In this document: positions 1 to 64,000 of the stretch, piece after piece
Numbering within the stretch: position 1 is the first letter of the stretch
Layout of the letters: each line of letters begins with the position of its first letter
Assembly: GCF_011174775.1 (NCBI RefSeq)
Contig: NZ_JAANHS010000003.1
Coordinates: 1 to 64,000 of the forward strand
DNA length: 64,000 bases
From: Rhodobacter calidifons
GTDB lineage: Bacteria; Pseudomonadota; Alphaproteobacteria; Rhodobacterales; Rhodobacteraceae
Direction: 5' to 3'
Position numbers and translations under genes: made by a program
The notes under the pieces: generated by a model
Told to the model about the DNA's origin: nothing
The model's database searches: none
Seen by the model: only the letters and a program-made list of their open reading frames with translations

Positions 1-77
1 GTCTTGCCATGGTCAACGTGACCGATGGTCCCGATGTTCACATGCGGTTTCGTCCGTTCAAACTTTGCCTTCGCCAT
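1..77 (-). CDS. tuf: Elongation factor Tu, 5' end only
   Basis: The reverse strand from position 77 starts [16 protein letters not shown] and continues to GHVDHGKT, the start of the EF-Tu G1 P-loop; the gene runs off the left edge after 25 codons. EF-Tu delivers aminoacyl-tRNA to the ribosome in a GTP-dependent way. The N-terminus is diagnostic of the family. Whether this is the only tuf copy or one of two cannot be seen here. It is divergent from the P450 gene, with about 170 bases between them. Confidence 0.95.
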
Positions 78-137
78 CGCGTTGTCCGCCCTTGTCCAGA
101 TCGCGCCCCGAGACGGGGCCGAGATTACACGGGCGGC

Positions 138-166
138 GACTTAGCCCCTGGCCGCAGGAAATTCAA
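138..166 (-). promoter_or_regulatory. Candidate tuf promoter
   Basis: On the minus strand TTGAAT (166-161) lies 17 bases from TAAGTC (143-138), about 60 bases before the tuf start. The -35 box is reasonable and the -10 box is poor. Between it and the start codon is a short hairpin, GCCCCG-AGA-CGGGGC (105-119), in the leader. This rests on spacing and position only. Confidence 0.3.
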
Positions 167-246
167 GCCTGATTGGCCGGACGGCCCGTGGGACTGCGGC
201 AGGACGGCGCTTTGCCGGGGGGCGGGATCGTCCTATCTTCTTCGTC

Positions 247-1605
247 ATGCTCGACGCGCCCCCTTCCCTGCCCGCCCGCGTTGCCCTCCACACCGAACCG
301 ATGGGGGTCTGGGCCAGTTTTCGCGCCGCACAGCGCAACGTCCTGGAACTGATCCCCGAGGTGGCGACCAGGGTGCCGATCCTGTCCGGTCGCACCGGCA
401 AGCGCTGGCACATGCTGATGGACCCCGACGGGCTGAAACAGGTCCTGCGCGACCGGGTGGACGACTACCCGAAATCGGTCGTGACCAAGCTGATCCTCGA
501 ACCCGCCATCGGCGACAGCCTGTTCGTGGCCGAGGGCGCGCAATGGATGTGGCAGCGCCGGACCGCCGCCCCGGTGTTCTCGCACCGCAACGTGACCGCG
601 CTGGGACCGGTGATGACGGCGGCGGCGGAACGGTCCGTCGCGCGGCTGGACCGCGCCGTGGGCCGGGCGGCGGACCTCTTCGACGAGATGGTGACGGCGA
701 CCTTCGAGGTGATCGCGGATGTCACCTTCTCGGACGGCACGGGCTTTGACCGGGGCGCGGTCCATGCCGCCATCGAGCAGTACATCGCGGAAACCGCAAA
801 GGTCTCGCTGCTGGATGTCCTTGGCGCCCCGCCCTGGGTTCCCCGTCCGAACCGCCTGTTCACCGGGTCCGCGATGCGCGAGACGAAGAAACTGGCCGAC
901 CGCGCGATCGAGGCGCGCAAGGCCGAGGGCGGAAAGACCCCGCCCGACCTTCTCGACCTTCTGATGGCCGGCTCCGACCCCGAAAGCGGGCGGCAGATGA
1001 CCACGGCGGAACTGCGCGACAACCTCTTGACCTTCATCGTCGCGGGGCACGAGACGACGGCGCTGACGCTGGCCTGGGCGCTTTACCTCTGCGCCTTCGA
1101 CCCGTCCGTGCAGGCCGCCGCGCGAGAGGAGGCGCAGGGCGTTCTGGGCGACCGCGCCGCCACCGTCGCCGACCTCGCCCGCCTGCCGCTGACCCGCCGG
1201 ATCGTGGACGAGGCGCTGCGGCTCTATCCCCCTGCCGCCTTCCTGTCGCGCACCGCGATGGCGCGCGACACCCTCTGCGGCCGCGAGGTGCGCCCCGGCG
1301 ACACGGTGATCCTGCCGATCTACGCGCTGCACCGCCATCGTCTGCTGTGGCAGGACCCGGACGCCTTCCGCCCCGACCGTTTCGCCGACCCCAGGGCGAT
1401 CCCGCGTTTCCAGTATCTGCCCTTCGGCGACGGCCCCCGCATCTGCATCGGCGCCAGCTTCGCGCTGCAAGAGGCGGTGATCGTGCTGGCCACCCTGCTG
1501 GCCCGCTTCCGCTTCAGCTCCATCCCCGGCAAGGACCCGAAGCCCGTGATGATCCTGACCCTGCGCCCGCAGGGCGGGGTCTGGCTGAAGGTGGAACGGG
1601 CCTGA
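247..1605 (+). CDS. Cytochrome P450
   Basis: A haem-thiolate monooxygenase of 452 residues, soluble by sequence (no N-terminal membrane anchor). Visible P450 marks in order: I-helix AGHETTA near residue 267, the ExxR motif EALRLYPPA near 322, and the haem loop FGDGPRICIG with the cysteine ligand at about 400. The length fits bacterial class I P450s, which need a ferredoxin and reductase; none is encoded nearby, so partners must be elsewhere. The substrate cannot be told. The start at 247 has no clear ribosome site; ATG 301 is a possible shorter start. It stands alone, divergent from tuf and convergent with parC. Confidence 0.92.
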   Translation: MLDAPPSLPARVALHTEPMGVWASFRAAQRNVLELIPEVATRVPILSGRTGKRWHMLMDPDGLKQVLRDRVDDYPKSVVTKLILEPAIGDSLFVAEGAQWMWQRRTAAPVFSHRNVTALGPVMTAAAERSVARLDRAVGRAADLFDEMVTATFEVIADVTFSDGTGFDRGAVHAAIEQYIAETAKVSLLDVLGAPPWVPRPNRLFTGSAMRETKKLADRAIEARKAEGGKTPPDLLDLLMAGSDPESGRQMTTAELRDNLLTFIVAGHETTALTLAWALYLCAFDPSVQAAAREEAQGVLGDRAATVADLARLPLTRRIVDEALRLYPPAAFLSRTAMARDTLCGREVRPGDTVILPIYALHRHRLLWQDPDAFRPDRFADPRAIPRFQYLPFGDGPRICIGASFALQEAVIVLATLLARFRFSSIPGKDPKPVMILTLRPQGGVWLKVERA

Positions 1606-1606
1606 A

Positions 1607-1634
1607 CCTCCTCGTGCGCCTTCGGCGTCTTGTC
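1607..1634 (+). repeat. Dispersed 3'-end repeat, copy A
   Basis: Starting two bases after the P450 stop codon is a copy of a repeat whose core is CTCGTGCGCCTTCGGC (1611-1626), followed by GTCTTGTCG. Related copies sit at 33155-33212, 36723-36783 and 57008-57030. Here the second arm of the inverted repeat is only weakly recognisable downstream. It lies between the convergent P450 and parC genes. Confidence 0.7.
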
Positions 1635-1674
1635 GGGGGCGACCCGGCGAGGGGCGACGACGACGGGCGGCCCG

Positions 1675-3990
1675 TCAGGTGAACCGGTTGTCCCTTGGGA
1701 ACCCGCGCGGGGCCATCTTGCCCGCGCTCGCCCGCGCCCCGGTCCATTCCAGAAGATCGACCTCGGTCCGCGTGCGCCCGGCCGGGTCCTTCCAGCTCAG
1801 CCCCTCGGCCTTGGTGAAGGTGATCGCGTCCGACAACCCTCCGTCCTTATATTTCTGCAACCTGACGCCCTTGCCCCTGGCCATTTCCGGCAGTTCGGAC
1901 AGCGGGAAAACCAGCATCTTCCGGTTGTCGCCCACCACTGCCACCATGTCGCCCGTGACCGGCGTGCAGACCGCCGTCTTGACCCCGTCCCGCACCGTCA
2001 GCACCGCCTTGCCCGCGCGGGTCTGCGCCAGCAGTTCCTCGGACGGCACCACGAACCCGTCGCCCGCCGTCGAGGCCAGCAGGTATTTCTGCCCCGGCCG
2101 CCAGACGATCAGATCGGTGATCCCGGTGTCGTTCGGCAGATCGACCATCAGCCGCACGGGTTCGCCCATCCCGCGCCCGCCCGGCAGGTTCGCGCCCAGA
2201 AGCGTGTAGAACCGCCCGTTCTCGGCCACCAGCAGGATCTTGTCCGTCGTCTCGGCATGGAAGGCGAAACGCGGGCCGTCGCCGTCCTTGAACTTCTGTT
2301 CCGCCGTCAGATCGACATGGCCCTTCAGCGCCCGGATCCAGCCCATCTTCGAGCAGATGACCGTGATCGGTTCGCGGTCGATCATCGCCTCGAAAGGAAT
2401 GTCCTCGACCTCGGTCGCATCGGCAAACTGCGTCCGGCGCGCGCCCAGTGCGGTGCCCTTGCCATAAAGCTTGCGGACCTCGTCCAGCTCCTGGCCGATC
2501 CGCTTCCACTGCCGCCGCTCGCTGTCCAGAAGATCGGCCAGATCGGCGCGCTCCTTCATCAGCGCGTCGCGCTCGGCGTTCAGCTCCATCTCCTCCAGCC
2601 GCCGCAGACTGCGCAGCCGCATGTTCAGGATCGCCTCGGCCTGGACCTCGGTCAGCTGGCCCGCGCCCCCCTTGACCGGGGACGTGTAGTCCTTCTCCGA
2701 CGTGGCCCGGATGTGCGATTTCGACCAGTCCTCGGCCATCAGCGCGGCCTTGGGGTCGGCGTCGTAGCGGATGATGTCAATCACCCGGTCCAGGTTCAGG
2801 AAGGCGATCAGCAGCCCTTCCAGCACCTCCAGCCTTGCGTCGATCTTCTCGATCCGATGCTGGGACCGCCGCCGCAGCACGTCGCGGCGGTGGTCAAGGA
2901 AGGCGCGCAGCACCTCTTTCAGCGAACAGACCTTCGGCACGCGTCCGTCGATCAGCACGTTCATGTTCAGATTGAACCGCACCTCGAGGTCCGAGTTCCT
3001 GAACAGGCTGCCCATCAGCACATCCGGGTCCACGTTCCGCGCGCGCGGCTCCAGGATCAGCCGGATGTCCTCGGCGCTCTCGTCGCGGACATCCGCCAGC
3101 AGCGGCACCTTCTTCAGCTGGATCAGCTCGGCCAGCTTCTCGATCAGCTTGGACTTCTGCACCTGGAACGGGATCTCGGTGACGACGATCTGCCAGGTGC
3201 CGCGACCCAGATCCTCGACCTGCCACTTCGCCCGGGTGCGGAAGGCGCCGCGACCGGTGCGGTAGGCTTCAAGGATCGACTCGCGCGGCTCCACGATCAC
3301 CCCGCCGGTCGGGAAATCCGGGCCGGGGATCAGCGCCACCAACGCCTCGTCGGAAAGCTGGGGGTCGGCCAGCAGGGCCTGACAGCCGTCGATCAGCTCA
3401 TCCAGATTATGCGGCGGGATGTTCGTGGCCATCCCCACGGCAATGCCCGACGACCCGTTGGCCAGAAGGTTCGGGAAGGCCGCCGGCAGCACCACCGGCT
3501 CTTCCAGACGACCGTCATAGTTGGGGCGGAAATCGACGGCGGTCTCGTCGATGCCCTCCATCAGCAGTTCCGCCGCCTGGGTGACGCGGGCCTCGGTATA
3601 GCGGCTGGCTGCCGGGTTGTCGCCGTCGATGTTGCCGAAGTTGCCCTGCCCGTCCACCAGCGGGTAGCGCATGTTGAAATCCTGGGCCAGCCGCGCCATC
3701 GCGTCGTAGATCGCGGCATCGCCGTGGGGGTGGAAATCCCCCATCGTGTCGCCGCTGATCTTGGCCGATTTCAAGAACCCCTCCGTCGGCGTCAGCCGCA
3801 GCCGCCGCATCGCCCAGAGGATTCGCCGGTGCACCGGCTTCAGCCCGTCGCGCGCGTCCGGCAGGGCGCGGTGCATGATCGTGGACAGCGCATAGGTCAG
3901 ATACCGCTCGCCGATCGCGCGCGACAGCGGTTCGGCGGTCGTCAGACCCTGAGGCCCCTCGATCTTGGGCTCGTCATCTTCATCGCTCAT
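1675..3990 (-). CDS. parC: DNA topoisomerase IV subunit A
   Basis: Breakage-reunion subunit of topoisomerase IV, which decatenates replicated chromosomes with ParE. 771 residues from ATG 3990 ([12 protein letters not shown]). The catalytic tyrosine is Tyr131 in [11 protein letters not shown]; upstream is the conserved [12 protein letters not shown] (87-98). ParC rather than GyrA: the protein is short, and its C-terminal part lacks an evident GyrA-box. At the quinolone-determining sites, Ala92 and Asp96 stand where E. coli ParC has Ser80 and Glu84. A longer open frame begins at 4080, but those extra residues do not look like ParC. Confidence 0.93.
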
Positions 3991-4131
3991 GCATGTTGTG
4001 TAGGGAAAACCGCGGGTGCGGTCCAGATGGCAATGACGCCGGCGGGAACCGGGCCGCGGCCTGGTGCATTTTTCCTGCACTCCCCTCTGGCGGCTATGCT
4101 ATGAGGGGCCAGATCAAGAAACGGATTCCAG

Positions 4132-4827
4132 ATGCTGCGGTTGACGTTGATTCTATGTGCCGGGCTTTATGCGGCCCTGATGATTGCCGGGGAAGACCGG
4201 GGCCAGTTGCGGCCGGGGCTGGCCGATGCGGCGGCGCGGCTGGCGGCCCGCAACCCCGTTGCCGGGGCCGAAACGGCTGCGCCGGCAAGGCCGGAAGATC
4301 CGGTCGTCGTGGTGGCGGCGGACGCCGTGGTGCAACCCGACAGGATCACGACGGCGGCGCCGGCCGTGGCCAGCGCCCAGCCGGAGCCCGCCGCGCCCCA
4401 GCCCCCCGCCGCGCCCCAGCCCCCCGCCGCGCCCCAGCCCGCCGTCGCCTCCCAACCCCCCGTCGCTTCCCAACCCTATGTCGAGCCGGTCCGCCAGCTG
4501 GTGACCCGGGTGGAAGAGCCGGTCTTTTCGCTGGCTGCGCTGGGGAACGAGGCCGTGCCCGGCCTTGCCGCCGCAGCGCCCGCGCCCGAAGGTCCGGATC
4601 CCGAAGTCCTGGAGGGCGAGACCGGGACGATCTGGTATGTCGTGGCCAATTCGGTGAACGTGCGGGCCGGACCTTCGACCGAGGCCGAGGTTCTGGGCAA
4701 GCTCGGCTCGGGCGAGGCGGCCCTGCTGGTGCAGGCGGTCAACAGCGACTGGGCGCGGATCGTGATTCAGGGCGACGGGGTGGAAGGCTTTGTCGCCATG
4801 CGCTACCTCAGCCCTGTGGGCCCCTGA
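4132..4827 (+). CDS. Secreted or anchored SH3-domain protein
   Basis: 231 residues. The N-terminus MLRLTLILCAGLYAALMIAG is a signal peptide or anchor, so the protein should act in the periplasm. Residues about 80-115 are a Pro/Ala/Gln linker encoded by tandem DNA repeats. The C-terminal part (about 165-228) is a bacterial SH3 domain: WYVVANSVNVRAGPSTEAEV, then a closing GFVAMRYLSP. SH3b domains usually bind peptidoglycan or other cell-wall ligands; no catalytic domain is present. Upstream parC is divergent; the SDR gene follows 27 bases later on the same strand. Confidence 0.8.
   Translation: MLRLTLILCAGLYAALMIAGEDRGQLRPGLADAAARLAARNPVAGAETAAPARPEDPVVVVAADAVVQPDRITTAAPAVASAQPEPAAPQPPAAPQPPAAPQPAVASQPPVASQPYVEPVRQLVTRVEEPVFSLAALGNEAVPGLAAAAPAPEGPDPEVLEGETGTIWYVVANSVNVRAGPSTEAEVLGKLGSGEAALLVQAVNSDWARIVIQGDGVEGFVAMRYLSPVGP
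4387..4440 (+). repeat. 18-bp tandem repeat, three perfect copies
   Basis: Three identical, directly adjacent 18-base units (4387-4404, 4405-4422, 4423-4440), unit CCCGCCGCGCCCCAGCCC, each encoding PAAPQP in the SH3-domain protein. Two diverged units follow (encoding AVASQP and PVASQP). Identity at the third codon position points to recent slippage. Confidence 0.9.
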
Positions 4828-4854
4828 GGGGCATCGCCCCACAGGAGCCGAACC

Positions 4855-5685
4855 ATGCCGCAGCGCACGATCCTGATCACCGGATGCTCCTCGGGCATCG
4901 GCCTCGACGCCGCGCGCAGGCTGCACGCGCGCGGCTGGCGCGTCTTTGCCACCTGTCGTAAAGACTCCGATTGCGACCGCCTGCGCAGCGAGGGGCTGGA
5001 GAGTTTCCGCCTCGACCTCGCCGATGAGGACAGCATCGCCGCCGCGGTGGTCGAGCTGGTCACGCGCACTGGCGGCAGGCTGGATGCGCTGTTCAACAAC
5101 GGCGCCTTCGCCTGCCCCGGCGCGGTCGAGGACCTGCCGCGCGGCGCCCTGCGGGAAATCTTCGAGACCAACCTATTCGGCACCCATGACCTGACCCGCC
5201 GGGTGATCCCGCTGATGCGGGCGCAGGGCGCGGGGCGGATCGTCAACTGCTCGTCCGTGCTGGGCCTTGTGGGCGCGACCTGGCGCGGGGCCTATGTCGC
5301 GACCAAGTTCGCGCTGGAGGGGCTGACCGATGTGTTGCGGATCGAGATGCGCGGAACCGGGATCGAGGTGATCCTGATCGAGCCCGGCCCGATCACGACC
5401 CGGATCCGGGAAAACGCCGTGGCGCATTTCGAACGCTGGATCGACTGGGAAAACTCGGCCCGGCGCGACCAGTACGCCGCCCTGCGCGGCCGGCTTTACG
5501 ACCGGAAGGTGAAGAAGGATGCCTTCGAGCTAGGCCCCGAGGCGGTCACGGCCAGGCTGATCCACGCGCTGGAAAACCCCCGGCCCAAGGCGCGCTATTA
5601 TGTCACCACGCCTACCCATATCGCCGGTTTCCTGCGGCGGATCCTGCCGACCCGCCTGCTGGACCGGGCGATCTCGAAGGGCTAA
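4855..5685 (+). CDS. Short-chain dehydrogenase/reductase
   Basis: 276-residue classical SDR, NAD(P)-dependent oxidoreductase. Cofactor glycine motif TGCSSGIG at 9-16, a catalytic serine in NCSSVLG, and YVATK near residue 147 giving the Tyr-Lys pair. The C-terminus is longer than in 250-residue SDRs, as in retinol- or sterol-dehydrogenase-like members. A good ribosome site (CAGGAG) lies 8 bases before the ATG. It converges on the YebE-like gene with a 4-base overlap. Substrate unknown. Confidence 0.88.
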   Translation: MPQRTILITGCSSGIGLDAARRLHARGWRVFATCRKDSDCDRLRSEGLESFRLDLADEDSIAAAVVELVTRTGGRLDALFNNGAFACPGAVEDLPRGALREIFETNLFGTHDLTRRVIPLMRAQGAGRIVNCSSVLGLVGATWRGAYVATKFALEGLTDVLRIEMRGTGIEVILIEPGPITTRIRENAVAHFERWIDWENSARRDQYAALRGRLYDRKVKKDAFELGPEAVTARLIHALENPRPKARYYVTTPTHIAGFLRRILPTRLLDRAISKG

Positions 5686-6371
5686 AGCCGCGCCGTCTCG
5701 GCGTGCAGGCGGTCGACCAGACCGGGGTCCAGCCGCAGCGCCGAGGCGAGCGAGGCCAGATAGGCCTTCTCGGCCTCGGTGTCGGGGTCCACGGCCAGCA
5801 GCGACACCGCGTAAAGCTGGATCGCCTCGGCCTCGGATTGCGCCAGGGCCGCGATGCGGGCCGCGTCCAGGGGCGCATCCAGTTCGGCCGCGATCAGCGC
5901 CTCGGCCTCCTCGCCCAGCCCGAGGTTGCGCAGCTGCCCATCGATCCGGGCGCGTTCGTCGGGGGTCACATGCCCGTCGGCCTTGGCGGCCGCGACCATC
6001 GCCTGCAACAGATGCGTCGCCAGATCATCGGCCGCCGTCGGGTCGGAGGGCAGGAACGCGGTCCCCTCGGGGCTGGGCAGCGCCGCCGCCGGGTCGCCGC
6101 TGCGACCGGCCTTCCAGTCCTCGTAGGCCTTGTAGGCAAGGGCGCCGATCGCCGCCATGCCGCCGATCTTCAGCCCGGTGCCCAGCATGCGCCGCCCGCC
6201 GCTGGTCAGCAGCACGCCCAGCAGCCCCCCGGCAATCGCGCCCTTGCCCAGGGTGGACTGGTTGTTCCACGTCTCTTTCGCCTTGTCGGTCAGACCCTTG
6301 GCCCCCTGGCCGCCGGTCAGCTGGTTCAGTGCGCCCATCAGGTCGTCCAGAAGGGATTTCGCGTTCAGCAT
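5682..6371 (-). CDS. YebE-like (DUF533/TerB-fold) inner-membrane protein
   Basis: 229 residues. A hydrophobic glycine-rich stretch at about 44-80 (GAIAGGLLGVLL, then GLKIGGMAAIGALAYKAYEDW) is typical of DUF533 proteins such as E. coli YebE. The rest is an all-helical TerB-like domain with the acidic turn AKADGHVTPDERARI, close to the 'DG.id..E' calcium-like motif of TerB proteins. The role is unknown; E. coli YebE is an envelope-stress gene. Single gene, convergent with the SDR. Confidence 0.8.
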   Translation of the reverse strand: MLNAKSLLDDLMGALNQLTGGQGAKGLTDKAKETWNNQSTLGKGAIAGGLLGVLLTSGGRRMLGTGLKIGGMAAIGALAYKAYEDWKAGRSGDPAAALPSPEGTAFLPSDPTAADDLATHLLQAMVAAAKADGHVTPDERARIDGQLRNLGLGEEAEALIAAELDAPLDAARIAALAQSEAEAIQLYAVSLLAVDPDTEAEKAYLASLASALRLDPGLVDRLHAETARL

Positions 6372-6467
6372 CGGGGCCTCCTCGGTTTGCTGGTCCGAAT
6401 ATGGGAAGCGACCTGCAACAGGACAATGACGGCCCCCGCGACGCCCCCGACCCCGGCCGGTTGCCGC

Positions 6468-10046
<3,579 letters not shown>

Positions 10047-10112
10047 CGGCCCGCCCCCTCCCTGCGCGTCCTTGGTGGCCTGGGGCGGACCCGGATGCAA
10101 GAGGCGGTCCGC

Positions 10113-10757
10113 CTACTTTTCCACGCGGGCGAGCAGGTCTTCGACCTTCGGCCCCAGAGCTTCGACAATCAGCCGCACGCCCTCGGCGTTCGGATGCAGC
10201 CCGTCCGCCTGCATCCAGGCCGCCAGCGAGGCAGGGTCAGACGGATCGGCCCCTGCCGCGCGCAGTCCCTCGAAGAAGTCCTCGGCCAGCAGCGCCCCAT
10301 ACTGGCCGGCAAGTTCGCCATACATCGCGTCGAAGGCCGCCTTGTAGTCGGGTCCGAAATTTCCCGGCGCCTTCATCGCCACCAGAAGCACCGGCAGGTT
10401 CCGCGCCGCGGCCTCCTTCAGGATCCCGTCAAGGTTGCGCCGCGACTCGGCGGGGTCGATCCCGCGCAACAGGTCGTTGCCGCCCAGCGTGACCACCAGC
10501 GCCTCGGCCTCGGGCCCCAGCGCCCAGCCGATCCGGGCCAGCCCGCCCGCCGTCGTGTCGCCCGAGACGCCCGCATTCTGCACCACCACATCATGCCCGC
10601 GCGCCCGCAGCCAGCCTTCCAGCACCGGCACCAGACCCTGGGACGCGTCCGCCAGCCCGTAGCCCGCCGTCAGACTGTCGCCCAGTGCCACGACCGTGAC
10701 CGGCTCGGCCATGGCCCAACTTGACAGTGCCAAGACTGCAAGTGCAGCATTGCGCAT
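10113..10757 (-). CDS. tesA: Periplasmic GDSL esterase / acyl-CoA thioesterase I-like
   Basis: 214 residues from ATG 10757. Signal peptide about 1-17 (MRNAALAVLALSSWAMA). SGNH blocks: ALGDSLTAGYG (Ser28), a Gly in NAGVSGDTT, GGND, and DGLHP with the catalytic Asp-His near the C-terminus. Matches the TesA/arylesterase family (lysophospholipase L1, periplasmic in E. coli). It is divergent from the ybbA-ybbP transporter, the same arrangement as tesA/ybbA/ybbP in E. coli, which supports the assignment. Only about 50 bases separate the divergent starts. Confidence 0.9.
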   Translation of the reverse strand: MRNAALAVLALSSWAMAEPVTVVALGDSLTAGYGLADASQGLVPVLEGWLRARGHDVVVQNAGVSGDTTAGGLARIGWALGPEAEALVVTLGGNDLLRGIDPAESRRNLDGILKEAAARNLPVLLVAMKAPGNFGPDYKAAFDAMYGELAGQYGALLAEDFFEGLRAAGADPSDPASLAAWMQADGLHPNAEGVRLIVEALGPKVEDLLARVEK

Positions 10758-10809
10758 TCGCCGCCGCGCGCCATATCCGACAGAACAGGCCACCCGAAGG
10801 ATCCCTTGC

Positions 10810-11520
10810 ATGACCGATCCCGTTCTCGCGCTGACCGATGCGCGGCTGACCCTTGCCGGCAATGCCGGCCCGGTCGAGATCCTGAAAGGCATCACCCTTT
10901 CGGTGCGGAAAGGGGAAACCGTGGGGCTGATCGGTCCGTCCGGGTCGGGCAAGTCGTCGCTCCTCATGCTCATGGGCGGGCTGGAACGTGCCACCGGCGG
11001 TCAGGTCCTGGCCCTGGGGCACGACCTGACCGCGATGGACGAGGACGCGCTCGCCCGCTTTCGTCGGGGAAATATGGGGGTTGTGTTCCAGAGCTTCCAC
11101 CTGATTCCGACGATGACCGCGCTGGAGAACGTCGCCCTGCCGCTGGAACTGGGCGGAGCGGCAGATGCCTTCGACCGGGCCGAGGCCGAACTGCGCGCCG
11201 TGGGCCTGGGCGCACGGCTGCACCATTACCCCAGCCAGATGTCGGGGGGCGAGCAGCAGCGCGTGGCCCTGGCCCGCGCCGCCGCGCCCCGCCCGGCGAT
11301 CCTTCTGGCGGATGAACCGACCGGCAATCTCGACGGCGCGAACGGCCAGGCGATCATGGATCTGCTGTTCGGCCTGCGCGACCGGCACGGCGCGACGCTG
11401 GTGCTGGTGACCCATGCGCCGGAACTGGCCGCGCGCTGCGACCGGGTGATCCGGCTTGCCGACGGTCAGCTTGCGCCCGACATGCCGGCGCACGAGACAT
11501 TGGCAAAGGCTGCCGAATGA
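10810..11520 (+). CDS. ybbA: ABC transporter ATP-binding protein, YbbA/LolD family
   Basis: 236 residues from ATG 10810. Walker A GPSGSGKSS at 42-50, signature MSGGEQQRVALARA, Walker B LLADEPTGNLD, and the switch histidine in LVTHAPE. Belongs to the MacB/LolD/YbbA group of ATPases. The next gene is its permease (ATGA overlap 11517-11520) and the divergent neighbour is tesA, so YbbA is the best name. The substrate of YbbA-YbbP is not known; extrusion of lipids or hydrophobic molecules is a guess from the family and from tesA. Confidence 0.9.
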   Translation: MTDPVLALTDARLTLAGNAGPVEILKGITLSVRKGETVGLIGPSGSGKSSLLMLMGGLERATGGQVLALGHDLTAMDEDALARFRRGNMGVVFQSFHLIPTMTALENVALPLELGGAADAFDRAEAELRAVGLGARLHHYPSQMSGGEQQRVALARAAAPRPAILLADEPTGNLDGANGQAIMDLLFGLRDRHGATLVLVTHAPELAARCDRVIRLADGQLAPDMPAHETLAKAAE

Positions 11521-14030
11521 GCCTGTCCTTCACCATCGCCCGTCGCGAACTGCGTGGCGGGTTGCGCGGCTTTCGCGTCTTTCTGGCCTGCCTCGCGCTG
11601 GGGGTCGCGGCCATTGCCGCCGTAGGCACCCTGCGCGCGGGCATCCAGCAGGGGCTGACCGACCAGGGCGCGGTGATCCTGGGGGGCGATGCCGAGATGC
11701 GTTTCACCTACCGCGCCGCCGATGCCGAGGAACGCGCCTGGATGGAGCGGACGGCGCGTGCCGTCTCCGAAGTCTACGATTTCCGCTCCATGGTCCTGAC
11801 CGAGGGCGACCAGGCGCTGACGCAGATCAAGGCCGTCGATGCCGCCTGGCCGCTGACCGGCGCGGCAGAGCTTGACCCGCCGATCCCGGTGGCCGAGGCC
11901 CTGGCCGACCGGGACGGCCTGCCCGGCGCGATCATGGACCCCGTACTGATCGAGCGTCTCTCGCTGTCGATCGGCGACCGCTTCCGCCTGGGCACGCAGG
12001 ACTTCCGCCTGACCGCGGCGCTTACGCGGGAACCCGACAGCGCCTCGACCGGCTTCACCCTCGGCCCGCGCACCGTGGTGCGATCCGAGGCGCTGGCGGG
12101 GTCGGGGCTGCTGGCCTCGGGCTCGATGTATGAAACCCGCTACCGGATGCTTCTGCCGCCCGGCGCCGACCTTGCCGCGCTGGAGAGGCAGGCGGAAACC
12201 ACGTTCCGCGACAAGGGGATGCGCTGGACCGACAGCCGCCGCGCCGCACCGGGGATCGAGACCTTCGTGGACCGGATCGGCAGCTTCCTTGTCCTGGTGG
12301 GCCTGGCCGGGCTGGCGGTGGGCGGGGTCGGCATCTCGGCGGCGATCCGATCCTACCTGGACGGCAAGGTCGAGACCATCGCCACGCTGAAGACGCTGGG
12401 CGCCGAGGGCGGGCTGATCTTCCGCAGCTACCTCTGGCAGACCGCGATCCTGTCCGGCCTCGGCATCGCGCTTGGCCTTGCCCTGGGGGCACTGGTCCCG
12501 ATCCTGGCCGCGCCGCTGATCGAGGCCTCGCTGCCCTTCCCGGCCCAGATCCGCCTGGCCCCCATGGCGCTGGTCGAGGCGGCCTTCTACGGCGCGCTGT
12601 CGGCCTTGATCTTCACGCTTCTGCCCCTGGCCCGGACCGAGACGATCCGCCCCGCGGCGCTCTATCGCGGCGGCACGGGCACCCGTGCCTGGCCGAGGAA
12701 ACGCTACCTTGCCGCGCTTGCCATCCTGTCCGTCGCGCTGGTCGGCAGCGCGACCTGGCTGTCGGGCATCCCGGAACTGGCGCTGGGGGCGGCCGGAGGA
12801 GTCCTGGGCGCGCTCCTCGTGCTGGGGCTCGCGGCGCTCGCCCTGCGCCTCGTCGCGCGGCGCCTGGCACGCAGCCGGATGGCCCGGGGCCGCCCCGCCA
12901 CCCGCGCCGCGCTGGCCGCGATCGGCGCGCCCCGGTCCGACGCGACCTCGGTCGTCCTGTCGCTGGGCCTCGGGCTTTCCGTGCTGGCCGCCGTGGGCCA
13001 GATCGACTGGAACCTGCGCCAGGCCATCGCCACCGATCTGCCGACGCGCGCGCCGGCCTTCTTCTTCATCGACATCCAGCCCGACCAGATCAACCCGTTC
13101 CTCGCCCTGATCCGCGCCAATCCCGCCGTCACCGACACCGAGACCGCCCCGATGCTGCGCGGCGTCATCACCCGGATCAACGACCGCCCCGCGCGCGAGG
13201 TGGCGGGGGACCACTGGGTCGTGCGCGGCGACCGCGGCATCACCTATGCCGCCACTCCCGGGCCAAAGACCCGGATCACCGCCGGCAGTTTCTGGGCCGA
13301 GGATTACGCGGGCGATCCCCAGATCAGCTTTGCCGCCGCAGAGGCCGCGGAGATCGGCCTGAAGCTTGGCGACCGGATGACCGTCAACATCCTCGGCCGC
13401 GACCTGACCGCCACCGTCACCTCGTTCCGCGAGGTGGACTTCTCGAACGCCGGGATGGGCTTTGTGATGACGCTGAACCCCGCCGCGCTGGCCGGTGCGC
13501 CGCACACCCATATCGCCACCGTCTATGCCCCACCGGAGGCCGAGGCCGCGATCCTGCGCGAGGTCGCGCAGACCTGGCCCAACATCACCGCGATCCGTAT
13601 CCGTGAGGCGGTGGACCGGGTCTCCGAGGCGCTGTCGGCCATCGCCACCGCCACCGCCTGGGCGGCGGCGGGGACGCTGATCACGGGCTTTGTCGTGCTG
13701 ATCGGCGCGGCGGCGGCGGGCGAACGCGCGCGGATCTACGAATCCGCCATCCTCAAGACGCTCGGGGCGACGCGCGGCCGGATCCTGTCCAGCTTCGCGC
13801 TGCGCTCGGCCCTGATGGGGGCGGCGGCCGGGGTGGTCGCGGTCATCGCGGGGGGGCTGTCGGCCTGGGCGGTGATGACCTTCGTGATGGATTCGACCTT
13901 CCGCTTCGAGCCGCTGTCGGCCATCGGCATCGTCCTGGGAGGAGTGATCGCCACGCTGCTCGCGGGCCTCGCCTTCGCGCTGCGCCCGCTGGCCGCCCGC
14001 CCGGCCGGAACGCTGCGCGCCCAGGACTAG
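11517..14030 (+). CDS. ybbP: ABC transporter permease, FtsX/MacB type
   Basis: 837 residues. N-terminal membrane helix at about 20-40, a large periplasmic part, then clusters of helices near 260-375 and 400-490 and again at 715-820, as in YbbP with two FtsX-like modules and about ten helices. Ends with LAARPAGTLRAQD. Coupled to ybbA by a 4-base overlap. The permease would act without a dedicated outer-membrane partner. A methyltransferase-like gene converges just after the stop. Confidence 0.9.
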   Translation: MSLSFTIARRELRGGLRGFRVFLACLALGVAAIAAVGTLRAGIQQGLTDQGAVILGGDAEMRFTYRAADAEERAWMERTARAVSEVYDFRSMVLTEGDQALTQIKAVDAAWPLTGAAELDPPIPVAEALADRDGLPGAIMDPVLIERLSLSIGDRFRLGTQDFRLTAALTREPDSASTGFTLGPRTVVRSEALAGSGLLASGSMYETRYRMLLPPGADLAALERQAETTFRDKGMRWTDSRRAAPGIETFVDRIGSFLVLVGLAGLAVGGVGISAAIRSYLDGKVETIATLKTLGAEGGLIFRSYLWQTAILSGLGIALGLALGALVPILAAPLIEASLPFPAQIRLAPMALVEAAFYGALSALIFTLLPLARTETIRPAALYRGGTGTRAWPRKRYLAALAILSVALVGSATWLSGIPELALGAAGGVLGALLVLGLAALALRLVARRLARSRMARGRPATRAALAAIGAPRSDATSVVLSLGLGLSVLAAVGQIDWNLRQAIATDLPTRAPAFFFIDIQPDQINPFLALIRANPAVTDTETAPMLRGVITRINDRPAREVAGDHWVVRGDRGITYAATPGPKTRITAGSFWAEDYAGDPQISFAAAEAAEIGLKLGDRMTVNILGRDLTATVTSFREVDFSNAGMGFVMTLNPAALAGAPHTHIATVYAPPEAEAAILREVAQTWPNITAIRIREAVDRVSEALSAIATATAWAAAGTLITGFVVLIGAAAAGERARIYESAILKTLGATRGRILSSFALRSALMGAAAGVVAVIAGGLSAWAVMTFVMDSTFRFEPLSAIGIVLGGVIATLLAGLAFALRPLAARPAGTLRAQD

Positions 14031-14037
14031 GGAGCCC

Positions 14038-14784
14038 TCAGGGCGTCACCGGCTGCGGCACCAGCGCCATCTCTGCCGGCAGGCTGGCCGGGAGGAACCG
14101 GGGGAAACCCGCCTCCTGTTCGGCCTTGGCACTGGCCATGGCGAAACTGTCGAAGAAGCGCCCGATCCCGTAGCCGTCCAGATCGACGCCGGAAAACTCG
14201 GCCACAATCGCATCGTGGTTTTCGACCAGAACCCGGTTGTCCGGGTCCAGCCCCGAGACGCAGACCAGCCCCGTCGGGCGGCAATCCAGCACCGTCACCT
14301 CCAGCTCTGGCCGCCAGCGGTGCAGGATCGGGATCAGCTTCCAGACATCCCCGGTCCAGGACCCCTTCGGCAGGTTGTCCAGGTCGCGCGTCGTCATCTC
14401 CATCCCGTAGGGCACGCAGTCGTGCAGCAGGATGACCCCCTTCGGCTCCATCGCCGCCTCGGTATGGATGAAGTCGCGCAACAGGAACTCGAACAGGTGC
14501 ATCCCGTCCAGGAAGGCCAGGCTAAGCCGGATGCCGTTGCGCGCCATGAAGCCGCTGGCGAAGAAGTCGTCGCTGGTCATCTGGAACACATGCAGTGCAG
14601 GCTTCTGGCCGATGATGTTGATCTCGGCCCGGAAGAAGGGATCGACCGCAACGGTCTTCGACCGCACCGGAGCAAAGCTTTCCCCCGACCGGCAGCCGAC
14701 CTCGAGATACCAGTCGAAAAGGCAGGCATTGTGGAGCCGCCGCAAGAAGCGGTGATACGGCATTCCGGTGGCTTTGACGAACAT
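14038..14784 (-). CDS. Methyltransferase-like protein (class I SAM fold)
   Basis: 248 residues from ATG 14784 (MFVKATGMPYHRFLRRLH); ATG 14763 is an alternative. The segment WYLEVGCRSGESFAPV resembles motif I (E.G...G) of class I methyltransferases of the Methyltransf_24 group, and LSLAFLDGMHLFEFLLRDF resembles the DG.H motif of that group, followed by GVILLHDC. Such proteins are often found with glycan or surface polysaccharide genes, but no such cluster is adjacent. The substrate is unknown. Confidence 0.65.
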   Translation of the reverse strand: MFVKATGMPYHRFLRRLHNACLFDWYLEVGCRSGESFAPVRSKTVAVDPFFRAEINIIGQKPALHVFQMTSDDFFASGFMARNGIRLSLAFLDGMHLFEFLLRDFIHTEAAMEPKGVILLHDCVPYGMEMTTRDLDNLPKGSWTGDVWKLIPILHRWRPELEVTVLDCRPTGLVCVSGLDPDNRVLVENHDAIVAEFSGVDLDGYGIGRFFDSFAMASAKAEQEAGFPRFLPASLPAEMALVPQPVTP

Positions 14785-14852
14785 CGGCGGACCCGCGACT
14801 GAACGCAGGCACCATGCGATGCGACCCGTTCGGGCGCAACCCCGGGGTTTCT

Positions 14853-15764
14853 TCAATGCGCCGGGCGGATGAAGGTGCCGTTGCGCAGTTCGGTGAAGGC
14901 CTGGCGCAGCTCCGCTTCGGTGTTCATCACGATCGGCCCGGCCCAGGCGACCGGCTCCTCGATCGGCGCGCCCGAGATCAGCAGGAACCGAACCCCCTCC
15001 GGCCCCGCCGTCACCGTCACCTCGTCGCCCGCGCCGAACCGCACCAGCGTCCGGTTGCCGGAAAGGTCGCGGATGTTGACCTCCCGGCCCATCACTTCCT
15101 TTTCCAGCAGGACGCCTTCAGGCCGCGCAGCGTCACGGAAGGACGCCGACCCCTCGAAGACATAGGCAAAGGCCCGGCGCCGGGTATCGACCTTGAAGGT
15201 CTTGCGCCTGCCCGGGGCCACGAAGACATCCAGATACTGCGGATCCGCCGCGATGCCTTCGACCGGGCTTCTCACCCCGCGATAGTCGCCGATCACCACG
15301 CGGATGCTGCTTCCGTCATCCTCATGCCGCTCCGGCAGCGCCTCGGCCGGCATGTCCTGATAGCGCGGCGCGGTCATCTTGAGCCGCCCGGGCAGGTTGC
15401 CCCACAGCTGAAAGCCATGCATCCGGCCCTGTTCGTCGCCTTTCGGCATCTCCTGATGCAGGATGCCGCGCCCGGCGGTCATCAGCTGCAACGACCCCGG
15501 CCCCAAGGTGCCCTTGTTGCCCAGCGAGTCGCCATGCTCCACGGTCCCCGCAAGGACATAGGTGATCGTCTCGATCCCCCGATGCGGGTGCCACGGGAAC
15601 CCGGCTTGGTAATCGCGCGGATGATCCCCCCGGAAGTCGTCGAACAGAAGGAACGGGTCCGCCTCGGTCGGGTCCTGGAAGCCGAAGGCGCGGTGCAGAT
15701 GGACGCCGGCGCCCTCGATATGGGGCTGGGCGCGGCGAGTCTCGATCACGGGACGGATGGACAT
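14853..15764 (-). CDS. Pirin family bicupin protein
   Basis: 303 residues from ATG 15764. The N-terminal cupin carries the pirin metal site, WHPHRGIETITYVLAG with two His, plus the later HGD, and the Glu in MTAGRGILHQEMP. A second cupin follows (about 165-290). Pirins are iron-binding; E. coli YhhW degrades quercetin in vitro and others act as redox-linked regulators. Single gene with about 280 bases upstream before the next gene. Confidence 0.9.
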   Translation of the reverse strand: MSIRPVIETRRAQPHIEGAGVHLHRAFGFQDPTEADPFLLFDDFRGDHPRDYQAGFPWHPHRGIETITYVLAGTVEHGDSLGNKGTLGPGSLQLMTAGRGILHQEMPKGDEQGRMHGFQLWGNLPGRLKMTAPRYQDMPAEALPERHEDDGSSIRVVIGDYRGVRSPVEGIAADPQYLDVFVAPGRRKTFKVDTRRRAFAYVFEGSASFRDAARPEGVLLEKEVMGREVNIRDLSGNRTLVRFGAGDEVTVTAGPEGVRFLLISGAPIEEPVAWAGPIVMNTEAELRQAFTELRNGTFIRPAH

Positions 15765-16047
15765 GGCTGTCTCCTGAATTGCGTTGGGCTGAAGATGGGG
15801 CGGTGCGGACCCCGCGCCAAGGCGCAAATGCGGCGGCCTTCTGTGCAGCAATGCACCAAACCCAAGGCGTCAAGGGCGCGGAGTCTGCAAGAACTCCGCT
15901 GCCGTGCCTTCAAAGCCTCCGATCCGCTGGCTTGGAGGGCATCGGCGCTTCACCCGCCCGACCTGTCTTTGAAAAGTTGCCAAATCCCTAACGCCCGCAG
16001 CCAACCCCTTGATTTACCTGACCCCGAAACCCGCGCCGCGCGCGGCG

Positions 16048-16695
16048 CTACCCCGTCAGATGGCGCAGCCCCTGGGTCACGTCGGTCCGCACGGCCAGCC
16101 GCAGCCCCGGCTCGTCCCCCGCCTTCAGGGCGGCCAGGATCACCCGATGGTGGGTCGGCGGCTCCCGCCGCTTGACCCTCGCATAGACCGCCCGCATCGT
16201 CGGCCCCAGCTGCAACCAGACCGTCTCGCACATCGCCAGCATCGCCGGGGTCTGGGCGCGCAGGTAGAGCGTCCGGTGGAACTCCAGGTTGGTGCGGACA
16301 TAGGTGACCGCATCCCCCCTGACCGCCGCCTCGCCGTTCATCAGATTGATCGCGGTCAATCGCTCGATCAGCGCAAAGTGGGCCCTCGGCAGCGCCCGCG
16401 CCGCCATCTCCGGCTCCAGCAAAGCCCGGATCGCCGCCAGCTCCTCGATCCGTTCCGGGGTCAGTTCCGGTGTCGAGATCCGGCCCGAGGACGACAGGGT
16501 CAGCGCCCCCTCGGCCACCAGCCGCCGCACGGCCTCGCGCGCGGGGGTCATCGAGACGCCGAACTGCTTGCCCAATCCCCGCAGGGTCAGCGACTGGCCG
16601 GGGTCCAGCTCGCCATGCATGACCTGCTGGCGCAGGGTCCGGTACAGCCGTTCATGCGCGGCGGCGTTGGGGTCGGTGGGGCGGGGCGTCAGCAT
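16048..16695 (-). CDS. GntR-family regulator with FCD domain
   Basis: 215 residues. N-terminal winged helix (about 15-75: RTLRQQVMHGELDPGQSL, then GVSMTPAREAVRRL, the hallmark GntR recognition helix). C-terminal all-helical FCD domain, FadR/VanR subgroup, with the metal-site style N-x-x-FH (TNLEFHRTLY) and a late HHR. Such regulators bind organic acids. No obvious target operon is adjacent, so its regulon is unclear. Confidence 0.88.
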   Translation of the reverse strand: MLTPRPTDPNAAAHERLYRTLRQQVMHGELDPGQSLTLRGLGKQFGVSMTPAREAVRRLVAEGALTLSSSGRISTPELTPERIEELAAIRALLEPEMAARALPRAHFALIERLTAINLMNGEAAVRGDAVTYVRTNLEFHRTLYLRAQTPAMLAMCETVWLQLGPTMRAVYARVKRREPPTHHRVILAALKAGDEPGLRLAVRTDVTQGLRHLTG

Positions 16696-16728
16696 GGGCC
16701 GAAGGGGAACACCCCCCGGGCCGAACGG

Positions 16729-17421
16729 TCAATCCTGAAAGCGCAGCCGGTGCAGGGTCTGGCCGTGCTGGTGCAGCCAGGCCCGCTGCGCCTTCCAGCC
16801 CGGACAGATCCGGTCCACCACCTCCCAGAAGGCAGGGGAATGGTTCAGCTCCACCAGATGCGCGACCTCATGCGCGGCAACGTAATCCAGCACCGCAGGC
16901 GGGGCCATGACCAGCCGCCAGGAATACATCAGCCGCCCGTCCGGCGAGCAGGACCCCCAGCGCGACCGGGTGTCCCGCAGCGCCAGTGCGGAATAGCGCC
17001 GCCCGACCATCCCGGCATGGCGCGTCGAAGCCGCCGCCAGACGGTCGTGCGCCAGGACCTTCAGCCAGGCCGCGACCCGCGCGCCCGCCGCAACCGGATC
17101 GCCGGGAACCAGCAGCCGGTCGCCCTCGAGCCGCACCCCGCGTCCCGTGGCCGAAGCAAGGCGCAGGTCCCGGCCTTCGACCGGGATGACCGACCCGATA
17201 CCGACCGGCCGCACGGCCGATTCCGGCATGCTGCGCAGTGTCTCGCGCAGCCAGCCCTCGTGACCGCGCAGGAACTCCATCGCCTCGCCGTCGCGCGCCC
17301 GCAGCGGCATCGACAGGGTGACCTTGCCGTCCAGCCGGGACACCCGCAGCGAAAAGCGCCGCGCGCGGGCCGAACGCCTGAGATGCACCTCGACGGGTGG
17401 AGAGCCGGGCAGGACGGGCAT
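16729..17421 (-). CDS. YgjP-type (M48-like, DUF45) zinc metallopeptidase
   Basis: 230 residues from ATG 17421 (MPVLPGSPPVEVHL). The zinc motif HEVAHLVELNH has His184, Glu185, His188 and the third ligand His194, typical of the YgjP/SprT-like DUF45 family; upstream is the signature TRSRWGSCSPDGRLMYSWRL. Predicted cytoplasmic. Biological substrate unknown. Longer starts exist up to 17469; the chosen start fits the usual family length. Confidence 0.85.
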   Translation of the reverse strand: MPVLPGSPPVEVHLRRSARARRFSLRVSRLDGKVTLSMPLRARDGEAMEFLRGHEGWLRETLRSMPESAVRPVGIGSVIPVEGRDLRLASATGRGVRLEGDRLLVPGDPVAAGARVAAWLKVLAHDRLAAASTRHAGMVGRRYSALALRDTRSRWGSCSPDGRLMYSWRLVMAPPAVLDYVAAHEVAHLVELNHSPAFWEVVDRICPGWKAQRAWLHQHGQTLHRLRFQD

Positions 17422-17547
17422 GCAGAACCCTTTGAAAGCTGCCCGGAACATAGCCATGTCCGGCGGCACATGAAAAGGCTTTGACAGTCGCCCGCACCTG
17501 TGGCAAGCGGCTGTTTTACTGCTTACCCACCATCCAAAGGGACCACC

Positions 17548-17883
17548 ATGCCCAAAGCAGAATGGGGCACGAAGCGCATCTGCCCGACGACCGGCAAACG
17601 CTTCTACGACCTGAACAAGAACCCGATCGTCAGCCCCTACACCGGCGAGATCGTGGACATCGAATCGGTGCGCCGCAAGATGGCCGCCTCGGTCATCTCG
17701 CGCGTGGCACCCGACAAGGATGACGACGTTCTGGTCGAGGATCTGGAAACCGAAGACGTCCTGCTGGACGGCGCCGTCGCCGATGATACCGAACTGGACG
17801 ACGATCTGCTGGAGGACGATGCGGACGACAACGTCTCGCTCGACGACCTGGCCGACGTGCCCGGCGACGAGGAGGAAGTCTGA
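17548..17883 (+). CDS. TIGR02300 family acidic protein
   Basis: 111 residues. The N-terminus MPKAEWGTKRICPTTGKRFY and DLNKNPIVSPYTGE are a signature of this alphaproteobacterial family; the CP.TGKRFYDLN part looks like a degenerate zinc ribbon with one cysteine. The C-terminal 60 residues are highly acidic (runs of Asp/Glu), so the isoelectric point must be very low. Function unknown. A stem-loop follows the stop and then tRNA-Ala. Confidence 0.85.
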   Translation: MPKAEWGTKRICPTTGKRFYDLNKNPIVSPYTGEIVDIESVRRKMAASVISRVAPDKDDDVLVEDLETEDVLLDGAVADDTELDDDLLEDDADDNVSLDDLADVPGDEEEV

Positions 17884-17891
17884 GGATAGGC

Positions 17892-17932
17892 GCCGGGGCA
17901 GAGGGGTGATTTTCCCCCTTGCAGCCCCCGGC
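17892..17932 (+). terminator. Stem-loop after the TIGR02300 gene
   Basis: GCCGGGG (17892-17898) pairs with CCCCGGC (17926-17932), with an inner AGGGG/CCCCT pairing and a TGATTTT loop. It begins nine bases after the stop codon. There is no T-run after it, so it may be a processing or stabilising hairpin rather than a strong terminator. Confidence 0.45.
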
Positions 17933-17988
17933 CACCTGTCCTAGATAGCCGGCATCGCGGCGGAAACGGTGCGATGCTTCTCTCCGGT

Positions 17989-18064
<76 letters not shown>

Positions 18065-18080
18065 AAGAGAGACTGAAAGC

Positions 18081-18110
18081 GGGGCGGTTCAGACCGCCCC
18101 TTTTCATTTT
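18081..18110 (+). terminator. Rho-independent terminator of tRNA-Ala
   Basis: Perfect 8-bp stem GGGGCGGT / ACCGCCCC with a TCAG loop (18081-18100), followed by TTTTCATTTT. It starts 17 bases after the tRNA 3' end. This is the clearest intrinsic terminator in the window. Confidence 0.92.
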
Positions 18111-18382
18111 CAGGGCGCCGGAACCGCACGCCAGTCCGACCCGGCGACGGGGTCGGGCAAACGTGAAGCGCAGTCGCGCAACAGCCGGGTGAGCGACTGA
18201 CAGGTGCACCACAAGCCCTTGGGAACGCTGGGTTAATGTGCTGCATTCGGCGCTGCGGCGCTGTCTGGTTTCCGTCTGGAAAGTGTCTGGCATCCGTACA
18301 TACGCATGGACATCCGGCCTGGCGTTAACCACGGGATGCGAATCGGCGTGGCGGGGAAGGTGCGCTGTAGCGCAGCCTACGG
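18111..18382. other. Intergenic region after tRNA-Ala
   Basis: No convincing gene. It lies between the tRNA terminator and the 3' end of the RND permease gene. The only structure I see is the small palindrome TGCGCT-GT-AGCGCA at 18361-18374, just past the permease stop on its 3' side, which may help end that transcript; it has no T-run. Base use is slightly less GC-rich than in coding DNA. Confidence 0.5.
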
Positions 18383-21300
18383 TTACTCTGCCGGCGCCGC
18401 CCTGCCCCGCCCACGCGCCTGTTCGGGCTGAAAGCGGGCATACCAGTCCCGCCGCTTCTGCCGCTGCCAGAACCAGGGCTTCGGATTGTCGGCCCGGGTG
18501 ACCAGCATCAGCAGCGACGGGATGATGAGCAGCGTCAGGACGGTCGAGAAGGCGAGTCCATAGACGATGGCCGAGGAGAGCGCGATCCACCATTGGGTCG
18601 AGGGTGCGCCGATGGTGACCTCGTGGCTGAGCAGTTCCAGGTTCAGGCCGAAGGCGATGGGCAGGACGCCCAGGATCGCGGTCAGCGCGGTCAGCACCAC
18701 GGGGCGCGCGCGTTCGCGGCAGGTCTGCAGAATCGCCTCGATCTTCGGCCGGCCCGCGCGGCGCAGGGTGTCGTAGGTATCGATCAGCACGATGTTGTTG
18801 TTCACCACCACCCCCGCCAGCGCGATGATGCCGATCCCGGTCATCACCATGGTGAAGGGCTGGCCCATGATCATCAGGCCCAGCAGCACGCCGATGGTGG
18901 ACATGACGACCGCCGACAGCACCAGCCAGACCGAGGTGAAGTTGTTGAACTGCGCCAGCAGCACGATGAAGATCAGGAAGATCGCCGCCCCGAAGGCCTT
19001 GGAGAGGAAGGCCCCGGCCTCGGCCTGTTCGGCGTCCTCGCCGGCCAGTTTCCAGCGGATGCCGAACTGGTCAAGGTTCGCGGCCTCCAGCGCGGCGGTG
19101 ACCTGGGCATAGACCCCGTCGGGCTGCACGCCTTCGCGGATGCCGGCCTGCACGGTCACGGTGCGCGCCCCGTCCAGCCGCGTCAGCGTGCCGGTGGTGG
19201 GCGCGGCGGTGCGGGTGACGAAGTTCGAGATCGGGACCGAGCCTGCGGCGGTCTGGATCCGCAGCTGGTCCAGCGCCGAGATGGTCCGCTGGTCGGCGGG
19301 CAGGCGCAGGACGATGTCCACCGCGTCATCGGCCCCCGCCGGGCGGTAGTCCGACAGTTTCAGCCCGCCGGTCACCAGCTGCACCATCGCCCCCACGGTC
19401 GAGGGCGCGATGCCATAGCGCGAGGCGGCGGCGCGATCGACCTTCAGCTCCCAGTCGATACCGGGGGGCGGCAGGCCGTTCGAGATGTCGATCACGTCCG
19501 GCACCTGTGCCAGCCGCGCGGCGACCTGCACCGCGACCTCGTTCAGGTAAGTCGGGTCATCGGCCGACAGCTGGATCTGGATCGCCTTGCCGGTGGGCGG
19601 CCCGGCCTGCGGGACCGAGACCTGGATGTCAACGCCGGGGATGCCCACCATCGCCGCCCGGAGGTCGGCGAGGATGGCATTGGCGTTCTTGCGCTCGCGC
19701 CAGTCCACGAATTCGTACTGGATCACCCCGATCACGTCGGCATCGACCTCCTGCCCCATCCCGCCCGCCGCGCCGGTGCGGGTATAGACCGTCGCGATCC
19801 CCGGCCAGCCCAGGATGCGCGCCTCGGCCTGGGCGACCAGCGCATCCTTTTCGGCGATGGACAGGTTGCCGCGCGCCTTGACGTAGAGCAGGCCATATTC
19901 CGGTTCGACATCGGGGAAGAAGATCACGCCCTTGCCGTATTTGCCGTAGGCGAAGGGCACCGCGACCAGAAGGCCGATGGCCAGGAACAGCATGATGACC
20001 GGGTGCCGGACCGCCTTGCCCACGACCCACATATAGGCGCCGTCCTTGTGTTCCGGCGGGTGCTTGAAGGGCTTGGCCAGGATCGCGCCCAGGGTCGGCA
20101 CGAAGATCAGCGCATAGACGAGCGAGGCCGACAGCGTGACGATCAGGGTAATCGGCAGGTATTTCATGAACTCGCCGACAACGCCGGGCCAGAACAGAAG
20201 CGGCGAAAAGGCCGCGACCCGCGTCATCGTCGCCGCCACGACCGGCCCGGTCATGCGGTGCGAGGCCATGGCAAAGGCCTCGCGCTTGTCCATGCCTTCC
20301 GACATCCGGCGCTCGGCATATTCGGTGACGATGATCGCATCATCGACCAGCATGCCGACCGCCAGGATCAGGCTGAACAGCACCACGATGTTGACGGTGT
20401 AACCCCACAGCGACAGGGCCAGCATCCCCATCAGGAAGGAAGCCGGGATCGCCAGGCCGATCAGGAGCGAGGCGCGGACCGACAGCGCGTAGAGGATCAC
20501 GATGAAGACCAGGATCACCGCGGTCAGGACCGAGTTCTGCAAGTCGAACAAGAGCTGCCGGATGTCTTTGGACTTGTCCTGGCTGAAGGTGATCTCGGTG
20601 CCCTCGGGCAGGAAGCGGCGGAAAGCCTCGGTCACCGCCTTCACGTCATCGACGGTCTGGATCAGGTTGGCGCCGGTGCGTTTCGACACCTCGATGGCGA
20701 TGGCCGGCGCGCCGTTCAGGCGGGTGATCGTCTCGGGCTCTTTCAGCGTCGGCAGGATCTGAGCGATGTCGCGCACCCGGACCGTCGCGGTCCCGGTCGA
20801 GACGACGGGCAGGTTCGCCACGTCCTCGATGGTTTCGAGAAGCGAGGGCACCTTGATCGCATAGCGGCCCTCGGCGCCTTGCAGCGCCCCGGCGGCGACC
20901 AGCTGGTTGCCGGCGGCGAAACCCGCGATCAGGATGTCGGGCCGCAACCCGTAGCTCGCCAGCTTGCCGGGGTCGATCACCACCTCGACCAGATCGTCCC
21001 GCACGCCCTGCAACTCGGCGTTCAGCACCGTGGGCAGCTCCTCGATCCGGTCGCGCAGCTCACGCCCCGCCCTGGCCAGCGCGCGCTCCGGCACATCGCC
21101 CGACAGCGTGATGACAAGGATCGGGAATTCCGACAGGTTGACCTCGTTCACCGTCGGCTCGTCGGCGCCCGAGGGCAGTTCGGGCCGGGCCTGATCCACC
21201 TTGGTGCGCACATCGTCCAGCGCCTTCTTCAGATCGGCCCCTGCCTGGAATTCGATCACCACGTTGCCGCCGCTCTGATAGGCGGTCGAGGTCATCTTCT

Positions 21301-21532
21301 TGATGCCCGTGATCGATTTCAGCGCCGTCTCCATCGGGCGCAAGAGAAGCCGCTCGCTGTCCTCGGGCGAGATGCCGTCATAATGCAGGCTGACGTAAAG
21401 AATCGGGATCTGGATGTCCGGCTCGGCCTCCTTGGGGATCGAGACATAGGCCATCGCCCCGGCCAGCATCAGGAACAGCAGGACCGAGATGGTCAGCCTT
21501 GCGTTGGCAATGGCGGTTTCGACAAGTTTCAT
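18383..21532 (-). CDS. RND efflux pump permease
   Basis: Inner-membrane, proton-driven exporter of 1049 residues from ATG 21532 (MKLVETAIANARL). Twelve-helix RND layout: helix 1 near 12-30, a porter domain to about 330, helices 2-6, a second porter domain, helices 7-12. The proton-relay acidic pair is in GMLVDDAIIVTEYAERR (helix 4). AcrB/MdtBC-like heavy RND family, most like the group paired with short HlyD adaptors in Rhodobacterales. Its adaptor gene is upstream with an ATGA overlap. No outer-membrane TolC gene or regulator is adjacent. Substrate unknown. Confidence 0.93.
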   Translation of the reverse strand: MKLVETAIANARLTISVLLFLMLAGAMAYVSIPKEAEPDIQIPILYVSLHYDGISPEDSERLLLRPMETALKSITGIKKMTSTAYQSGGNVVIEFQAGADLKKALDDVRTKVDQARPELPSGADEPTVNEVNLSEFPILVITLSGDVPERALARAGRELRDRIEELPTVLNAELQGVRDDLVEVVIDPGKLASYGLRPDILIAGFAAGNQLVAAGALQGAEGRYAIKVPSLLETIEDVANLPVVSTGTATVRVRDIAQILPTLKEPETITRLNGAPAIAIEVSKRTGANLIQTVDDVKAVTEAFRRFLPEGTEITFSQDKSKDIRQLLFDLQNSVLTAVILVFIVILYALSVRASLLIGLAIPASFLMGMLALSLWGYTVNIVVLFSLILAVGMLVDDAIIVTEYAERRMSEGMDKREAFAMASHRMTGPVVAATMTRVAAFSPLLFWPGVVGEFMKYLPITLIVTLSASLVYALIFVPTLGAILAKPFKHPPEHKDGAYMWVVGKAVRHPVIMLFLAIGLLVAVPFAYGKYGKGVIFFPDVEPEYGLLYVKARGNLSIAEKDALVAQAEARILGWPGIATVYTRTGAAGGMGQEVDADVIGVIQYEFVDWRERKNANAILADLRAAMVGIPGVDIQVSVPQAGPPTGKAIQIQLSADDPTYLNEVAVQVAARLAQVPDVIDISNGLPPPGIDWELKVDRAAASRYGIAPSTVGAMVQLVTGGLKLSDYRPAGADDAVDIVLRLPADQRTISALDQLRIQTAAGSVPISNFVTRTAAPTTGTLTRLDGARTVTVQAGIREGVQPDGVYAQVTAALEAANLDQFGIRWKLAGEDAEQAEAGAFLSKAFGAAIFLIFIVLLAQFNNFTSVWLVLSAVVMSTIGVLLGLMIMGQPFTMVMTGIGIIALAGVVVNNNIVLIDTYDTLRRAGRPKIEAILQTCRERARPVVLTALTAILGVLPIAFGLNLELLSHEVTIGAPSTQWWIALSSAIVYGLAFSTVLTLLIIPSLLMLVTRADNPKPWFWQRQKRRDWYARFQPEQARGRGRAAPAE

Positions 21533-22638
21533 TGGCCGACCCCCGGCGCGACATCCACCTTGTCGCCATCGCGGACAAGATCCTGCCCGGCGGTGATGAT
21601 CCGCACCCCCTCCTGCACGCCGGTCACGACCAGACCCTCGGGCGTGTCGTCGATGATCTGGATGGCGGCGAACCGCGCCCGATTGTCCTGACCTACCACC
21701 CGCAGGCCGATCTCGCCCTTGTCGGACAGGGTGATGACCGACCGGGGCACCACGACGGCCCGGACCGGCGGCGCGAACAGCGAGACCTCGGCCGTCATCC
21801 CCGCCGACAGGGCAAGGCCGGGGTTCGGCAGCGCGATTTCCACCGGGAAGGTCCGGGTCTGGGCCGAGGCCTCGCGCGCGACCAGCCGCACGGTGCCGTC
21901 CATCTCGGCCCCGTTGACCAGCCGGACCCGCGCGGTGGAGCCGACGACCACAGCGCCCAGATCGACCTCGCTGACCTCGGCCCTGACCACGATCGGGTCC
22001 AGCGACAGGATCGTCGCCACCGGGGCGCCGGTCTGCACCCATTCGCCCGGTTCCACCGACAGGCTATCGACGATCCCCGCGAACGGCGCCTTGAGCCGCA
22101 GCCGGTCGGCCGCCGCCTGGGCGCGCGCCAGTTCCGCCGCCGCCGCATCGCGGGCCGAGCGCGCATTGGTCAGCGCGCTTTCGGTCGTGCTGCCGGAATC
22201 GAACAGCCGTTGCGCCACCTCGAGGTCACGCTCCTTCTGCGCCAGCGCGATTTCGGCGATCTTTTCCTGGGCCACGGTCTCGGGCCCTTCCAGTTCCATC
22301 ACCACGGCCCCGGCCTCGACGCTGCCGCCCTTGGCCATCGCCAGCGAGGCGATGATGCCCTCGGTCCGCGCCGCCAGATCCACGCGCTTGTCCGCCTGGG
22401 TGACACCCGAAAGGCGGATCGCGCGGGCATGGTCCACAAAGCCGGGCACAACGGCCGAAACGGTGCGGACCAGCGGCGCCTTCTCGGCCGTTGCAGACAC
22501 GGGCGTCGGGGATTCCTTACCTTCCGCCGTCTGGGCGCTGCCCACCGAAGAGAACTCTCCGGTGGCAATCCATGCCCCGGCGGCAACCGTCACGCAAAGG
22601 GCGGCAATTCGATGAAACTTCGGCATGGGTCGCGGCAT
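21529..22638 (-). CDS. RND efflux periplasmic adaptor (HlyD/MFP family)
   Basis: 369 residues from ATG 22638 (MPRPMPKFHRIAALC); ATG 22626 is four codons later. N-terminal membrane anchor or signal at about 10-30. Lipoyl half-motifs (TEGIIASLAMAKGGSVEAG and APFAGIVDSLSVEPGEWV) flank a short helical hairpin of about 60 residues, then a beta-barrel and membrane-proximal domain. Links the permease to an outer-membrane channel. First gene of a two-gene operon; the stop overlaps the permease start. Confidence 0.92.
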   Translation of the reverse strand: MPRPMPKFHRIAALCVTVAAGAWIATGEFSSVGSAQTAEGKESPTPVSATAEKAPLVRTVSAVVPGFVDHARAIRLSGVTQADKRVDLAARTEGIIASLAMAKGGSVEAGAVVMELEGPETVAQEKIAEIALAQKERDLEVAQRLFDSGSTTESALTNARSARDAAAAELARAQAAADRLRLKAPFAGIVDSLSVEPGEWVQTGAPVATILSLDPIVVRAEVSEVDLGAVVVGSTARVRLVNGAEMDGTVRLVAREASAQTRTFPVEIALPNPGLALSAGMTAEVSLFAPPVRAVVVPRSVITLSDKGEIGLRVVGQDNRARFAAIQIIDDTPEGLVVTGVQEGVRIITAGQDLVRDGDKVDVAPGVGQ

Positions 22639-22966
22639 CCGGGACAAACTGTTGGCGGGAAAGTCTTTTATAATTGGTCTCGCGCCGGGACGGCCGCGTC
22701 GGAACAGGGGCGCAGCCCCGCCTGGCAGGACGCGGCAAGTGATACGCCTGCCACGAAACAAGGTCCAGCCCTTGCGTACCGGACGGTTTGTCTTGACACG
22801 GCCCGGCAAAGCGCCCATGTCGCCCCTGTCCGCCGCCTGTGCCGCGTGAGCACCGAAAGGCCCGGACGTCTGGTTCCCACAGTCACGCAGGGGCGCCGCT
22901 TGCGGCACGGTCACGGGCAATGGTCCGGGGCGAGGGTCGCAGGCCCTCTGAACGATTGGGATTCCC
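22639..22966. promoter_or_regulatory. Divergent control region, RND adaptor / RNA helicase
   Basis: 328 bases without a gene. Reading toward the adaptor, a TATAAA-like -10 (about 22674-22669; TATAAT on the opposite strand) lies about 30 bases before the ATG but lacks a good -35. Reading toward the helicase, TTGACA occurs at 22793-22798, with no clear -10 at the right spacing. The AT-rich block at 22664-22675 stands out in this GC-rich DNA. No repressor gene is adjacent. Confidence 0.35.
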
Positions 22967-24325
22967 ATGACCACCTTTGCCGACCTCGGCCTGTCGCCGA
23001 AACTCCTGAAAGCGCTGGAAAAGACAGCGCTGAAGACCCCCACGCCCATCCAGGCGCAGGCCATCCCGCACATCATGCAGGGCGCCGATCTGATGGGCCT
23101 CGCCCAGACCGGCACCGGCAAGACGGCGGCCTTCGGGCTGCCGCTGCTGCACCGCCTTCTCGATATCGGCCATCCTCCGGGGCCGAAGCATGTTCGCGCG
23201 CTGATCCTGGCGCCGACGCGGGAACTGATCACCCAGATCAAGGACAATCTGGAGACCTTCACCAAGGGCACCGCCGTCAAGGTGACGATGGTGGTGGGCG
23301 GCGCCAGCCTGTTCAAGCAGGCACAGGCCCTGTCACGCGGGACCGACGTCCTTGTCGCCACGCCGGGCCGGCTGATCGACCTTCTGGAACGCGGCGACGT
23401 GAGCCTTGAGAAATGCGGCTACCTCGTCCTGGACGAGGCCGACCACATGCTGGACATGGGCTTCATCCACTCCTTGCGGAAGATCGCCAGGCACATCCCG
23501 CTGAAACGCCAGACGCTGCTGTTCAGCGCGACGATGCCGAAGGATATCGAGGAAATCGCCGCGACCTATCTGCGCAATCCCGTCCGCGTCCAGGTGAACC
23601 CGCCGGGAAAGCCGGCCGAGAAGGTGACGCAGGGCGTCCATTTCATCCCCAACGGCGACAAGGCGAAGCTGCTGGAGGACTATCTGAAGAAACACCCGGG
23701 CGAGCAGGCGCTGGTCTTCGGCCGCACCAAGCACGGGTCGGAGAAGCTGGCGAAACTGCTGGCCAGCTGGGGCTTCCGGGTGGGGTCCATCCACGGCAAC
23801 AAGAGCCAGAACCAGCGCGACCGCACCCTGACCGAGTTCCGCGCCGGTGAGCTGGATGTGCTGGTCGCAACCGATGTCGCCGCGCGCGGGATCGACATTC
23901 CGACCGTGCGACACGTCTATAATTACGACATGCCGAACGTGCCGGAAAACTATGTCCACCGCATCGGCCGCACGGCGCGGGCCGGGGCGGAAGGCGCCTC
24001 GATCAGCTTCTGCGCCCCGGCCGAGATGGTGGAGTTGCAGGCCATCGAGAAGCTGTTGAAGAAGCCGCTTCCGGTGGTCGGAGGCGCGCCCTGGGCGGCG
24101 GATGTGGTCGCTGCCGCCCCGCGTCCGGGCCAGAACCGGGGTCAGAACCGGGGCCAGCGCCCGGGCAATAGCGGACGGCAGGGCCAGAAGCTGACTGCCA
24201 AGCCGCAGGGACAGAGGCCGGGATCGGGCGGCCAGGGGCGACCGCAGGGCCAGGGCAAATCCGGCGGCCAGCGTCCCGCGAAACCGCAGGGCGGCAGCTT
24301 CGCCCCGCGCCGCGACGCACGCTAG
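22967..24325 (+). CDS. rhlE: DEAD-box RNA helicase, RhlE type
   Basis: 452-residue ATP-dependent RNA helicase, cytoplasmic. Motifs: F at residue 4 with Q-motif PTPIQAQAIP (25-34), Walker A AQTGTGKT (46-53), PTRELI (83-88), TPGRLID (132-138), DEAD (156-159), SAT, ARGID, HRIGRTARAG. The last 80 residues are a basic, Gly/Gln/Arg-rich tail (repeats such as QNRGQNRGQ), likely RNA-binding, as in RhlE-type proteins. Roles in the family are ribosome assembly and RNA decay, often in the cold. Single gene. Confidence 0.92.
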   Translation: MTTFADLGLSPKLLKALEKTALKTPTPIQAQAIPHIMQGADLMGLAQTGTGKTAAFGLPLLHRLLDIGHPPGPKHVRALILAPTRELITQIKDNLETFTKGTAVKVTMVVGGASLFKQAQALSRGTDVLVATPGRLIDLLERGDVSLEKCGYLVLDEADHMLDMGFIHSLRKIARHIPLKRQTLLFSATMPKDIEEIAATYLRNPVRVQVNPPGKPAEKVTQGVHFIPNGDKAKLLEDYLKKHPGEQALVFGRTKHGSEKLAKLLASWGFRVGSIHGNKSQNQRDRTLTEFRAGELDVLVATDVAARGIDIPTVRHVYNYDMPNVPENYVHRIGRTARAGAEGASISFCAPAEMVELQAIEKLLKKPLPVVGGAPWAADVVAAAPRPGQNRGQNRGQRPGNSGRQGQKLTAKPQGQRPGSGGQGRPQGQGKSGGQRPAKPQGGSFAPRRDAR

Positions 24326-24329
24326 ACCC

Positions 24330-24357
24330 GGCGGGCGGGCCGATCGCTCAGCCCGCC
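24330..24357. terminator. Stem-loop between convergent genes
   Basis: GGCGGGC (24330-24336) pairs with GCCCGCC (24351-24357) around a 14-base loop, four bases after the helicase stop and overlapping the stop of the HTH gene on the other strand. No T-run. Likely shared 3'-end structure. Confidence 0.4.
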
Positions 24358-24800
24358 TCCTGTTCCAGGTTCAGCTTCATTTCCAGCAGCACCTGCTGGA
24401 TCGCCAGCGTCTCGCGCAGCAGGCGCTTGGCCTCGTTGACCGAGATCTTCCCGTCGCCGATGGCCTGGTTGTATTCGGCCATCAGGATCCCGAACCGCTG
24501 CGCCAGGGCCACGACATCGTGGTTGACCCCGCTGCTGGAGGAATTGCGCCGCTCGCCGTCGTAGGACAGGGTGATGCCGCGCAGGTCGGCCAGCGCCGCC
24601 GTCACATGCGGAAAGCGGCTGGCACTTTCCAGCTGGGCCACCACATCCACCGGCATGAAACGGTCGTCATGTTCGTCGCTGTCCGAGTAATAGCGCCCCA
24701 GCGTCGCCTTGGACTTTCCGGTCAACTCGCAGGCCGCCTCGATCCCCACATCCTTCACCAGCGCTTCGGTGTGCTTCTTCAGGTAGGATCCGACCGACAT
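24348..24800 (-). CDS. Small helix-turn-helix protein, CII-like
   Basis: 150 residues, cytoplasmic. The N-terminal half contains an HTH-like segment, GIEAACELTGKSKATLGRYYS (about 19-38), resembling phage regulatory (CII-type) proteins. The C-terminal half (about 97-150) is a helical, probably coiled-coil segment (KRLLRETLAIQQVLLEMKL). I do not recognise a characterised homologue. It stands alone and converges on rhlE. It could be a chromosomal regulator of phage ancestry rather than part of a prophage, since no phage genes adjoin it. Confidence 0.6.
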   Translation of the reverse strand: MSVGSYLKKHTEALVKDVGIEAACELTGKSKATLGRYYSDSDEHDDRFMPVDVVAQLESASRFPHVTAALADLRGITLSYDGERRNSSSSGVNHDVVALAQRFGILMAEYNQAIGDGKISVNEAKRLLRETLAIQQVLLEMKLNLEQEAG

Positions 24801-25049
24801 TCACCAACTCCACTTCCTTGCCCCGGCGTCAAATAACGGGGAAACACGCGATTTTTTTCCCATTAATCGGATGGGAAGGCTTTGTCATGGATAAAGCGGT
24901 TCCGGGCAACCCGGAACGTTAGCGAGTGGCCGATGTCCCCAGCATCGGCAGGGGTGGGGCCCGCCGCAGCAGCCTGGTTCAGGCTGTCGGCGGTGCCGAT
25001 GAAACGCGGCGGGCCCGTGTTAACCAGTAGGCGGATCGGTTCCGCGATT

Positions 25050-25083
25050 GTCTGTGTCTGTGCTTGTGTCTGTGTGTGTTGTT
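25050..25083 (+). repeat. TG/TCTG-rich simple repeat
   Basis: A run of TCTGTG/TGTGTC units (about 34 bases, nearly all T, G and C with no A) in the non-coding region between the HTH gene and tdk (24801-25183). It contrasts sharply with the surrounding GC-rich DNA. The rest of this 383-base gap shows no credible gene. Confidence 0.7.
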
Positions 25084-25126
25084 CCGGGCCTGCTGTCCCG
25101 CCCAGTAAGGGGTTCCTTCCGGTAAG

Positions 25127-25161
25127 CCGGGCCGCGCAAGGCGACTTGCTGCGCGGCCCGG
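25127..25161 (+). promoter_or_regulatory. Strong hairpin in the tdk leader
   Basis: Perfect 12-bp arms CCGGGCCGCGCA (25127-25138) and TGCGCGGCCCGG (25150-25161) around an 11-base loop. It ends 22 bases before the tdk ATG. No plus-strand gene ends within 800 bases upstream, so it is either a leader structure of tdk or a terminator of an unseen RNA; no T-run follows. Confidence 0.55.
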
Positions 25162-25183
25162 TCATCGGCTAGGGCTTCGCGCC

Positions 25184-25762
25184 ATGGCAAAGCTGTACTT
25201 CCACTATTCGACGATGAACGCGGGGAAATCGACCTCGCTGTTGCAGGCCTCGCACAACTACCGCGAAGGCGGGATGCAGACCTATCTGATCACCGCGCGC
25301 CTTGACAACCGGGCCGGTCAGGGCCGGATCGCCAGCCGCATCGGCATCGGCGAGGCTGCCGATACCTTCGGCCCGGACGAGGACATGTTCGAGAAGCTGA
25401 AGGCGCGCCTTGCGGAGGGGCCCGTGGCCTGCGTCTTCATCGACGAGGCGCAGTTCCTGTCCAAGCCGCAGGTCTGGCAGCTGGCCCGCGCGGTGGATGA
25501 CCTTGGCGTGCCGGTGATGTGCTACGGGCTGCGCGTCGATTTCCAGGGCAACCTCTTTCCCGGCTCGGCCGCGCTTCTGGCCTGGGCCGACGAGATGCGC
25601 GAAGTCCGCACGATCTGCCACTGCGGCAAGAAGGCCACCATGGTGATCCGCCGCGGTCCCGACGGCCGGGCTCTGAAGCAAGGCGAACAGGTGGTGATCG
25701 GCGGCAACGAGACCTACGTCAGCCTCTGCCGCCGTCACTGGCGCGAGGCTGTGGGCGACTGA
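25184..25762 (+). CDS. tdk: Thymidine kinase
   Basis: 192-residue type II thymidine kinase: phosphorylates thymidine (and deoxyuridine) with ATP. P-loop MNAGKS at 11-16, catalytic DEAQF (87-91), lasso loop near 170, and zinc ligands Cys145, Cys147, Cys182, His185. Length matches the family (about 190-205). It lies 3 kb from the nucleoside salvage operon on the other strand. Its end overlaps the convergent DMT transporter gene by 28 bases. Confidence 0.95.
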   Translation: MAKLYFHYSTMNAGKSTSLLQASHNYREGGMQTYLITARLDNRAGQGRIASRIGIGEAADTFGPDEDMFEKLKARLAEGPVACVFIDEAQFLSKPQVWQLARAVDDLGVPVMCYGLRVDFQGNLFPGSAALLAWADEMREVRTICHCGKKATMVIRRGPDGRALKQGEQVVIGGNETYVSLCRRHWREAVGD

Positions 25763-26670
25763 GCCTTCTCGGGCCGCGCGATCAGAAGCCCCGCCACCAC
25801 GATCAGCGCCATGCCGGCCATGGCCATCCAGGTCAGCCGCTCTCCCCAGAGCACCAGGCCCCAGGCGGCCGAGGCGGGCAGGATGACATATTCGAAGACC
25901 GAGACCCGCGCGGCATCCGCGATCTGGTAGGCCCTGACGATCATGCCGACGCCGACAAGCGACCCCGCCGCCTGGACGAAGGTCCACCAGAGGAAGTCAC
26001 CCGTCGGCCAGACCGGCCCGCGCACGAGGAATCCGTCCGCCCCCTCGGCCACCGGGACGGGCAGCAGCCACAGCACCGCCATCCCAACCAGTCCGATCAC
26101 CCCCAGCATGGCGAAGAAGCCGGCAAGCAGCGTCGCGGCCGCCTCGCCTGCGCACCATTCGCGGGTGGCGATGTTGCCCATGGCATAAAGCGCGCCAGAA
26201 AGGATCGGCAGCAGCGCCGCGAAGCTGGCGCCGGTCATCGCCTCGGGGCCAAGCACCAGCACCGCGCCGAGAAAGCCGGTGAGAACGGCCAGCACCCGAA
26301 CCATCCCGATCGGGCGGCCATAAAGCAGGCGCTGGATCAGCAGCACGAAGATGGGCGCGGTGAAGAGACCTGCGGCGACCTGCGCCACCGGCAGGAAGGC
26401 CAGCGCCCCGAAGTAGATCACCATCGCCGCGGCATGGATCGCCGAACGTGCCAGCACCGGGCCGGGACGTTTCGGCCTCAGGTGCAGGCCCAGCGGCACC
26501 GCCGCCAGCGCCAGAAGCACGAGGGCCATCAGGGTGCGGGTGGCATGAAACTGCCAGAGGCCGCCGTCACGGGCGATGATCCGGACGAAATTGTCGGTGA
26601 ATGCGATCAGGACAGCATAGACCATGACCGCGCCGAAGGCGGCCAGCGTTCGGTTCTGCGGTGCGCTCAT
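25735..26670 (-). CDS. DMT superfamily (EamA) transporter
   Basis: 311 residues from ATG 26670 (MSAPQNRTLAAFGAVMV). Ten predicted membrane helices in two EamA repeats; the second repeat begins near residue 155 (LLPILSGALYAMGN). Exporter of small metabolites in the inner membrane; substrate unknown. The last nine codons run into the convergent tdk gene. Confidence 0.87.
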   Translation of the reverse strand: MSAPQNRTLAAFGAVMVYAVLIAFTDNFVRIIARDGGLWQFHATRTLMALVLLALAAVPLGLHLRPKRPGPVLARSAIHAAAMVIYFGALAFLPVAQVAAGLFTAPIFVLLIQRLLYGRPIGMVRVLAVLTGFLGAVLVLGPEAMTGASFAALLPILSGALYAMGNIATREWCAGEAAATLLAGFFAMLGVIGLVGMAVLWLLPVPVAEGADGFLVRGPVWPTGDFLWWTFVQAAGSLVGVGMIVRAYQIADAARVSVFEYVILPASAAWGLVLWGERLTWMAMAGMALIVVAGLLIARPEKAQSPTASRQ

Positions 26671-26855
26671 GGTCCTGCCCGGGATCGTTTCGTCCTGCTT
26701 GCCGGGCCTTTTGCCGCGCTTCCTGCCCGAACGCGACAGGCCAAGCGATTTCCCGGTCGCGTACCGACCTTTGCGGCGCCGGTCGGGCCTGGGTGATTGT
26801 CCCTGCTGGCAGGGCCGGTTAGAGTTGCGCCGAACAGGCAGAGATCCTCCAGCCG

Positions 26856-27878
26856 ATGACGGCACTGAAGAAGTATCAAAGGCTGGAATGCGGCGGCCTG
26901 TGGCGCGAGACGCCGCAGGACCAGCGCCGCGAGGTGCTGGTGCGCTTCGGCGATGCGACCCTGATCCTGTCCGATCCGAAAAGCGGCACCGCGATCAGCC
27001 ACTGGTCCCTGCCCGCCATCGAACGGATCAACCGGGGCGAGGAGCCGCCGGTCTTCGCCCCCGGTGCGGATGCGGCCGAAAGCCTGGAACTGACCGATCC
27101 CGACATGATCGAGGCCCTGGGCGCGGTGCGCCATGCCGTCCAGGCGGCGACGGCGCGGCCCGGGCGGCTGCGGGGCGCGATCCTTGCCGCAACCGCGCTT
27201 GCCGTGGTCGCGGTTGCCGTCCTGTGGCTGCCGGGCGCGCTGGTCCGGCATACGGCCTCGGTCGTACCCCCGGCGCAACGCGCCGATCTGGGCCAGCGCG
27301 CGCTGGACGACCTGGCGCGGGTCACCGGCGCAAACTGCAACAACCGGCTGGGGCTTCAGGCGCTGGCCGGTCTGGCCGAGCGCGTGTTCGGCCCGGTGGA
27401 CACGCCGATCCTTTATGTCATGCCCGAGGGGGTCGAGCAGCCCCTGCATCTGCCCGGCCGCCTCATCGTGCTGCCGCGCCGGCTGATCGAACAGGCCAAC
27501 GGTCCCGAAGCGGCTGCGGGGGCGGCCCTGGTCGAGGGTCTGCGCGCCCGCGCCCGGGATCCGATCATCCCGATGCTGGAACATGCCGGGCTGCGCGCGA
27601 CGCTTCAGCTTCTGACCACCGCCGCCCTGCCCGACGCAGCGCTGGCCGGATACGGCGAGGCCGTCCTGCGCGCCGCCCCCGTCGCCCTGCCCGATGCCCA
27701 GGTGCTTGCAGCCTTCGAGGCCGCGCAGATCCCGGCCACGCCCTATGCCCTGGCCGTCGATCCCGAGGGCAAGACGACACAGGCCCTCCTGGCAGGCGAC
27801 CCCTACAAGGGGCTGGCCCCGACGCCGCTGATCCCTGACGATTCCTGGGTTGCCCTGCAAGGCATCTGCGGCACCTGA
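26856..27878 (+). CDS. Single-pass membrane protein of unknown function, possibly a degenerate M48 peptidase
   Basis: 340 residues. Residues 1-105 are soluble, one membrane helix is at about 108-130 (ILAATALAVVAVAVLWLPG), and 131-340 lie on the far side. The segment GRLIVLPRRLIEQANGPEA (201-219) followed by AAGAALVEGLRARARD recalls the 'v.rgLl......aaVlaHElgH' core of M48 proteases, but the catalytic HExxH place reads VEGLR (226-230). So, if related, it is a pseudoenzyme. I do not recognise it as a named gene. It is divergent from the DMT transporter. Confidence 0.6.
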   Translation: MTALKKYQRLECGGLWRETPQDQRREVLVRFGDATLILSDPKSGTAISHWSLPAIERINRGEEPPVFAPGADAAESLELTDPDMIEALGAVRHAVQAATARPGRLRGAILAATALAVVAVAVLWLPGALVRHTASVVPPAQRADLGQRALDDLARVTGANCNNRLGLQALAGLAERVFGPVDTPILYVMPEGVEQPLHLPGRLIVLPRRLIEQANGPEAAAGAALVEGLRARARDPIIPMLEHAGLRATLQLLTTAALPDAALAGYGEAVLRAAPVALPDAQVLAAFEAAQIPATPYALAVDPEGKTTQALLAGDPYKGLAPTPLIPDDSWVALQGICGT

Positions 27879-27924
27879 CGCCGGCCGCAGCGCCGGCGCC
27901 GCATCCCCGCCGGACGCCAGCCGG

Positions 27925-28488
27925 TCAGCGGCCCATCACCATCGCGTCGGGAAATCCGTTGCCAAGCAGTTCGGCCCGAGCCCTTGCGGCGGCCTCGGCA
28001 TCGGCAAAGGGGCCGGCAAAGACCGTGATCAGCGTCGAACTGCCGCCCTGCACCCGACCCCGCACCACCTGATGCCCGAGGGATCTCAGCCGGGCCTCGG
28101 CCCGATCGGCGTTGGCGGCAAGACGGAAACTGCCGACGGCGACGTAATGGCCGCCCGCGGCCGCGGTCGTCGGCGCGGCGGACGGCACCTCGGGCTTCGG
28201 ACCCGTCGCCGCAGCCGGGTCATAGGGCTGAACGCCGATCTCCTCGGCAACCGGCACCCTGCGGCCAGAGGGAGGATTGTCGCAGTCCGGTTCCCCCTTG
28301 CGCGAGACACGGGGCACCCAGACCACCTTCGTGCCGCTTCCCGCCCGGACGAACAGGCAGCCGCGGGAATCGACGTACTGCTGACCGGCATAGTCCGCAG
28401 GCGGCAGTTCCGCCGGCCGGATCAGATCCCGCGCCACGGCCGGAGCGACCAGCCCAACCAGGGCCGCTGCTGCCAGCACCCCGCGCAT
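27925..28488 (-). CDS. SPOR-domain periplasmic protein
   Basis: 187 residues from ATG 28488, with signal peptide about 1-20 ending LVAPAVA-RD. Middle part has Cys-containing SRGCLFVRAG and PDCDNPPSG, possibly a disulphide. The C-terminal 75 residues (HYVAVGSFRLAANADRAEAR onward to GPFADAEAAARARAEL) are a SPOR domain, which binds denuded peptidoglycan at division sites. The start overlaps the upp stop by one base (TGATG), so it is translated with the salvage operon although its role looks unrelated. Confidence 0.85.
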   Translation of the reverse strand: MRGVLAAAALVGLVAPAVARDLIRPAELPPADYAGQQYVDSRGCLFVRAGSGTKVVWVPRVSRKGEPDCDNPPSGRRVPVAEEIGVQPYDPAAATGPKPEVPSAAPTTAAAGGHYVAVGSFRLAANADRAEARLRSLGHQVVRGRVQGGSSTLITVFAGPFADAEAAARARAELLGNGFPDAMVMGR

Positions 28489-29120
28489 CACTTTGTCCCG
28501 AACATCCGGTCCCCGGCATCGCCGAGGCCGGGGACGATATAGCCGTGGTCGTTCAGATGGCTGTCCACCGCCGCCGTGACGATCGGCACGTCCGGATGCG
28601 CCTCCTTCATCCGCGCGATCCCTTCGGGCGCCGCAAGCAGGCAGAGGAAACGGATCTGCCGCGCCCCCGCCTGCTTCAGCAGGCTGACCGCTGCGGCCGA
28701 CGAGTTGCCCGTGGCCAGCATCGGATCAACGACGATGGCAATCCGGTCCTCCATATGCTCAGGCAGCTTGCAGTAATACTGCACGGGTTGCAGCGTCTCG
28801 GGGTCGCGGTACAGGCCGACAAAACCGACCCGCGCCGCCGGGATCAGTTCCAGAATGCCGTCCAGAAGCCCGTTCCCCGCCCGCAGGATCGACACCAGCG
28901 CCAGCTTCTTGCCCTCGATCATCGGCGCGTCCATCTCCTCCAGCGGCGTCTCGATCCGCTTGGTGGTCATCGGCAGTTCGCGCGTGACCTCATAGGCCAG
29001 CAGAAGGCTGATCTCGCGCAGGAGCTTGCGGAAGCTGGCGGTCGAGGTGTCCTTCTCGCGCATCAGGGTCAGCTTGTGCTGGACCAGGGGATGCGACACG
29101 ACGGTCAGGTGATCCAGCAT
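28488..29120 (-). CDS. upp: Uracil phosphoribosyltransferase
   Basis: 210 residues from ATG 29120 ([18 protein letters not shown]). Converts uracil plus PRPP to UMP. Marks: [19 protein letters not shown], the PRPP loop [11 protein letters not shown] and the uracil-binding [13 protein letters not shown] near the C-terminus. Fifth gene of the salvage operon, one base after the add stop codon and overlapping the SPOR gene. It recaptures the base freed by thymidine/uridine phosphorolysis. Confidence 0.96.
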
Positions 29121-29121
29121 G

Positions 29122-30099
29122 TCAAACCTCCAGTAGCTTGCCGATCCTGGCCCTGGTATCCGCGTCACAGAATGCCGCGTCAAGCGACTGCCGCGCGATC
29201 CGCCGGAATTGCCCCTCGTCCCAGTCCAAAGCCCGGTGCAGTTCCTCGTATTCCCGCGCCATCGTGGTGTGGAAGAAGGGCGGATCGTCGGTGCTGACCG
29301 TCACCTTCACCCCCCGCCGGTCCAGTTCATGGATCGGGTGGTCGCGGAAGCTCCGGTAGAGCCCCAGCGCCACGTTCGACCCCGGACAGACCTCCAGCAC
29401 GATCCCCTTCTCGGCCAGCTCATCGACCAGCGCGAGATCCTCGATCGCCCGCACCCCATGCCCGATCCGCTCCACCCCCAGGTCGCGCACCGCAGCGCGT
29501 ACCGAGTCCGGCCCGCCCCATTCCCCCGCATGGGCCGTCAGCCGCAGCCCCGCCTCCCGCGCGCAGTCGAAGGCCCAGCGGAAGTCCTTCGGCGCGCCGA
29601 TCCTCTCGTCCCCCGCGATCCCGAAACCGACGATCCAGTCCCCCGCCGTCTCGGCCGCACAAAGCGCGGTCTCCCGCGCCTTCTCCGGACCGAAATGCCG
29701 GATGCAGGTGACGATCCCGCGCAGGGTGATCCCCATCTGCCGCTCGGCCTGATCGGCAGCCTCGCGCATCGCGTGCAGATATTCCCGCCATGCGCCCACC
29801 TCCCGCCCGCCGCAGAAATCGGGGCTGAGGAAGGTCTCCGAATAGACCACGCCCGACTGCGCCGATTCCTCCAGAACCGTACGCGTCAGACGTGCGTAAT
29901 CCTCGGGCGTCTGCAAGGCCGAGGTCGCCGCCTCATAGACCTTCAGGAAATGCGAGAAGTCCGTAAATCGGTACTGACCCCGCGCGTCGAAGATGCCGGA
30001 TATGTCCAGATTCTTCTCCTTCGCCAGCCCCGCAATGAAGGATGGCGGCGCCGCGCCCTCCAGATGCAGATGCAGTTCGACCTTCGGCAATGCGCTCAC
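29122..30099 (-). CDS. add: Adenosine deaminase (GTG start)
   Basis: 325 residues. Deaminates adenosine/deoxyadenosine to inosine. Zinc site HLHLEG (His10, His12), HAGEWGG, the GHG-type IGHGVRAI, and the STDDP aspartates. I chose GTG 30099 ([15 protein letters not shown]) because GGGAG lies seven bases before it; a TTG 30 bases upstream extends the frame but lies next to an intergenic repeat. Some members of this group deaminate adenine rather than adenosine; the operon argues for the nucleoside. Confidence 0.92.
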
Positions 30100-30142
30100 G
30101 AAAAGCTCCCTGATTTGCCCATGTTCCAAATACTCCGGGGGT

Positions 30143-30160
30143 CCGGGGGCCGGCCCCCGG
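30143..30160. repeat. GC palindrome between deoB and add
   Basis: CCGGGGGCC-GGCCCCCGG is a perfect 18-base palindrome, flanked by CCGGGGGT on one side, in the 72-base gap between deoB and add. It can form a very stable hairpin inside the operon mRNA and may cause partial termination or protect the upstream message. The type resembles GC palindromes common between Rhodobacteraceae genes. Confidence 0.6.
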
Positions 30161-30171
30161 TCCGCCGGATG

Positions 30172-31380
30172 TCACAGGAAACTCCGCCCCGGCCCCAAGG
30201 CCGCCACCCCCAGATGCGCCGCGACACTCGCCCCGACATCCGCGAACCCGCACAGGCCCAGGTCGCGCGCCCCGACACCCCAGCCCAGGACCGGCACCCT
30301 CTCGCGCGTGTGCTCGGTGCCGCGCCAGGTCGGATCGTTGCCGTGGTCGGCGGTGAAGATCGCAAGGTCTCCCGGCCGCAACTGCGCGAAAAAGCGCGGC
30401 AAACCCGCATCGAACCACTCAAGCGCGCGGGCATATCCGGCGACGTCGCGCGGATGGCCATACAGCGTGTCGAACTCGACGAAGTTCGCAAAGGTCAAGC
30501 TGCCCGGCTCTGCCTCGGCCCCCAGCCGCACCAGATGTTCGAAAAGATCATGGTCGGATTTTCCCTTGTGCAAGACTCCGATCCCCCGCATCGAGAAGAT
30601 GTCGCCGATCTTGCCGATCCCGTGCGTCGCCCGTCCCGCCTCTGACACCCAGTCCAGCAGCGTGGGCGAGGGCGGCGCGATGGCGAAGTCCCTGCGGTTC
30701 GCGGTCCGCTTGAAATCGGCGCAGGTCCCGGTGAAGGGCCGCGCGATCACCCGGCCGACCTTCCGCGCGTGCAGCATCGGCGCCAGGTCCGCGCAGAGCT
30801 GCAAAAGCCGCTCCAGCCCGAAGGCCTCTTCATGCGCGGCGATCTGGAACACGCTGTCCGCACTGGTGTAGCAGATCGGCCAGCCGGTGCGCAGATGCGC
30901 CTCGCAATGCTCGGCGATGATCGGCACGCCCGAGGCATGGCAGTTGCCGAGGATCCCCTCGGTCCCGGCCAGACGGCAGACCTCGGCCACGATGTCGTCC
31001 GGGAAGGCCGGCACCCTGTCGGGGAAATAGGTCCAGTCCCAGGGCACCGGCACGCCTGCCAGTTCCCAATGCCCGGAGGGCGTGTCCTTGCCGCGCGACA
31101 CCTCGGTCGCCGCGCCCCACAGCCCCTGCGGGATCGCGTCCAGACCCGGCGTCGCGGCGCCCGAGGCCAGCCGGATCGCCGCGCCCAGACCCAGCCGGTC
31201 GAGGTTCGGCATCCGCAACGGACCGGACCGCCCGGCCTCGGCCCGGCCCTCGGCACAGGCCGCCGCGATATGGCCCAGCGTGTTCGCGCCCGCGTCCCCG
31301 AAGGCGGCCGCATCCGGCGCCCCGCCGCAACCCACGGAATCCATCACGATCAGAAAGGCGCGTCCCTGCACCTGGCCCAT
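30172..31380 (-). CDS. deoB: Phosphopentomutase
   Basis: 402 residues from ATG 31380 (MGQVQGRAFLIVMDSVG). Interconverts (deoxy)ribose 1- and 5-phosphate. Metal and nucleophile sites of the alkaline-phosphatase fold are visible: FLIVMDSVGCGGAPDA, the catalytic Thr in SRGKDTPSGHWE, and FTADHGNDPTW, TEHTRE. Third in the operon, one base after deoA ends. It feeds the pentose released by DeoA into central metabolism. Confidence 0.96.
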   Translation of the reverse strand: MGQVQGRAFLIVMDSVGCGGAPDAAAFGDAGANTLGHIAAACAEGRAEAGRSGPLRMPNLDRLGLGAAIRLASGAATPGLDAIPQGLWGAATEVSRGKDTPSGHWELAGVPVPWDWTYFPDRVPAFPDDIVAEVCRLAGTEGILGNCHASGVPIIAEHCEAHLRTGWPICYTSADSVFQIAAHEEAFGLERLLQLCADLAPMLHARKVGRVIARPFTGTCADFKRTANRRDFAIAPPSPTLLDWVSEAGRATHGIGKIGDIFSMRGIGVLHKGKSDHDLFEHLVRLGAEAEPGSLTFANFVEFDTLYGHPRDVAGYARALEWFDAGLPRFFAQLRPGDLAIFTADHGNDPTWRGTEHTRERVPVLGWGVGARDLGLCGFADVGASVAAHLGVAALGPGRSFL

Positions 31381-31381
31381 C

Positions 31382-32692
31382 TCAGCCGATCCTCTTCTGC
31401 ACCAGCGGCGGCTCTTCCGGCGCCTCTGCCGTGATGACATAGGCCGCCTGCACGGCCTTGACCGCGGCCCGCGCCGCATCCTCGGTCACCGCGTGCACCA
31501 TGGCGATCGGAACGCCCGCCCCCGCCTCTTCGCCGATCCCGGCCAGGTCCGACAGCCCCACGGACGGATTGACCCGATCCCCCTCGCGCAGCCGGCCCCC
31601 GCCCAGATGCACGACCGCCAGCCCCAGCGCCTCGCAATCGATCTGCGCCACATAGCCGTCCGTCAGCGCGGGAACCTCCAGCATCACCGGGGCCGAGGGC
31701 AGCCGGTCAGGCCAGCGGTCGACGAAATCGGCCGGCCCGCCCTGCGCCACCACCATGCGCCCGAAACATTCGGCCGCGGCCCCCGACTCCAGGGCCTGGG
31801 CGATGCGCCCGGCGCCGTCCTCGGCATCGCTGGCCAGACCTGCCAGCGCCAGCGCCTCGCCGCCCAGCGCCACGGTGACATCCCACAGCGCCACGTTGAC
31901 CGACGTGCCGGTCAGCGTCTCCATCACCTCGATCACCTCCAGCGCGTTGCCCGCCGCGGTTGCCAGGGGCTGCGACATGTCGGTGATCAGCGCGCTGGTC
32001 ATGCAGCCGGCCCCCTGCGCCGTGGACACCAGCGCGCGGGCCAGATCCTCGGCCTGGGCTGCGGTCTTCATGAAGGCACCCGAGCCGCATTTGACGTCCA
32101 GCACCAGCGCCTCCAGCCCCGCCGCCAGCTTCTTGGACAGGATCGAGGCGGTGATGAGGTCGATGCTCTCGACCGTGCCCGAGACATCGCGGATCGCGTA
32201 AAGCCGCCGGTCCGCCGGGGCGAGGTCGGTCGAGGCCGCGACGATGGCGCAATGCACCTCGGCCATCTGCCGGCGCAGCGCGGATTCGGACAGGCCGGTG
32301 CGAAAGCCCGGAATGGCTTCCAGCTTGTCCAGCGTCCCCCCGGTATGGCCCAGCCCCCGGCCCGAGATCATCGGCACATAGGCGCCGCAGACCGCCAGCG
32401 CCGGGGCGAGCAGAAGCGAAGTGCAATCGCCGATCCCGCCCGTGGAATGCTTGTCCACCACCGGACCCGGCAGGTTCCAGGCAAGGGTCTTGCCGCTGTC
32501 CCGCATGCCCCGGGTCAGGGCCACCCGCCCCTCCTCGCCCAGGCCCTTCAGCAGGACCGCCATCGCGAAGGCGCCCGCCTGTGCATCCGTCACCTCGCCC
32601 GAGGCAAGCCCGGCCGCGAACCAGCGCAGATCCTCGGGCGCCGGTCGCCGGCCGTCCCGGATGGCCGCGATGATGGCGCGCGCGTCGGTCAC
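31382..32692 (-). CDS. deoA: Thymidine phosphorylase
   Basis: 436 residues. Cleaves thymidine/deoxyuridine with phosphate to base and deoxyribose 1-phosphate. Marks: KHSTGGIGDCTSLLLAP, the signature SGRGLGHTGGTLDKLE, and DVKCGSGAFMKT. Length matches E. coli DeoA (440). Start overlaps the cdd stop (ATGA). Second gene of the salvage operon. Confidence 0.96.
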   Translation of the reverse strand: MTDARAIIAAIRDGRRPAPEDLRWFAAGLASGEVTDAQAGAFAMAVLLKGLGEEGRVALTRGMRDSGKTLAWNLPGPVVDKHSTGGIGDCTSLLLAPALAVCGAYVPMISGRGLGHTGGTLDKLEAIPGFRTGLSESALRRQMAEVHCAIVAASTDLAPADRRLYAIRDVSGTVESIDLITASILSKKLAAGLEALVLDVKCGSGAFMKTAAQAEDLARALVSTAQGAGCMTSALITDMSQPLATAAGNALEVIEVMETLTGTSVNVALWDVTVALGGEALALAGLASDAEDGAGRIAQALESGAAAECFGRMVVAQGGPADFVDRWPDRLPSAPVMLEVPALTDGYVAQIDCEALGLAVVHLGGGRLREGDRVNPSVGLSDLAGIGEEAGAGVPIAMVHAVTEDAARAAVKAVQAAYVITAEAPEEPPLVQKRIG

Positions 32693-33081
32693 GTCCGCTC
32701 TATGTGCGCGGTCGAGAAGACCCCGGGCAGCAGCTCGGCCACGGTCATCACCTTCTGCTTGCCATCGGTGGTGCAGAGCGTGACCCTGACGTCCTGGTCT
32801 GCGAACTCGGCGATCTTCTGGCGGCAGCCGCCGCAGGGGGGCACCGGCTCCGGGCTGTCGGCGATGACGCAGAGCTCGGCGATCCGGGTGTCGCCGGCCG
32901 CGATCATTGCCGCGATGGCGCCCGCCTCGGCGCAGGTGCCTTCGGGATAGGCCACGTTTTCCACGTTGCAGCCCACATGCACCGCGCCGGAGGTGGACCG
33001 CAGCGCCGCCCCGACCTTGAACCGCGAATAGGGCGCATAAGCCCGTTCCCGCACCGCCGTTGCAGCCTCAAGCAGCGTCAT
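32689..33081 (-). CDS. cdd: Cytidine deaminase
   Basis: 130 residues, the small tetrameric type. Converts cytidine/deoxycytidine to uridine/deoxyuridine. Zinc site TCAEAGAIAA (Cys50, Glu52) and PPCGGCRQ (Cys83, Cys86); nucleoside-binding NVENVAYPEG. First gene of the operon. I prefer ATG 33081 (MTLLEAATAV) since AGGGGGTGG precedes it; ATG 33102 would place seven codons inside the operator-like palindrome. Confidence 0.94.
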   Translation of the reverse strand: MTLLEAATAVRERAYAPYSRFKVGAALRSTSGAVHVGCNVENVAYPEGTCAEAGAIAAMIAAGDTRIAELCVIADSPEPVPPCGGCRQKIAEFADQDVRVTLCTTDGKQKVMTVAELLPGVFSTAHIERT

Positions 33082-33094
33082 CGCCACCCCCTGT

Positions 33095-33110
33095 TTGACC
33101 ATTTGGTCAG
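33095..33110 (-). promoter_or_regulatory. RutR-like operator in front of the salvage operon
   Basis: The plus strand reads TTGACCA-TT-TGGTCAG: a palindrome TGACCA/TGGTCA with a 2-base centre. The E. coli RutR consensus is TTGACCAnnTGGTCAA, so 13 of 14 defined bases agree. RutR is a TetR-type regulator released by uracil or thymine. It lies 14 bases upstream of the cdd start. On the minus strand a weak promoter, TTGCGG-N17-CACACT, ends next to it. The regulator gene is not in the window. Confidence 0.75.
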
Positions 33111-33154
33111 AGTGTGATGCCCCGACGCGATTTCCGCAAGCCGGGTGTGCCCGT

Positions 33155-33212
33155 CGTGCGCCTTCGGCGTCTCCTCGCGCCGGATCCCGACGAGAAGCCG
33201 AAGGCGCACGAG
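33155..33212 (-). repeat. Dispersed 3'-end repeat, copy B, with full inverted arms
   Basis: CGTGCGCCTTCGGC (33155-33168) and its exact complement GCCGAAGGCGCACG (33197-33210) face each other 28 bases apart, giving a 14-bp stem with imperfect extension inward. It begins seven bases after the VOC-bicupin stop codon. The best-preserved copy of the family. It also separates the bicupin transcript from the cdd promoter, so it may serve as a terminator. Confidence 0.8.
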
Positions 33213-33218
33213 GAGGCG

Positions 33219-34298
33219 CTAGCGTTCCACCACCCGAGTCGCCGGGTTGCCGGGCAGCGTCACTTCCAGAAGTTCGAGGTCGCCGGTCGGCTCGGAATAG
33301 CGCGTCGCCATGGCCGGAGGGATCACGAAGGCATCGCCCGGTGACAGGCGGAACGGGTCCTTCCCCTCGCCCTCCAGCACCATCCCGCCCCGCATCACGA
33401 AGGTGAACAGGATGTCGCCCTCATGCACCGTCCAGGGCGCCTCGCCCGACGGGCGCGCGACCATCACCGATGCAACGCCCTTCGTCGCCGCGTTGATCCC
33501 CGTATCCCGCGCCTCGAAGCCGGGGATGCGGAAGGGCCGGAACACCCCCTTCGCCCCGATGTCATGCACGAACCGCTGCCCCTCCCATTCCCGGTCGGGC
33601 CAGTAGTGCGGCGTGGGCAGCTGCATCTCGTGGTCGATCTCGGTCACATGCTCGGCCGGAACCCCGATCTCCACCACCTGCACGCCTTCCGAATGCAGCA
33701 CCCTGTGGCGGATGCCCGGCGGCTGGATGAAGCAGTCGCCGGCATGGATGCGCCGCACATCGCCCTGATCCTCGTACAGAACATCCACCCAGCCCGCGAC
33801 GCAGAAGATCAGCTGGAAACCGACCCTGTGGAAATGCACCATGTCCGGCACCGGCCCGTCGGGCACGCGGATGTGGCTGGCGATCATCGCCCCGCCCAGT
33901 CGGCTGGGGATCAGGTCGCGGTATTCCATCCCCGCCCGCCCGATCACCCAGGGGGCCTGATCGGCCAGGCGCCGCACCACGAAGGCATGTTCGGTCGCGG
34001 GCGTGACGACCGGCGGGTTCAACTCGTCGATCTCCACCCGCGTCCCGTTCGGGGCCATCAGTTCTTTCGCCCCCCCGGCAAAACCCGGATCATCCGTCAG
34101 GATGCGGATCGTCCCCGGCGCCTCGGGCGCGCCTTTCTGGAGGCGCAGCCGCAGGCCGTGGCCCGACAGGACCGCCACCTCCGGGTTGTCGGCAGGAAAG
34201 ATCATGTCCAGCCGCATCCCCAGCGTTTTCGTGTAGAAGGGCAGATCCTCCCGCAGCTCCTGCGTCGGCAGGCGGATCTCGGCGCGTATTTCCGTCAT
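33219..34298 (-). CDS. VOC-bicupin fusion protein
   Basis: 359 residues from ATG 34298 (MTEIRAEIRLPTQELRED). Residues 1-100 look like a VOC/glyoxalase domain (LREDLPFYTKTLGMRLDMIF, VAVLSGHGLRLRLQ). Two cupin domains follow: about 130-215 (MVHFHRVGFQLIFCVAG, GDCFIQPPGIRHRVL) and about 270-350 (DILFTFVMRGGMVLEGEG, GDAFVIPPAM). The first cupin keeps His ligands; the second has few. Function unknown; an isomerase or dioxygenase on a small polar substrate is possible. Divergent from malic enzyme. Confidence 0.78.
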   Translation of the reverse strand: MTEIRAEIRLPTQELREDLPFYTKTLGMRLDMIFPADNPEVAVLSGHGLRLRLQKGAPEAPGTIRILTDDPGFAGGAKELMAPNGTRVEIDELNPPVVTPATEHAFVVRRLADQAPWVIGRAGMEYRDLIPSRLGGAMIASHIRVPDGPVPDMVHFHRVGFQLIFCVAGWVDVLYEDQGDVRRIHAGDCFIQPPGIRHRVLHSEGVQVVEIGVPAEHVTEIDHEMQLPTPHYWPDREWEGQRFVHDIGAKGVFRPFRIPGFEARDTGINAATKGVASVMVARPSGEAPWTVHEGDILFTFVMRGGMVLEGEGKDPFRLSPGDAFVIPPAMATRYSEPTGDLELLEVTLPGNPATRVVER

Positions 34299-34399
34299 TG
34301 TGGTCCCCGTGCTATGGCGGCATCGTGTCCGGCGCGCCGGTGATTTGCAAGCCGGGCCGGAAACGGCTTCAGGCAAAGCCGCATTGGCGGGGCGGGAAA

Positions 34400-34421
34400 G
34401 ATGGTTTAACGCTGAACCATC
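34400..34421. promoter_or_regulatory. Inverted repeat upstream of malic enzyme
   Basis: GATGGTT (34400-34406) and AACCATC (34415-34421) are exact complements with eight bases between, 16 bases before the maeB start codon and just before its ribosome site (GGGAGGAAC). Could be an operator for the maeB or bicupin promoter, or a leader hairpin. Confidence 0.5.
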
Positions 34422-34437
34422 TTCGCGGGAGGAACGG

Positions 34438-36717
34438 ATGGACGAGGCTCGGCACGACAACGCGCGGCAGGCGGCACTGGATTACCACGAGTTTCCAAAG
34501 CCCGGGAAGCTGGAGATCCGCGCCACGAAGCCGCTGGCCAACGGTCGCGACCTGGCCCGGGCCTATTCCCCGGGGGTCGCCGAGGCCTGCCTGGAGATCA
34601 AGGCCGACCCGGCAACGGCCAGCCGCTACACCTCGCGCGGGAATCTGGTCGCGGTCATCTCGAACGGCACCGCCGTCCTCGGCCTTGGCAACATCGGCGC
34701 ACTGGCCGCGAAGCCGGTGATGGAGGGCAAGGCGGTCCTGTTCAAGAAATTCGCCAACATCGACTGTTTCGACATCGAGGTGAACGAACCCGACCCGGTG
34801 AAGCTGGCCGAAATCGTCTGCGCGCTGGAGCCGACCTTCGGCGCGGTGAACCTTGAGGACATCAAGGCCCCCGACTGCTTCATCGTCGAAAAGCTGTGCC
34901 GGGAACGGATGAACATCCCCGTCTTCCACGACGACCAGCACGGCACCGCGATCGTCGTGGGGGCGGCGGCCACCAACGCGATGATCGTCGCGGGCAAGCG
35001 GTTTCAGGATATCAAGGTCGTCTCGACCGGCGGCGGGGCGGCGGGGATCGCCTGCCTCGAGATGCTGGTGAAACTGGGGGTCAGGCGCCAGAACATCTGG
35101 CTCTGCGACCTGGAAGGGCTGGTCTACAAGGGCCGCGAGGCGCAGATGACCCCGCAGAAGGCGGCCTTCGCCCAGGGGAACACCCCCGCCACCCTTTCCG
35201 ATGTCATCGCGGGCGCGGATCTGTTCCTCGGCCTCTCCGGCCCCGGCGTGCTGACGCCCGAGATGGTGGCGAAGATGGCTCCGAACCCGATCATCTTCGC
35301 GCTGGCCAACCCCACGCCGGAAATCCTGCCCGACGAGGCCCGCAAGGTCGCCCCCGGCGCGATCATCGCCACCGGGCGGTCGGACTTTCCGAACCAGGTC
35401 AACAACGTCCTCTGCTTTCCCTTCATCTTCCGGGGGGCGCTGGACGTGGGCGCCACCACGATCAACGACGCGATGGAACTGGCCTGCATCGAAGGCATCG
35501 CGGCCCTTGCCCGCGCCACCACCAGCGCCGAGGCCGCCGCCGCCTACCGGGGCGAGACCATGGCCTTCGGGGCCGACTATCTGATCCCGAAACCCTTCGA
35601 CCCCCGCCTGATCGGCACCGTCGCCAGCGCCGTCGCCCGGGCCGCGATGGAGACCGGTGTCGCCACCCGGCCCATTGCCGACCTCGACGCCTACAAGCGC
35701 AAGCTGGACGGCTCAGTGTTCAAGTCGGCGCTTCTCATGCGCCCGGTGTTCGAAGCCGCCCGCACCGCCTCGCGCCGGATCGTCTTTGCCGAAGGCGAGG
35801 ACGAACGTGTGCTGCGCGCGGCCAACGCGATCCTGGAAGAGACGACCGAAGTCCCGATCCTGATCGGCCGCCCCGAAGTGGTCGAGGCGCGCTGCGAACG
35901 CTTCGGCCTGCCGATCCGTCCGGGCCGCGACTTCCATCTGGTGAACCCGGAAAACGACCACCGCTACCGCGATTACTGGGGCACCTATCACGAACTGATG
36001 GCCCGGCGTGGCGTGACGCCCGACATCGCCCGGGCCGTGATGCGGACGAACTCGACCGCCATCGCCGCGATCATGGTGCACCGCGAGGAAGCCGACAGCA
36101 TGATCTGCGGCACCTTCGGGCAGTACAACTGGCACCTCGGCTATGTCCGCCAGATCCTGGCGCGTGGGGGGCTGCACCCGGTCGCGGCGCTGTCGCTGAT
36201 GATCCTGGAGGATGGACCGCTGTTCATCGCCGATACCCATGTGCATTCCGAGCCGACCCCGGCCCAGATCATGGAAACGGTGATCGGCGCCGCGCGCCAT
36301 GTCCGCCGCTTCGGCATCACGCCCAAGATCGCGCTCTGCACCCAGTCGCAGTTCGGCAACATGGACAACGCCAGCGCCCGCCGGATGCGCGAGGCGCTGG
36401 AGCTGCTGGACCTGCGCGAGCCCGACTTCGCCTATGAGGGCGAGATGAACCTCGACGCCGCGCTCGACCAGTCGATCCGCGACCGCCTCTTGCCGGGGTC
36501 ACGCTACGAAGGGGCGGCAAACGTGCTGGTCTTTGCCTCAAGCGAAGTCGCCTCGGGCGTGCGCAACATCCTGAAGGTCAAGGCCGGGGGGCTGGAGGTC
36601 GGGCCGATCCTGATGGGCATGGGCAACAAGGCGCATGTGGTGACGCCCGCGATCACCGCGCGGGGCTTGCTGAACATGTCCGCCATCGCCGGGACGCCCG
36701 TGGCGCATTACGGCTGA
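34438..36717 (+). CDS. maeB: NADP-type malic enzyme with PTA-like C-terminal domain
   Basis: 759 residues from ATG 34438. Oxidative decarboxylation of malate to pyruvate. N-terminal malic enzyme part: [11 protein letters not shown], the catalytic/metal segment [14 protein letters not shown], dinucleotide-binding [18 protein letters not shown]. The C-terminal third (from about 430) resembles phosphotransacetylase ([23 protein letters not shown]-like [11 protein letters not shown]); in MaeB proteins this part is regulatory, responding to acetyl-CoA, not catalytic. Supplies NADPH and pyruvate; with PrpE downstream it suits growth on C3/C4 acids. Confidence 0.95.
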
Positions 36718-36722
36718 CCGTT

Positions 36723-36783
36723 CCTCGTGCGCCTTCGGCTTCTCGTCGCCGGACCCGAGCGAGGAGGGACGAAGTCCACGACG
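36723..36783 (+). repeat. Dispersed 3'-end repeat, copy C
   Basis: Core CTCGTGCGCCTTCGGC (36724-36739), then TTCTCGTCGCCGGA, starting six bases after the maeB stop codon. Read in the same direction, copy B has CTTCTCGTCGGGATCCGG at this place. The second arm (GAGGAGGGACGAAGTCCACGA) is degraded relative to copy B. Confidence 0.7.
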
Positions 36784-36805
36784 AGCGAATCGGCCGGGCG
36801 CAGGC

Positions 36806-36862
36806 TTTGCAAACTCGCCGGCTCGGGCAGCACGGCTTTTCCCGATCCGAGAACTTTGCAAA
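36806..36862 (+). promoter_or_regulatory. Two TTTGCAAA boxes upstream of prpE
   Basis: TTTGCAAA occurs at 36806-36813 and 36855-36862, each preceded by C, in the leader region of prpE; a weaker relative, GCAAATTCTGCAAAA, follows at 36881-36895. The 8-mer is self-complementary and rare in such GC-rich DNA. From memory, ScfR-family regulators of propionyl-CoA metabolism in Rhodobacter sphaeroides (PccR) bind paired TTTGCAAA sites, though with a much shorter gap between boxes than the 41 bases here. Confidence 0.55.
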
Positions 36863-36984
36863 TCCTGCCGTCCGCTGTCGGCAAATTCTGCAAAACTGCC
36901 GCACGCCGCTATCGGTAACACCGTTGCGCGACCGGCATTCCTTCGCATACCACCAGCGCAGTGCATCAGCGGGGGGAGATCGCG

Positions 36985-38871
36985 ATGAGCTATGCTCAGG
37001 TTTACGGCCAGTGGCAGCAGGATCCGGAGGGCTTCTGGCTTTCCGCCGCAGGGGGCATCGACTGGGTGCAAAAGCCCACGAAGGCGCTGGATGACAGCCG
37101 CGCCCCGCTTTACGAATGGTTCACCGACGCCGAAGTGAACACCTGCTGGAACGCCGTCGACCGCCATGTCGTCGCCGGACGCGGCAAACAGCCCGCCATC
37201 ATCCACGACAGCCCGGTCACCGGCACCAGGCACACCATCACCTATGCCGAGTTGCAGGACCGCGTCTCCCGCCTCGCCGGTGCGCTGAAGGCCAGGGGCA
37301 TCCAGAAGGGCGATCGCATCATCATCTACATGCCGATGGTCCCCGAAGCGCTGGAGGCGATGCTCGCCTGCGCCCGGCTTGGCGCGATCCATTCCGTCGT
37401 CTTCGGCGGCTTTGCGGCGCATGAACTCGCCGTCCGCATCGACGACTGCACCCCGAAGGCGATCATCTCTGCCTCCTGCGGGATCGAACCCAGCCGCGTG
37501 GTCCACTACAAGCCGCTCCTCGATGCCGCCATCGACCAGGCCAGCCACAAGCCCGACTTCTGCGTGATCTTCCAGCGCGAGCAGGAAGTGGCGAAACTGA
37601 CCGAAGGCCGCGATCTCGACTGGCACGAATTCCAGCACGGCGTTGCCCCCGCCGACTGCACCCCGGTCGCGGGCAATCACCCGGCCTATATCCTCTACAC
37701 CTCCGGCACCACCGGCGCGCCCAAGGGCGTCGTCCGCCCCACCGCCGGGCATCTGGTGGCGCTGAACTGGACCATGCGCGCGATCTACAATGTGGGCGCG
37801 GGCGACGTGTTCTGGGCCGCCTCCGACGTCGGCTGGGTCGTCGGCCACAGCTACATCTGCTATGGCCCCCTGATCGCGGGCTGCACCACCGTGGTCTATG
37901 AAGGCAAACCCGTCGGGACCCCCGACGCCGCCGCCTTCTGGCGCGTCATCAACGAACACAAGGTGCGCAGCTTCTTCACCGCGCCCACCGCCCTTCGCGC
38001 CATCAAGCGCGACGACCCGGACGGGAAACTGGTCCCGCCGCTCCCCACGCTCCAGGCCCTGTTCCTTGCCGGAGAACGCGCCGACCCCGACACGATCCAC
38101 TGGGCGCAGACCCATCTGAAGGTCCCGGTGATCGACCATTGGTGGCAGACCGAAACCGGCTATGCCATCGCCGCGAACCCCCTTGGCATCGAACAGCTGC
38201 CGGTCAAGATCGGCTCGCCGTCCGTGCCCATGCCCGGCTTCGACGTGCAGGTGCTGGACGAAGGCGGCCACCCGGTTTCCCCCGGCACCCTTGGTGCCAT
38301 CGCGATCAGGCTGCCGCTGCCCCCCGGGACGCTCCCCACCCTCTGGAACGCCGAGGACCGCTTCCGCAAATCCTACCTGACCCATTTCCCCGGCTATTAC
38401 GAGACGGGCGACGCCGGTTACGTGGACGCCGACGGCTACCTTTACATCATGGCCCGCACCGATGACGTCATCAACGTCGCCGGCCACCGCCTGTCCACCG
38501 GCGCGATGGAAGAGGTTCTGGCCGGCCACAAGGACGTCGCCGAATGTGCCGTGATCGGGGTCGCCGACGAGTTGAAGGGCCAATCGCCGCTGGGCTTCCT
38601 CTGCCTGAACAAGGGGTGCAACCGCCCGCATGACGAGGTGGTCAGGGAATGCGTGCAGCTGGTGCGCGACCAGATCGGCCCCGTCGCCGATTTCAAGCGC
38701 GCCGTGGTGGTGGACCGCCTGCCCAAGACGCGATCGGGCAAGATCCTGCGTGGCACGATGGTCAAGATCGCCGACGGCCAGCCGTGGAAGATGCCCGCGA
38801 CGATCGACGACCCGGCGATCCTGGACGAGATCGCCCGGGCGTTGCAATCCCTGGGTCTCGCGCGCGGCTAG
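36985..38871 (+). CDS. prpE: Propionyl-CoA synthetase
   Basis: 628 residues from ATG 36985, preceded by GGGGGGAG. AMP-forming acyl-CoA ligase: activates propionate with ATP and CoA. P-loop YTSGTTGAPKGVVR, WWQTETGY, YETGDAGYVDADGY, and the acylatable lysine in PKTRSGKILRG. Overall sequence (SYAQVYGQWQQDPEGFW start; length about 628) is of the PrpE/AcsA type; the valine/tryptophan pocket differences cannot be judged by eye, but the N-terminus is PrpE-like. Acetyl-CoA synthetase is the alternative. Confidence 0.9.
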   Translation: MSYAQVYGQWQQDPEGFWLSAAGGIDWVQKPTKALDDSRAPLYEWFTDAEVNTCWNAVDRHVVAGRGKQPAIIHDSPVTGTRHTITYAELQDRVSRLAGALKARGIQKGDRIIIYMPMVPEALEAMLACARLGAIHSVVFGGFAAHELAVRIDDCTPKAIISASCGIEPSRVVHYKPLLDAAIDQASHKPDFCVIFQREQEVAKLTEGRDLDWHEFQHGVAPADCTPVAGNHPAYILYTSGTTGAPKGVVRPTAGHLVALNWTMRAIYNVGAGDVFWAASDVGWVVGHSYICYGPLIAGCTTVVYEGKPVGTPDAAAFWRVINEHKVRSFFTAPTALRAIKRDDPDGKLVPPLPTLQALFLAGERADPDTIHWAQTHLKVPVIDHWWQTETGYAIAANPLGIEQLPVKIGSPSVPMPGFDVQVLDEGGHPVSPGTLGAIAIRLPLPPGTLPTLWNAEDRFRKSYLTHFPGYYETGDAGYVDADGYLYIMARTDDVINVAGHRLSTGAMEEVLAGHKDVAECAVIGVADELKGQSPLGFLCLNKGCNRPHDEVVRECVQLVRDQIGPVADFKRAVVVDRLPKTRSGKILRGTMVKIADGQPWKMPATIDDPAILDEIARALQSLGLARG

Positions 38872-38909
38872 TGTGAAATCGGCTGGACAGGCCGCCCGAT
38901 CCCCGGCAA

Positions 38910-38928
38910 TCTTTGCATTATGCAAAGA
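38910..38928. promoter_or_regulatory. 19-base perfect palindrome upstream of the HPt gene
   Basis: TCTTTGCAT-T-ATGCAAAGA: nine-base arms with a single central T, 39 bases after the prpE stop and 29 bases before the HPt start. It shares TTTGCA/TGCAAA with the boxes upstream of prpE. Position fits an operator over the HPt-regulator promoter; it could also form a weak hairpin in RNA. Confidence 0.6.
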
Positions 38929-38957
38929 GGGCTTTCGCATTTCGGGACGATTCGTGC

Positions 38958-39476
38958 ATGACGGCATCGCCCGGCACACTTCAGGCCCTGGCTCGGCTGT
39001 ACGAGGCGGTTGCGGCCTTGCGACCCTGGCTCGAAACTGCCGAACAGAAGTCGGCGCTGGCGCAGATCGAGGAAGCGGCGGCGCGGATTGCCGGCCCGCT
39101 TGCACCGGCCGGCTCCGGCATGAAAGAGTTCGACCCGTCGCGGCTGCGCCATTTGCTGGACATCACCGGGCCCGATCTTGCGTCCGAACTGCTGGCCCGT
39201 CTAAGCGAAGACCTGACCGCGACCGAGGCGAAGCTGAACCGGGCTGCCGGCGACCTTGACTGGAAGGCGCTGCGCGAAGGCAGCCATGTGCTGATCTCGC
39301 TTTCCGGCTCGGTCGGGGCCCTGTCCTTGCAGGCGATGGCGGAACGTCTGAACGCCATCGCCCATGCCCGGGACCGGGCGGCGCTTGAACCGCTGATGCC
39401 ACCGCTTGCGGGCGAACTGACTGCGCTGATCGGTCTGATCCGGTCCACCACCCCCCCGGAGGCTCGGCCCGCTTGA
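38958..39476 (+). CDS. Histidine phosphotransfer (HPt) protein, LuxU-like role
   Basis: 172 residues from ATG 38958. An all-helical protein with the HPt pattern at LREGSHVLISLSGSVGALSL; His110 is the likely phosphorylation site (compare 'aH.LKGss..vGa'). N-terminal about 50 residues are an extra helical extension. It would relay phosphate between a hybrid sensor kinase, not present here, and the response regulator, whose start overlaps its stop (ATGA type, 39473-39476). Confidence 0.75.
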   Translation: MTASPGTLQALARLYEAVAALRPWLETAEQKSALAQIEEAAARIAGPLAPAGSGMKEFDPSRLRHLLDITGPDLASELLARLSEDLTATEAKLNRAAGDLDWKALREGSHVLISLSGSVGALSLQAMAERLNAIAHARDRAALEPLMPPLAGELTALIGLIRSTTPPEARPA

Positions 39477-40903
39477 AACCCGCAACGCCCCTGTCCCGCC
39501 CGTCGGTCCTGCTTGTCGAGGACACCCTTTCCCTGCAGATGGTCTATCGGTCGATCCTGGCCACGGCCGGGCACCGGGTGGCTGTTGCCGGAACCGCCGA
39601 GGAGGGGTTGCAGCAATTCCGGGCGCATCGTCCGATGGTGGTGCTGCTGGACCTGATCCTGCCGGATCGCGATGGTCTGGAAGTCATGCGCGACATCCAG
39701 GCAATCCAGCCGGAGACCCGGGTGATCGCGATCACCGCCAACGGATCGGTCAGCCGCGCGGTCGAGGCGATGCGCGCCGGGGCGCATGACTTTCTGGTCA
39801 AGCCTTTTGACGAGGGGCGCTTTCTGTCCGCCGTCCAGAATGCCCTGGCCGAGGCAACCCCGCGCGACACCGGCAAGACCGACGGCCAGGCCGCCACGCG
39901 CGGCCGAGACCCGGCGGAGATTGCCGAAAGTTCCGGCTTCATCGGCTCTTCCGACGCGATGAAACGCATCCACATGACCATCGGCTCGGTCGCGCGGTCG
40001 ATGGCGACCGTGTTCATCACCGGCGAAAGCGGCACCGGGAAAGAGCTTTGCGCGCTGGCCGTCCATGCCAATTCCAACCGGGCCAATGGGCCGTTCATCG
40101 CGCTGAACTGCGGCGCGATTCCGCAGGACCTGCTGGAATCGGAAGTCTTCGGCCACATGAAGGGCAGTTTCACCGGCGCGATCTCGGACAAGCAGGGGGC
40201 CGCGCAGGCGGCGGATGGCGGCACCCTGTTCCTGGACGAGATCTGCGAAATGGCCCCGGCCCTGCAAACCAAGCTCTTGCGCTTCCTGCAAACCTCGACC
40301 GTCCAGCCGGTCGGCGCCACCCGGCCGCGCAAGGTCAACGTCCGCATCGTCTGCGCGACCAACCGCGATCCGCTGGACGCCGTGCGTCGCGGGCATTTCC
40401 GCGAGGATCTGTACTACCGGCTCTATGTCGTGCCGATCCACATGCCGCCCCTGCGCGAGCGCGGACAGGACATCATCGAGATCGCCGAGGCCGCGCTTGC
40501 CCGCTTTGCCCAGGAAGAGGGGCGCGAGTTCCACGGGCTCGACCCCGCCACCCGCGCGCTGATGCTGTCCCTGCCCTGGCCGGGGAATGTCCGTCAGCTG
40601 TTGAACGTCATGCGCAACGTGGTGGTGCTGAACCAGGGCGGCTGGGTCACGCCCGACATGCTGCCTCCGGGCCTGGCCGAGGAAGGGCGCCCCGCCGAAC
40701 CACCATCGCCGCCGATGGCCGCGCCCGATGCGCTTGGCACCGACAGCCTGCTGGGCCTGCCGCTGGCCGAGGCCGAACGCCGGCTGATCGAGGCCACGCT
40801 TGCCATGCATGGCGGCTCGATCCCCAAGGCGGCGCGGGTGCTGGATGTGTCGCCCTCGACGCTCTACCGGAAGATCGAGGCCTGGAACGCAAAGGCCAGC
40901 TAG
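39473..40903 (+). CDS. Sigma-54-dependent response regulator, LuxO/NtrC type
   Basis: 476 residues in three parts. Receiver domain 10-125 with Asp60 (VVLLDLILPDRDG) and Lys110. AAA+ domain about 155-390: Walker A GESGTGKE (184-191), sigma-54 contact loop GSFTGA (231-236, usually GAFTGA), Walker B GGTLFLDEI, arginine finger region REDLYYRL. C-terminal Fis-type HTH (AEAERRLIEATLAMHGGSI, AARVLDVSPSTLYRKI). Overlaps the HPt gene by four bases, as a signalling pair. Target genes unknown. Converges on ugd with a 4-base overlap. Confidence 0.92.
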   Translation: MKPATPLSRPSVLLVEDTLSLQMVYRSILATAGHRVAVAGTAEEGLQQFRAHRPMVVLLDLILPDRDGLEVMRDIQAIQPETRVIAITANGSVSRAVEAMRAGAHDFLVKPFDEGRFLSAVQNALAEATPRDTGKTDGQAATRGRDPAEIAESSGFIGSSDAMKRIHMTIGSVARSMATVFITGESGTGKELCALAVHANSNRANGPFIALNCGAIPQDLLESEVFGHMKGSFTGAISDKQGAAQAADGGTLFLDEICEMAPALQTKLLRFLQTSTVQPVGATRPRKVNVRIVCATNRDPLDAVRRGHFREDLYYRLYVVPIHMPPLRERGQDIIEIAEAALARFAQEEGREFHGLDPATRALMLSLPWPGNVRQLLNVMRNVVVLNQGGWVTPDMLPPGLAEEGRPAEPPSPPMAAPDALGTDSLLGLPLAEAERRLIEATLAMHGGSIPKAARVLDVSPSTLYRKIEAWNAKAS

Positions 40904-42204
40904 CGACCGACCCCGACATAGGCGGTGAACCCGGCCGCGCGCACTTCGGCCGGATCATAGATGTTGCGCAGGTCGGCCATCTGCGGGGTTGCCATCTTGC
41001 GCGCCAGCTTGGCCAGGTCGAGGCCGCGGAACTCGTTCCATTCGGTCAGAAGGACCACGAGGTCGGCATCGTTGGCGGCCTGATAGGGATTGTCGATCCA
41101 TTTCACGCCCGGCAAGAGCGCCTCGCCCTCATGCCTGCCCTGGGGATCGCTGACCCGGACCTTCGCCCCCCCGCCCACCAGCGCCGGGATGATGGTCAGC
41201 GAGGGCGCCTCGCGCATGTCGTCGGTGTTGGGCTTGAAGGTGACGCCAAGGACCGCGATGGTCTTGTCGCGGAGCACCCCGCCGCAGAGATCGACGATCT
41301 TGTCGATCATCCGGCGCTTCACTTCCTCGTTGACCTTGATGACCGTCTCGACGATCTGGATCGGCGCGGCATGTTCCTGTCCGATACGGGCCAGGGCCTT
41401 GGTATCCTTTGGAAAACAGCTTCCGCCGTAGCCGGGGCCGGCGTGCAGGAACTTGTCGCCGATGCGCCCGTCCATGCCGATGCCCCTGGCCACCGTCTTC
41501 ACATCCGCGCCGACCTTCTCGCACAGGGCGGCGATCTCGTTGATGAAGGTGATCTTGGTCGCAAGGAAGGCGTTGGCGGCGTATTTGATCAGCTCGGCGC
41601 TTTCCAGTCCGGTGTAGACCATGGGAAACTCGCGCAGGGACAACGGGCGGTAAAGTTCGGCCATCACCTTGCGCGCCTTTGGCGTCTCGACGCCCACCAC
41701 CACGCGGTCGGGATGCATGAAATCGTCGATCGCCGCGCCTTCGCGCAGGAATTCCGGGTTCGAGGCGACGTCGAAGGCGGCCGCCGGATTGGCCTCGCGG
41801 ATCGCCGCGGCCACCTTGCGGTTGGTGCCGACCGGCACGGTGGACTTGGTGACCACCACCGCATAGCCCGTCAGGGCCCTTCCGATCTCGGCCGCCGCGG
41901 CCATGACATAGGTCAGGTCTGCATGCCCGTCGCCGCGCCGTGTCGGCGTGCCGACCGCAATGAACACCGCGTCGGCGCCATCGACGGCTGCGGCAAGTTC
42001 GGTCGTGAAGCTCAGCCGCCCGGCGCTGGTGTTCTTGGCGATCAGCGCCTCTAGGCCCGGCTCGAAGATGGGCACCTCGCCCTGGTTCAGCCGCGCGATC
42101 TTGCCCGCGTCGCGATCGACACAGACCACCTCGTGCCCGAAATCCGAAAAGCAGGCGCCAGAGACCAGCCCGACATACCCTGTCCCGATCATCGCGATGC
42201 GCAT
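40900..42204 (-). CDS. ugd: UDP-glucose 6-dehydrogenase
   Basis: 434 residues. Oxidises UDP-glucose twice with NAD to UDP-glucuronate for capsule, exopolysaccharide or lipid decoration. N-terminal MRIAMIGTGYVGL nucleotide-binding motif, VGTPTRRGDGHADL, STVPVGT, and GYGGSCFPKD with the catalytic Cys263. C-terminal VLGVTFKPNTDDMREAPS. Length fits the family. No other polysaccharide genes are adjacent. Confidence 0.95.
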   Translation of the reverse strand: MRIAMIGTGYVGLVSGACFSDFGHEVVCVDRDAGKIARLNQGEVPIFEPGLEALIAKNTSAGRLSFTTELAAAVDGADAVFIAVGTPTRRGDGHADLTYVMAAAAEIGRALTGYAVVVTKSTVPVGTNRKVAAAIREANPAAAFDVASNPEFLREGAAIDDFMHPDRVVVGVETPKARKVMAELYRPLSLREFPMVYTGLESAELIKYAANAFLATKITFINEIAALCEKVGADVKTVARGIGMDGRIGDKFLHAGPGYGGSCFPKDTKALARIGQEHAAPIQIVETVIKVNEEVKRRMIDKIVDLCGGVLRDKTIAVLGVTFKPNTDDMREAPSLTIIPALVGGGAKVRVSDPQGRHEGEALLPGVKWIDNPYQAANDADLVVLLTEWNEFRGLDLAKLARKMATPQMADLRNIYDPAEVRAAGFTAYVGVGR

Positions 42205-42290
42205 GCCGCTGCCCCTTCCAGACTGGCGGCATGTCTATGCAGCCCGGCCCAGGGTGTCAAATCCCCGGGCCGGGGCGAGTGGTCAACGGC

Positions 42291-42662
42291 TCAGGGTCGC
42301 TCGGGTTTCGGATGGCGGGCCTTCACGCGGGCCACCGCGTCAAGCCAGGCCTCCTGGCTGACCTCGCCGCGCTGCCAGCGGAAGAACAGCGGGTCCGCCT
42401 CGGCGGCCAGGGCCAGGCGCACGGTTTCGTCGCGCTGGGCAAGCGCGGCCGCATGCGCTGCTTCTGCCGCCTCTGCCATGGCCTCGGGGGTCGGGGCCTC
42501 CGGTCTGGCCGGACTGCGGGCCACCCATTTCCCGCGCGCGGTGCGGCGATGCGCGGCCAGGAACGCGACTGTCAGGCCCTCGACCGGCTCGCTCCCCTCG
42601 CGCGGGGCCTCGCCGATCCACCCCGGGATGCCGTCTTCGGTGAACAGGACGTGCAGGATCAT
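42291..42662 (-). CDS. Small phage-type protein downstream of the tail-fibre-like gene
   Basis: 123 residues from ATG 42662 (MILHVLFTEDGIPGWIGE). Ala/Glu-rich middle; the end DPLFFRWQRGEVSQEAWLDA and KARHPKPE resembles the C-terminus of small proteins that accompany phage tail-fibre genes. It starts one base after the DUF2793 gene ends, so they form an operon. Possible chaperone or tail accessory; unproven. Confidence 0.65.
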   Translation of the reverse strand: MILHVLFTEDGIPGWIGEAPREGSEPVEGLTVAFLAAHRRTARGKWVARSPARPEAPTPEAMAEAAEAAHAAALAQRDETVRLALAAEADPLFFRWQRGEVSQEAWLDAVARVKARHPKPERP

Positions 42663-42663
42663 G

Positions 42664-44874
42664 TCAGTAGTCGCTTTCGATATAGAGGCCCATCGTCGCA
42701 AAGCCGATGACCGAGTTGGTGCCGCCGACGCTGATGTAGCCGTAGGGCGTCAGAAGCTGCGTGGCAGACGGCAGGTCGGTGGTGACTGTTCCCGTGGCCA
42801 CAGCACCCGATACGAGGTTCGTCACTTCGTAGCCCAGCGACTGCGTGGTGCCGGGCGGCGCAAAGAGGGCAATCTCGTAGACCGCGGTCCGGTCGGCGTT
42901 CGGTTTGGGAAAGCCCGACCCCAGGTCGATCTTCGTCGCTGTTCCGCTTCCGTCGTTGTGCATGAACTGGATGTTCGTGTCGCCGGCGTCATAGCCCATG
43001 CCGCAGATGTTGGTCAGCGTGGACGGGTTGACGTCTGACGGCGCGGAAGCCGATCCGCGCATGCCGACAAAGACCCGGTGCGTGCTGGTGGCGACCCCTG
43101 TTGCCGGACCCCAGCGCCAGACGAGGTGGAAGCCGCCCAGTTCGGCGGAAGGCCCGCCAAGCGTCCACTGCAAGGCGTTTCCGCGCAGACCGGCCACCGC
43201 CGTAGTGGATGCAGTTGTCACCAACCATGACCGCCTGCGCATGTAGTTGTGCAGGTTCGAGGTGCCGACGTTCTCGGATGTGGCGGTGCCCGTCCCGGTC
43301 ATGGCAATGCCGACCGCCGTATCCGTGCCGCCGTTTCCGGCAGCCATGAACATGCCGATCTTGTTGCGGGCAAAGGACGGCTGCAACGCGCTGTCCAGAC
43401 CGCTCGGTCCCATGAAGGCCGGCATGGACCGCCCTCCGACCTTGCGGCCGAACAGCTTCACCCCGTCTGCTGCCGGAACGGCAGGCGTCGCAATGGTCGG
43501 CAGGCGCAGCTGTCCGCCCTCGATCTCCACGTCCGCCGCGCCGCCGAAGCTGCCGGCATCGTTGAACTGGACCGTGCCAGAGGCTCCTCCGGGCGATCCG
43601 CCGCCACCGCCGGGCGGTGCGGCCCAGGTGCCATCGGCGCGCAGGAAATTGGTCGTCCCCCCGCCCGAGGCCGGAGCCAGGCCCTTCGCCCCGCTGGTGA
43701 AGGTGTCCAGCAGCGCCGTGGCCTGCGTGCCCGTCAGATCCTCCGGATCGCCGCTGCCCGCGCTTGACCGCCCCTTCAGCGTGCCCGAGGCCATGTCGGC
43801 CAGCTTCGCGTTCGTCACCACATCGTTCGCAATCGTTGTCGCGCCATCGCCTGTCGAGGTGACATCGCCGCTGTGGTTCGGGTGCGCGTAGTTGTTCGCC
43901 CCGTCCGCCACGTTCAGGATGGCGCGCGCCTGTGCGGGCGTCAGCACCTCCGGCGCGCCCGTCCCTGCCGAGTCCCGGCCGAGGAAGCTGTTCGTCGCGA
44001 TGTTCGCAAGCTTGTCCAGGGTCACCGCGCCCGCGTCGATCGTCCAGATCGTCCCCGCACCCGACACCGTGATGTCGCCCTTGTCGCCGTCGCTGACACC
44101 GCCGCCGCCGCCACCGCCGACGACCTGGGTCACGCCGGCGCTGCGCACCTTCACCTCGCCGGTGGTGGTGTTCAGCCACAGCGTGCCGTCAACCGGCGCG
44201 GCGGGATCGCTTGCCTGACCGCCCAGATGCAGAGGCTGCGGCAGGGTCACCTCTCCGGTCGCCGCGTCCGAGATCAGCGCGACCGACCAGCTTCCACCAT
44301 CGGCGCTGACCTTGACGCTGAAATCGTCCGCCCCCGCCGTGCCCATCTCGGCCCGTCCCCCGAAGCCCGTCTGGAACAGAAGGCTCGCCGTGTCCGAGGC
44401 CGCGGCCTTGTTCAGCTTCAGCTGGTGCCCCGATCCCGCATGGTTCAGCAGCGTCGCAGGAGAGGACACCGCCAGCCGGTTCGTGGCATCCGGCGTGGCC
44501 GAGACGCCCAGCCGCCCCACCGTGAACGGCCCGTCCGACAGCGCGATCCAGGTCAGGCCGTTGTAGAAGGCCATCTGGCTTTCCGCCATCACATAGGCCT
44601 GCCAGCCCGGCAGCGGCTGCGTGAACTGCCAGCCCGCCTCGGTGAACATGGCGATCCGCCCCGCCTGCCCGGTCCAGGGGCCGGTCGCACCTGCCGCCAC
44701 GATGTGCCGGTCACCGATGGCGGGCAGCGCGGGCGGGGTGGTCAGGGTCCGGTTGATGACCGCAAGCTGCACGATCAGGTCCAGCTTCACCAGGGCCTCG
44801 TTGTGGGTGACATGCTTCTGCGCCTGCGCCGGAAGGATCAGGGGCAGCGACAGGATCGTCGTATCGTCGGGCAT
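42664..44874 (-). CDS. DUF2793 tail-fibre-like protein
   Basis: 736 residues from ATG 44874, with GGAGG eight bases before it. The N-terminal 110 residues are DUF2793 (LPLILPAQAQKHVTHNEALV, GDRHIVAAGATGPWTGQAG, then MAFYNGLTWIALSD), a domain of phage and gene-transfer-agent (GTA) tail proteins. The middle (about 230-430) holds fibre-like repeats (TLKGRSSAGSGDPEDLTG; FLRADGTWAAP) and Gly-rich hinges; the C-terminal 300 residues may be the receptor-binding head. No other structural phage gene is nearby, which suits the unlinked fibre genes reported for Rhodobacterales GTAs. Prophage remnant is the alternative. Confidence 0.8.
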   Translation of the reverse strand: MPDDTTILSLPLILPAQAQKHVTHNEALVKLDLIVQLAVINRTLTTPPALPAIGDRHIVAAGATGPWTGQAGRIAMFTEAGWQFTQPLPGWQAYVMAESQMAFYNGLTWIALSDGPFTVGRLGVSATPDATNRLAVSSPATLLNHAGSGHQLKLNKAAASDTASLLFQTGFGGRAEMGTAGADDFSVKVSADGGSWSVALISDAATGEVTLPQPLHLGGQASDPAAPVDGTLWLNTTTGEVKVRSAGVTQVVGGGGGGGVSDGDKGDITVSGAGTIWTIDAGAVTLDKLANIATNSFLGRDSAGTGAPEVLTPAQARAILNVADGANNYAHPNHSGDVTSTGDGATTIANDVVTNAKLADMASGTLKGRSSAGSGDPEDLTGTQATALLDTFTSGAKGLAPASGGGTTNFLRADGTWAAPPGGGGGSPGGASGTVQFNDAGSFGGAADVEIEGGQLRLPTIATPAVPAADGVKLFGRKVGGRSMPAFMGPSGLDSALQPSFARNKIGMFMAAGNGGTDTAVGIAMTGTGTATSENVGTSNLHNYMRRRSWLVTTASTTAVAGLRGNALQWTLGGPSAELGGFHLVWRWGPATGVATSTHRVFVGMRGSASAPSDVNPSTLTNICGMGYDAGDTNIQFMHNDGSGTATKIDLGSGFPKPNADRTAVYEIALFAPPGTTQSLGYEVTNLVSGAVATGTVTTDLPSATQLLTPYGYISVGGTNSVIGFATMGLYIESDY

Positions 44875-45124
44875 CAGAAACCTCCGGAGATCGCCTTGGC
44901 CCGCGACCCTAGGAAGGCTTCGTTCACGTCGGCTGAGCAGACCGCACGGCCCCGTCCGAACCCGCGCAACACCAGAACCCGGGCGTACCTCGGCAAGACC
45001 CGCCGTCTGGCCTTGGCCCTTCGCCAGGCGCTCCGACCTCGGGCAGCCGACGGTCCGCCCCGGCGGAGCTTTCGTCCGGCGTGACAGGTGCATGGCGGGC
45101 GATCACGCCCGCAATGCGCCGGGC

Positions 45125-46018
45125 TCAGGGTTCCGGCTGCGGCGGAATCCGCCCTTTCCTGGCCTCGGCCCAGGTGTTCAGGCTGACCGCCCCCACGATC
45201 AGCGCGCCGCCCAGGATCACGAAGCCGTCCACCGCCTCGCCGAAGACCAGCGCCCCCAGAAGCGTCGCCCAGAGGATCTGGAGGAACGTCACCGGCTGCG
45301 TCACCGCCAGAGGCGCCGCCCTGAAGGCCCGGGTCATCGTGTAGTGCCCCAGCGTCGCCAGCGCCGCGACCCCGGCCAGCCAGGCCAGCTGCTCGGCGCT
45401 GACCGGCTGCCAGACCCACCATGCGATCGGCGCCAGCCCGATTGCCACCGTCACCGACAGGACCGCGACCACCACGCTTGCCGGGGCCATCGCGCTCAGC
45501 CGCTTGGCGAAGATGTAGCTGATCGCAAAACAGAGCGTCGCCGCCAGCTGGGACAGGTGGCCGGGCGTGATCTCGCGCAGGCCGGGCCGCAGGACGACCA
45601 GTGCCCCGAGAAGCGCCACCATGATGCTGACCAGCCGACCACGCCCCAAACCTTCTCCCAGCAGCAGGCCGGCGATCACCAGCACGATCACCGGATTGAG
45701 GAACCCGATCGCTGCCATCTCGGCCACCGGCACCCGGGCCATGGCCCAGAACCAGAAGATCACCGCCGCGACATGCAGGCCCCCGCGCCAGAGGAACAGG
45801 GGCCAGATCCCCTCGGGCAGCCGCGTGCCTCGCATCGCCCACAGTGCCGGGACCAGGAAGGTCAGGCCGAAGGCAAAGCGGATGAACGCCGACTGCGCTG
45901 CCGGAAGGTCGGTTCCCAGATGCCGCACGATCCCGTTGACCCCGACGAAGGCCAGCGTGGTGGCCAGCATCCACAAGACCCCTTCCACGGGGCGGCCAAG
46001 ATCCGACATCGCGCGCAT
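45125..46018 (-). CDS. DMT superfamily (EamA) transporter
   Basis: 297 residues; ATG 46009 (MSDLGRPVEG) is three codons later. Ten helices in two EamA repeats, with ALLGALVVLRPG closing the first and QPVTFLQILWATLLGALVFGE in the second. Exporter of unknown substrate; RarD/RhaT-like relatives move amino acids or drugs. It follows argO with 21 bases between, so may be co-transcribed with it. About 250 bases downstream separate it from the tail-fibre gene; nothing notable is seen there. Confidence 0.87.
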   Translation of the reverse strand: MRAMSDLGRPVEGVLWMLATTLAFVGVNGIVRHLGTDLPAAQSAFIRFAFGLTFLVPALWAMRGTRLPEGIWPLFLWRGGLHVAAVIFWFWAMARVPVAEMAAIGFLNPVIVLVIAGLLLGEGLGRGRLVSIMVALLGALVVLRPGLREITPGHLSQLAATLCFAISYIFAKRLSAMAPASVVVAVLSVTVAIGLAPIAWWVWQPVSAEQLAWLAGVAALATLGHYTMTRAFRAAPLAVTQPVTFLQILWATLLGALVFGEAVDGFVILGGALIVGAVSLNTWAEARKGRIPPQPEP

Positions 46019-46039
46019 CCGGCGACAGAAGCCGATGGC

Positions 46040-46642
46040 TCAGCCAAAGGCAAGCCCCGCCGCGATGGCCCACATCGTCACCCCGACACCGACCTCCAGC
46101 CAGACCCAGGCCGCGGGCCGCGCGAAGACGGGTGCCAGGAGTCGCGCCCCGAAGCCCAGCACGGCGAAGAAGCTGAACGACGCGCAGGCCGCCGCCACCC
46201 CGAACACTGCCTGGTGTGGCGCATACTGGGCCGAGATCGACCCGATCAGCACCACCGTGTCCAGATAGACATGCGGGTTGGCCCAGGTCAGCATCAGACA
46301 GGTCGCAAGCACCTTGCCCAGCGAGGCCGGCGCTGCCTCCGACGGTTGCAGCGCCTCTCCTCCGCGCAGCGCCGTCCGGAACCGCAGCACCCCGTAGACC
46401 AGCAGGAACACCACACCCGACCAGCGCATCGCCCCTGCGAACCACGGGACCGCCGCCGACAACGCGCCGAACCCCGTCACGCCCGCCCCGATCAGCACCG
46501 CATCCGACAGCGCGCAGACCGCCACCACCGGCCCGACATGTTCCCGCCGAAGGCCCTGTCGCCGCACGAAGGCATTCTGCGCCCCGATCGCCAGGATCAG
46601 GGACAAGGCCACCAGATAGCCGTTCCCCGCCGCTTCAAGCAT
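46040..46642 (-). CDS. argO: LysE/ArgO family basic amino acid exporter
   Basis: 200 residues, six membrane helices. Family marks: LSLILAIGAQNAFVRRQGLRREH near the N-terminus and WANPHVYLDTVVLIGS in the second half. Exports arginine/lysine to avoid build-up. The start overlaps the end of the ACT-domain frame by eight bases, implying coupled translation. The divergent LysR gene would be its activator (ArgP), but it is frameshifted. Confidence 0.88.
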   Translation of the reverse strand: MLEAAGNGYLVALSLILAIGAQNAFVRRQGLRREHVGPVVAVCALSDAVLIGAGVTGFGALSAAVPWFAGAMRWSGVVFLLVYGVLRFRTALRGGEALQPSEAAPASLGKVLATCLMLTWANPHVYLDTVVLIGSISAQYAPHQAVFGVAAACASFSFFAVLGFGARLLAPVFARPAAWVWLEVGVGVTMWAIAAGLAFG

Positions 46643-47018
46643 CCGACAGAGCCCGCAATGCCACCATCGCGTCCCACCGCCGGTCCCACGGCACGAACAG
46701 ATGGTCGTGGTGATAGCCCGCGACCACGTTGCAGCTGATCCCCTCCCGGCCCAGCGCCCCCGCGAAGGCCGCCGTCAGCCCCACCGCCGCAAGGTCCGAC
46801 TGCACCGTCAGGCTGATCCGCGCCTAGGGGTCCGACACCATCCCCGCCGCACGCATCTCGGCCAGGGGCGCGATCACGGTCAGGCCCTCGGCTTCGGCCA
46901 CAGTCGCAAAGGGTTCGACCCTCAGCGCTTCCCCGGCCCGGACCGCAATGCCATAGGGCTCGGGGTGCAGGACCGGCTCCATCGTCGCCAGCAGGACCTT
47001 CAGATCGCTTTCCACCAT
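46635..47018 (-). pseudogene. ACT-domain protein with in-frame TAG
   Basis: From ATG 47018 the frame reads MVESDLKVLLATMEPVLHPE to AAGMVSDP, then TAG (46826-46824), then continues in the same frame (ARISLTVQSDLAAVGLTAA ... GISCNVVAGYHHDHLFVPWD) to TGA at 46637-46635: 127 codons. The downstream half is the well-conserved part of the COG3603-type ACT family, so a single nonsense change, perhaps TGG to TAG, has split the gene. The family is a putative small-ligand (amino acid) sensor. Sequencing error is the other explanation. Confidence 0.85.
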
Positions 47019-47095
47019 GGGACTCTCCGCGTCTCCCTTGACCTAGGGCCCGCAACCGCGAAACTCCAAGTAATCTTCCTGTCTGCGATTTAGCC

Positions 47096-47973
47096 ATGCT
47101 AATGCATGATCCCGCTCAGCTTGCCGCCCTTGCCGCCGTCCACCGGCGCGGCGCCTTTGACCTTGCCGCGGCCGAACTGCACGTCACCCCCTCGGCCGTC
47201 TCGCAGCGGATCAAGGCGCTGGAAGAGGCGACCGGCGCCCTGCTCATCCGCCGCGGCACGCCCTGCACGGCGACCGAAACCGGCCTTCGCCTGATCCGGC
47301 ACCACGACGAGATTGCACTGTTGGAACGCACCCTGGCGCAGGATCTCGGCCTGCGGTCAGGCCCGGCGACGCTGCGCATCGCCGTCAATGCCGACAGCCT
47401 TGCCACCTGGGTCATTCCCGCCCTGGCCGCGACGGAAGGGTTCCTCTTCGACCTCGTCATCGACGACCAGGATGTCAGCCAGGACTGGCTGCGGCGCGGA
47501 GAGGTGGTGGCCGCCATCACCGCGCATCCCGGCCCCTTGCAGGGGTGCGACACCCTGCCGCTCGGGGCGCTGCGCTACCGCGCCACCGCCTCTCCGGCCT
47601 ATGTGCGGACCTGGTTCCCGAAGGGGGTGACGCCGGAAAGCCTGGCAAAAGCCCCCGCTTTGACCTTCTCGGACAAGGACCGGCTTCAGACCCGCTGGGC
47701 CGCGGCCCGGGGGCTGGCGCGCGCAGCCCTTCCGACGCACCGGATCGCCTCGTCACGGGCCTTCGTGGACGCCTGTCTTGCGGGCCTCGCCTGGGGATGA
47801 ACCCCGAGCCGCTGATTGCCGCCCATCTCGCCGCTGGACGACTGATCGAACTGTTGCCCGACACGCCCATCGACGTCGCGCTGCACTGGCAGTTCACCCG
47901 GCTCGCCGCCCCGGCGCTGGCCCCGGTCACCCATGCAATCCACCGCGCCGCGCGGCAGACCCTTGTGCAATAG
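47096..47973 (+). pseudogene. argP: LysR-family regulator (ArgP-like), frameshifted
   Basis: Frame one from ATG 47096 (or 47102) encodes an N-terminal HTH (AALAAVHRRGAFDLAAAELH, VTPSAVSQRIKALEE) and most of the effector domain, ending at TGA 47798-47800 after LAGLAWG. The missing C-terminus continues in the next frame from MNPEPLIAAHLAAGRLIELL to RQTLVQ at 47973. Restoring one base in the G-run at 47793-47796 joins both, giving about 292 residues, normal for ArgP. Divergent from the ACT-argO genes. Real mutation or homopolymer error. Confidence 0.85.
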
Positions 47974-47975
47974 GA

Positions 47976-48003
47976 AACGGGGGCGGCCTTCGCCACCCCC
48001 GTT
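47976..48003. terminator. Stem-loop between argP and cspA
   Basis: AACGGGGG (47976-47983) pairs with CCCCCGTT (47996-48003), with extra GG/CC pairs and a CCTTCG loop. It lies between the ends of two convergent genes and may serve both. No T-run. Confidence 0.5.
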
Positions 48004-48026
48004 GCCGAACCCCCGAAGGGTAAGGC

Positions 48027-48233
48027 TTACGCCAGAGCCAGGTTCACGGCCGATTCCCGGCCGTTGCGATCCTGCTCGATGTCATAGGTCACGGCCTGCC
48101 CGTCGGGCAGCGAGCGGATGCCCGCACGTTCCAGCGCGGTGACGTGGACGAAAACGTCCTTCGATCCGCCTGCGGGGGCGATGAAGCCGAAACCCTTGGT
48201 GGCGTTGAACCATTTCACGGTGCCATTGGCCAT
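48027..48233 (-). CDS. cspA: Cold-shock domain protein
   Basis: 68 residues from ATG 48233 (MANGTVKWFNATKGFGFI). RNP1 KGFGFIAP and RNP2 DVFVHVTA are intact. Single OB-fold RNA chaperone. AGGAGA lies 10 bases before the start. Nearly 230 bases of leader lie between it and yebC, a pattern typical of cold-shock genes under post-transcriptional control. Confidence 0.95.
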   Translation of the reverse strand: MANGTVKWFNATKGFGFIAPAGGSKDVFVHVTALERAGIRSLPDGQAVTYDIEQDRNGRESAVNLALA

Positions 48234-48255
48234 CGTGATGTCTCCTGTCATGTTT

Positions 48256-48278
48256 GCCACCCGCGAGCTTGCGGTGGC
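48256..48278 (-). promoter_or_regulatory. Leader hairpin upstream of cspA
   Basis: On the plus strand GCCACCCGC (48256-48264) and GCGGTGGC (48271-48278) pair with one bulged base around GAGCTT. It ends 8 bases before the AGGAGA ribosome site on the minus strand, a good place for a temperature-responsive leader structure. Function not shown. Confidence 0.4.
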
Positions 48279-48466
48279 CTGGCCCAAGTGTCGTGTCGAT
48301 CGAAGCTGAAGGCCGAAGCAGACAGAAGACGATAGAGTAGAAACCCTGCCCGCTGCACATGCGCCCTCGCGGCACGGAATGCAAGGGAAACTTCTGCGCA
48401 GATCGCGGGACCGGCGGAAAACATGCGTTTTCCGGACCGGAATTCTCTTGCAGAATTCCGGCGGCA

Positions 48467-49207
48467 CTACAATTGCGCCGCCACCTCGTCGGGGACGTCG
48501 AAATTGTGCGTGACGGTCTGCACGTCATCGTCCTCTTCCAGCAGGTCGATCAGCCGCATCAGCTTCTGCGCGGTCTCAAGGTCCACCACGGTGCGCGTCT
48601 GCGGTTTCCAGACCAGCTTGGACTCCGTCGATTCGCCCAGCGTCTTTTCCAAGGCGTCCGAGACTTCCGACAGGTTCTCGACCTTGCAGTAGATCCAGTG
48701 GCCCTCTTCGTCGCTTTCGACGTCATCGGCGCCCGCCTCGAGCGCGGCCATCAGCACGTCATCGGCCGATCCGACCGAAGCGGGATAGGAAATCTCGCCC
48801 ACCCGGTCGAAGCTGTGGCTGACCGAGCCGGTGGTGCCCAGGTTCCCGCCGCATTTGGTGAAATAGCTGCGCACATTCGACGCCGTGCGGTTCAGGTTGT
48901 CGGTCATCGCCTCCACGATGATCGCAATGCCGTTCACCCCGTACCCTTCATAGCGGATCTCGGTGTAATCCGCCCCGTCGTTCATCTGGGATTTCTTGAT
49001 CGCCCGGTCGATCACGTCCTTCGGCATCGAGGCCGCCTTGGCCGCCTTCACCGCCAGACGCAGGCGCGGGTTCATGTCGGGGTCGGGCATCCCCATCTTG
49101 GCCGCGACGGTGATTTCCTTCGACAGCTTGGAAAACATCTTCGAACGCAGCTTGTCCTGCTTGCCCTTGCGATGCTGGATGTTCGCCCATTTCGAATGGC
49201 CTGCCAT
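48467..49207 (-). CDS. yebC: YebC/PmpR family translation/regulatory protein
   Basis: 246 residues from ATG 49207. [18 protein letters not shown] and the later [15 protein letters not shown] are diagnostic. Family proteins are reported as transcription regulators and, more recently, as ribosome-associated factors that ease proline-rich translation. yebC is usually next to ruvC; here it is 4 kb from ruvCAB and on the opposite strand. Confidence 0.95.
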
Positions 49208-49376
49208 GGCCCTACCCTCGGTCCCGTTTCGGTGATGCGCCCCTCTACACCCGCCGCGGGCCAAAGGGCAACCCCGCCACCGGATCGCTGCGGGCGCCGG
49301 TCGATCGGGGCCGCGGAATTGTTCCGGGCACAAGCTTTGACTTTGCCTCTCGCGCGATGCCCTGTATGCCGGGCCA

Positions 49377-50612
49377 ATGGCCCGCACCCTGATGCCCCTG
49401 TCGCAAACCCGTGACCTGCCGCGCTGGCAACGGCCCGAGGCGCTCCTCTATCTGATGGCGGCGGCGATGCCGCTCAGCTTTGCCACCTGGTCGGCGCTGC
49501 TGAACAACTTCGTCATCGAGGTCGCCAGTTTCACCGGCAAGGAGATCGGCTGGCTGCATACCGTGCGCGAGATTCCGGGATTTCTCGCCATCGGCGTGAT
49601 CCTGGTGCTTCTGGTACTGCGCGAGCAGGTGCTGGCGCTTCTGGCCCTCGCCCTGCTGGGGGCGGCGACTGCGGTGACGGCCTGGTTTCCGTCCTTCACC
49701 GGGCTGCTGGTCTGCACGCTGCTGTCGTCCATCGGGTTTCACTACTTCGAGACGGTGAACCAGTCCCTGCAACTGCAATGGATCGACAAGGACCGGGCGC
49801 CGATCGTCCTGGGCCGGATCGTTGCCGTGGGCGCCGGGGCATCGCTGGCCGCCTATGGTGCCATCGTCGCGCTCTGGGACCTGCTGGGGCTGGATTACAA
49901 CAAGGTCTATCTCGCCTCGGGGGGTCTGACGCTGCTCATCGTGCTTTTCGCGGCGCTCGCCTATCCGCAGTTCCAGTCGCCCCATCCGCAGCACCGGCAC
50001 ATGGTGCTGCGCCGCCGCTACTGGCTTTACTACGCGCTCCAGTTCATGGCGGGTGCCCGGCGGCAGATCTTCGTGGTCTTCGCGGGCTTCATGATGGTCG
50101 AACGCTTCGGGATGAAAGTCTCCGAGATGACCGCCCTCCTGCTGGTGAACTATCTCATCAACATGGCCGTCGCACCTGCGATGGGACGCGCCCTTTCGCG
50201 CTATGGCGAACGCAACGTGATGGGGTTCGAATACATCGGCCTGACCCTGGTGTTCCTGGCCTACGGAGGGCTCTACTGGTTCGGCTGGGGCCTGGTGATC
50301 GCGGGCGGGCTTTATATCCTCGACCAGCTCTTCTTTGCGCTGTCCTTCAGCCTGAAGACCTATTTCCAGAAGATCGCCGATCCGCGCGACATCGCGCCCA
50401 CCGCCGCGGTGGCCTTCACGATCAACCATATCGCGGCCGTGTTCCTGCCGGCGGCGCTTGGCTATCTCTGGGCGCGCTCGCCCGACCACGTCTTCCTGCT
50501 TGGCGCCGGGATGGCGCTCTTTGCCTTTGCGCTGATCTGCCTGATCCCGCGGCATCCCTCGCCCGGATTTGAAACCGTCTTCTCCCGCGGGATCCCCGAA
50601 CCGGCCGAGTGA
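49377..50612 (+). CDS. MFS transporter
   Basis: 411 residues, about twelve membrane helices; an acidic and basic central loop ([20 protein letters not shown]) divides two six-helix halves near residue 205. Contains [14 protein letters not shown] in helix 4-5 and [19 protein letters not shown] in helix 7. No signature that fixes a substrate. Its start is 170 bases from the divergent yebC. Confidence 0.82.
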
Positions 50613-50705
50613 CTGCGCCCGGTCAAGGCGCGGTGAGGGGAGTGAAATCCGCGTTGGGATTTCGACGCCGCCCCCTATATTCCGCATCAGGAACGGAGGT
50701 CCGAA

Positions 50706-51359
50706 ATGTTCTTCACCCGCAAGTCGATGGAAATGGTCACGCCGGACAAGGCCCTGCCCGGCCGGGCCGAACCCCTGCCCACGGCCGAGACGCATTTCCT
50801 GTCGGGCATCCCGCTGAAATCCCCGGTCCCCGAGGGCATGGAACAGGCGATGTTCGGCATGGGCTGCTTCTGGGGGGTCGAACGCAAGTTCTGGCAGACC
50901 CCCGGCGTCTGGCTGACCATGGTGGGCTATGCCGGCGGCTACACGCCGAACCCGACCTACAAGGAAACCTGCACCCAGCTGACCGGCCACAACGAGGTGG
51001 TCCGCGTGATCTACGATCCGGCCAGGGTATCCTATGAGGACCTGCTCAAGGTCTTCTGGGAAGGCCATGACCCGACGCAAGGCATGCGGCAGGGCAATGA
51101 CGTGGGCTCGACCTACCGCTCGGGCATCTATTGCTACACCGACGCCCAGATGGCGGCCGCCCTGGCCTCGAAGGAGGTCTATGCCCAGGCGCTGAAGGCC
51201 GCCGGGATGGGCCCGATCACCACCGAGATCCTCCCCGCCCCGACCTTCTACTTCGCCGAGGACTACCACCAGCAATACCTGGCCAAGAACCCCGGCGGCT
51301 ACTGCGGCGTGGGCGGCACCGGCGTCGCCTGCCCCATCGGCACCGGCGTCCGCGCTTGA
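50706..51359 (+). CDS. msrA: Peptide methionine sulfoxide reductase A
   Basis: 217 residues, preceded by CGGAGG. Reduces methionine-S-sulfoxide in proteins and free Met. Catalytic Cys54 in GMGCFWGVE; substrate-binding GYAGG; the [11 protein letters not shown] segment. The C-terminus [14 protein letters not shown] supplies the recycling cysteine. Lacks a signal peptide, so cytoplasmic. Confidence 0.95.
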
Positions 51360-51407
51360 CCCGGGCAGGGCCGGAGACTATCCGGCCCTGAACCCCGGAG
51401 ATCGCCC

Positions 51408-52280
51408 ATGCCCACCTATTCCGCCCTTACCACCCTTCCCGGAGAAGAGGCCGCCCAGTCCCTCGCCTCTGCCATGGAGCGGATGACCCCCGAACCCACC
51501 GGCGTCGGCGTGTTCGAGATCGAGGACGGCTCGGGCCTGTGGGAAGTGGGCGGCTATTTCCTGGAGCCGCCCGACGCGGTGATGCTGGAAGTCCTGGCCA
51601 CCGCCTTCGGCGCCCGGCCCTTTGCCGTGTCGGAACTGCCCGAGGTCGACTGGGTCGCCCATGTGCGGCGCGAACTCAGCCCGGTGGACGCCGGACGTTT
51701 CTTCGTCTTCGGCAGCCATGACGCCGACAAGGTGCCCCCGGGCCGCGTTCCGTTGCAGATCGAGGCGACGGTCGCCTTCGGCACCGGTCACCACGGCACG
51801 ACTCTGGGCTGTCTCCTGGCCTTCGACCGCCTGCTGAGCGAGGGCTGGAGGCCGGCGAAGGTTGCCGATATCGGCTGCGGCACGGCGGTCCTTGCGATGG
51901 CGGCAGCGGCGACCCTGCCTGACGCACTGGTCATCGCCAGCGACATCGACCCTGTCGCGGTGGAGGTGGCCGAGGCGAACGTGGCGATCAACGGCTTGCA
52001 AGGGCGGGTGGACTGTCTGGAGGCTGCCGGCCTCGATCATCACGCAATTGTGGCCGCCGCCCCCTTCGATCTGATCTTCGCCAATATCCTCAAGGGCCCC
52101 CTGATCGAGCTTGCCCCCGCAATTTCGACTCACCTTGCAACCGGCGGGAGAGCCATCCTCTCTGGCCTTCTCGCTCTGCAAGCAGATTCGGTGACGGCCG
52201 CCTACAAGGCCGCCGGTCTTTGTCTGCAAAGTCGGAACGATATCGGAGAATGGTCGACGCTTGTTCTACAGCGGGCCTGA
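51408..52280 (+). CDS. prmA: Ribosomal protein L11 methyltransferase
   Basis: 290 residues. SAM-dependent trimethylation of L11. The family motif FGTGHHGTT is at 124-132; SAM motif I VADIGCGTAVLAMAA begins at 152; catalytic-loop FANILKGPL near 224. The N-terminal substrate-recognition domain (1-85) is diverged, as usual. Follows msrA after 48 bases. Confidence 0.92.
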   Translation: MPTYSALTTLPGEEAAQSLASAMERMTPEPTGVGVFEIEDGSGLWEVGGYFLEPPDAVMLEVLATAFGARPFAVSELPEVDWVAHVRRELSPVDAGRFFVFGSHDADKVPPGRVPLQIEATVAFGTGHHGTTLGCLLAFDRLLSEGWRPAKVADIGCGTAVLAMAAAATLPDALVIASDIDPVAVEVAEANVAINGLQGRVDCLEAAGLDHHAIVAAAPFDLIFANILKGPLIELAPAISTHLATGGRAILSGLLALQADSVTAAYKAAGLCLQSRNDIGEWSTLVLQRA

Positions 52281-52390
52281 AATCGTGGACAATTCTTGAC
52301 TCCAGGCAGGACAGGCCACAGGCTGACACATGTGCCGCAATTTCGCCATAAGCATGCGGCAGGAATTAAGCATCAGAGCTGTCACTCTGG

Positions 52391-52747
52391 GTGAGCAAAA
52401 TGTGGGTTGATCCTAATCTTAACGATTTCTACAGCCGCGTTGCACGGATCGAGAAGTCCCACGCCAAGGGCTACGGCTTCGAAGCGGCGGGCACTGTCGG
52501 GCGCAAGGCCTCGGGCCGTAGCACGGGCCGTGTATTCAAGCTCGTCAAACCTGTCCTTCTGGTTCTGGCCGTGGGCATCGGCGTCAAGGGTGTGATCCAC
52601 TACTTTATCGGCGCCCAGACCTACGAAAACCGGGTCAGCGCCCTTGCTGCCGGTGACGGGTTTGATCCGGTGGGCGCATGGCTGATGCACGCCGACCCGG
52701 CGACATTGTTCGTCTCTTCGCAGTTGCAGTCCCTGCTGCCGCGCTGA
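52391..52747 (+). CDS. Small membrane protein of unknown function
   Basis: 118 residues from GTG 52391 (ATG 52400, MWVDPNL, is also possible). One membrane helix near 50-70 (VKPVLLVLAVGIGVKGVIHYF); the N-terminal half is basic and probably cytoplasmic, the rest (AQTYENRVSALAAGDGFDPV) outside. Sequence looks well formed, of a sort conserved in Rhodobacteraceae, but I cannot name a function. A strong stem-loop lies 46 bases after the stop. Confidence 0.65.
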   Translation: MSKMWVDPNLNDFYSRVARIEKSHAKGYGFEAAGTVGRKASGRSTGRVFKLVKPVLLVLAVGIGVKGVIHYFIGAQTYENRVSALAAGDGFDPVGAWLMHADPATLFVSSQLQSLLPR

Positions 52748-52793
52748 GAAACCTTTTCTCTCGGCTATTCAGTGTTGGGTATTCAGTGACGAA

Positions 52794-52817
52794 GGGCCGC
52801 ATCTTGCGATGCGGCCC
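52794..52817. terminator. 10-bp stem-loop terminator
   Basis: GGGCCGCATC (52794-52803) and GATGCGGCCC (52808-52817) pair perfectly around TTGC (GCAA, a GNRA tetraloop, on the other strand); CCTATTTCCTT follows. It lies between the convergent small-membrane-protein and DUF1127 genes. Just before it, TATTCAGTG occurs twice (52766-52774 and 52780-52788). Confidence 0.65.
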
Positions 52818-52876
52818 CTATTTCCTTGTCCTGTCGGGCATGGCCGCCGGACCTTGCCGGCGCGGCCCGACGGACT

Positions 52877-53080
52877 TCAGCGACCGATGAACTCGATGTC
52901 GCCGCGGCACAGACCGATATCGTCCAGCTCGCGATCCGACAGCCGATTCAAGGCCTTGCGGGTGACACGGGCGTCATTCCAGGCCCGGAACGCCAGAACG
53001 GCGTTCGACAGGGCGTTGATGACGCGGTAGGTGGTGATGGCGCCGTAGGGCGCCGGGCGGGTCGTCTCGACAGCGGCCAT
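52877..53080 (-). CDS. DUF1127 small protein
   Basis: 67 residues. C-terminal DUF1127 motif: [23 protein letters not shown], a short arginine-rich helical domain. Such proteins in Rhodobacter and Agrobacterium act in RNA turnover and stress or phosphate responses (Rhodobacter CcaF1 is one). A basic protein likely to bind RNA. Single gene; terminator-like stems follow (52843-52866 and 52794-52817). Confidence 0.88.
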
Positions 53081-53400
53081 GGCGGTTTTCCTTGTTTGCT
53101 TGCTGCTCAGAAAGAGGGCCTATTCCCTCTCGCAGTGCCAGATATTCATGCTGCATGTGCAAAGCAAGCTTGGCCATGGCAATCCCGCCATGCAGCCAAC
53201 GCATGACGCATGGCAAGATTTTGTCATCTATTTCAGAAGCTTCCCGACGGGTCCGCATCCGATGCCGCTTTCCTGCGCAGAATGGTCGGATTCTGCAAGC
53301 GCAAAATGATGGGCCGCATTTCGGGCGAAGCGCGGAAAGCCATTGGCGGATGTTCCCTTTTCGTGCTAGCCCTTGTGGCGAGGCAGAGGACGGAGACAAG
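53081..53400. promoter_or_regulatory. Divergent intergenic region, DUF1127 / ruvC
   Basis: 320 bases without a credible gene; lower GC than its surroundings. It must hold the promoters of the DUF1127 gene (minus) and of ruvC (plus). I see the short inverted repeat AGAGGG-CCTATT-CCCTCT at 53113-53130, in the DUF1127 leader, and AT-richer DNA around 53215-53235, but no clear -35/-10 pair. Confidence 0.4.
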
Positions 53401-53910
53401 ATGCGGGTCATCGGCATCGATCCGGGGCTCAGGAACCTGGGCTGGGGCGTGATCGACGTGGCGGGGTCGCGCCTGAGCCATGTCGCCAATGGCATCTGCC
53501 ATTCCGACGGGGGGGATGGCGATCTTGCGGCGCGCCTGCTCAGCCTGCATTCCCAGCTGACGGAAGTCCTGCGCCTCTGGCACCCCGAGGCGGCGGCCGT
53601 GGAACATACCTTCGTCAACAAGGACGCCGTGGCAACGCTGAAACTCGGCCAGGCGCGGGGGATCGCGCTGCTGGTTCCGGCACAGTTCGGGCTTGCGGTC
53701 GGGGAATATGCGCCGAATGCGGTGAAGAAGACGGTGGTGGGCGTCGGTCATGCGGCGAAGGTTCAGGTCGATCACATGGTCAAGCTGCATCTGCCGGGTG
53801 TGAAGGTCGCCGGGCCGGACGCAGCCGATGCGCTGGCGGTGGCGATCTGCCATGCACATCACGTGCAATCCTCCGGCCGGCTGGCGGCCGCGCTGAGGGC
53901 GGCGGAATGA
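53401..53910 (+). CDS. ruvC: Holliday junction resolvase RuvC
   Basis: 169 residues. Endonuclease that cuts Holliday junctions symmetrically with RuvAB. Four acidic active-site residues are visible: Asp7 (GIDPGLRN), Glu68 (VEHTFVNK), Asp140 and Asp143 (GPDAADALA). First gene of ruvCAB; its TGA overlaps the ruvA ATG. Confidence 0.97.
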
Positions 53911-54581
53911 TCGGGCGCATCTCGGGGCGACTGGACTGGCGCGGGCCGGACCATGTTCTGATCGACGTGCGCGGGGTGGGCTATATCGTCCATGTCAGCG
54001 AAAGGACGCTTGCCGGTCTGCCGGCTGTGGGCGAAGCCGTCTCGCTTTATACCGACCTTCTGGTGCGCGAGGACCTGCTTCAGCTTTTCGGCTTCCCGAC
54101 AATGTTGGAGAAAGAGTGGCACAAGCTTCTGATGACCGTGCAGGGCGTGGGGGCGAAGGCCTCCATGGCCATTCTCGGCGCGCTGGGGGCCGAGGGCGTG
54201 GGGCGGGCGATCACGCTGGGCGACGCGCGGGCGGTGCAGGCGGCCCCGGGCGTCGGGCCAAAGCTCGCGCAGCGGGTGATCCTGGAACTGAAGGCCAAGG
54301 CCCCCGGCGTCATGGCGTCGGGCGCGGGTCTGGCCGCGGCCGCGGTGGCCGAGGATCTGGTGGCAGAGCCGGTGGCGGCCGCACCGAAGACGCCCGCACG
54401 CGCGGATGAGGGGTCCGCGCGGCGAGCGGCGGCCTCGGCGGATGCGCTTTCGGCGCTGGTGAACCTCGGCTACGGCCAGGGCGATGCGGCGCAGGCGGTG
54501 GCGGTCGTGGCAGGCGACCTGCCCGAGGCTGACGCCGCCGCGCTGATCCGCGCCGCGCTGAAACGGCTGGCACCGAAATGA
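53907..54581 (+). CDS. ruvA: Holliday junction DNA helicase subunit RuvA
   Basis: 224 residues. Junction-binding tetramer: N-terminal OB domain ([20 protein letters not shown]), two helix-hairpin-helix motifs ([13 protein letters not shown] and [16 protein letters not shown]), acidic/alanine-rich linker 130-165, and C-terminal domain III ([20 protein letters not shown]) that contacts RuvB. Overlaps ruvC and ruvB by four bases each. Confidence 0.97.
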
Positions 54582-55606
54582 GTTCCGATCCGACGCTCCG
54601 GCCCGAAAAGCTGCCCGAGGACACCGACAAGGCGCTGCGTCCGCAGATGCTGGCCGAATTCATCGGCCAGGCCGAGGCGCGGGCGAACCTTGCGGTGTTC
54701 ATCGAAAGCGCCCGGATGCGGGGCGAGGCGATGGACCATACGCTGTTCCACGGCCCCCCCGGTCTGGGCAAGACCACGCTGGCACAGATCATGGCGCGCG
54801 AGCTTGGGGTGGGCTTCCGGATGACCTCGGGTCCGGTGCTGGCAAAGCCGGGGGACCTCGCGGCGATCCTCACGAACCTCGAACCCCGCGACGTGCTGTT
54901 CATCGACGAAATCCACCGGCTCAGCCCGGTCGTGGAGGAAGTGCTCTATCCCGCGCTGGAGGATTTCGCGCTGGACCTCGTGATCGGCGAGGGACCGGCG
55001 GCGCGGACGGTGCGGATCGACCTTCAGCCCTTCACGCTGGTCGGCGCCACGACGCGGCTGGGTCTGCTGACGACTCCGCTGCGCGACCGTTTCGGCATCC
55101 CGACGCGGCTGGAATTCTATTCCGAGGCCGAGCTTTACGAGATCGTCGCCCGTGGGGCACGGCTGATGGGCTTGCAGGCCGAGCCGGAGGGCTGCCGCGA
55201 GATCGCCCGCCGCGCGCGCGGGACGCCCCGCATCGCGGGGCGGCTGCTGCGCCGGGTGGCGGATTTCGCGCTGGTGGAGGCCGGGGGACGCATCACCCGC
55301 GACCTGGCGGACCGGGCGCTGACCCGGCTGTCGGTGGACAGCCTTGGGCTGGATGGAGCCGACCGGCGCTATCTGACGCTGCTGGCCGAGAACTACGGCG
55401 GCGGGCCGGTCGGGGTAGAGACCATCGCGGCAGCGCTGAGCGAGCCGCGGGACGCGATCGAGGAGGTGATCGAGCCCTACCTTCTGCAACAGGGCCTGAT
55501 CCTGCGCACGCCCCGCGGGCGGATGCTGGGGGCGAAGGCCTGGCGGCATCTGGGACTCGAGGCGCCGAAGGTTGCGGGTCAGGCGGATCTGTTCGGGGGC
55601 AAGTAG
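54578..55606 (+). CDS. ruvB: Holliday junction branch migration ATPase RuvB
   Basis: 342 residues. AAA+ motor: [12 protein letters not shown] near the N-terminus, Walker [10 protein letters not shown] (59-67), Walker B FIDEIH (108-113), sensor 1 GATTRLG, arginine finger LRDRFG, then a winged helix ([16 protein letters not shown]). Complete and of usual length. Confidence 0.98.
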
Positions 55607-55780
55607 GCAGAGCTGCCGCGCGGCATCCGTCCTTCCCGCTCGTCTTGGGGCATTTGCCCTCCTCTCTGGCGCCGGGGCGTCCCGACCCCCCTGAGGGCAG
55701 CTGAGGACCGGGCAGGCAAGGATGGCGGGCTTGTTTCCGGACGGATCCTGGTGGTAGCCGGGGCAGACGACAGCGCGGAG

Positions 55781-56407
55781 ATGGGCATGCAACCGCAGGA
55801 AATCGAATCCCTGTTTACCCGCAGCGACGGGAGCTATCTCTTCGCGCGCTGGGACCGGCCGATCGTGCCGGTGGTCTTTGGCATCGACGATGCAAGCTTG
55901 GCGGTCTTCAAGGGCGCCTTCGAGGCGGTGGTGGCGCTCGCAGGCCACAGGATGGCCGAGACCGATCCGGAACTGGGGGCGAACCTGATGGTCTTTGCCT
56001 TCCGCGACTGGGCCGAACTTCTGGCGGTGAGGGATCTGGACCGGCTGGTGCCGGACCTGGCGCCGCTGGTTGCCCGGCTGGAGGCGGCGGGGGCGAACCA
56101 GTACCGGATCTTCCGCTTCGATGCCGGCGGCGCGATCCGGGCGGCCTTCGTCTTTCTGCGCATGGATGCGGCGCTGGCGGCGATGGAGGCCGAGACGCTG
56201 GCCCTGGCACAGGCGGTGCAGACGGTCGTGCTCTGGTCGGACCGGGCCTTCGACGGAACCTCGCCGCTGGCCAGGATGGGAGACCGGGTGATCCTGCGGC
56301 CCGAGATCGGAGCGGTGATCCGCGCCGGCTATGATCCGGTCCTGCCGGCCATGGCACGGGATGCCTCCCATGCCCTGCGGCTGCTGGCCCGGATCGCCCC
56401 CAACTGA
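55781..56407 (+). CDS. Conserved protein of unknown function
   Basis: 208 residues from ATG 55781 (MGMQPQEIESLF), with GCGGAG just before; GTG 55751 and ATG 55787 are alternatives. Soluble alpha/beta pattern: RSDGSYLFARWDRPIVPVVF, LMVFAFRDWAELL, QYRIFRFDAGGAIRAAFVFL, TVVLWSDRAFDG. No catalytic motif is evident and I do not recognise the family. Lies between ruvB and ybgC on the same strand. Confidence 0.7.
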   Translation: MGMQPQEIESLFTRSDGSYLFARWDRPIVPVVFGIDDASLAVFKGAFEAVVALAGHRMAETDPELGANLMVFAFRDWAELLAVRDLDRLVPDLAPLVARLEAAGANQYRIFRFDAGGAIRAAFVFLRMDAALAAMEAETLALAQAVQTVVLWSDRAFDGTSPLARMGDRVILRPEIGAVIRAGYDPVLPAMARDASHALRLLARIAPN

Positions 56408-56538
56408 GGCGCCACGCGCGGCGCCCTTTCCCATGCAAGCAAAAACAATGCCTTGGCCGGGGCCGTTCATTTCCGGTTAACGACTTGCCGCGTGCTGTTC
56501 CGCGCCCTAGGCTTTCAAAGACCCCCCGAGGAGCCCGT

Positions 56539-56943
56539 ATGACCCCGCACCGTTTCAGCCTGCGCGTCTATTACGAGGACACCGACCTTGCGGGCATCGT
56601 CTATTACGCGAATTACCTGAAATTCATCGAACGCGCGCGCAGCGAATGGGTGGCGAGCCTTGGCGTGGACCAGATGGCGCTGAAAGCGCGCGAGGGCATC
56701 GTCTTTGCCGTGCGCCGGGTCGAAGCCGACTTCCTGCGCCCGGCCCGGTTCGGCGACGATCTGGTGGTGGAGACCCTGCTGCACAGTCTGGGCGGCGCGC
56801 GCATCCTGCTGGACCAGAGCGTCCTGCGCGGCGCCGAACGGCTGTTCCAGGCCAGCGTCACGCTGGTCTGCCTGACCGATGACGGGCACGCTGCCCGGCT
56901 GCCACCGGACCTGCGGGCGCGGCTTTCGGGCCCTCTGCACTAG
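56539..56943 (+). CDS. ybgC: Tol-Pal-associated acyl-CoA thioesterase
   Basis: 134 residues. Hot-dog thioesterase; YYEDTDLAGIVYYANYLKF holds the catalytic Asp and is the YbgC/4-hydroxybenzoyl-CoA thioesterase signature. In E. coli YbgC acts on acyl-ACP/CoA near phospholipid enzymes; its role in Tol-Pal is unclear. Preceded by CGAGGAG. 228 bases separate it from tolQ, more than in most genomes. Confidence 0.93.
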   Translation: MTPHRFSLRVYYEDTDLAGIVYYANYLKFIERARSEWVASLGVDQMALKAREGIVFAVRRVEADFLRPARFGDDLVVETLLHSLGGARILLDQSVLRGAERLFQASVTLVCLTDDGHAARLPPDLRARLSGPLH

Positions 56944-57007
56944 ACATCGCGGCGCATCCGGCAGCCGCGCCACGCCCCCGCGACCCACACGGCCCGGCCC
57001 CCAGCGA

Positions 57008-57030
57008 CGACAAGACGCAGGCGCACGAGG
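57008..57030 (-). repeat. Dispersed 3'-end repeat, copy D (reverse)
   Basis: Read on the minus strand: CCTCGTGCGCCT-GCGTCTTGTCG, which equals copy A (CCTCGTGCGCCTTCGGCGTCTTGTCG) with about three bases deleted. It lies 64 bases after the ybgC stop and, unlike the other three, points toward the upstream gene. No partner arm is evident. Confidence 0.6.
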
Positions 57031-57171
57031 AGGCGGTTCGGGCGGCGGCGTCAACCTTCTTCAAGGGCGAATCGCCGCCGGCCACAGAGTTGTGTTGGCA
57101 ATCCCCCTCCATTCTTGATAGAAAAGCCTGTAACGGAGCCGACAAATGGCCCGACAAACAAGAGCAGGCGT

Positions 57172-57867
<696 letters not shown>

Positions 57868-57870
57868 GCC

Positions 57871-58365
57871 ATGGGCATGGGCGTAACCGGACAGGCAGGC
57901 GGCGGGCGGCGCCGCCGGCGCGGCGGACGGGCGGCCGCCATGCACGAGATCAACATCACGCCGATGGTCGATGTGATGCTGGTGCTGCTGATCATCTTCA
58001 TGGTCGCGGCGCCGATGCTGACCGTGGGGGTGCCGGTCGAACTGCCCAAGACCGCGGCGACCGCCCTGCCCACCGAGCAGGAAGAGCCGCTGACCGTCAC
58101 CATCACCGCCGACGGGCGGCTGGCGATCCAGACCACCGAGATCGCCGATACCGAACTGATCCCGAAGCTGACCGCCATCGCGGCCGAACGGAAATCGCGC
58201 AAGATCTTCCTGCGAGCCGACGGGGCGATCCCCTACGAGCGCGTGGCCCAGGTCATGGGCGCGCTGAACGCGGGCGGGTTCAACGAGATCGGCCTGGTCA
58301 CCGATGGCGCGGGGCCAAGCTTTGGGTCGGGGCCTGCGTCCAATTCCGGCAACGGTGGCGGCTGA
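57871..58365 (+). CDS. tolR: Tol-Pal system subunit TolR
   Basis: 164 residues. Basic Gly/Arg-rich cytoplasmic start (GGGRRRRRGGR), then EINITPMVDVMLVLLIIFMV with the essential membrane Asp (about residue 34), and a periplasmic ExbD-like domain. Ends in a Gly/Ser-rich tail. Three bases after the tolQ stop. Confidence 0.95.
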   Translation: MGMGVTGQAGGGRRRRRGGRAAAMHEINITPMVDVMLVLLIIFMVAAPMLTVGVPVELPKTAATALPTEQEEPLTVTITADGRLAIQTTEIADTELIPKLTAIAAERKSRKIFLRADGAIPYERVAQVMGALNAGGFNEIGLVTDGAGPSFGSGPASNSGNGGG

Positions 58366-58370
58366 GGCGG

Positions 58371-59516
58371 ATGGAGAAGCGCTTCGAGACGGGAACGGTG
58401 GTATCGGCGGCCGGGCATCTGGGGGTGATCCTCTGGGTGCTGGTCGGCGACTGGCTGTTTCCGGCCTCGGCGCCGCCTGAACCGCTGGTGATGAATGTCT
58501 CGACCCTGACCAGCGCCGAATTCGACGCGTTGCAGGCGGCATCAACCCCCGATCCGGCCGATGAACCTGCCCCCGAGATGCCGGCGACGCGGCCCGCGGC
58601 CCGCCCCCAACCCGCGCCCGAACCCGCACCAGCACCCGAGCCAGCCCCGGAGCCCGAGCCCGAGCCTGTGCCCGAGCCCGAACCGACCCCGCAGCCGCAG
58701 CCCAGCGACCTGGCGCAGGCCGAGACCGAACAGCTGATCGAGACGGAATCGACCGAGATCCAGCCCCTGCCCGAGGCCGAGGACATCATCGCCCCCGATC
58801 CGGTGCAGCCCGAGACCGAGGCACCGACCTCCGACACGCCCGAACCCGCGATCAGCGCGGATGTGACGGCCGAAGAGGTGATCCCGCAGGAGCCGACCGA
58901 GGCCACCGCGCCGCGCGACACCGGCGACGTGACGCGGACCGAGGCGAACCAGACCCAGACCGCCGAAACCGGCATGGCCACCTCGCTGCGCCCCCGCGCC
59001 AAGCCCGCGCGCCCGACGCCCGCGCCACAGCCCGACCCGGCGCCCACGGCCTCGGCCGAGCTGCGGGTGCAGCCGGTGGACGACCGGGCGACCGAGGATG
59101 CCATCGCCGCCCTTCTGGGCGAGGCGGTGGAGACGCCGGTCGAGACGCCGGCCGAGCGACCCTCGACCTCGGGCGGGCAGAACCGGCCGCAGGGCCCGCC
59201 GCTGACCGGGGGCGAGATGGGCAACATCGCCTCGGCCATTTCGCGGAAATGGAACCTTGGCGCCTCCTCGACCGATGCGCTGAGTTCGCTGGTCGTGGTG
59301 CGCGTCACCTTTGCCGCCGACGGCACGCCGACCGGGTTCGAGCTGATCGAATCCAGCGGGCCAAGCCAGGGCGGCATCAGCACGCTTTATGAAACCGCGC
59401 GCCGGGCGGTGAACCGGGCGCATGCGGACGGCGGACTTCCGCTGCCGCCCGACAAGTACGACACCTGGCGCGTGCTTGACCTGGTCTTCGATGCCAATGG
59501 GATGAGGGCAAGATGA
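58371..59516 (+). CDS. tolA: Tol-Pal system subunit TolA
   Basis: 381 residues. One N-terminal membrane helix (about 12-32: [19 protein letters not shown]), a long Pro/Glu/Ala linker (about 60-260, with [17 protein letters not shown]-type repeats) spanning the periplasm, and a C-terminal TonB/TolA-like domain (about 285-381: [17 protein letters not shown] to [11 protein letters not shown]). Transmits TolQR energy to TolB-Pal. The linker replaces the Ala/Lys helix of E. coli TolA. Confidence 0.9.
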
Positions 59517-59590
59517 CCGGGAACCGAAGGCGCGCATTTCCCCTTTTCCCTCGCCGGGCAGGCGGGCAAGCACAACCAAGAGAACGGAGC

Positions 59591-60943
59591 ATGAGGCCGA
59601 TGACCAGACCCATGAGACCCCCTTTCCGCACCCTGCTGGCACTTGTCCTGGGGATCTGCGCGCTTGCGGCCGGCCCGGCCCTGGCGCAGTCCAGCCCGCC
59701 GCGGATCGTCATCGGCCCCGGCGTGATCGAGCCGATGCCGATCGCGGTGCCCACCTTCATCGATGAAGGCGGCGCGGGGGATTACGCGCGCCAGATCACC
59801 CGGGTGGTGATCTCGGACCTGGAAGGCACCGGGTTCTTCCGCACCATCGGCGAGGATGCGCATATCAGCCGGATCACCAGCTTCGACGGCGGCATCGCCT
59901 TCGAGGACTGGAAGGCGATCAACGCGCAGGTGCTGGTGACCGGCGCGGTCAGCGTGGCGGGCGACCGGATCACGGTGAAGTTCCGCGCCTATGACGTGTT
60001 CAACGGGCAGACGCTGGAGGGGGCCGCGCTGCAATTCGCCGGCACCACCCAGGGCTGGCGGCGCATGGCGCACAAGGTCGCGGACGTGGTCTATTCCAAG
60101 ATCACCGGCGAGGGCGGCTATTTCGACAGCCGCGTGGTCTTTGTCAGCGAAAGCGGCCCGAAGAACGCCCGCGCCAAGCGCCTGGCGGTGATGGATTACG
60201 ACGGCGCCAATGTGCAGTATCTGACCGATTCCAGCGCCATCGTGCTGGCGCCGCGCTTCTCGCCCACCGGCGACCGCATCCTCTACACCAGCTACGAGAC
60301 CGGATTCCCCCGGATCACGCTGATGGACGTGGGCTCTCTGCGCCGCCGGACGCTGGAGGAACAGCCCGGCACCATGACCTTCGCCCCGCGCTTCTCGCCC
60401 GACGGGCAGACCGTGGTCTTCAGCCTGGAACGCGGCGGCAACACCGACATCTACGCGCTGTCGCTGAACGGCGGCGGGCTGCGCCAGCTGACCAACGCAC
60501 CCTCGATCGAGACCGCGCCCAGCTTCAGCCCCGACGGCAGCAAGATCGTGTTCGAAAGCGACCGCACGGGCGTGCCGCAGATCTATGTCATGCCGGCCTC
60601 GGGTGGCGAAGGCACGCGGATCTCGGGCGGCGAGGGCCGCTATGGCACCCCGGTCTGGAGCCCGCGCGGCGACTACATCGCCTTCACCAAGCAGAACGCG
60701 GGCCGCTTCCATATCGGCGTGATGCGCACGGACGGCAGCGAGGAACGCCTGCTGACCGCCAGCTTCCTGGACGAGGGGCCGACCTGGGCGCCGAACGGGC
60801 GCGTGCTCATGTTCACCCGCGAAACGGCAGGCGCCGGCGGGCAGACGTCGCTCTGGTCGGTGGACATCACCGGGCGCAACCTCAAGCAGATTCCGACCGA
60901 TGGTCCTGCCAGCGACCCCGCCTGGTCGCCGCTTCTGCCGTGA
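59591..60943 (+). CDS. tolB: Tol-Pal system protein TolB
   Basis: 450 residues from ATG 59591, preceded by ACGGAGC; an in-frame ATG at 59513 overlaps the tolA stop and may allow coupling, but its first 26 residues do not look like a signal peptide. Signal peptide cleaved near GPALA-QSS. N-terminal domain (about 40-170), then a six-blade propeller with repeated [44 protein letters not shown]. Periplasmic, binds Pal and TolA. Confidence 0.95.
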
Positions 60944-61034
60944 AATGTGACGCGCCGCCGATTCCCTCGGCGGCGCAAAGCTGTTAATCTGGCCCGCGAT
61001 CGAGCCAGTGAACCAACAAGAAGGATGCCCCCAC

Positions 61035-61565
61035 ATGAGCCTTGCCGCGAAATCGCTGCTTCTGGTTGCCGCCCTTGCGCTTGCGGCCTGCAACAACCCT
61101 GACCGCTACGGCGCCGGTGGCGCGGGCGGTACCGGCGGCGCGGGTGGCGCGGGTGGCGGCATCAACACCACCGGGCTTGGCGATCCGAACAACCCGACCT
61201 CGATCGCCTATTTCAACCAGCGCGTCGGCGACCGGGTGCTGTTTGCCGTTGACCAGTCCACCCTCTCGCCCGAGGCGCGTCAGATCCTGACCGCCCAGGC
61301 CCAGTGGTTGAACCAGAACCCCGGCTATGCCGCGATCATCGAGGGCCATGCCGACGAACAGGGCACGCGGGAATACAACCTTGCGCTCGGCGCCCGGCGC
61401 GCGGCGGCGGTGCAGAACTTCCTGATCAGCCAGGGCGTGTCGGCAAGCCGGATGCGCACCATCAGCTACGGCAAGGAACGTCCGATCGAGGTCTGCTCGT
61501 CGGAAGCCTGCTACCAGAAGAACCGCCGCGCCGTGACCGTGCTGTCGGCGGGCGCCGGGGTCTAG
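61035..61565 (+). CDS. pal: Peptidoglycan-associated lipoprotein
   Basis: 176 residues. Lipoprotein signal with lipobox LAAC (Cys19). Gly-rich linker (about 27-45, GAGGTGGAGGAGGG) then an OmpA-like domain: VLFAVDQSTLSPEARQIL, IEGHADEQGTREYNLALGARR, peptidoglycan-binding Asp and Arg present. Anchors the outer membrane to the wall. Confidence 0.96.
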   Translation: MSLAAKSLLLVAALALAACNNPDRYGAGGAGGTGGAGGAGGGINTTGLGDPNNPTSIAYFNQRVGDRVLFAVDQSTLSPEARQILTAQAQWLNQNPGYAAIIEGHADEQGTREYNLALGARRAAAVQNFLISQGVSASRMRTISYGKERPIEVCSSEACYQKNRRAVTVLSAGAGV

Positions 61566-61569
61566 ACGC

Positions 61570-62427
61570 ATGCGGCGCCTTGGCCTGACCCTGGTCCTCT
61601 GTCTTCTGCCGGTTCTGGGCCACGCCCAGAACCGGGCACAGACGCTGGCCGACATCCGTGCCGAACTGGCGGCGCTGGCTGCCGAGTTCAACGCGCTGAA
61701 ATCCGAGCTGATCTCGACCGGCGCGATCAGCAGCGGGGCGGCCGGCGGCGATGCGCTGACCCGGTTGGACTCGATCGAAGCCGCGATGGCCCGGCTGACC
61801 GCGCGCACCGAAGAGGTCGAGCTGCGGCTGAACCGGGTGATCAGCGACGGGACCAACCGCATCGGCGATCTGGAATACCGTCTCTGCGAAGTGACCGAGG
61901 GCTGCAACCCGGCCAATCTGGGGGCGACCTCGGTCCTCGGCGGGGCCTCGGGCGGCGCGGCGGCTCCGGTGGCCCAGGCTCCGGCGACGGCAGGCTCGGC
62001 GACGGCGGGCTCGGCGACGGCAGGCGCGGGCGGGGCGGAACTGGCAGTGGCAGAACAGCAGGACTTCGACCGGGCCAAGGAGGTGCTCGGTCAAGGTGAC
62101 TTTCAAGGGGCTGCGGCGCTCTTTGCGACCTATGCCCAATCCTATCCTGGCGGGCCGCTGATCCCCGAGGCGCATTACCTGCGCGGCGAGGCGCTGTCGC
62201 AGCTGGGCGACACCGGCAATGCGGCGCGGGCCTATCTGGATGCGTTTTCCGCAGCACCCGAGGGGCCCTTCGCGCCGGATGCGCTGCTGAAGCTGGGCGA
62301 GGGGCTGGGCGCCCTGGGTCAGATCCCCGAGGCCTGCGTGACCCTAGCCGAGGTCGGTGCGCGCTTTCCCGGCAGCATGGCGGCCACCCAATCGACTGTG
62401 GCGATGCAGGGGTTCGGGTGCCGGTAG
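61570..62427 (+). CDS. cpoB: Cell division coordinator CpoB (YbgF)
   Basis: 285 residues. Signal peptide about 1-17 (LTLVLCLLPVLGHA-Q). A coiled-coil trimerisation segment at 18-100 (LADIRAELAALAAEFNALKSE), an Ala/Gly linker with ATAGS repeated (15-base DNA repeats near 61980-62030), and TPR repeats from about 165 (FDRAKEVLGQGDFQGAAAL, GNAARAYLDAF). Links Tol-Pal constriction with peptidoglycan synthesis. Ends overlapping tilS. Confidence 0.92.
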   Translation: MRRLGLTLVLCLLPVLGHAQNRAQTLADIRAELAALAAEFNALKSELISTGAISSGAAGGDALTRLDSIEAAMARLTARTEEVELRLNRVISDGTNRIGDLEYRLCEVTEGCNPANLGATSVLGGASGGAAAPVAQAPATAGSATAGSATAGAGGAELAVAEQQDFDRAKEVLGQGDFQGAAALFATYAQSYPGGPLIPEAHYLRGEALSQLGDTGNAARAYLDAFSAAPEGPFAPDALLKLGEGLGALGQIPEACVTLAEVGARFPGSMAATQSTVAMQGFGCR

Positions 62428-63617
62428 CGGCGGGCCGGCTGGTCGGGTTGATCCGGGACGGCTTGCCAGCGGGCGAAACGGTCGGGGTTGCGCTGTCGGG
62501 CGGTGGAGATTCCACCGCCCTTCTGCATCTGTGCCTCGCGGCCGGGCTGAAGGTCGAGGCGGTGACGGTGGATCATGCCCTGCGCCCGGAAAGCGCGGCA
62601 GAGGCGGCGGCGGTGGGGGCCGGGTGCCGTACGCTGGGGGTGCCGCATGAGGTGCTTCTCTGGGAGCATGGCCCGATCCGGGGCAACCTGATGGATCAGG
62701 CGCGGCGGGCGCGCATGGGGCTGGTCGCGGACTGGGCGCGGGCGCGGGGGATCGGCGTGGTTGCGCTGGGCCACACGCGGGACGATCAGGCCGAGACGGT
62801 GCTGATGGGGCTGTCCCGGGGGGCGGGTATCGACGGATTGTCCGGCATGCGGCGCGCATGGGACCAGGGGGGGATCCGGTTCCGCCGTCCGCTGCTTGCC
62901 GCGGGACGCGAGGAACTGCGCGACTGGCTGCGGCAACGGCGGATCGGCTGGATCGACGATCCGACCAACGACAATGCGCGCTTCACGCGGGTGAGGGCCA
63001 GAAAGGCCCTTGCGGCCCTTGCGCCGCTGGGGATCACGGGCGCGCGGCTGGCCGAGGTGGCAGGACATCTCGCGCAGGTGCAAGAGGCGTTACGGGCGCA
63101 GGTCGCGGCCGCAGGCGCCCGGGTGGTCCGTCAGGCGGCCGGCGCGTTGCAGGTCTTGCCCGGCATCCATGAGGAACCGGCAGAGGTGCGGCGGCAATTG
63201 GTCGCGCAGGCCCTGCGATGGCTGACGGGGGCGGACTACGCCCCCAGGGCCGGAGAGTTGGAGCGGCTGATCGCGGCCATGGTGGAACCGCGGCAGGCCA
63301 CCCTCGCGGGGTGCCGGTTCAAGGACACATGGCTGATGCGCGAACCGCGTGCGGTGGGCGGGCCGGTGCCGGTGGGTCAGGTCTGGGACGGGCGCTGGCG
63401 CGTGACCGGGCCTGCGGGAGAGGTCCGCGCGCTGGGCGCTGCCGGGCTGCGCCAGGTGCCGGACTGGCGGGCGACGGGCCTGCCGCGCGAGGTTCTGCTG
63501 GTCACCCCGGCCATCTGGCGCGGTGCGGTGCTGGTATCGGCCCCGCTTGCCGGTCTGTCAGGGGGCGGACAGGCCGAACTTGTCCGACCGTTCCACCTTT
63601 TCGGACGAACGGATTGA
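62418..63617 (+). CDS. tilS: tRNA(Ile)-lysidine synthetase
   Basis: 399 residues from GTG 62418, overlapping the cpoB stop by 10 bases. Modifies C34 of tRNA-Ile(CAU) to lysidine so that it reads AUA. N-type ATP-pyrophosphatase loop SGGGDST (27-33), HALRPES, GHTRDDQAETVLM, and RGAGIDGLSGM. C-terminal tRNA-binding part is diverged. Followed by ftsH, an order common to alphaproteobacteria. Confidence 0.93.
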   Translation: MPVAAGRLVGLIRDGLPAGETVGVALSGGGDSTALLHLCLAAGLKVEAVTVDHALRPESAAEAAAVGAGCRTLGVPHEVLLWEHGPIRGNLMDQARRARMGLVADWARARGIGVVALGHTRDDQAETVLMGLSRGAGIDGLSGMRRAWDQGGIRFRRPLLAAGREELRDWLRQRRIGWIDDPTNDNARFTRVRARKALAALAPLGITGARLAEVAGHLAQVQEALRAQVAAAGARVVRQAAGALQVLPGIHEEPAEVRRQLVAQALRWLTGADYAPRAGELERLIAAMVEPRQATLAGCRFKDTWLMREPRAVGGPVPVGQVWDGRWRVTGPAGEVRALGAAGLRQVPDWRATGLPREVLLVTPAIWRGAVLVSAPLAGLSGGGQAELVRPFHLFGRTD

Positions 63618-63701
63618 ACCCCGCCCCCAAAAGTCTATCTTGTGGCCAAAGCCGCCTCGGCCCCATGGGGGGCACACGGCGCATACGGGAGATCCCTCAC
63701 C

Positions 63702-64000
63702 TTGGGTAACGCACGCAATATCGCCTTCTGGGTCGTGCTGCTGATTCTGGTCATGGCGCTGTTCCAGCTGTTTTCGGGCAACCAGACCACGATGTCGTCA
63801 CGATCGCTCACCTATTCCGATTTCATCGAACGGGTCGAGGCCGGGCAGGTCTCGAAGGTCGTGCTGGATGGCGAAAGGGTCGTCGTCATCGGCAAGGACG
63901 GCAACAGCTATGTGACGATCAGGCCGCCGGGCGACGTCGTGACGGACAACCTGTCGCGCGATCTGATCGCCAAGGGCGTCCAGGTCCAGGCCGAGCCGCA
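63702..64000 (+). CDS. ftsH: ATP-dependent zinc metalloprotease FtsH, 5' end (TTG start)
   Basis: From TTG 63702: GNARNIAFWVVLLILVMALF is the first membrane helix, followed by the periplasmic region (TYSDFIERVEAGQVSKVVLDG). The window ends after 99 codons, before the second helix and the AAA domain. GGGAG lies 10 bases before the TTG and no ATG/GTG in frame gives the conserved N-terminus, so TTG is the likely start. Membrane quality-control protease. Confidence 0.92.
   Translation, partial: MGNARNIAFWVVLLILVMALFQLFSGNQTTMSSRSLTYSDFIERVEAGQVSKVVLDGERVVVIGKDGNSYVTIRPPGDVVTDNLSRDLIAKGVQVQAEP

Follow-up and report, generated by a model that had tools for sequence, protein, structure and literature searches.

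Introduction

The closest described system to the locus examined here is the tail fibre of RcGTA, the gene transfer agent (GTA) of Rhodobacter capsulatus. This fibre, Rcc00171, is a protein of 371 amino acids for which a rod/knob nomenclature exists (PMC7296036), and it binds the capsule, the GTA receptor in R. capsulatus, and appears to be essential for DNA transfer (PMC10218006). Its gene is already known to be unlinked, homologues of GTA fibre genes lie outside the cluster in D. shibae, and the DUF2793 family co-evolves with GTA genes (PMC10883770). Capsule genes adjacent to head-spike genes have also been published for R. capsulatus. The amount of DNA carried by RcGTA is roughly 4.5 kb (PMC9690577). 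Why cells retain a particle that spreads genes but kills its producer is not settled; in one proposed answer, the benefit has to be confined to kin that bear the right surface receptor (PMC10883770).

Here we analyse a 64-kb stretch of DNA from Rhodobacter calidifons (the window), which is part of contig C33 in a genome of 3.62 Mb in 59 contigs. An initial annotation of the window had proposed a DUF2793 fibre gene and a small partner as a possible unlinked GTA module. We consider it probable that the pair is the fibre of the organism's own RcGTA-type GTA, with a tip and partner acquired from phages, and that selection keeps the neighbouring ugd gene linked to it.

The fibre gene and its small partner

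The features of the locus, with the evidence for each, are as follows.

42664-44874, minus strand: GTA tail-fibre gene, 736 aa, orthologue of rcc00171 as judged by sequence (open reading frame, DUF2793, match to the 371-aa fibre, tree)
44245-44874, minus strand: fibre residues 1-210, DUF2793-bearing rod and knob, the vertically inherited part and predicted dock on the megatron/baseplate (57.6% identity to the R. capsulatus fibre)
43585-44109, minus strand: approximate shaft with DUF5907-like repeats, of species-variable length (two sub-threshold DUF5907 stretches)
42667-43509, minus strand: fibre residues 456-736, the tip, a putative carbohydrate-binding domain (phrog_13925, viral-contig matches, low-confidence model)
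42291-42662, minus strand: small partner, 123 aa, putative tip-specific assembly factor (two viral contigs, L327 and L328, have homologues directly behind this tip)
40900-42204, minus strand: ugd, UDP-glucose 6-dehydrogenase, which makes a surface-polysaccharide precursor; adjoining gene (translation, genus synteny)
45125-46018, minus strand: EamA-type transporter gene, upstream neighbour kept in the genus, given for context only (translation, synteny)
44905-44970, minus strand: promoter-like sequence conserved ahead of the fibre gene (27 aligned upstream regions, 41.6-bit profile)

Both frames of the pair were confirmed as annotated: the fibre runs from an ATG at 44874 to a stop at 42664, and the partner starts with an ATG at 42662, one base past the fibre stop, and ends at 42291. 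Pfam places DUF2793 at fibre residues 24-109 (E=8.8e-30), the two DUF5907 stretches lie in the middle of the fibre, and the C-terminal region matches phrog_13925 (E=1e-90). The C-terminus of the partner matches the phage families phrog_2432/5714 (about 1e-6 to 1e-7). Fibre and partner are genuine genes and neither is a chance open reading frame: their GC3 is 0.82-0.85, all 32 congeneric genomes have the fibre, and the sequence of the partner is conserved from species to species.

Capsid, terminase and megatron homologues were not found in the 64-kb window, and no attachment-like repeats flank the pair, in agreement with the isolated position first reported for it. The annotation had also taken the host-like base use of the pair as a sign of long residence. 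The resemblance to the neighbours stands (codon distance 0.119 for the pair vs 0.107 +/- 0.024), but we reject the argument drawn from it, since a prophage megatron gene of the same genome is equally host-like (0.112) and composition therefore carries no weight on residence time.

Orthology and the GTA cluster

The genome of R. capsulatus DSM 1710 was found via the solved capsid sequence; it holds a single DUF2793 match, in an open reading frame whose 371 amino acids equal the published length of Rcc00171. The best match of this fibre among the five DUF2793 copies of the R. calidifons genome is the window fibre, at 57.6% identity over residues 1-210 only, with the next full-length match at 45.8%. 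A tree of 81 sequences, from which vB_DshS-R4C is absent, splits 69 solo fibres, including those of the window and of R. capsulatus, from 12 phage or prophage copies with a support of 0.974. On sequence and tree we identify the window fibre as orthologous to the tail fibre of RcGTA, Rcc00171, and the proposal of an unlinked GTA module is supported.

Most congener loci with readable flanks retain both EamA and ugd beside the fibre; the relatives have the same solo gene in the same place, and a decayed prophage was not seen there. Orthologues range in length from 468 to 880 aa, some being cut by contig or locus ends, and capsid, terminase or megatron genes were found near the fibre in 0 of 60 solo loci. 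Across 397 genomes, one per genus, the fibre and the GTA capsid co-occur with an odds ratio of 7.1 (p=2e-11), at thresholds that let in a few prophage DUF2793 copies: 285 genomes have both, 36 neither and 35 the capsid only, while the 41 with a DUF2793 match and no detected capsid probably reflect prophages in part. This co-occurrence agrees with the published co-evolution of DUF2793 and GTA genes (PMC10883770).

A search of the rest of the genome, as the initial annotation had advised, revealed a complete RcGTA-type head-tail cluster on contig C4 (L015), behind fabF/mltG-like genes. It contains terminase, portal, capsid and tail genes together with a 1297-aa megatron; over almost its whole length the capsid aligns with Rcc01687, and the megatron aligns with its R. 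capsulatus counterpart in PDB 6tba. There is no DUF2793 gene beside this cluster, and the fibre on C33 and the head-tail genes on C4 are thus encoded apart. A GTA-type lysis pair, consisting of a glycoside hydrolase family 108 endolysin and a holin-like gene, stands alone on C55. The GTA megatron gene (L015:15931-19824) has a GC3 of 0.76, below the 0.87 of the window genes and the 0.89 of a prophage megatron.

The other four DUF2793 copies, on C14, C12, C20 and C26, belong to a different group from the window copy. Those on C14 and C12 lie directly 3' of a GTA-like megatron gene in a prophage-like order, and that on C26 follows an apparent megatron end. Extra GTA-like megatron genes outside the true cluster are present on C12, C13, C14, C30 and C58 (L012-L014, L017, L021, L022), at least two of them directly followed by a DUF2793 fibre: besides its GTA, this genome houses several prophages, whole or fragmentary, that have baseplates of the GTA type. 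We also note that PDB 8gtc chain S, a DUF2793 protein of a siphophage baseplate, is named Ribonuclease III, apparently a misnomer.

Tip and partner

In 58 solo fibres the part beyond the docking half falls into about nine tip groups, and tips are therefore exchanged while the docking part stays conserved. The window tip is found in six IMG/VR contigs (L324-L329) at 44-84% identity. In both L327 and L328, a homologue of the partner begins 1-2 bases after the tip gene. In L325 (893-3669) a DUF2793 adaptor of 226 aa, placed after a megatron, and an 84%-identical tip are two separate genes, a layout that could give rise to a fused fibre. Given these layouts, tip and partner look like a phage cassette joined to the GTA adaptor in an ancestor of the genus, which makes the docking part vertical and the tip phage-derived. 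A direct scan of the viral contigs for partner homologues gave none; they turned up beside the tip instead.

Prediction of the C-terminal structure, also suggested at the outset, was informative only in part: the model of residues 456-736 matched many legume lectins (best E 3e-7, TM about 0.5), but it is of low confidence (pLDDT 55.6). Carbohydrate binding by the tip is a lead, consistent with the binding of capsule by the R. capsulatus fibre.

The model of the partner (pLDDT 91) comprises strands, one long helix and one short helix. Despite this high confidence it matched no PDB fold, and the sequence matched no Pfam entry and no known chaperone family. Among the solo loci examined the partner is restricted to this genus; it is absent from the R. 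capsulatus locus, and it is missing in several congeners that keep a similar tip; a helper role is therefore plausible and an essential one is not. Tail-fibre chaperones help fibre tips to fold or assemble, and by analogy the partner most likely acts on its tip in this style.

Promoter region

The upstream regions of 27 fibre genes from the genus and close relatives align over GTTGCG at 44970-44965 and a 53-nt block at 44957-44905. The fibre promoter is strongly kept in the genus, with GTTGCG, GCGCGCGGTCTG-like and CCTAGGGTC blocks. When the same profile was run over 468,254 positions, the region upstream of the GTA lysis gene (L301, about 1403-1455) ranked 11, several motif definitions having been tried, and a shared activator site for the fibre and lysis genes is possible on this sequence evidence. 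In this exploratory promoter analysis, a GafA-like box common to the fibre, GTA-cluster and lysis promoters is weakly suggested in the genus and is not shared across the family, no full CtrA site was found in the organism's own genome and a convincing GafA or CtrA site for the fibre was not found.

Linkage to surface-polysaccharide genes

In R. capsulatus (L197) the fibre gene has dTDP-rhamnose genes, a family-2 glycosyltransferase and an ABC-2 permease beside it, and for this reason we tested for linkage to glycan genes. The reference set, which does not depend on the loci tested, was made up of 32 colanic-acid and O-antigen proteins from E. coli K-12; the test set consisted of 40 solo loci in 40 genera outside the hypothesis set, picked from a similarity ranking by contig position only, and each was paired with a control window of equal size 80 kb off on the same contig. 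A glycan gene lies within 6 kb in 23 of 40 fibre loci and in 1 of 40 controls (Fisher p=2.2e-8), and the difference is significant at every match threshold from 1e-6 to 1e-25. For 13 of the 40, the closest glycan gene begins no more than 450 bp from the fibre. Pfam inspection of the 17 negatives, made on fibre loci only, showed a glycosyltransferase, phosphomannomutase or polysaccharide gene near some of them, and 23/40 is therefore a low estimate.

The neighbouring glycan genes differ by genus (ugd, manC, glf, wcaJ-like, wzc-like, rml). Phylogeny was handled by collapsing shared contexts only: with loci sharing at least two neighbours merged, 11 of 19 contexts are positive vs 1 of 35 controls (p=8e-6). 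The controls comprise one window type and one GTA gene, the lysis gene, which is near a glycan gene in 0 of 20 of the same genomes and, being fixed in location, serves as a control for GTA genes generally and not for roaming genes. Genera share neighbours at the fibre locus in 8% of genome pairs, vs 92% for the lysis gene, and a coupling between tip type and neighbour type is not clear. As for ugd, its adjacency and kept synteny are confirmed, whereas the earlier remark that the link may be chance does not fit the family-wide association, of which the ugd neighbour is probably a part and no accident. Linkage of tail fibres to polysaccharide genes was not found described in the literature searched, which did not take in the 2016 paper of Hynes and colleagues.

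The same fibre type occurs on 148 PLSDB plasmids, mostly of Rhodobacterales. All 14 inspected plasmids, including a 65-kb Phaeobacter plasmid, have an annotated surface-polysaccharide gene adjoining the fibre or a few genes off, a count that serves as illustration and not as a controlled test, as these plasmids are rich in such genes. Many RepA-I-type Rhodobacterales plasmids carry a solo fibre beside rhamnose, GDP-mannose or fucose genes, one example being pP10_c of Phaeobacter inhibens (L360, fibre at 8977-10233). A 16-kb sequence labelled as a Bacillus velezensis plasmid (NZ_CP061939.1) has a Rhodobacterales-type GTA fibre, probably through contamination or mislabelling.

Discussion

We propose that the rod and knob (residues 1-210) attach the fibre to the GTA baseplate megatron made from the C4 cluster, and that the tip at the C-terminus binds one of the sugars in the recipient's coat, by which the particle would be oriented for DNA delivery; docking and sugar binding are both suggested by the R. 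capsulatus orthologue and by fold. Tip and partner would have been gained together from phages, the partner aiding folding or assembly of the tip, and selection would hold the receptor-binding fibre linked to surface-polysaccharide genes across the family; here we infer both the role of the partner and the selective reason for the linkage. Fibre and receptor would then be inherited as a matched unit, possibly moved on one GTA fragment of roughly 4.5 kb, and fibre, partner and ugd together span 3,975 bp, less than this load. Hynes and colleagues reportedly described in 2016 that two unlinked RcGTA loci are often transferred, probably by viruses, and this would fit the tip exchange seen here.

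Could the pair instead be what is left of a decayed prophage, a fibre with a small tail gene? The window tip is phage-related and four other contigs of the genome carry DUF2793 fibres, at least two directly after GTA-like megatron genes; however, the 60 solo loci are free of nearby capsid, terminase and megatron genes, the solo copies group with Rcc00171 in a separate clade and every congener examined keeps the gene, so we regard such an origin as very improbable. It is also highly unlikely, in our judgement, that the gene has been lost from GTA use and now does something else, such as forming a fibre on the cell surface or binding receptors as a protein that acts alone. The 41 genomes with a DUF2793 match and no detected GTA capsid would suit such a role, but the strong co-occurrence with the capsid, the published co-evolution (PMC10883770) and the complete GTA cluster of this genome argue for continued GTA use.

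More weight must be given to a reading of the linkage in which the fibre lies near glycan genes only since it lands in variable islands and plasmids rich in them, with no receptor matching. The position of the locus is indeed unstable across genera, many copies are carried by RepA-I-type plasmids in which exopolysaccharide genes already abound and tips do not clearly track the type of neighbour, whereas the close spacing in 13 of the 40 loci, with almost no glycan genes in windows of the same contigs, and the stable location in this genus speak against it; we think it has a real chance of being right, though less than an even one. Equally tentative is a broader form of our proposal, which we would not yet bet on: that in Rhodobacteraceae and their plasmids the fibre and receptor-synthesis genes are a lock-and-key unit, swapped together and possibly in one GTA particle, such that exchange stays among cells with the same coat, in a greenbeard-like manner. 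A repeated linkage of the fibre to sugar genes of the receptor type would amount to a trace, in the genome, of kin targeting. Several marine species may carry their GTA fibre on biofilm plasmids, in which case plasmid loss could alter GTA targeting.

Comparison with known systems

The head spikes of RcGTA, GhsA/GhsB (rcc01079/01080), are head and not tail proteins, unlike the window fibre, and their linkage to capsule genes is published for R. capsulatus only, in the literature searched. TspA (rcc02623), the detachable RcGTA tailspike (PMC13420450), is like the window fibre the product of an unlinked GTA gene and acts on extracellular polysaccharide, but it is a beta-helix enzyme in a conserved module with lysS and not a DUF2793 fibre.

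RcKemmy, RcRhea and vB_DshS-R4C, phages with GTA-like baseplates, have fibres that share the DUF2793 N-terminus, and the RcKemmy tip is homologous to the window tip. Unlike the window gene, these phage genes lie directly 3' of the megatron and fall outside the solo clade (R4C not being in the tree). The partner resembles Tfa-type chaperones in being small, in its place directly after the tip and in travelling with the tip, and differs from them in having neither a Pfam nor a fold match, so that the likeness is one of how it may work. The RepA-I-type plasmids of Phaeobacter and others (2016, cited in PMC8224337) have a solo fibre of the window type beside sugar-nucleotide genes, as in the window, whose copy differs in lying on a 346-kb contig.

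Rcc00171 (ADE83936.1) remains the nearest relative. The window fibre departs from it in length (736 vs 371 aa), in its added shaft repeats, in a tip unrelated to the Rcc00171 foot, in the partner gene that follows and in having ugd as its glycan neighbour. The two share an orthologous DUF2793 rod and knob, and both genes are unlinked from the GTA cluster, free of phage genes nearby and adjoined by surface-polysaccharide genes.
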